From positions 1 through 23,589 of IMG/VR virus record IMGVR_UViG_3300025120_000560: a stretch of 23,589 nt of DNA; one strand, written 5' to 3'. Every line of letters begins with the position of its first letter. The first letter of the stretch is position 1. Positions 1 to 23,589 of this stretch are shown in pieces. A program made the translations under genes and the position numbers. This DNA is from a virus. The notes beneath the pieces are model-generated. The model saw only the letters and a program-made list of their open reading frames with translations, was not told the DNA's origin and did no database searches.

Positions 1-921
1 TTTAACAAAGGTATTCCCCTAGGCAAAGTATCAGTACTTGCCGGTGAGTCTGGTGCAGGAAAATCATACATTGCATCAGGCAACATTATTAAAAACGCAC
101 AGGATCAAGGTATATTTGTAATATTAGTTGATTCTGAGAATGCACTAGACGAGGCTTGGCTACAAGCACTTGGTGTTGACACTGACGAAAAAAAATTATT
201 AAAATTAAGTTTGTCAATGGTCGATGACGTTGCAAAAACTGTATCAGAGTTTATGAAAGAATACAGAACAGAACATGCAGAAAACAGAGACAATGCTCCA
301 AAAGTTTTATTTGTAGTTGACTCGTTAGGTATGTTGCTTACTCCAACAGATGTAGATCAGTTTAACAAAGGTGAGATGAAAGGTGACTTGGGTCGTAAGC
401 CTAAGGCCTTGACAGCACTTGTAAGAAACTGTGTTAATATGTTTGGTTCATGGAACGTAGGCTTAATGGCTACTAATCACACATATGCATCGCAAGATAT
501 GTTTGATCCAGACGACAAGATATCAGGAGGACAAGGATTTATATATGCATCTAGTATTGTTGTTGCAATGAAGAAACTTAAATTAAAAGAAGATGAAGCA
601 GGAAACAAAGTTACAGATGTACGAGGTATTAGAGCGGCTTGTAAAGTAATGAAAACAAGGTACGCTAAACCTTTTGAAAGTGTACAAGTTAAGATTCCAT
701 ACGAAACTGGAATGAATCCTTATTCAGGATTGCTTGATTTATTTGAGAAAAAAGGCGTAATAAAGCAACAAGGTAACAGATTAAAGTATGTCGATTCTAA
801 AGGTGTTGAAACCATAGAGTTCCGAAAAAACTGGACCGGTGATAAATTAACAAAAGTCATGAATGACTTTGCTAATATAACTGACCAGGAGACAGCAGAA
901 GATGGAACAGACAATGGATAG
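1..921 (+). CDS. uvsX: UvsX RecA-like recombinase (5' end outside window)
   Basis: The reading frame is open from base 1 to a TAG at 919-921, giving 306 residues of a protein that begins upstream. A Walker A P-loop (GESGAGKS, residues 15-22 of the fragment) is followed by a strand ending VDSENALDE, as in RecA/UvsX, and by a Walker B-like strand VLFVVDSLGML. T4 UvsX has about 390 residues, so roughly 80 N-terminal residues are missing. The family forms ATP-dependent filaments on single-stranded DNA and catalyses strand exchange in recombination-dependent phage replication. The uvsY-like mediator lies two genes downstream, as expected for a T4-type recombination block. An internal ATG at 211 would drop the P-loop and is not the start. 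The call is secure; only the 5' end is unknown. Confidence 0.93.
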   Translation, partial: FNKGIPLGKVSVLAGESGAGKSYIASGNIIKNAQDQGIFVILVDSENALDEAWLQALGVDTDEKKLLKLSLSMVDDVAKTVSEFMKEYRTEHAENRDNAPKVLFVVDSLGMLLTPTDVDQFNKGEMKGDLGRKPKALTALVRNCVNMFGSWNVGLMATNHTYASQDMFDPDDKISGGQGFIYASSIVVAMKKLKLKEDEAGNKVTDVRGIRAACKVMKTRYAKPFESVQVKIPYETGMNPYSGLLDLFEKKGVIKQQGNRLKYVDSKGVETIEFRKNWTGDKLTKVMNDFANITDQETAEDGTDNG

Positions 922-1150
922 TGCTCAAATAGAAGAAATTTGGACAACAGTAACACACTACATTCCGGAGCGGCAAAAACTAGATTGTGCAGTAGATTTT
1001 GTTAAAACACTTGTAGACCAAGGTGTTGATATGAGAACACTAAAGGCCGCACAAGAATATGATGAAAAACTAACAGAAGCAATCACAATAGTTTTACAAG
1101 ATGCCGACGATGATGAATTTGTAGATACTGAATTTTATGAGGATAGATGA
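902..1150 (+). CDS. Small acidic protein between uvsX and uvsY
   Basis: This is an 82-residue protein with a strongly acidic tail (DADDDEFVDTEFYEDR). It overlaps the end of uvsX by 20 bp, and a Shine-Dalgarno-like AGGAGA at about 887-892 supports the ATG at 902. Its stop overlaps the start of the uvsY-like gene by 4 bp, so the three genes are probably translated from one message. I remember similar short acidic proteins beside recombination genes in marine T4-like phages, but no domain is recognisable. An accessory role in the UvsX/UvsY recombination step is possible from position alone and is an inference. Confidence 0.75.
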   Translation: MEQTMDSAQIEEIWTTVTHYIPERQKLDCAVDFVKTLVDQGVDMRTLKAAQEYDEKLTEAITIVLQDADDDEFVDTEFYEDR

Positions 1151-1605
1151 GTTGGTACCTTACTATAAGTAGAGACATTTCAAAAATACCAGAGTGTATC
1201 TTACACTACAATAAAGAATACGAAACAGCACGTAAAGAATGCGGCATATGGGGTAATTTAGAAAAATCCTCAGCGGCACTTCCAGGAATTGTTGAACATA
1301 GATTTCAACAACTTCAAGAAATAGAAGCAATACTTGAATATCTTAACATAGAAAAAAGAAAATTAAGATCAACGCATTTTAAAAAATATTTAGAAAATTA
1401 TCAAAGAGCACTATCAAGTCGAGATGTTGAAAAATATGTAGATGGTGAAGCGGATGTGGTAGACTTTGATAAAATTGTAAATGAATTTGCTTTACTTAGA
1501 AACCGTTGGTTGGGCATAACCAAAGGACTTGATCAAAAACAATGGCAAATAACCAATATTGTGAAACTTAGAGTAGCAGGAATGGAAGATGCCACGATCA
1601 AATAG
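1147..1605 (+). CDS. uvsY: UvsY-like recombination mediator
   Basis: This 152-residue, mostly helical, lysine- and glutamate-rich protein is close in size to T4 UvsY (137 aa). Family knowledge: UvsY helps load UvsX on single-stranded DNA covered by gp32. The call rests on length, helical composition, the pattern with central KRKLRSTHFKKYLENYQRAL and C-terminal residues LLRNRWLGI, and its place immediately after uvsX and the small acidic gene. A GAGG at about 1139-1142 sits just before the ATG. Its 3' end overlaps the next gene by 17 bp. No catalytic motif exists in this family, so the identification is weaker than for uvsX or uvsW. Confidence 0.72.
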   Translation: MSWYLTISRDISKIPECILHYNKEYETARKECGIWGNLEKSSAALPGIVEHRFQQLQEIEAILEYLNIEKRKLRSTHFKKYLENYQRALSSRDVEKYVDGEADVVDFDKIVNEFALLRNRWLGITKGLDQKQWQITNIVKLRVAGMEDATIK

Positions 1606-2206
1606 AATAATCTTAACAGACGTAGACGGTGTATTACTAGAATGGGAAAACCATTTTACTCAATGGATGTTGAAAAGAAGTCATTTTGTGAGACGCAAAA
1701 GAAGACAGACATATAGGTTGTTAAAAAATAAACAGTCAGAATACGCCATGGAGAAACGGTTTGGTGTTTCTAAGACAACAATAGAAAAAGAAATAAGAGA
1801 ATTCAATAGAAGTGCATGGATGGGTACTCAACCGCCATTGCCAGAAGCAGTTAAGTTTGTAAAATTACTACACGCAGAAGGATGGACTTTTATTCCTATT
1901 ACATCACAAACTTCAGATGTACCTGCACAGTTATTAAGGAAAACACTGCTGTCTGATCTTTTTGGTGAACACGTTTTTCAAAACTACTTTATTTTAGAAA
2001 CCGGCGATGACAAATTCTCAGTCTTAGAAGAATTTAAAAATACTGGTTTATATTGGGTTGAAGACAAGTGGGAAAATGCTATGACTGGATACAAATTAGG
2101 CTTAAAACCTCTGTTAATTAATCATGGCTACAATCAACATCACTCACATCCTAAAATCAAGAGAGTAAATAATTGGAAACAAATTCACAAGATAGTTTCA
2201 AATTAA
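1589..2206 (+). CDS. HAD-superfamily phosphatase-like protein
   Basis: This 205-residue protein opens with the HAD motif I, LTDVDGVLL (residues 9-17), in which D11 would be the phospho-accepting aspartate and D13 the acid/base. A motif II-like PITSQTSD follows in the middle and a motif IV-like VEDKWENA near the end supplies the late acidic residue. A basic stretch between motif I and motif II (KRSHFVRRKRRQTYR) may be a cap or binding segment. It starts inside the uvsY-like gene and its stop abuts the next ATG. With the kinase and nucleotidyltransferase that follow it could take part in making an activated precursor, which is an inference. It begins the accessory island. Confidence 0.8.
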   Translation: MPRSNRIILTDVDGVLLEWENHFTQWMLKRSHFVRRKRRQTYRLLKNKQSEYAMEKRFGVSKTTIEKEIREFNRSAWMGTQPPLPEAVKFVKLLHAEGWTFIPITSQTSDVPAQLLRKTLLSDLFGEHVFQNYFILETGDDKFSVLEEFKNTGLYWVEDKWENAMTGYKLGLKPLLINHGYNQHHSHPKIKRVNNWKQIHKIVSN

Positions 2207-2650
2207 ATGCAAGTACACAGCGATAAACCAAAATTAAAAATATTAATTTGTGGCCTGCCGGGATCAGGAAAAACTACACTCGCAGAGAGACTAGTGCCAA
2301 TGCTTAACGCAGTATGGCTTAATGCAGACGAAGTAAGAAAAAATGCAGATGATTGGGATTTTTCTCCTGAAGGTCGAAATAGACAAGCCAACAGAATGAA
2401 ATCAATGGCTCAAGAAGCAATTAATAATAATAGAAATGTTATAGCAGACTTTGTGTGTCCAACTGAAAAAACAAGAGAAGACTTTAGTGCAGACTATACA
2501 ATTTGGATGGACACAATTAAAGAAGGAAGATTTGAGGATACTAACAAAATGTTTGTACCACCTAAACATTATGATTACAAAGTAACACACATGGACGCAG
2601 AGATGTGGGCGTTTTTAATTAAACAGGACATACATAAAAATGACAAATAA
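2207..2650 (+). CDS. P-loop kinase, adenylylsulfate-kinase-like
   Basis: This 147-residue protein has a clear Walker A motif, GLPGSGKTT (residues 16-24), followed by LNADEVR, the position where APS kinases (CysC) carry their substrate-binding Asp-x-x-Arg. Further APS-kinase-like features are SPEGRNRQ and the strand NVIADFVCPT. It is shorter than cellular CysC (about 200 aa). The family phosphorylates a small substrate such as adenylylsulfate at a hydroxyl using ATP, but many phage relatives have unknown substrates. It directly follows the HAD gene without spacer and overlaps the nucleotidyltransferase gene by 11 bp, so the three are probably one translation-coupled unit. Confidence 0.75.
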   Translation: MQVHSDKPKLKILICGLPGSGKTTLAERLVPMLNAVWLNADEVRKNADDWDFSPEGRNRQANRMKSMAQEAINNNRNVIADFVCPTEKTREDFSADYTIWMDTIKEGRFEDTNKMFVPPKHYDYKVTHMDAEMWAFLIKQDIHKNDK

Positions 2651-3011
2651 TTGGGACAATAGAAAACCAACAGCACAAATGTTAGGCAGATGGCAACCAT
2701 GGCACAATGGACATCAAAAACTTTTTGAAGAAATCCTAAAGAAAACAGGACAAGTTTTAATAATGGTGAGAGATGTACAAGGGGTTGGCGACAATCCTTT
2801 CGATTTTGAAACTATAAAAACTAACATAGAAAATGCCCTTAAAGAGTATGAAGGAAAATTCAAAATCATATTGGTACCAAACATAACTAATATATGTTAT
2901 GGTAGAGGAGTTGGATACAAAATAGAAGAGATAGTGTTAGACTCTGAAACACAAAAAATATCCGCTACAAAAATTAGAGAAAAAATGCGTAATGACGGAG
3001 ATTTAAAATGA
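2640..3011 (+). CDS. Cytidylyltransferase-like nucleotidyltransferase
   Basis: This 123-residue protein has the HxGH signature (HNGH, residues 22-25) after GRWQPW and an ISATKIR motif (107-113), the two hallmarks of the nucleotidyltransferase alpha/beta-phosphodiesterase group that includes NMN adenylyltransferase and glycerol-3-phosphate cytidylyltransferase. Such enzymes join a nucleotide to a phosphorylated substrate with release of pyrophosphate. The substrate cannot be read from the sequence. Position after a kinase and a HAD phosphatase, and before glycosyltransferases, suggests synthesis of an NDP- or CDP-activated building block; an NAD-related role is the alternative. The stop overlaps the next start by 4 bp. 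Confidence 0.8.
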   Translation: MTNNWDNRKPTAQMLGRWQPWHNGHQKLFEEILKKTGQVLIMVRDVQGVGDNPFDFETIKTNIENALKEYEGKFKIILVPNITNICYGRGVGYKIEEIVLDSETQKISATKIREKMRNDGDLK

Positions 3012-3682
3012 AAATATATGTAGGACACGACAGCCGAGAAGATATTGCGTATCAAGTTTGCGAACATTCAATAAAAAGACGAGATCCATCAGCAGAAGTT
3101 ATTCCACTAAAGCAAAGACAAATGCGAGAACAAGGTCTATACACTAGACCTGTTGACAAATTAGCATCTACAGAATTTACATTTACAAGATTTTTTATTC
3201 CATACATGAATGATTACAAAGGTTGGGCAGTATTTTGCGACTGTGACTTTGTTTGGCAGATTCCAAGCCATGAACTAGTAAAATTCTGTGATCCAAGCAA
3301 GGCAGTTGTTTGTGTTCAACATGATTATAAACCTAAAGAAGGAACCAAAATGGATGGACAGGTGCAAACAGTATATCCAAGAAAAAATTGGTCAAGTATG
3401 GTGCTATGGAACTGCGAACATCCAAAGAACAAAATATTAACTCCCGAACTCTTAAATGAAAAAGATGCAAAATTTTTACATAGATTTAGTTGGCTGGAAG
3501 ACAATGAAGTTGGTTCTTTACCGCATGAATACAATTGGTTAGTGGGTTGGTACAAACAACCAACAGACGGTAAACCTAAAATATTGCACTACACTGAAGG
3601 TGGTCCATGGTTTGACGGATACAGAGATTGTGAATATGCTGATGTGTGGAAAAAAGAATTAATAAATTTATTTTCATCATAA
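3008..3682 (+). CDS. GT-A-type glycosyltransferase (GT8-like)
   Basis: This 224-residue protein starts with a beta strand (MKIYVGHDSRE) typical of GT-A folds and carries a DxD-type metal/nucleotide-sugar motif, FCDCDFVW (D78 and D80). The C-terminal segment ILHYTEGGPWFDGY resembles the end of family 8-type transferases, where the His contacts the metal. It would transfer a sugar from a nucleotide donor to an unknown acceptor, probably in the host cytoplasm since no signal or membrane segment is visible. It overlaps the nucleotidyltransferase gene by 4 bp and the following oxygenase by one base (TAATG). Confidence 0.72.
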   Translation: MKIYVGHDSREDIAYQVCEHSIKRRDPSAEVIPLKQRQMREQGLYTRPVDKLASTEFTFTRFFIPYMNDYKGWAVFCDCDFVWQIPSHELVKFCDPSKAVVCVQHDYKPKEGTKMDGQVQTVYPRKNWSSMVLWNCEHPKNKILTPELLNEKDAKFLHRFSWLEDNEVGSLPHEYNWLVGWYKQPTDGKPKILHYTEGGPWFDGYRDCEYADVWKKELINLFSS

Positions 3683-4446
3683 TGATAACTGTACTAGATA
3701 ATTTTAATCCTGAAACTGATTACTTTCAAGAACCGTATCCTCATATTGTAATTAAGAACGCATTGCCAAAAGATTTTTATCAAACTTTAGCAAAAACTTT
3801 TCCAACACAAGAAATGAAACAAAAGTTGCCTTTGATTGAAGGGCACACGCACAGGTATCTTGCAAATGATGTTTTAAACAAAAAGACAATCACTGTATCA
3901 GAAGAGTGGCAAGATTTTTTTAAAGCACACACAAGTCAAAAATATTACGATAAAGTTTTAAACTTATTCAAAAATGATATAACATATGGAGAACAAGTTT
4001 TTAATAAAAAAGTAATGGTTAGAGGCGTAGATGAAAAAAATGGTGACATGGTTACTGACACACAATTTGTTGTTCATAATCCAATAAAAGTTGGTACAAC
4101 ACGAACCACACACATCGACAATCCACAGGAACTTTATGCAGGACTACTTTATTTTCGACAGGACACAGATACAAGTACCGGTGGAGACTTTGAAATTTTT
4201 GACACCAAACTTGTAAAAGGAGTTGATAAACAAAAAGGACGAGAAATATCTCAAGATACAGAAAAAAAATTAATAAGAACAGTAAAATATAAACCAAACA
4301 CTTTTGTTATGTTTCTTAATACAGGAAAAAGCGTTCACGGAGTTACTCCAAGAGAAAACGCAACAGTTGAAAGATTAAGCATCAACATCATTGCAGAAAC
4401 AAGAAGCAAACAAAACTTATTATTCAAGTTATCAGATGTTGCATAA
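3682..4446 (+). CDS. 2OG-Fe(II) oxygenase (prolyl-hydroxylase-like)
   Basis: The start at 3682 (254 aa) is preferred over an upstream ATG at 3646 because TAATG couples it to the preceding stop. The double-stranded beta-helix signature is complete: H144-x-D146 in TTHIDNPQ, a distal H219 in KSVHGVTPR, and R231 placed to bind 2-oxoglutarate. The family uses iron, oxygen and 2-oxoglutarate to hydroxylate proteins or small molecules. Enzymes of this type are common in marine T4-like phages, usually without known substrate. Here the neighbours are glycosyltransferases, so a virion protein, glycan or precursor could be the target. The last bases overlap the next gene by 11 bp. Confidence 0.85.
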   Translation: MITVLDNFNPETDYFQEPYPHIVIKNALPKDFYQTLAKTFPTQEMKQKLPLIEGHTHRYLANDVLNKKTITVSEEWQDFFKAHTSQKYYDKVLNLFKNDITYGEQVFNKKVMVRGVDEKNGDMVTDTQFVVHNPIKVGTTRTTHIDNPQELYAGLLYFRQDTDTSTGGDFEIFDTKLVKGVDKQKGREISQDTEKKLIRTVKYKPNTFVMFLNTGKSVHGVTPRENATVERLSINIIAETRSKQNLLFKLSDVA

Positions 4447-4870
4447 AATTTCAGATGATAACATTAAGGAATCATACATTGTAATAAATGGACCTATTGA
4501 AAATAAACTTTATGACCATCTTTATGAACAATTCTATAACGAGCATCACGAAGTGTGGCAAAAACTTAGACAAACTTATAATATAGAAACACTAAATTTA
4601 GAACAACTCGAACCCAACGCACACAGAAACAAAGATGAATATGTTGGCTATTGGTTTTTCAAACAGAGAACTGACAACAGATCAATACACATCAAAATTG
4701 GTGAGAAAAATTTACCTTATAGACCAAACACTATTGTTATCATGAATTCAAAAGATAGTTTTGAGTTAATAAACACCCAGGGAGATAAGCCTGAAATGTT
4801 GGTTTGTTTTGTATATTTTAATGAAACTGATCAAAAAAAAATTAAAGAACTTTTATCTCTTTCAAAATAG
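4436..4870 (+). CDS. Degenerate 2OG-oxygenase-like protein
   Basis: The start ATG at 4436 (144 aa) fits the tight packing better than one at 4391, which would overlap the upstream gene by 56 bp. The C-terminal half resembles the second half of the upstream oxygenase: LPYRPNTIVIMNS parallels its VKYKPNTFVMFLN, and YVGYWFFKQRTD parallels its YAGLLYFRQDTD. At the corresponding places the H-x-D pair and the distal histidine seem to be missing, so iron binding is doubtful. It may be a non-catalytic beta-helix protein, a partner of the active oxygenase, or a decaying duplicate. The hand alignment is short, so the relation is an inference. The gene meets an opposing gene tail to tail with 29 bp of overlap. 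Confidence 0.6.
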   Translation: MLHKISDDNIKESYIVINGPIENKLYDHLYEQFYNEHHEVWQKLRQTYNIETLNLEQLEPNAHRNKDEYVGYWFFKQRTDNRSIHIKIGEKNLPYRPNTIVIMNSKDSFELINTQGDKPEMLVCFVYFNETDQKKIKELLSLSK

Positions 4871-5723
4871 AAACAGCAGTTCCATTGTTAAATTCTTCAG
4901 GAGTAAACTGCTGATATGCTAAAGAATTAAGCCAATTACTAGGATCAACATAATTTAAACTTTCTATTTTACTTAGATCTGTATCACAGATCGATTCTGC
5001 AAAACTACTTTGATGACACACAACAGGAACTCCTTCGCATAAACTTTCTACGGCACTAATACTACAACTAGTAACACATGCGTAAGCGTTTTCAAGTTGT
5101 TTCTCAATAGGAATAACTGCTTCGCTTGGCCCACTGGTTCCACGTCCTCGAGGTTTGTGTCTTATTATAATAGGTCTATCAGTATGTTGTTTTATTTCTT
5201 TTATGGTTTTATCCAACCAATCTTGTTCATTAATAAAATTGTTGATACCTGGACTACTAGGACAAACTAAAATATGATCTCCTTTGTTAGTTTTATCTTT
5301 CACTTGCACATTAAATTTTTGTAATCTTTTATTGTCAAGGCCATGAATATAGCCTACGTGTATTTTATTTTTGCATATTCTCCAATAATGATTGTTGGGT
5401 TTTAAATTAGTGTTGTCAAATCTACCAAAGTATGGCGTATCTGTAAACCACCAATTTTGACCTGCTTCATCTATCTGATGTATTCCAAAGTATGGCGTAT
5501 CTGTAAACCACCAATTTTGACCTGCTTCATCTATCTGATGTATTAGATTAGTATTATTGTTGACTAATCCCCAAAACATAGATTGTGTGTCGTCATTTAA
5601 AAAATAATTTAAGTTATTGTCTGCAAACTTTACGTCTTCGATCCAATGTGTTCGAACGCCATTAAAGACTTCCCAACATTTACTTTTTGGATTGTTAGAT
5701 GGTGCGTAGATTGTTAACATCAA
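4842..5723 (-). CDS. GT-B-like glycosyltransferase paralogue with 20-aa internal duplication
   Basis: The protein has 293 residues. Its C-terminal half carries the pattern shared with three other genes of the island: RPIIIRHKPRG, then YACVTSCSISAVESLCEGVPVVC, then an NGTAVSILKEI ending. This resembles GT-B capsule or teichoic-acid-type transferases (His/Lys-Pro loop, then a Ser-x-x-x-x-Glu nucleotide-sugar loop). Residues 61-80 are repeated exactly as 81-100 because of a 60-bp tandem duplication; without it the protein would be 273 aa. The duplicated block ends in WWFTDTPYFG, aligned with FYFMDHGYF of the 7459 paralogue, so a conserved N-domain motif exists twice. It overlaps the upstream SGNH gene by 29 bp and is probably translated from the same message. 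Confidence 0.72.
   Translation of the reverse strand: MMLTIYAPSNNPKSKCWEVFNGVRTHWIEDVKFADNNLNYFLNDDTQSMFWGLVNNNTNLIHQIDEAGQNWWFTDTPYFGIHQIDEAGQNWWFTDTPYFGRFDNTNLKPNNHYWRICKNKIHVGYIHGLDNKRLQKFNVQVKDKTNKGDHILVCPSSPGINNFINEQDWLDKTIKEIKQHTDRPIIIRHKPRGRGTSGPSEAVIPIEKQLENAYACVTSCSISAVESLCEGVPVVCHQSSFAESICDTDLSKIESLNYVDPSNWLNSLAYQQFTPEEFNNGTAVSILKEIKVL
5425..5544. repeat. Perfect 60-bp tandem duplication (2 copies)
   Basis: Copies at 5425-5484 and 5485-5544 are identical over all 60 bases. The first and last bases outside the copies do not continue the match, so the unit is exactly 60 bp. It lies inside the minus-strand transferase gene and adds 20 residues in frame. Confidence 0.98.
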
Positions 5724-6360
5724 TATACTCCTTTAACATATTTGCCCATTGCACATGACCTTCAGTGCTTGGGTGTGGATCATTTGGACTTACAATTAAT
5801 TTTTTATCTAAAACATATTCATAATGACTTGTAGTAGGATTAAAAAATCTTTTCATGTCTAATGCTTCTCTGATTGCTTTGCTATCTCTACAAGGAGCCT
5901 CCAATGTATTTGGTAAGGCATTGTACATAACATATGGAATACTTTTTCTAGCAAAATAATTTTGTAAGTCAAACACATGATCTAAAAAATTAATCGTTGC
6001 ATTGGTCTCAATATCCCAACCTCGTTGTTCTTGAATAAAACTAACATTGTCCAAGGTCTTCCAGGTTCTCCAAGTGAGGTCAGTGCCTTCAATTCTTCCT
6101 GCTTTCCAACCATCATTAGTGACATAGTCGTTTCTATGCTGACTGCTCCAGCCAATAACTGCAAATGTATTAGCAGAACCGTTTTGTTCAAACCAAACTT
6201 TTGTGCTAAAACTAATTCTACCATTACCTCTGCCACCCATTGCTATATTGGTAATGTCTGCACTGTAATGTTTGGCCAATTCTAATGATGCAAAAGTTTC
6301 TACACCATCTTTTGGTCTTGGTGTTAAAAAACTACATCCATTGGAAAAAAGTTTGTTCAT
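5695..6360 (-). CDS. SGNH/GDSL-type hydrolase-like protein
   Basis: This 221-residue protein has the block order of SGNH hydrolases: FSNGCSF near the N-terminus with S10 as probable nucleophile (block I), AMGGRGNGR supplying Gly and Asn (block II), an FAVIGWSSQHRN segment (block III), and NDPHPSTEGH with D194 and H196 as the Asp-x-His pair (block V). Family members cleave acyl or acetyl esters from lipids, sugars or cell-wall polymers. Amid transferases a role in acetylation or deacetylation of a glycan is plausible but inferred. No signal peptide is visible. It starts the two-gene minus-strand unit and is divergent from the GT61-like gene with a 34-bp gap. Confidence 0.75.
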   Translation of the reverse strand: MNKLFSNGCSFLTPRPKDGVETFASLELAKHYSADITNIAMGGRGNGRISFSTKVWFEQNGSANTFAVIGWSSQHRNDYVTNDGWKAGRIEGTDLTWRTWKTLDNVSFIQEQRGWDIETNATINFLDHVFDLQNYFARKSIPYVMYNALPNTLEAPCRDSKAIREALDMKRFFNPTTSHYEYVLDKKLIVSPNDPHPSTEGHVQWANMLKEYIDVNNLRTI

Positions 6361-6381
6361 ACGTGTATTTTATAGTATAAT
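6353..6381 (+). promoter_or_regulatory. Possible sigma70-type promoter in divergent gap
   Basis: A perfect -10 hexamer TATAAT (6376-6381) lies 17 bp downstream of TTGTTC (6353-6358), which matches only the first three bases of the -35 consensus. It would drive the GT61-like gene at 6395 with a very short leader. AT richness makes chance TATAAT common, so confidence is low. Confidence 0.35.
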
Positions 6382-6394
6382 TATTACAAATACA

Positions 6395-7468
6395 ATGATA
6401 GTACAACCAATTTCTGACATATCTTATTTTATTGAAAAGTTTGGTCATATAGACCTTCCTTTTGCATTTAAGGTAAAATGGCACCCAAAGCAAAGTCAGG
6501 ATCAATTCGAAACTGCTATCACCTTTGTTGCAAAATTTAACGACTGCACAGTTAATAGTAACCCTCCATTGCTTATTACCAACGACAACTTAATGGTTAC
6601 TGATCATGTTTGGCCCTTGCTTTGGCAAGCAAAAAATAAGCCAAAAAAAACGCACAAGTTATGGAACAATTGGGGTAAAAAAATTGATATAAACTTACCT
6701 AAACCAAAGAAAAATTATGGTGCTGAAAATACATATGTATGGATGCCAATAGATAAGGAGTCAAGTAACAATCCATGGCACGTATGGATAGACGTAATTT
6801 CAAAATTAAGATTGGTAGCAAATCTTAAACAAAAACATATGTTTGATTACATTTATGTTTTTCCTTGCATGTCAACTTATCTTAAAAAAGTATTAAAAGA
6901 AATTTTCCCCCACATGCAATATTTTGTTATGGAAAAAAATTCAACATTAAAATTTAGGCATCTCATTGTGCCAAGTATGAGTAACAGAGATGACGGGGTG
7001 ACTAATCCTAGAATAATAGAATGGCTAAGAACATTTGGTCCAGCAAAAAGCAATCCGGATAAAAAAATTTTTATTACCCGTAAAGACGCAAAAACAAGAC
7101 AACTAGTCAATCAAGAAGAATTACTTTTGGCATTGGCAGGATTTAAACCTGTTGAACTTTCACAATATACTGTACAGGAACAAATGAAAATTTTTGATAC
7201 AGCCACACATGTAGTTGCAACACATGGTGCAGGCTTGGTAAATTTATTATGGTGTCAGCATGGCACAAAAGTAATTGAAATAAATCATATTGAGCAAGTT
7301 GACAAAAAAGTTTATCCTGTATTAAGTCATAACTGTGGTTTAATACACAAAGTTTTATTTGGAGACAAAATTAAACTTAATCATAAAGATAAGCCTAAAG
7401 GAGTAAAACGACTTAACGATATGGCCAACATTAAAATTAATGTTCAAGAGGTTATTAAATGTCTATAG
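6395..7468 (+). CDS. GT61-family (DUF563-like) glycosyltransferase
   Basis: The ATG at 6395 (357 aa) is chosen because the longer frame from 6272 would run back into the opposing SGNH gene. The C-terminal third carries the GT61 signature: KIFITRKDAKTR, a helix with EQMKIFDTATHVV, then ATHGAGLVNLLWCQHGTKVIEI. In this family the His-Gly-Ala-Gly loop and the following Glu lie at the donor site; members add xylose, GlcNAc or other sugars. The N-terminal half is variable and probably binds the acceptor. The stop overlaps the next paralogous transferase start by 10 bp, giving a rightward run of transferase and methyltransferase genes up to about 13100. Confidence 0.82.
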   Translation: MIVQPISDISYFIEKFGHIDLPFAFKVKWHPKQSQDQFETAITFVAKFNDCTVNSNPPLLITNDNLMVTDHVWPLLWQAKNKPKKTHKLWNNWGKKIDINLPKPKKNYGAENTYVWMPIDKESSNNPWHVWIDVISKLRLVANLKQKHMFDYIYVFPCMSTYLKKVLKEIFPHMQYFVMEKNSTLKFRHLIVPSMSNRDDGVTNPRIIEWLRTFGPAKSNPDKKIFITRKDAKTRQLVNQEELLLALAGFKPVELSQYTVQEQMKIFDTATHVVATHGAGLVNLLWCQHGTKVIEINHIEQVDKKVYPVLSHNCGLIHKVLFGDKIKLNHKDKPKGVKRLNDMANIKINVQEVIKCL

Positions 7469-8334
7469 TTGGAATACACACCACAAAACCAAGGACACAA
7501 CGATATGTTGACGCTTTTGTAAAAGGTACACCAGGCCCAAATAAGATATATCAATTTAGAGACCTAAAAGAACTTCCAAAAGAAAATATAACCATGTACG
7601 GTATACTTGCAGGATCAGGTGAAGTTTATAAATTGTGTGAAAAACAAAATAAAGATTTTTACTTTATGGATCATGGTTATTTTACAAATGCTCATGACTA
7701 CCCACATTGGTTAAGGATAACAAAAAATAAACACTGTCAAAACAAATTGACTCACAAAAAAAGTGATCGATATGAAAAGTATTTTAAAGAAGAAATTAAA
7801 CCATGGCAAAAAAGCGGTGGAAAAATTTTAGTATTACCACCTACAAACGCAATATCAAATTTTTTCAAAGTTGGAAATTGGATAGATCAAACTTTAAAAA
7901 TATTAAAAACCAACACAGACAGAATAATAGATGTGAGAGAAAAACCTTATAATCCTACAATTGCAACTGATCATGTGGGAGCAACAATAAAAGTTGATAA
8001 ACCAACAAAACAACAAGGTAATACAACTGATCATGTGGGAGCAACTATAAAAGTTGATAAACCAACAAAACAACAAGGTAATATAAATTGGCAAGATTAT
8101 TTTGCCTGCGTAACTTATAACAGCAACACAACGTTGGCTAGTCTGCACAACGGTGTACCTGTCTTTTGCGATAGTGTTAATTGTGCGGCGGCTCCTATTT
8201 CGGAAACTAATTTGGCCAATATAGAAACGCCTAAATACGAAGATAGAATGACATTGTTTGCAAGTCTAGCATATAACAACTTTAACCTTACAGAAATGCA
8301 AGATGGCACTGCATGGAAAATCTTAAATGGCTGA
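7459..8334 (+). CDS. GT-B-like glycosyltransferase paralogue with 20-aa internal duplication
   Basis: This 291-residue protein is related to the genes at 4842-5723 (-), 9114-10090 and 11012-11884. Shared features are FYFMDHGYF in the N-domain, KILVLPPTNAISNFF (start of the C-domain), YFACVTYNSNTTLASLHNGVPVFC, and the tail ANIETPKYEDR then EMQDGTAWKIL. The fold guess is GT-B, capsule-transferase type. Around residues 170-209 a 20-residue block is present twice, separated from the functional loop by only a few residues; without it the protein would be 271 aa. The repeat is rich in Lys, Asp, Gln and Thr and likely forms a surface loop or strand pair. Overlaps: 10 bp with the upstream gene and 8 bp with the downstream methyltransferase. 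Confidence 0.72.
   Translation: MSIVGIHTTKPRTQRYVDAFVKGTPGPNKIYQFRDLKELPKENITMYGILAGSGEVYKLCEKQNKDFYFMDHGYFTNAHDYPHWLRITKNKHCQNKLTHKKSDRYEKYFKEEIKPWQKSGGKILVLPPTNAISNFFKVGNWIDQTLKILKTNTDRIIDVREKPYNPTIATDHVGATIKVDKPTKQQGNTTDHVGATIKVDKPTKQQGNINWQDYFACVTYNSNTTLASLHNGVPVFCDSVNCAAAPISETNLANIETPKYEDRMTLFASLAYNNFNLTEMQDGTAWKILNG
7964..8083. repeat. 60-bp tandem duplication, 59/60 identical (2 copies)
   Basis: Copies at 7964-8023 and 8024-8083 differ only at 7986 (A) versus 8046 (T). The difference is silent at protein level (ACA/ACT, both Thr). The unit adds 20 residues in frame to the transferase at 7459-8334. Confidence 0.98.
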
Positions 8335-9124
8335 TAAATTAAAACCTGAACATACAGAGATAGTTGAAAAAATTCGTATTCTTGAAAGCGAAGTAGTAAC
8401 AGCAAAACAGAGATTCAAGAAATATCACAACTACTATGCACCAGAAGACATAGTAAAAAGTTCAAAATACGTTTTGTCGTTTGGAGTAGGTGGTAACTGT
8501 GCTTTTGAAAAATTAATGTGTTTCGACAATCCAAATTTAGAAATACAAATGTTCGATCCCACACCATGGACAAGACAAAATATAAATTCCATATTAAACG
8601 GTAGTGGAAAAAAATATTTTAAACATTCACAAACTGCTATGGCGTTTGCAGAAACAGTTGTTAAAAAAAATATAAAATATATTCCAATTGGGTATGCACC
8701 TACTAATGGCAAACAAAAATTTTACTATACACCCTTAAAAAACGATGCAGGAGAAATAATGTCTGTAAAAAATCAATGGAAAAGTTTTAGTGCGTTTAAT
8801 CCTGATGGAACCAGATTAGCCACAGAAGTAGACTTTAAAAATATAGAAACAATTATGCATGATGCAAATTGGAGCACAGTTGATATACTTAAAACTGATA
8901 TAGAAGGACATTGGTATAATTTTGCAAAAGAAATACTAGACAAACAAATAGATTTTAAATACTGGGTGACAGAAATAGAATTAGGATTAAACGACAATTA
9001 TGAAACAAATTTTGAACAAATTAGAGAAATATGTAGTGCATTTAAATCAAAATACAAAATTGTTATAAACAGACAAAGATTAAAACCAATGCTTGAATTA
9101 GGATTTTTAAAAAATGAAAGTTGA
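8327..9124 (+). CDS. FkbM-type SAM-dependent methyltransferase-like protein
   Basis: This 265-residue protein shows a glycine-rich SAM-binding motif, LSFGVGGNCAFE, an acidic strand IQMFDPTP placed where the ribose-binding Asp/Glu of motif II lies, and VDILKTDIEGHWY, the typical FkbM (Methyltransf_21) motif IV. FkbM-type enzymes O-methylate sugars or other hydroxyls on small molecules and surface polymers. Lying between transferase genes, it likely methylates the same glycan, which is an inference. An N-terminal helix of about 40 residues precedes the catalytic domain. The gene overlaps both neighbours by 8-11 bp. Confidence 0.78.
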   Translation: MADKLKPEHTEIVEKIRILESEVVTAKQRFKKYHNYYAPEDIVKSSKYVLSFGVGGNCAFEKLMCFDNPNLEIQMFDPTPWTRQNINSILNGSGKKYFKHSQTAMAFAETVVKKNIKYIPIGYAPTNGKQKFYYTPLKNDAGEIMSVKNQWKSFSAFNPDGTRLATEVDFKNIETIMHDANWSTVDILKTDIEGHWYNFAKEILDKQIDFKYWVTEIELGLNDNYETNFEQIREICSAFKSKYKIVINRQRLKPMLELGFLKNES

Positions 9125-10090
9125 AATTTTTAGACGAACAGTAAAAGACCGTAGGAGAGGCAACAGTTATGAGTTGCTTTTTCATTTAGCAGAAGGCATA
9201 AAAGCCACTGGCGACGAACCTGTAATTGTGCATGAACATCGAACAGGCCCCACTGTTGAAGATGTTTGGCTATGGAGGAGACAAACAGATGCATCATACT
9301 AAAGGTAGAAGAAGAGAACTTGCAAATATATGTCGTGCAAAAAAAATTCCTTTGATAACATTCGACGGCGGAGTTCTATCTAGTTTTGGCAATGTGTCTA
9401 CGTCACCTGAACATCATTTTCGAGTAGCACTTACATCATTTTCGAGTAGCACTTTACACACCAATGAACAACGGCAACTTTCTAAGTGATGACTCACCTA
9501 GCGATAGATGGGAAATGATGAAAGAAAAATTTAATGTAAAGTATGAACCATGGCGTAAAAGCAATCCTGACGATCCTATACTTTTTGTTTTACAGCCAAA
9601 AGACAATTGGAGCATGAATGAATTAGATCCATTAGACTGGTTTAACGATGTATACAAAAAGGTTCGACCATTGACTAAAAGAAAATTTATTGTAAGGCCA
9701 CACCCTAATCACGCTGATGTAATGTACCAAAGACGAAAAGAATTTCCTCAAGATATTGAATTAGAAATACCTCAAAGACATTTTGTTGGTGATCAGAAAA
9801 AGCATTATAGATTTCATTTCCAACAAGCAATAACCAATTGCCATGCTGTTGTTACTCACAATTCTACTGCCTCAACTGACTCCTGCGTCAGGGGTATTCC
9901 TACCTTTTGCACTAGCGATCTTGCACTTTGTTGGCCTGTAGCAAATAAAGATTTAACAAAAATTGAAACTCCAGAAATGCCTGATAGAACACAATGGGTC
10001 AATGACCTTGGATATAAAATGTGGAGCATAAAAGAAATACGTGACGGCACAGTGTATAAAAGATTTAAACAAAAATTAGGATTAATATGA
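9114..10090 (+). pseudogene. GT-B-like glycosyltransferase paralogue, broken by two frame changes
   Basis: The coding potential runs through three frames: 9114 to about 9265, then about 9266 to 9440, then about 9440 to 10090. Joined, the product would be about 318 aa and aligns with the paralogue at 11012-11884: residues reading HFRVALYTPMNNGNF then SDDSPSDRWE match its KMGINGINRDADF then NDSYSEDRWK, and PWRKSNPDDPILF matches its PWKRTGKNIII. The C-domain is intact, with FIVRPHPNH, HAVVTHNSTASTDSCVRGIPTFC and EIRDGTVYKRF. The second break is exactly explained by a 22-bp tandem duplication (9411-9454); the first lies in GATGTTTGGC at 9261-9270 and would be repaired by two extra T. A downstream ATG at 9464 could still yield a 208-residue C-terminal piece. 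Mutation or sequence error cannot be told apart here. Confidence 0.82.
9411..9454. repeat. Perfect 22-bp tandem duplication causing a frameshift
   Basis: The unit at 9411-9432 is repeated exactly at 9433-9454. Because 22 is not a multiple of 3, it shifts the frame by one. Removing one copy restores a continuous frame through this site with a sequence that aligns to the paralogue at 11012-11884. Confidence 0.97.
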
Positions 10091-11007
10091 TTTCACTCTC
10101 AGTAATAACAACTTTTCCTCCTAACAGATGGCAGGCATATGCCAAAAGAATGTTGGAGAGCCATATTGAATTTTGGCCAAACGATGTCAAACTCTATGCC
10201 TACTATGAAGGTGACAAACCTAACTTAATACACGACAAAATAGAATATGTAAACATCGAAGATGTCAATCCTGAACTTGTTAAATTTAAGGAAAAACACA
10301 AAAACGATCCAGTAGCCAATGGTGAACTACAAGAGATTCCAGGTGGAGTAAGACGAGATCCTAAAGCAGGAAAAAATGATAGAGGCAAGGGCAGTTACCT
10401 TTGGGACGCTGTGCGTTTTAGTCATAAAACTTTTGCAGTTGATCATGCCATAAAAAATATTGATACTGACTATGTGCTATGGTTAGATGCGGACACCTAT
10501 ACTTTTCGACCTATTACAAAAGAATTTGTAACATCACTTTTACCTAAAGACAAACTTGTAAATTTTTTAGGCCGAGGCCAAAAATATCCAGAGTGTGGTT
10601 GGGTGTGTTACAATAGACGACATCCACAAATAAATCAATTCATGGACACATGGACTGGTCTCTACAAAAACAACACAATATTCAAAGAATTAGAATGGCA
10701 CGACAGTTATCTATTTTGGCAAATACTAAAAAGAGTCGCACCAAATGAAGGTGTTGATATTGGAAAAGGTGCTGGAGCCAAAGGACATCATATTTTTATT
10801 AATAGTGCTTTAGGAGAATATATTGATCACATGAAAGGGAAAAGAAAAATAAAAGGAAAAAGTTCAGCAAACGATCTACGGACAAAACACAATCAGGACT
10901 ATTGGAAAAATGTAGAAAACTATGACCCGTTCGGGGGTATAAAGTTTGATCCTAAACAAGCAGAAGATATAATAAGCAAAGTAGCAAAAGGTAAACAAGG
11001 AAACTAA
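10087..11007 (+). CDS. GT-A-like glycosyltransferase or nucleotide-sugar transferase
   Basis: This 306-residue protein begins with a strand (MISLSVITTFPPNRW) typical of GT-A folds and has a DxD motif in VLWLDADTYTF (D134, D136) at the end of a beta strand. It is not in the GT-B paralogue group. Downstream features include a Trp-rich segment, CGWVCYNRRHPQ, and WHDSYLFWQIL, resembling the acceptor and catalytic acid regions of sugar transferases. A lysine-rich loop (MKGKRKIKGK) lies near the C-terminus. It overlaps the upstream broken transferase by 4 bp (ATGA), so translation of this gene may be affected by the frameshifts upstream. The specific family is not recognised. Confidence 0.68.
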   Translation: MISLSVITTFPPNRWQAYAKRMLESHIEFWPNDVKLYAYYEGDKPNLIHDKIEYVNIEDVNPELVKFKEKHKNDPVANGELQEIPGGVRRDPKAGKNDRGKGSYLWDAVRFSHKTFAVDHAIKNIDTDYVLWLDADTYTFRPITKEFVTSLLPKDKLVNFLGRGQKYPECGWVCYNRRHPQINQFMDTWTGLYKNNTIFKELEWHDSYLFWQILKRVAPNEGVDIGKGAGAKGHHIFINSALGEYIDHMKGKRKIKGKSSANDLRTKHNQDYWKNVENYDPFGGIKFDPKQAEDIISKVAKGKQGN

Positions 11008-11011
11008 TAAC

Positions 11012-11884
11012 ATGAAAATAAGTGTTTTTCCATCATACGGCAGTCTTAATTCTAAACCTGTATTTGATGCTTTCATAGAAAATTTAAAAAATAAAAACGA
11101 AAATTTTCAAATAGACAAATATGATTTAGATACAGACGTGGCTGTAATATGGAGTGTGTTATGGCAAGGAAGAATGCGTAGTAACTTAAGAATCTGGAAA
11201 GAATTTCAAGCTCTTAAAAAACCTGTTGTTGTTTTGGAAGTAGGAGGAATAAAACGTAACATGACATGGAAGATGGGGATCAATGGTATCAACAGAGATG
11301 CAGACTTTGCAAATGATTCTTACAGCGAAGATAGATGGAAAAAATTTAATATAAATTTTAAACCATGGAAACGCACTGGAAAAAATATAATCATTTGCGG
11401 CCAACATGACAGCAGTGAACAATGGAAAAATCTTCCAGATATGAACGCATGGTTACTAGAGCAAGTGTCACAAATTAAAAAACACTCCGACAAAAATATT
11501 ATAATAAGGCCACATCCGAGAAACATGATAAGCATTAAAATGGCCGGAGTACAAACACAAGTGCCGCGTAGAAATCCAAACACATACGACGACACAGACT
11601 TTGTAAAACATCTCGATGATGCATATGCTGTAGTCAACCATAGTAGCAATCCTGCCATGGAGGCTGTTTTTAACGGTGTACCTGTTTTTACATCCAAGTC
11701 CAGTTTATGTTATGATGTTGCCAACAAACAATATGAAGATTTACAAAATCCAAAAAAACCTAATAGAGAAGACTGGGCACACAAATTATGTCATACTGAA
11801 TGGTGGATAGATGAAATAAAAGAAGGAACACCTTGGCAAAGAATTAGAAACCAAATAGAAAAAAATTACAATGTTAACAATTAA
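11012..11884 (+). CDS. GT-B-like glycosyltransferase paralogue (intact)
   Basis: This 290-residue protein is the intact member of the paralogue group and serves as a template for judging the others. Its N-domain runs through VAVIWSVLWQGRMR and a central VVVLEVGG; the C-domain has NIIICGQHDSSEQW, NIIIRPHPRN, AYAVVNHSSNPAMEAVFNGVPVF and DEIKEGTPWQRIR. The pattern of a His-Pro loop followed by a Ser/Asn-x-x-x-x-Glu loop and a Gly-Val-Pro-Val-Phe strand resembles capsule-polysaccharide and CDP-glycerol-type transferases. No tandem duplication is present. It overlaps the oxygenase gene that follows by 14 bp. Confidence 0.75.
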   Translation: MKISVFPSYGSLNSKPVFDAFIENLKNKNENFQIDKYDLDTDVAVIWSVLWQGRMRSNLRIWKEFQALKKPVVVLEVGGIKRNMTWKMGINGINRDADFANDSYSEDRWKKFNINFKPWKRTGKNIIICGQHDSSEQWKNLPDMNAWLLEQVSQIKKHSDKNIIIRPHPRNMISIKMAGVQTQVPRRNPNTYDDTDFVKHLDDAYAVVNHSSNPAMEAVFNGVPVFTSKSSLCYDVANKQYEDLQNPKKPNREDWAHKLCHTEWWIDEIKEGTPWQRIRNQIEKNYNVNN

Positions 11885-12377
11885 AGACAACTTTTTAGAT
11901 GAAAAAGATTTTGAGGACCTAATTTACGTAACATTGAAATGGGGGCAGTTCCCGTGGTACTTAAATCATGGTGTAAGTTATGAAGATGATGGTAAGGTGC
12001 AATTTACTCATCTTATGTATAAGGAAGGAAAGTTTCAAAGCAGTTTTACATTAGGCGGACTAGATATTTTTAAAGAAAAATTAAACATCAAAGACATTGT
12101 ACGTGTAAAATTTAATTTGCTTTTTAGGACTGAAAAAATACATGAACATCTAATGCACACTGACATTCAAAATCCTGCACCTAATACACAAACAGCAATA
12201 CTGTATCTAAACACAAACAATGGATATACAAAATTTGAAAATGGTGAGGAAGTATCAAGTGTGGCCAACAGACTAGTTATGTTTGACGCTACAATTCCGC
12301 ATGCGGGTACAACAAACAACTGCGACACACCTTACAGAGCAGTTTTAAATTTAAATTTTATACCAAAAGAAAAATAG
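11871..12377 (+). CDS. 2OG-Fe(II) oxygenase (second copy type)
   Basis: This 168-residue protein is a compact double-stranded beta-helix enzyme with a full metal triad: H96-x-D98 in LMHTDIQ and H144 in ATIPHAGTT, plus R156 in TPYRAVLNLNF for 2-oxoglutarate. Between them lie the strands TQTAILYLN and ANRLVMFDA typical of the phage family. It is shorter than, and only distantly similar to, the oxygenase at 3682-4446. The function is hydroxylation of an unknown substrate. It starts inside the upstream transferase gene and its stop directly abuts the next ATG. Confidence 0.85.
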   Translation: MLTIKDNFLDEKDFEDLIYVTLKWGQFPWYLNHGVSYEDDGKVQFTHLMYKEGKFQSSFTLGGLDIFKEKLNIKDIVRVKFNLLFRTEKIHEHLMHTDIQNPAPNTQTAILYLNTNNGYTKFENGEEVSSVANRLVMFDATIPHAGTTNNCDTPYRAVLNLNFIPKEK

Positions 12378-13100
12378 ATGACTATAATTAAACCAATAGA
12401 ATGGCAACCATATGAAGGTGAAACAGTTATTGTCAACACTGTAATACGTAAAGGTAAAAAAATTCAAGAAACAAAATTTTATGAAGATAAAGTAAAAGCA
12501 GTGCCTAAAGGCAACGCATATATTATCGGTAATGGTCCAAGTCGAAACAAATTTGAACTCAAAACTTTAAAAGATTCAGGACAAACATATGGTTGTAATG
12601 CTTTGTATAGAGATTTCACTCCTGACTTTTTGTTTAGCGTTGATGCACTAATGTCAAGGGAGATTTCAAAAAGTGAAGTATGGAAAGATTGTGTTTGTTA
12701 TACTCCAAGTTTAGAAGTAAACAGAAACACTGGACTACATCTGATCCCAAACAATCCAGGATACATATCAGGCAATCAGGCAATATGGACTTCCACAGTG
12801 CATGGACACAAAAAAATTTATCTTATTGGTTTTGATTTTAGAGAATACGGAAAAGACAAACTAAACAACATGTATCAAGAATCAGAAAACTATGGCGAAA
12901 GACACAGTGACACAATATTTGATGGCTGGTTAAAACAATTTAGGAGTATCATAAAACAAAGGCCTTATTGTGATTTTACTGTCGTGCATGACAATCCACC
13001 TGATTATCTAAACTATCTACAAACAGGAACTGATTTGGGAAATACTTTTTTGATGACTTATGATCAGTTTAACGATAAAGTTTTAAACCGTACCTTTTAA
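12378..13100 (+). CDS. DUF115/MptE-like protein, glycan-related
   Basis: This 240-residue protein carries AYIIGNGPSRNKF (residues 47-59), a Gly-Asn-Gly-Pro-Ser loop like that of DUF115/6-hydroxymethylpterin-pyrophosphokinase MptE-like proteins and of family 29/42 sialyltransferases. Later motifs are TYGCNALYRDF, PDFLFSVDA, SGNQAIWTSTVHGHKKIYLIGFD and a C-terminal HDNPPDYL. DUF115 proteins are known in bacterial surface or flagellin glycosylation loci and could transfer nonulosonic-acid-type sugars, which fits the island but is an inference. The start at 12378 abuts the previous stop. Its 3' end overlaps the opposing SprT-like gene by 32 bp and closes the island. Confidence 0.68.
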   Translation: MTIIKPIEWQPYEGETVIVNTVIRKGKKIQETKFYEDKVKAVPKGNAYIIGNGPSRNKFELKTLKDSGQTYGCNALYRDFTPDFLFSVDALMSREISKSEVWKDCVCYTPSLEVNRNTGLHLIPNNPGYISGNQAIWTSTVHGHKKIYLIGFDFREYGKDKLNNMYQESENYGERHSDTIFDGWLKQFRSIIKQRPYCDFTVVHDNPPDYLNYLQTGTDLGNTFLMTYDQFNDKVLNRTF

Positions 13101-13536
13101 ACTTTGTTCTGAAACTATAAAAATTGTTATTATGGTTGGAATATGGATCTTCCATAACTTGCATTTGATACAAGTGTACCATTTCGTGTGCTAACGTTTC
13201 GATAAAATCTTTCCATTTAGGAAATTGCCAATGCAGTTCTAATTTGTATACAATTTCTGCTTTTTCATATGGTATTACATTTTGATTATAGGTGCCTACT
13301 CTACACTTTCTGTTGTCCCAATTGGCCACTACTCTTCCCCAGTCACCAACTAGTCTCTTAACAAACATGTCAGGTTCAATTAATCTACCATGAAAAAGAC
13401 CCCTGTTAAGAGTCCTAAACCAACTCTGTGTTACTGGTAAGGTTGGTCTGTAGGCCTTTACGTGTTCTCTCTTTTTAAGAGCATTTTTTACCCTTAATCT
13501 GATTGACTTTTTAGTATTTTTAACTTTTTTTTTCAT
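13069..13536 (-). CDS. SprT-like zinc metalloprotease
   Basis: This 155-residue protein has the gluzincin-type motif HEMVH (residues 117-121) in ETLAHEMVHLYQ, and a third probable zinc ligand H135 in HNNNFYSF, as in SprT/Spartan-type domains. The N-terminal 25 residues are very basic (MKKKVKNTKKS onward), suitable for DNA or RNA contact. Spartan proteins cleave DNA-protein crosslinks, while many phage SprT proteins have no known target. It faces left, divergent from the uvsW operon across an 84-bp gap. No C-terminal zinc ribbon is present, so this is the protease domain alone. Confidence 0.8.
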   Translation of the reverse strand: MKKKVKNTKKSIRLRVKNALKKREHVKAYRPTLPVTQSWFRTLNRGLFHGRLIEPDMFVKRLVGDWGRVVANWDNRKCRVGTYNQNVIPYEKAEIVYKLELHWQFPKWKDFIETLAHEMVHLYQMQVMEDPYSNHNNNFYSFRTKFKRYGLKLYR

Positions 13537-13542
13537 AATCGA

Positions 13543-13570
13543 TTGACAATATTACCAACTGTGCTATACT
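13543..13570 (+). promoter_or_regulatory. Strong sigma70-type promoter with extended -10
   Basis: TTGACA (13543-13548, perfect) is separated by 16 bp from TATACT (13565-13570), and a TGC immediately upstream of the hexamer makes an extended -10. Transcription would start near 13577 and read rightward into the uvsW operon. It is the best match to the bacterial housekeeping promoter seen in the window and would suit early expression by host polymerase. Confidence 0.72.
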
Positions 13571-13620
13571 GTAATTATCAAAATAATGGAGTTTAATATA
13601 TTACACTAATATTAAGAAAA

Positions 13621-14949
13621 ATGCCTAAAACAGAACCTAAAACAATAAACGACCTAATCAAAATACTAGCATATAATGATTGGGCCTGGGATTCAACTGG
13701 CGTTTGTGCTCATCCTAAAGATCGTCCAACTGTAACATCTTTAGCCGAGGCTGATTATGCTTGGACTGAAAGACAGGCCAACCTAGCAGTTATTTTGTGT
13801 AAAAGATACAAAACAAAATTTGAGTCAAAAGGTTTTGATATTGATGAAACTTTAAAAAATAAAAAATTTGCTCAACCATTTAGAGTAATAAGTTCAGCCA
13901 AAACAATTGAAATTGATGTTGATAAAGATGAGGAGCAAGTGATTATTTTACGTTTTCCCTACATTAAAAAACTTGTAAATTTAGTTAGATGTTTGAAACA
14001 ACATAAAGGACTACCTGCATCATATTTTGTTTACGATGGCGGAAGTAAAACATGGACTATAAGAAAAACTGACGTAACAACATTTTATCTTGTATCTATA
14101 GGAATAAGATATAATTTTGATTTCACATCTGACCAAATACTAAATGAATATGAAGAAATTAAAAAAGAAAAATTAATTTTCAAAAGTCCTTGTGCAAGAA
14201 TGATAAAAGATAAAATACAAATTTCAAACGGATCAGAAGCATTAAATGAGTATTGGAAAAATAATTTAGAAAATAAAAAAACGTTGATTCAATTAGACAA
14301 TTGTAAAAACTTAGGTGTAAATCAAAGAAAAATAAAAGCAAAGGCATATACTGATTTAGGAAAAGAGATTGCACACAATAGTAATTCAATGCTATGGATA
14401 GATAAAAAGTTATACTCGAAAGATCAAATTATAGCAGGACTAAATGAACTAGACTCATTTCCGTTGATAATGCCTGTGTCTGGCGACATTACTGACACAC
14501 CTGAAGCAGTTCTAGATATGCAAAATTGGATTCAGTGTTTTAAACGTCATGGTTTTGATGAAGGCAAACATTTTAGTTTTGCTTTTGATTTTACAGAGCC
14601 TAAGCAGTATAAGGACAAAAACAAGGTAGAAAAACGATTTACAGTTCAAAACGAAAAAATGTCCGATGACGTTTTCCAAATTGCATATGACTTATACCAA
14701 ATGTCTAGATCATTTAAAAGAGTAGACGAACATACTAAAGTTTATTTTGTAAGAAATAAATTAAGTAGATCATTTATGCGATCCAATTTAAAATTGAAAT
14801 GTTCAATCACAGCGATAGGTGGTGGTTTTTATCATACCGAAGGAGAAAAGGTTAAAAGACTACTTGATAATCTTCCAAAAAAGTTGTATTATAGTACATA
14901 TCAGCCCATGTCTTATCAATGGAAAGACCGTGCTATAAACAAACTATGA
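13621..14949 (+). CDS. Unknown 442-aa protein upstream of uvsW, possibly HARP-like domain
   Basis: The protein has 442 residues and its stop overlaps the uvsW start (ATGA), indicating translational coupling. Around residues 100-170 it has a strand-helix segment followed by FVYDGGSKTWTIRKTD, a pattern like the HARP-type domain found on annealing helicases of the SMARCAL1 group; this resemblance is weak and inferred. The C-terminal third includes FPLIMPVSGDITDTPEA and FSFAFDFTEPKQY. No nuclease, ATPase or polymerase motif is visible. Being first gene behind the strong promoter at 13543-13570 and coupled to UvsW, it may be an accessory factor in branch migration or fork remodelling. Confidence 0.7.
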   Translation: MPKTEPKTINDLIKILAYNDWAWDSTGVCAHPKDRPTVTSLAEADYAWTERQANLAVILCKRYKTKFESKGFDIDETLKNKKFAQPFRVISSAKTIEIDVDKDEEQVIILRFPYIKKLVNLVRCLKQHKGLPASYFVYDGGSKTWTIRKTDVTTFYLVSIGIRYNFDFTSDQILNEYEEIKKEKLIFKSPCARMIKDKIQISNGSEALNEYWKNNLENKKTLIQLDNCKNLGVNQRKIKAKAYTDLGKEIAHNSNSMLWIDKKLYSKDQIIAGLNELDSFPLIMPVSGDITDTPEAVLDMQNWIQCFKRHGFDEGKHFSFAFDFTEPKQYKDKNKVEKRFTVQNEKMSDDVFQIAYDLYQMSRSFKRVDEHTKVYFVRNKLSRSFMRSNLKLKCSITAIGGGFYHTEGEKVKRLLDNLPKKLYYSTYQPMSYQWKDRAINKL

Positions 14950-16409
14950 GCTCATGTAAATTAGTAATTAAAGACGAAGTAAACGTTAAATTTGAAAATT
15001 TATCCTTGGAATGGCGTAAAAGACTTTCCAACAAATTTAAATATGAAGTTCCATATGCAAGACATTTACCAGCAGTAAAACTTGGACGATGGGATGGCAA
15101 GATTGCATTTTTTGGACTAGGAGGCACAACTTATTTGAGCCTGGTTGATCAAATTTTGCCAATTCTAGAAGACGGCGGAGTGTATGTTGATTTTGAAGAT
15201 CAAAGAACAAAACACAATTTTGAGTTTAATAAAATAGATAAAGATTATCTCAGTAATATAAACTGGCCCAAAGGACACCCATGTGATGGACAACCAATTG
15301 TGTTAAGAGATTATCAAGTTGAAACAATTAATAAATTTATTGAGAATCCACAATGTATTCAAGAGATCGCAACTGGTGCAGGCAAGACCATTATTACAGC
15401 GGCACTGTGCCAGTTAGTCGAACCATATGGTCGAACACTTACTATTGTTCCAAACAAAAGTCTAGTTACACAAACAGAAGAAGACTTTCTTGCTTGTAAT
15501 TTAGACACAGGTGTTTATTACGGTGATAGAAAAGAATTAGGCAGATACAACACAATTGCCACTTGGCAATCATTGAATGTACTAGAAAAGAAAAGCAAAG
15601 ACGATCACACAGCAGATTTTTTAGAAGCAATAAAAGGTATTAATACAATTATAATTGATGAAGTACACATGGCTAAAGCAGATGTTTTAAAAAGAATGTT
15701 GACCGGACCTTTTGCACATTGTGGTATACGTTGGGGCCTTACAGGCACAGTGCCAAAAGCAGATTTTGAATTTATGGGAATCAAATGTTCCATCGGCGAA
15801 GTAGTTAACAAAATTGCGGCTAAGACACTGCAAGACAAAGGTGTACTTGCTAATTGTAATGTTAATATTATACAAACAATTGAAACAAAAATGTTTACAA
15901 ACTATCAAGAAGAACTAAAATGGCTTACAACTGATGATCGGAGAATGTCTTTTGTTGCACAAACTATTAAATCAATATCAAATTCAGGAAACACCCTTAT
16001 ACTTGTTGATAGAATAAGTGCAGGTGAAACCCTAAAGAAAAAATTACCTGGCTCAGTTTTTATATCAGGATCAACCAAAAACCCCGACAGAAAGGAACAA
16101 TATGATGAAGTATCTACAGCAACGAATAAAATTATTATTGCCACATATGGAGTTGCCAGTGTTGGCATTAATATTCCTCGTATTTTTAATCTTGTTCTCA
16201 TAGAACCAGGAAAATCATTTGTACGAGTAATTCAATCAATAGGACGTGGCATAAGAAAGGCACAGGACAAAGACCATGTAGAAATATGGGATATCACTAG
16301 TAGTTGTAAATTTGCGAAAAGACACCTTACTCAAAGAAAAAAGTTTTACAAAGAGGCCAATTACCCTTATAATATAGAAAAAATAAATTATGAAAATTCT
16401 TACACTTGA
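14946..16409 (+). CDS. uvsW: UvsW-like superfamily 2 helicase
   Basis: The start at 14946 (487 aa) is favoured over 14919 because of the ATGA overlap with the preceding stop. The N-terminal LGRWDGKIAFFG is the UvsW-type DNA-binding domain, followed by LRDYQVETINKF, Walker A ATGAGKT (A142-T148), DEVH box (D238-H241), GLTGTVP (motif III), ATYGVASVGINIPR (motif V) and VIQSIGRGIRKAQ (motif VI). Length matches T4 UvsW (about 500 aa). UvsW unwinds branched DNA and R-loops and promotes branch migration and fork regression, shifting replication from origin- to recombination-dependent mode. It overlaps the next gene by 20 bp. Confidence 0.95.
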   Translation: MSSCKLVIKDEVNVKFENLSLEWRKRLSNKFKYEVPYARHLPAVKLGRWDGKIAFFGLGGTTYLSLVDQILPILEDGGVYVDFEDQRTKHNFEFNKIDKDYLSNINWPKGHPCDGQPIVLRDYQVETINKFIENPQCIQEIATGAGKTIITAALCQLVEPYGRTLTIVPNKSLVTQTEEDFLACNLDTGVYYGDRKELGRYNTIATWQSLNVLEKKSKDDHTADFLEAIKGINTIIIDEVHMAKADVLKRMLTGPFAHCGIRWGLTGTVPKADFEFMGIKCSIGEVVNKIAAKTLQDKGVLANCNVNIIQTIETKMFTNYQEELKWLTTDDRRMSFVAQTIKSISNSGNTLILVDRISAGETLKKKLPGSVFISGSTKNPDRKEQYDEVSTATNKIIIATYGVASVGINIPRIFNLVLIEPGKSFVRVIQSIGRGIRKAQDKDHVEIWDITSSCKFAKRHLTQRKKFYKEANYPYNIEKINYENSYT

Positions 16410-16893
16410 TAATATAACTTACAAACTGGAAAAAATTCCAGAGTATGTAGACGAAAAATTAAGATTTGCTGTATTGGACAATTCAGATCCTACAAATCCG
16501 GATTACTTTTACATACCATTAATATTTTTAGAATCATTTAATTCTCCAGCGGCAGTGCTACAAATTGGACCATACAAATTAAAAATGCCGTTAGATTGGA
16601 AAATGGTCATAGGTGAAGCAGAACAAGGTGAACTTCATGTGTTGCCAATTACAAGTTTAAATGACAGGGGGTTTGACGGATTTACATTTAATCCTTTGAC
16701 TGGAGGAATGCCAGAATTTTATCAGGTTGATATAGTAGACATTTACACAGAAGTGAAATGGTATTTTCCTAAAATCAAATCTGGACAACTACTTGCTGTT
16801 CCTCTAACTAATGAAAAGAATCCGCCATGTGCTTATTTTGTAAAAGACATTTCAAGACAGTGTGAACAATTAGACTATGGCCAGTGTTTTTAA
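16390..16893 (+). CDS. Conserved protein downstream of uvsW, unknown function
   Basis: This 167-residue protein is rich in beta-strand-like hydrophobic segments (FYIPLIFLESF, GQLLAVPL) and contains the blocks MPLDWKMVIG, LTSLNDRGFDGF, MPEFYQVDIVDIY and KWYFPKIKSGQLLAVPL. From memory, proteins of this pattern follow uvsW in marine T4-like phages without assigned role; I cannot verify this here. It overlaps uvsW by 20 bp and the next gene by 17 bp. No enzymatic motif, signal or membrane segment is visible. Confidence 0.78.
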   Translation: MKILTLDNITYKLEKIPEYVDEKLRFAVLDNSDPTNPDYFYIPLIFLESFNSPAAVLQIGPYKLKMPLDWKMVIGEAEQGELHVLPITSLNDRGFDGFTFNPLTGGMPEFYQVDIVDIYTEVKWYFPKIKSGQLLAVPLTNEKNPPCAYFVKDISRQCEQLDYGQCF

Positions 16894-17140
16894 AAAGAAA
16901 TTAAACAGCAAATTTGTAAAAATAAAAGCACCCGTAATGATGATTGATACAGGAAAAAATATGAAAGAGCCTGTATGGATGGAAAAAGACTTTTTTCCTA
17001 GGTTGCTTGACACAATTAAAGAATATAAAATAAAATTAAACTCAATACAGTTCATGCATGGAAACGTAAAAATAGGATTCAAAGATTACAAACACGCAAC
17101 TAAATTTAGATTGATATATGAAGCAAAAGAATACAAATAG
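16877..17140 (+). CDS. Small basic protein, unknown function
   Basis: This 87-residue protein is lysine-rich, with a basic N-terminus (FKKKLNSKFVKIK) and predicted mixed alpha/beta content. No motif is recognised. Its place in a chain of overlapping genes (17 bp with the gene before, 23 bp with the gene after) between uvsW and a gp62-like gene supports it being real and expressed with replication genes. A nucleic-acid-binding role would fit the charge but is speculation. Confidence 0.7.
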   Translation: MASVFKKKLNSKFVKIKAPVMMIDTGKNMKEPVWMEKDFFPRLLDTIKEYKIKLNSIQFMHGNVKIGFKDYKHATKFRLIYEAKEYK

Positions 17141-17570
17141 AAAATTTTTTGAACTAAGAAATGGTTTGAAAGCCATCGACTTTAGAAACAAAGACTATTT
17201 TGATAGAATAGATGATAAAGAAAAATCGTTGTACAGTCCTTACATGATAATGCGATATGCATCAAGTGTAAGTGGTGATAAGTTTTATCAAGAACACTAT
17301 GTTGAAATGATAAACGAGTGTATTAACAAACACTTGTTTACGTTATCAAGCAAACACAAAAAACTTTGTTGGATGTTGACAGCCATGTGTGGTGGCCTTA
17401 AACAACAGTTTCATCCTTGGATAAAACCTATGAAACGTGTACCTAATAAAAGTTTAAAACAATTGCAAACACTTTTTCCTAATGTTAAAGAAGCAGATCT
17501 GGAAACACTTGACAAAATAATAACTGATCGAGAATTAGAAGAACTATTAGAAGAACATGGAATCAACTAA
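17118..17570 (+). CDS. Possible gp62-like clamp-loader small subunit
   Basis: This 150-residue helical protein has the motif SPYMIMRYAS, similar in placement to the SPF/Y-hydrophobic-x-R segment of phage clamp-loader A subunits (gp62), then KKLCWMLTAMCG, FHPWIKPMKR, and a C-terminal helix TDRELEELLEEHG like the LTDEQL tail of cyanophage gp62. In T4, gp62 works with gp44 to load the gp45 clamp. No gp44 or gp45 gene is next to it here, which weakens the call; a conserved unknown marine-phage protein is the alternative. It overlaps the zinc-finger gene by 14 bp. Confidence 0.5.
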   Translation: MKQKNTNRKFFELRNGLKAIDFRNKDYFDRIDDKEKSLYSPYMIMRYASSVSGDKFYQEHYVEMINECINKHLFTLSSKHKKLCWMLTAMCGGLKQQFHPWIKPMKRVPNKSLKQLQTLFPNVKEADLETLDKIITDRELEELLEEHGIN

Positions 17571-18243
17571 ATTTAAGTGTCCCTACTGTGGCAAGGAGTT
17601 CACAAGAGAGAGAACACTTCAAGTCCATATGTGTGAACCAAAGAGAAGATATCTGCAGAAAAATGAAAAATGGGTGCAGAATGGTTTTATAGTATTTCAA
17701 CGTTTTTACGAAATACATCAAAAAACTAATAAGAAAAAAACATACGATGATTTTTGTAGTTCATCATACTACAATGCGTTTGTAAAATTTGGTCGATTCA
17801 TTATGCATACTAATCCGTTGTATCCTGAAAAATATATTGACTACGTGGTGCTGTCTGGAGTTAAACTAGATCATTGGAGCAGAGATGATTTGTATGAACA
17901 ATATCTAAAAGACACTTTAAAGACTGAACCTGTAGAAGCCGCACTACGAAGATCTATAGCAACAATGATGGACTGGGCCACTGAACAAAATGCACAATGG
18001 TCAGACTATTTCAGATTAGTCAATACCAGTCGAGCAGTTCAACACATACAAACTGGAAAACTATCGCCATGGCTGGTGCTAGGTTGTGACGCGGGTAAAA
18101 AGATGTTACAATCATTTTCGGATGAACAACTTCAAATGATACAAACTTATATTGATCCAGAGTTTTGGAGAAACAAATTTAAAAACTATCCTGCAGATCA
18201 TTTGTTCGTGCAAGAAACTTCAAAGGAGGCACACATTGAGTAA
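17557..18243 (+). CDS. Zinc-finger protein of unknown function
   Basis: This 228-residue protein starts with a single C2HC-type finger: CPYC (C8, C11), then H24 and C26 in VHMCEP, preceded by the usual aromatic (F6). The rest is helical, with YDDFCSSSYYNAFVKFGRF and SPWLVLGCDAGKKMLQSF, and shows no known domain. Zinc fingers of this type bind nucleic acid or protein. From context (replication and recombination block) a regulatory or DNA-linked role is possible but not shown. The 3' end contains the Shine-Dalgarno sequence for the next gene. Confidence 0.72.
   Translation: MESTKFKCPYCGKEFTRERTLQVHMCEPKRRYLQKNEKWVQNGFIVFQRFYEIHQKTNKKKTYDDFCSSSYYNAFVKFGRFIMHTNPLYPEKYIDYVVLSGVKLDHWSRDDLYEQYLKDTLKTEPVEAALRRSIATMMDWATEQNAQWSDYFRLVNTSRAVQHIQTGKLSPWLVLGCDAGKKMLQSFSDEQLQMIQTYIDPEFWRNKFKNYPADHLFVQETSKEAHIE
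18224..18229 (+). promoter_or_regulatory. Consensus Shine-Dalgarno for TTG-started gene
   Basis: AGGAGG lies 6 bases before the TTG at 18236. Such a full consensus is rare in this window, and it decides the start of the downstream gene in favour of TTG over the ATG at 18152. Confidence 0.8.
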
Positions 18244-18460
18244 GTTCAATATAGAGATAGATGATCATTTGGACATGGAGGTTGGAGACAGTGTGGTAGT
18301 GATTAAAAAAGATGGCACAGTTGGCAAAGTGATACTTCCGGAAATGAATAATGAAATACAACACACTGCTGGATACAAAAAAATGCTTCAAGTATTAGAA
18401 ATACTAAAACCTGGTTCGAAAGAAGATATTATCAAACACAATAGAAAGAAATTACACTAA
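18236..18460 (+). CDS. Small protein with TTG start, unknown function
   Basis: The gene encodes 74 residues from a TTG codon at 18236. An ATG at 18152 would extend the frame by 28 residues but lies deep in the upstream gene and has no ribosome site, whereas AGGAGG stands 6 bases before the TTG. The protein has a strand-rich N-half (DMEVGDSVVVIKKDGTVGKV, barrel-like) and a helical basic C-half ending KHNRKKLH. The stop overlaps the next ATG (TAATG), so it is coupled to the DnaE-like gene. Function is unknown. Confidence 0.72.
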   Translation: MSKFNIEIDDHLDMEVGDSVVVIKKDGTVGKVILPEMNNEIQHTAGYKKMLQVLEILKPGSKEDIIKHNRKKLH

Positions 18461-19062
18461 TGCCTGATGTAGATATAGATTTTTATGATAGAGAAAAAGC
18501 GTTAAAACTTTTTAAACACACACCTGCATCAATGATCAAAGAAAACAAAATTGAAAAACACAAAACAGGTGTTTACTTTCATAAAATTCCAACTGACCCA
18601 GTAACAAAATATTCAAGTATCGATTACAAAAAAGCAGAAGATAGAGGCTACTTCAAAATTGATTGTCTAAATGTTAATATCTATAAAAATGTTGCTAATG
18701 AGCAAGAACTAGTTGAACTAATGATACAGGAACCAAATTGGGACATGCTAAAAGATAAAAAAATTGTTGATGAGTTGTTTCATTTAAATGGACATTTCAA
18801 TATTGTTTCTAAATTAGAGCCTAAAACAATTGAACAACTAGCGGCTGTGTTAGCGATAATACGTCCAGCCAAAAGACGACTAATGCACAAGTATTGGAAA
18901 GATATAATGCAGGAAGTTTGGGTAAAACCAACAGACGGCAGTTACTTTTTCAAAAAGTCACATGCTGTTGCTTATGCACAGGCTATTGTTGTACAAATGA
19001 ATTTGATAGCAACTGATAAATATACTTTTAGTGTACAATCGGAAACTAAAAAAACTAACTAA
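18460..19062 (+). CDS. Miniature DnaE-like (Pol III alpha palm) protein
   Basis: The 200-residue protein follows the order of motifs of the bacterial replicative polymerase alpha subunit with the intervening domains removed. PDVDIDF (residues 2-8) matches the catalytic PDxDxDF; HKTGVYFH (34-41) matches the His-Ala-Gly-Gly-Val-Val region; GYFKIDCLN (63-71) matches GLVKFDFLGL with D68 at the third catalytic Asp; WDMLKDKKIV then LEPKTIEQLAAVLAIIRPAKR (119-139) match the FQ/LxP-AxxALxRPG region; and FFKKSHAVAYA (163-173) matches the FNKSHAxAYA motif. Full alpha is about 1100 aa. There is no PHP, thumb-tip or OB domain. Activity is unknown. It overlaps the previous gene by one base. Confidence 0.72.
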   Translation: MPDVDIDFYDREKALKLFKHTPASMIKENKIEKHKTGVYFHKIPTDPVTKYSSIDYKKAEDRGYFKIDCLNVNIYKNVANEQELVELMIQEPNWDMLKDKKIVDELFHLNGHFNIVSKLEPKTIEQLAAVLAIIRPAKRRLMHKYWKDIMQEVWVKPTDGSYFFKKSHAVAYAQAIVVQMNLIATDKYTFSVQSETKKTN

Positions 19063-19315
19063 AAAATCTAAAATTATCAAAGTAGACCTGCCCAATGATT
19101 ACACTTGCACAGTGGAACTAGCTAAACAATGCGATTACGTAAAGGACAAAAGAAGATCTGTTAGATGCAAGGTCCCAAGTGATTGGAATGCTAAAGAATT
19201 TATAGCTCATTCATTGCCCATGTGGCAAGATATTTGGATAAAGAAAAAAGTAGAAATGACATGGAACGCTAGACAGCGTTCTATTTTCTTAAAGTATATT
19301 AGACGGGTCGTCTAA
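19031..19315 (+). CDS. Small basic protein, GTG start
   Basis: This frame encodes 94 residues starting with GTG at 19031, overlapping the DnaE-like gene by 32 bp. The protein is basic with a strand-rich middle (DYTCTVELAKQC, RRSVRCKVPSDW) and a tail with WNARQRSIFLKYIRRVV. No domain is recognised and no ribosome site supports the start, so the true N-terminus could be a few codons later. The 3' end overlaps the opposing gene by 17 bp. Confidence 0.6.
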   Translation: MYNRKLKKLTKKSKIIKVDLPNDYTCTVELAKQCDYVKDKRRSVRCKVPSDWNAKEFIAHSLPMWQDIWIKKKVEMTWNARQRSIFLKYIRRVV

Positions 19316-19682
19316 CCAATTGGATTGTTCTTCTCTTGATTCTCTTCTTTGCGATGTCGCTTAATCGCACACATGGTCCATGTACAATTTGGATATCTTT
19401 TGTGGCCAATGAAACTAGTGTTGTTTTAAAATAACTCCAGTCTCCTTTTAGGAAGATATTGATTGGTATTTTTCTATTTGATTCCCACCACCAGGTTTCG
19501 CCTAGTTTGAGGTAATTCATTTTGTCTTCTGGTAGCATTATTCTTCCATAGTCATAAAAACTAGTTACTTGGCTATCTTGATTTGATATGATACCAACAA
19601 ACTCAAGGTCTCCCTTGCGTATTAATGATAAAAAGGGAAATTTCTTTCCTAGTGTTTCAAAAACTTCATTCATACTATTCAA
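19299..19682 (-). CDS. Conserved-looking protein of unknown function
   Basis: This 127-residue protein runs leftward. The start may be at 19682 or at the second ATG at 19673 (124 aa). It contains FVGIISNQDSQVTSFYDY, GETWWWESNRKIPI, FLKGDWSYFKTTL and a basic C-terminal part RLSDIAKKRIKRRTIQLVRR. The many aromatic residues and strong coding character argue for a real gene. From memory, similar proteins exist in cyanophages as hypothetical proteins; this is not verified. The basic tail suggests nucleic-acid contact, a weak inference. Confidence 0.72.
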   Translation of the reverse strand: MNSMNEVFETLGKKFPFLSLIRKGDLEFVGIISNQDSQVTSFYDYGRIMLPEDKMNYLKLGETWWWESNRKIPINIFLKGDWSYFKTTLVSLATKDIQIVHGPCVRLSDIAKKRIKRRTIQLVRRPV

Positions 19683-19688
19683 TAAATA
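19681..19688 (+). promoter_or_regulatory. Possible T4-type late promoter element
   Basis: AATAAATA differs by one base from the T4 late consensus TATAAATA and lies 24 bases upstream of the ATG at 19705, in front of a gene that may encode a virion protein. AT richness makes such matches frequent, so this is weak. Confidence 0.3.
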
Positions 19689-19704
19689 CTGTTAAATATG
19701 CTAT

Positions 19705-20511
19705 ATGCAAACAATATCGAGGTATTTACTTACAAATTTGGTAATAGCCTATATAAATGGTTATCACGGGAGAAATTCTAAAGTGTACGACAGAAGACTA
19801 AAAATATTTAGAGGAGTTTCAAACCCAATTACTTTCACCTTTAAAAATGAAGATCAGAAGGCTCAGGACGTTACTAGTAAATCGTTTGAGTTTGCCCTTA
19901 TCGATACATTAAGTAAAAAAGCAGTTTTGACCCGTACTTTAACAATTTTAGATGACGGCTCAACACAGGCATCTAAAGGCACAGCGTCAGTGACCATCAC
20001 AGATGGTGATATGGTTTCATTAGATTCTAAATTTTACAATTATAGTGTTAGAGAAGTGCTAACTGACGGATCAAGCACATCATTTCAAGTGACTTTTGCT
20101 GATACAGGATATAATTCAGCGGGCACAGTTGAACTGATTGATGGTGGATTTCCACAGTTTGTTGCTAGTCAAGAAGCAGACTCATTTACAGCAAATACTT
20201 CATCTAATCCTTATCCTTTGAAGTACATCTCTAATGATACTATCCAAGGTTTTCCTGGACAAAACAACAATGATGCACTACAAACCATTGCTGTTTACAC
20301 AGCAGGATTTTCAGGCACTCTTAAAATATTAGGCACCATGGCCTCAACACCAGCGGCCACTGATTTTTTCACTGTGTCAACTATAACAGATTTACCAAGC
20401 ACAGGCGTCAAGTATTACAACTTCACGGGCATTTACCAATTTATAAAGTTTAATTGGGACAATGCAACTGATAATACTGGCACTATTGACAAAATCCTAT
20501 ACAGACAGTAA
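19705..20511 (+). CDS. Probable virion-associated beta-rich protein
   Basis: This 268-residue protein is rich in Thr, Ser, Asp and Gly with alternating hydrophobics, as in phage structural beta domains. The N-terminal part (MQTISRYLLTN, then KIFRGVSNPITF, then GTASVTITDGDM) matches my memory of a family in marine T4-like phages that starts the same way and is listed as a structural or hypothetical protein. Segments such as GTLKILGTMASTP and YQFIKFNWDNATD look like a carbohydrate-binding or jelly-roll end. It lies alone between a leftward gene and the primase, behind a possible late promoter. No signal peptide is seen. The virion role is an inference. Confidence 0.65.
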   Translation: MQTISRYLLTNLVIAYINGYHGRNSKVYDRRLKIFRGVSNPITFTFKNEDQKAQDVTSKSFEFALIDTLSKKAVLTRTLTILDDGSTQASKGTASVTITDGDMVSLDSKFYNYSVREVLTDGSSTSFQVTFADTGYNSAGTVELIDGGFPQFVASQEADSFTANTSSNPYPLKYISNDTIQGFPGQNNNDALQTIAVYTAGFSGTLKILGTMASTPAATDFFTVSTITDLPSTGVKYYNFTGIYQFIKFNWDNATDNTGTIDKILYRQ

Positions 20512-20520
20512 AATAAAAGG

Positions 20521-21528
20521 ATGAATCTGATCCAGTCGACTATTCTTACTTCGTTGCCTGCTGGCCGTAAAAAAACGCCATCAGGTTGGATTGCTTTTAA
20601 TGCTCCTTGTTGTATTCACAACGGAGAAACCCAAGATAAGAAAAAACGTGGTGGCATAATGACCACAGCAGACGGTACAACGTCTTATCACTGTTTCAAT
20701 TGTGGATTCAAAGCCAGTTACGTGATTGGAAGAAGGTTGTCGCAAAAGATGCGAACGTTTATGAGTTACATCGGTATTGCAGATGATACAATTCGTAAAT
20801 TAGCAATCGAAGCAATGAGACACGAAGAAGGAGATATAAAATATCAAAAGAAAAAATTTGTAACATTTAATAAAAAAGATTTACCCAAACATACCAAAAG
20901 GCTTGAACAATGGCTAGAACAATACACAACACTAAGTTCGAGTGAACAAAAAAATATAGACAATCTTTTGAATTATCTTGGCAGTAGAGGTATAGGTCCT
21001 GACTGGTATGATTTCATGTACTCTCCAAATAATTATTTTGATGTAAACAAAAGATTATTAATTCCATTTTATTGGCGTGGAGACATTGTAGGATTTACTG
21101 GTAGACTATTTGAGCCTTTAGAAAAAGTAAAATATTTTACAGACGTCCAACCTGGATATGTTTTTAATATGGACGCACAGGATTGGACAAGAAAATTTGT
21201 AATAGTGACAGAAGGACCGTTTGATGCAATTACCATTTCTGGAGTCAGCATACTTGGATCGGAGGTAAATGATATACAGAGGGAGTTGATCAACGGATTG
21301 AATAGAAAAGTAATTGTTGTACCAGATAGAGATCAACCAGGACAAAAACTAATAGATCAAGCAATAGAGTTTGGTTGGAGTGTTGCTTTTCCAAAGTGGG
21401 AGGAATCGGTTGCTGATGTGGCTGATGCTGTGTTAAAATATGGAAGACTGTTTACTATACAATCTATTTTAAAAACAACAGAATCTACTAAACTAAAAAT
21501 AGATTTGAATAGGAAATTATATGGATAA
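20521..21528 (+). CDS. 61: DNA primase, T4 gp61-like
   Basis: This 335-residue protein has an N-terminal zinc-binding site formed by C30/C31, H33, C58 and C61 (PCCIHNG then YHCFNCGF), and a Toprim domain with E231 in VTEGPFDAI and D269-x-D271 in VPDRDQPGQ. The order is that of T4 gp61 (342 aa). The enzyme makes the short RNA primers for lagging-strand synthesis as a primosome with gp41. AAAGG directly abuts the ATG, which is unusual spacing. The gene is followed by a small coiled-coil gene and gp41, consistent with a primosome operon. Confidence 0.93.
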   Translation: MNLIQSTILTSLPAGRKKTPSGWIAFNAPCCIHNGETQDKKKRGGIMTTADGTTSYHCFNCGFKASYVIGRRLSQKMRTFMSYIGIADDTIRKLAIEAMRHEEGDIKYQKKKFVTFNKKDLPKHTKRLEQWLEQYTTLSSSEQKNIDNLLNYLGSRGIGPDWYDFMYSPNNYFDVNKRLLIPFYWRGDIVGFTGRLFEPLEKVKYFTDVQPGYVFNMDAQDWTRKFVIVTEGPFDAITISGVSILGSEVNDIQRELINGLNRKVIVVPDRDQPGQKLIDQAIEFGWSVAFPKWEESVADVADAVLKYGRLFTIQSILKTTESTKLKIDLNRKLYG

Positions 21529-21679
21529 GGAAATAATAGATTTAAAAAAAGAGGTTAAAGATCTTAAAAAAGTAATAAATGACTTAGATAAAAAATTATC
21601 TAAGCATATAGTTTTTATTGAACAGGTATATGGACCTCTACAAAAATCAATAGATAAATTTAAAAGGTTTTTTAAATAA
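21521..21679 (+). CDS. Short coiled-coil protein between primase and helicase
   Basis: This 52-residue frame was read by hand. The ATG at 21521 overlaps the primase stop by 8 bases and the TAA overlaps the helicase ATG by one (TAATG), which supports real, coupled translation. Residues 4-30 follow a heptad pattern (IIDLKKEVKDLKKVINDL onward) and are highly charged, predicting a coiled coil, followed by a short hydrophobic and basic end (DKFKRFFK). A small adaptor for gp61/gp41 is an attractive guess from position but has no direct evidence. Confidence 0.75.
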   Translation: MDKEIIDLKKEVKDLKKVINDLDKKLSKHIVFIEQVYGPLQKSIDKFKRFFK

Positions 21680-23100
21680 TGGCTGAATATACTTTTGATG
21701 TACAAAAACTTTATTTAGAAATGATGCTGGCAGATGCAGAGTCGTATGCTAGAGCACAAAACATTTTTGATTCAAAATCATTTGATAGAAAACTACAACC
21801 TATTGCGGCATTTATAAAAGACTACTCAGAAGAGTACAAAGTATTGCCTGAAGTAGAACAAGTAAATGCCAAATTTGATATTAAACTTAAATCAGCAAAA
21901 GATCTAGATCCAAGTCACTTTAATTGGTTACTGGACGAGTTTGAAACATTTTCCCGACATAAAGCACTGGAACGTGCAATACTTGAATCAGCAGACTTGC
22001 TGGAAAAAGGCGACTATGCTCCTGTTGAAGACAAGGTCAAAGATGCAGTCAACATTGGATTGACTCGTGACATGGGTACAGACTACTTTGAAGATCCAAA
22101 AGGTAGATTGGAGAACTTAAAGAACTCCAATGGTCAGATCAGTACAGGGTGGGCCAATTTGGACAAGAAACTGTTCGGTGGATTCAACCGAGGTGAACTA
22201 AACATTTTTGCAGGCGGATCAGGTGCAGGAAAAAGTTTGTTCTTACAGAATCTTGCTGTAAATTGGGCCACCGCTGGTTTGAACACTTGCTATATTAGTT
22301 TTGAATTGAGTGAACAACTGGTTGCCATGAGAATGGATGCAATGATTACTGGCATACCAACTAGAAAAGTATTTCCTGAAATTGAAAACGTAGAAATGAA
22401 AGTCAAGATGTTGGCTAAGAAATCAGGTAACTTGCAAATAAAATATTTGCCAAGTGGTAAAACAGTTTTAGATATTAAGTCTTATATCAAAGAACTAGAA
22501 CTAAAAACTAAAAAGAAAATTGATTGTATACTAGTTGACTATTTGGATCTCATGATGCCAAAATCCAAAAGAATAAGTCCAGCGGACTTGTTCATAAAAG
22601 ACAAATATGTGTCTGAAGAACTAAGAAACTTGTCAACAGAAAACAACTTGTTGCTGTGTACAGCATCGCAACTTAATAGAGCCTCTGTTGAAGAAATTGA
22701 ATTTGATCATTCTCATATAGCAGGCGGTTTATCTAAAGTGCAGACAGCAGACAACGTGTTTGGTATATTCACATCAAGAGCAATGAAAGAACGTGGTAGA
22801 TATCAAATACAGTTTATGAAAACAAGATCAAGTTCAGGCGTTGGACAAAAAATAGATTTAGAATTTGATGTCGACACTTTAAGAATAAGAGACTTGGCTG
22901 AGGATCAAGAATATCAACAATTCAAAAAGCAATCATCAACTATATATGATTCACTGAAACAAAAAAGCAAAGTGTCAACAGATAAGCCTAAAGAACTAGA
23001 TCCAAGAAAAGGTGATAACGTCGGCAAAGTAAAAGCCACAGTAGAAGGTGGCAAACTGAGACAATTACTAAATGAACTACACTCGGATGAAGAACAGTAA
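21679..23100 (+). CDS. 41: Replicative DNA helicase, T4 gp41-like
   Basis: This 473-residue protein is nearly the length of T4 gp41 (475 aa). Walker A is GGSGAGKS (179-186); the Walker B strand reads ILVDYLDLMMP, and a conserved SQLNRAS and FMKTRSSSGVG follow as in DnaB-family RecA-fold helicases. The N-terminal 170 residues form the helical collar domain. It forms a hexamer that moves 5'-3' on the lagging strand and activates gp61. The C-terminal 80 residues are charged and probably flexible. It overlaps the endonuclease III gene by 14 bases. Confidence 0.95.
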   Translation: MAEYTFDVQKLYLEMMLADAESYARAQNIFDSKSFDRKLQPIAAFIKDYSEEYKVLPEVEQVNAKFDIKLKSAKDLDPSHFNWLLDEFETFSRHKALERAILESADLLEKGDYAPVEDKVKDAVNIGLTRDMGTDYFEDPKGRLENLKNSNGQISTGWANLDKKLFGGFNRGELNIFAGGSGAGKSLFLQNLAVNWATAGLNTCYISFELSEQLVAMRMDAMITGIPTRKVFPEIENVEMKVKMLAKKSGNLQIKYLPSGKTVLDIKSYIKELELKTKKKIDCILVDYLDLMMPKSKRISPADLFIKDKYVSEELRNLSTENNLLLCTASQLNRASVEEIEFDHSHIAGGLSKVQTADNVFGIFTSRAMKERGRYQIQFMKTRSSSGVGQKIDLEFDVDTLRIRDLAEDQEYQQFKKQSSTIYDSLKQKSKVSTDKPKELDPRKGDNVGKVKATVEGGKLRQLLNELHSDEEQ

Positions 23101-23589
23101 TGACATTCTCTACATTTACGAAAAATTAAGTAAAACTTATCCACAGTATTCGAATCGCAAACCTAAAGCAAAAATTTACAGCAAAGCATATACCAGTTTA
23201 ATTGGTGTTATGTTGTCTGCACAAAGTCAAGATAAGAGAACTGCGATTGCTTGTAGACAACTTTTTGCCTTGTCCGATAATCCGGAAGACATGATAAAAT
23301 TAACTAGAGAAGAAGTTATTGAAGCAATTAGGCCTGCAGGATTACATAATGCTAAAAGCAAAAACATTCTTGCTACAAGCAAAATGTTGTTAGAAAATTT
23401 TAATGGACGTGTGCCACAAACACAAAAAGAACTAATGACACTACCGGGAGTTGGTAGGAAAAGTTCTGACATTGTAATGAGATTTGTTTGGGGACAACCA
23501 CACATAGCAGTTGATACACACGTTTTTAGATTATTATGGAGACTAGGTTGGGCAGACAATCTTAATGAAGCAAAAGCAAGTATAACTGT
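23087..23589 (+). CDS. nth: Endonuclease III-like DNA glycosylase/AP lyase (3' end outside window)
   Basis: The ATG at 23087 opens a frame that runs off the window after 167 codons. The helix-hairpin-helix is LPGVGRKS with K125, the probable Schiff-base lysine, and the catalytic Asp is D143 in AVDTHVFRL; the 18-residue spacing equals that of E. coli Nth (K120/D138). VMLSAQSQDKR is the typical N-terminal block. The enzyme removes oxidised pyrimidines and nicks the abasic site. The iron-sulfur cluster cysteines would lie beyond the window end, so their presence is unknown. It overlaps gp41 by 14 bases. Confidence 0.9.
   Translation, partial: MKNSNDILYIYEKLSKTYPQYSNRKPKAKIYSKAYTSLIGVMLSAQSQDKRTAIACRQLFALSDNPEDMIKLTREEVIEAIRPAGLHNAKSKNILATSKMLLENFNGRVPQTQKELMTLPGVGRKSSDIVMRFVWGQPHIAVDTHVFRLLWRLGWADNLNEAKASIT

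What the first reader, a model, noticed from the sequence alone, without database searches (positions are those of the whole stretch)
18460..19062. A 200-residue mini DnaE: catalytic palm motifs of bacterial Pol III in a T4-type phage
The small protein keeps, in the right order, PDxDxDF, the Gly-Val-containing region, K-x-D-C-L (third Asp), the L-x-P/AxxA-RP region and F-x-KSHAxAYA, with everything else of the about 1100-residue alpha subunit missing. The phage replicates with a T4-type system (gp41, gp61, UvsX), so a stand-alone C-family palm is unexpected. It may be a minimal polymerase or terminal-transferase-like enzyme, a decoy of the host replisome, or a repair factor acting with UvsW. 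Keeping all three Asp argues against simple decay.
Basis: partly seen in the sequence, partly recalled or inferred. Interest (0 to 1): 0.78.

Follow-up and report, generated by a model that had tools for sequence, protein, structure and literature searches.

The report
One half of a split mini-polymerase
This small phage gene encodes the metal-binding half of a stripped-down bacterial-type DNA polymerase whose nucleotide-binding half is a separate gene elsewhere in related giant-phage genomes; this design was predicted in 2021 but, as far as I could find, has never been tested in the laboratory.

Summary
In detail: window 18460-19062 encodes a 200-aa protein with the C-family (DnaE/PolC) active-site motifs in order. 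Profile alignment maps D3/D5/D68 to E. coli Pol III alpha D401/D403/D555. All three Asp are invariant in 149 distinct homologues, and purifying selection is strong. An AlphaFold model (pLDDT 91) matches only C-family polymerases and aligns along its whole length with E. coli alpha 400-815.

The "stand-alone palm" reading is wrong. In 58 of 60 phage records that carry this gene, a second gene of about 175 aa was found, in mapped genomes 11-224 kb away. It encodes the preceding half of the palm with the triphosphate-binding GRGS motif, aligns to E. coli 278-396, and stops exactly where this protein starts. The split point is the same in 140 N-halves. The two proteins most likely assemble into one intein-free, thumb-less Pol III-alpha catalytic core used beside the phage's own family-B replicase.

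Iyer et al. 2021 (PMC7824862) already described this split minimal Pol III in group 2.2 jumbo phages, so the window is a new member, from an uncultured, probably marine clade. Its own N-half lies outside the fragment. Relatives also carry a complete 561-603-aa C-family core about 5 kb downstream.

The parts
18460..19062 (+). C-terminal half of a split minimal Pol III alpha catalytic core (200 aa): catalytic Asp strand, third Asp, fingers remnant
   Evidence: PHROG 11778 E 6e-67; PDB profile hits only Pol III alpha; AF2 pLDDT 91; VIA-align Z 9.2 to E. coli alpha 400-815
18463..18483 (+). PDVDIDF, catalytic Asp pair D3/D5 (= E. coli D401/D403)
   Evidence: invariant in 149/149 homologues; profile alignment
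18559..18573 (+). HKTGV, equivalent of the DnaE Gly-Val region; H34 and G37 invariant
18655..18663 (+). K66-I-D68, third catalytic Asp (= E. coli K553-F-D555)
   Evidence: profile alignment to E. coli 541-561; invariant
18862..18873 (+). RPAK, start of the fingers (= E. coli R639-P640)
18955..18975 (+). KSHAVAY, fingers motif (= E. coli K758-S-H760...Y764)
18236..18460 (+). 74-aa ORF (TTG start after AGGAGG) whose stop overlaps the start of the C-half: probable translational coupling
   Evidence: no PHROG match
17557..18243 (+). C2H2 zinc-finger protein, PHROG 11058; a C2H2 protein is also annotated directly upstream of the C-half in phage PAC2
19299..19682 (-). PHROG 11637, small convergent gene; a short opposite-strand gene lies 3' of the C-half in all nine phages inspected
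14919..16409 (+). UvsW-type helicase
   Evidence: phrog_16 E 6.5e-77
1..921 (+). UvsX recombinase (cut by window start)
   Evidence: phrog_97 E 6e-55
1147..1605 (+). UvsY-like mediator
   Evidence: phrog_231 E 1.2e-15
20521..21528 (+). DNA primase (gp61-like)
   Evidence: phrog_47 E 5.5e-39
21679..23100 (+). DnaB-like replicative helicase (gp41-like)
   Evidence: phrog_19 E 6e-72; DnaB_C
23072..23589 (+). endonuclease III-like glycosylase (cut by window end); in clade members with this gene order it is followed by a 561-603-aa PHP-less C-family core
   Evidence: HhH-GPD E 1e-18

Best explanation
The protein is the C-terminal half of a two-gene minimal Pol III-alpha catalytic core. It supplies the strand with the two metal-binding Asp, the third Asp and the DNA/dNTP-contacting fingers residues. 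A separate protein of about 175 aa (PHROG 11127) supplies the first part of the palm with the GRGS loop that binds the incoming triphosphate. SHOWN: sequence and fold of both halves; that they cover E. coli alpha 278-396 and 400-815 end to end; the invariant active site; the same split point in all N-halves examined; co-occurrence in the same genomes. INFERRED: the two chains bind without an intein, complete one active site and carry out DNA synthesis. Because thumb, PHP, beta-binding and OB domains are missing and a family-B replicase is present in complete relatives, the likely role is short-patch or gap-filling synthesis, or synthesis assisting the T4-type recombination-replication machinery (UvsX/UvsY/UvsW), rather than being the main replicase. 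Processivity would have to come from partner proteins; the N-half gene sits beside the clamp-loader gene in several phages. For this particular phage the N-half is inferred from relatives.
For: C-half: PHROG 11778; catalytic residues 149/149; model pLDDT 91; top 14 Foldseek hits all Pol III alpha/PolC; VIA-align Z 6.5-9.8 for 14 C-family chains against at most 3.2 for anything else. N-half: found by full-DnaE profile in complete jumbo phages; PF07733 E 5e-12; PDB profile hit E. coli alpha 318-394, ending at the profile end; model pLDDT 91; Z 9.8-10.9 to E. coli chains at 279-396. GRGSS/GRGSC in 140/140 and stop 33-39 aa after it. Co-occurrence: 57 of 60 listed C-half records also hit by N-half tblastn, one more by profile; 8 of 9 N-half metagenome contigs of 250 kb or more carry the C-half. 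Distances of the two halves correlate (r 0.63, 24 pairs). N-half next to gp44 clamp loader. Family-B polymerase in RaK2, Atu_ph07, Phosso, PAC2.
Against: No complex was modelled: the tool takes no joined chains. No biochemical work on any member was found. The window's own N-half was not seen; contigs of its clade do not reach the clamp-loader locus. One 359-kb N-half contig and one 280-kb C-half contig lack the partner, possibly because they are incomplete. The missing thumb makes efficient primer extension doubtful. Correlated distances may reflect common descent only.
Confidence: 0.78

Rival explanations
1. Stand-alone minimal polymerase or terminal transferase: the 200-aa protein works alone.
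For: Three Asp and fingers residues are invariant; the protein has a confident fold of its own.
Against: It lacks the GRGS triphosphate-binding loop and the first part of the palm, which are encoded by a co-inherited gene with a fixed boundary.
Confidence: 0.06
2. The two halves form a complex, but it is a catalytic nucleotidyltransferase with a non-polymerase job (for example end tailing or repair nucleotidyl transfer).
For: No thumb and no processivity domains; the window gene lies among UvsW/UvsX/UvsY and an endonuclease III-like gene; PolB is already present in relatives.
Against: The retained fingers motifs (RP..K, KSHA..Y) are those of template-directed C-family polymerases.
Confidence: 0.2
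3. Non-catalytic remnant: a scaffold or decoy for the host replisome.
For: Reduced size; loss of all accessory Pol III domains.
Against: All metal-binding and dNTP-region residues are invariant in 149 C-halves and the GRGS motif in 140 N-halves; dN/dS about 0.1; phages of very different hosts share it. A decoy would not need an intact active site.
Confidence: 0.04
4. In the window's clade the C-half has lost its N-half and works with, or is being replaced by, the complete 561-603-aa C-family core encoded a few kb downstream.
For: About 20 loci carry both genes, mostly 4-6 kb apart; no N-half was found on the 42-121-kb contigs of this clade that were searched.
Against: Those contigs also lack the clamp-loader locus where the N-half lives. 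The 561-aa protein has its own GRGS and Asp motifs. A related marine contig with 56-79% identical, collinear proteins carries an N-half. Conservation of the C-half is undiminished in this clade.
Confidence: 0.08

Closest known systems
Split minimal DNA polymerase III alpha of group 2.2 jumbo phages (Iyer et al. 2021, PMC7824862; PHROG 11778 + PHROG 11127)
   Same: Same family by profile, same motifs, same two-gene logic in relatives, same T4-type replication setting.
   Different: Comes from an uncultured clade at most 54% identical to cultured phages; N-half not visible in the 23.6-kb fragment; clade members carry an additional 561-603-aa C-family core.
Bacterial Pol III alpha (DnaE) and PolC
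   Same: Palm/fingers fold and catalytic residues.
   Different: No PHP, thumb, beta-binding, OB or tau-binding regions; palm cut in two at E. coli residue about 396/399; D403-D555 spacing 152 in E. coli against 63 here.
Cyanobacterial split-intein DnaE (from general knowledge)
   Same: DnaE made from two genes.
   Different: No intein on either half: the N-half ends in a stop at ...EFLK and the C-half starts with its own Met at the palm strand.
PHP-less 561-603-aa C-family core next door (P0002; phrog_405)
   Same: C-family palm and fingers (PF07733 E 2e-40).
   Different: Unsplit, larger and highly divergent; a separate gene.

Membership tests
Split minimal Pol III alpha, C-half (PHROG 11778) | Profile membership over the full length | tested here: met
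   E 5.9e-67, residues 3-186 on profile 8-194 of 197
Split minimal Pol III alpha, C-half (PHROG 11778) | Metal-binding Asp triad and fingers motifs | tested here: met
   D3, D5, D68, R135-P136, H168, Y172 invariant
Split minimal Pol III alpha, C-half (PHROG 11778) | Partner N-half with GRGS in the same genome | tested here: inconclusive
   Present in 58 of 60 phage records with the C-half; the window fragment does not cover that locus and shows none
Split minimal Pol III alpha, C-half (PHROG 11778) | Halves encoded by distant genes | tested here: met
   11-224 kb apart in the nine phages mapped, for example RaK2 34 kb and Atu_ph07 182 kb; met in relatives only, in the window phage not seen
Split minimal Pol III alpha, C-half (PHROG 11778) | Family-B replicase in the same genome | tested here: inconclusive
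   Met in four complete relatives; not covered in the window or its clade contigs
Split minimal Pol III alpha, C-half (PHROG 11778) | The two chains assemble into an active polymerase | not testable with these tools
   needs co-purification and assay
Full bacterial Pol III alpha (DnaE/PolC) | PHP, thumb, beta-binding and OB domains | tested here: not met
   200-aa ORF between two stops; the model has no thumb between residues 8 and 66
Full bacterial Pol III alpha (DnaE/PolC) | Fold of palm + fingers from the D401 strand onward | tested here: met
   VIA-align Z 9.2, 195 residues, E. coli 400-815
Full bacterial Pol III alpha (DnaE/PolC) | GRGS triphosphate loop in the same chain | tested here: not met
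   absent from the protein; carried by PHROG 11127 in relatives
Split-intein DnaE | Intein halves at the junction | tested here: not met
   N-half stops 33-39 aa after GRGS; C-half starts with Met at the DxDID strand

The most novel reading that the evidence does not exclude
The C-family active site is genuinely assembled in trans from two unlinked genes, giving a regulated, thumb-less, two-chain DNA polymerase. In the window's clade it coexists with a second, complete PHP-less C-family core and probably a family-B replicase, so one phage would run three replicative-type polymerase systems.
Probability: 0.5. Interest if true: 0.7.

Novelty: new member of a known kind. Interest (0 to 1): 0.45.

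Why it matters
A DNA polymerase whose nucleotide-binding and metal-binding halves are separate proteins would be among the smallest C-family cores known and a natural two-part enzyme. The fixed split point, the invariant active site and the many cultured hosts (including laboratory E. coli K-12 for phage Sharanji) make it directly testable. Many records annotate the C-half as 'hypothetical' or even 'putative membrane protein'.

Tried and rejected
phmmer of the single sequence against the PDB gave only a spurious phosphoribosyltransferase match. A phrog_405 hit in Atu_ph07 was first read from the wrong strand and looked spurious; tblastn then gave the real N-half. PF07733 on the window found nothing, as expected because the C-half has little of the NTPase-domain part. 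Searches for the window clade's own N-half with three queries gave N-halves but none linked to a C-half of at least 70% identity to the window's. RNA introns at the junction (trans-splicing) were looked for with Rfam in seven loci including RaK2, Phosso and SCTP-2: none. Literature searches for biochemistry of the split enzyme found only the 2021 prediction.

Full report
OBSERVATION. The ORF at 18460-19062 (+) encodes 200 residues with the stated motifs. The protein belongs to PHROG 11778 'DNA polymerase' (E 6e-67) and weakly matches full-length phage DnaE families; the Pfam fingers model scores below its cut-off. A profile of 26 homologues finds only Pol III alpha chains in the PDB. In the M. 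tuberculosis chain the motif blocks align in order; in the E. coli chain the FKID block sits on K553-F-D555, and the RP and KSH blocks are likewise placed on the C-family motifs. In 149 distinct homologues the Asp triad, H34, G37, K66, R135, P136, K138, H168 and Y172 never vary. dN/dS against close relatives is 0.05-0.19. The gene is therefore a conserved, selected C-family fragment.

STRUCTURE OF THE C-HALF. AlphaFold2 with 63 viral-contig homologues gives pLDDT 91 and pTM 0.81. Foldseek's first 14 hits are all Pol III alpha or PolC chains, with modest E-values of about 1e-3 to 0.2. VIA-align gives Z 6.5-9.8 for those 14 and at most 3.2 for anything else; the model covers E. coli alpha 400-815 from end to end. 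Residue-level superposition of D3/D5/D68 could not be read from the tool's ranges, so the residue mapping rests on the profile alignment. Against E. coli the protein is shortened between the second and third Asp (63 against 152 residues) and inside the fingers (33 against 121). There is no room for a thumb.

THE MISSING HALF. Searching complete jumbo phages with a full DnaE profile found, besides the C-half, a second small ORF. It is PHROG 11127, about 170-180 aa, with PF07733 at E 5e-12 in Phosso. Its C-terminal 100 residues match E. coli alpha up to about residue 394 and stop there, and its AlphaFold model (pLDDT 91) aligns to 279-396 with Z 9.8-10.9 in E. coli chains. So E. coli 278-396 lies on one protein and 400-815 on the other. 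In 140 N-halves from viral contigs (105 distinct) the motif GRGSS or GRGSC is always present and the stop codon follows 33 residues later in 125 and 34-39 in the rest. The C-half always starts at or a few residues before the DxDID strand. There is no intein, and no Rfam intron in the seven loci tested.

CO-OCCURRENCE. The C-half occurs in 63 phage records. Of the 60 listed, 57 are also hit by N-half tblastn, and Slicko01 (141 kb) by profile. The other two are a 109-kb partial record and Slicko01's sister phage, which was not tested. Three further N-half records are probably the three C-half records not listed. In metagenome contigs of at least 250 kb found through the N-half, 8 of 9 carry the C-half; the smaller contigs mostly do not, as expected if the genes are far apart. 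In mapped phages the distance ranges from 11 to 224 kb. Pairwise distances of 24 N/C pairs correlate (r 0.63), which shows co-inheritance but not contact.

GENOMIC SETTING. Around the C-half the order uvsW ... C2H2 protein ... C-half ... small opposite-strand gene ... primase, DnaB-like helicase recurs from PAC2 and RaK2 to the window. The N-half lies close upstream of the clamp-loader large subunit in Atu_ph07, SCTP-2 and XacN1. RaK2, Atu_ph07, Phosso and PAC2 also encode a family-B polymerase. An epsilon-like exonuclease is annotated near the C-half in RaK2 and XacN1 and reported for CBB and Atu_ph07 (PMC5259590, PMC6102473).

MECHANISM. Shown: two co-inherited proteins with complementary, non-overlapping parts of one C-family palm, each with its share of the active site intact. 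Inferred: they associate, the GRGS loop of one and the Asp triad of the other form one site, and the site adds nucleotides. From the absence of thumb and clamp-binding parts, and from the family-B replicase, I infer an accessory synthesis role (gap or repair synthesis, or one strand in recombination-dependent replication). A non-polymerase nucleotidyltransferase role is the main rival.

WHAT IS KNOWN. Iyer et al. 2021 (PMC7824862; [quoted passage not shown] The CBB paper noted a truncated 172-aa alpha-like protein (PMC5259590). PF07733 was reported in about half of one cluster of marine jumbo phages (PMC9123017), probably the N-half. What this work adds is the window clade, the residue-level conservation count, the fixed split point, the structural tiling on E. 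coli alpha, and quantified co-occurrence.

LIMITS. The window is a 23.6-kb fragment. Its N-half and family-B gene were not seen; the contigs of its clade examined do not contain the clamp-loader locus either. A related contig, G037, with collinear proteins 56-79% identical to a clade contig, does carry an N-half. That makes the partner likely but not proven for this phage. The probable marine origin of the clade rests on my general knowledge of the sample numbers; no tool gave habitats.

NEIGHBOURING SURPRISE. In clade members in which an endonuclease III-like gene follows the helicase, as in the window, the next gene is a 561-603-aa protein with a complete RGSAGSS...PDVDIDF...KVD C-family core and no PHP domain. 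In the window it would begin about 230 bp beyond the right end. If so, this phage has two different C-family cores.

Noticed in passing
L140:97-1782 (-), L139:1540-3234 (+); expected just beyond window 23589: A complete 561-603-aa, PHP-less C-family polymerase core (palm + fingers, with a C-terminal part of about 100 aa not matched by Pfam) follows the endonuclease III-like gene in members of the window's clade; nearest phage-database match only 38% identical (LR756508).
   Followed up: partly
window 5425-5544, 7964-8083, 9411-9454: Three exact or near-exact two-copy tandem duplications (60, 60 and 22 bp) within about 4 kb; the 60-bp ones are in frame in long ORFs, the 22-bp one lies where a gene looks frame-broken (9114-10090). 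Could be slippage or an assembly error.
   Followed up: no
window 17557-18243: C2H2 zinc-finger protein (PHROG 11058) just upstream of the C-half; a C2H2 protein is annotated in the same place in phage PAC2: candidate partner.
   Followed up: no
window 19299-19682 (-): PHROG 11637; a short opposite-strand gene sits 3' of the C-half in all nine phages inspected; function unknown.
   Followed up: no
public phage records; L081:7992-8567: The C-half is annotated as 'putative membrane protein' or 'hypothetical' in many jumbo phage records, and in Atu_ph07 the annotated gene starts downstream of the catalytic DxD strand.
   Followed up: no
L102 and L138 (Alishewanella phage Slicko01, 141 kb): The split pair also occurs in a phage well under the 200-kb jumbo limit, so it is not strictly a jumbo-phage trait.
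   Followed up: partly
window 13621-14949: 442-aa protein upstream of uvsW with no Pfam or PHROG match.
   Followed up: no
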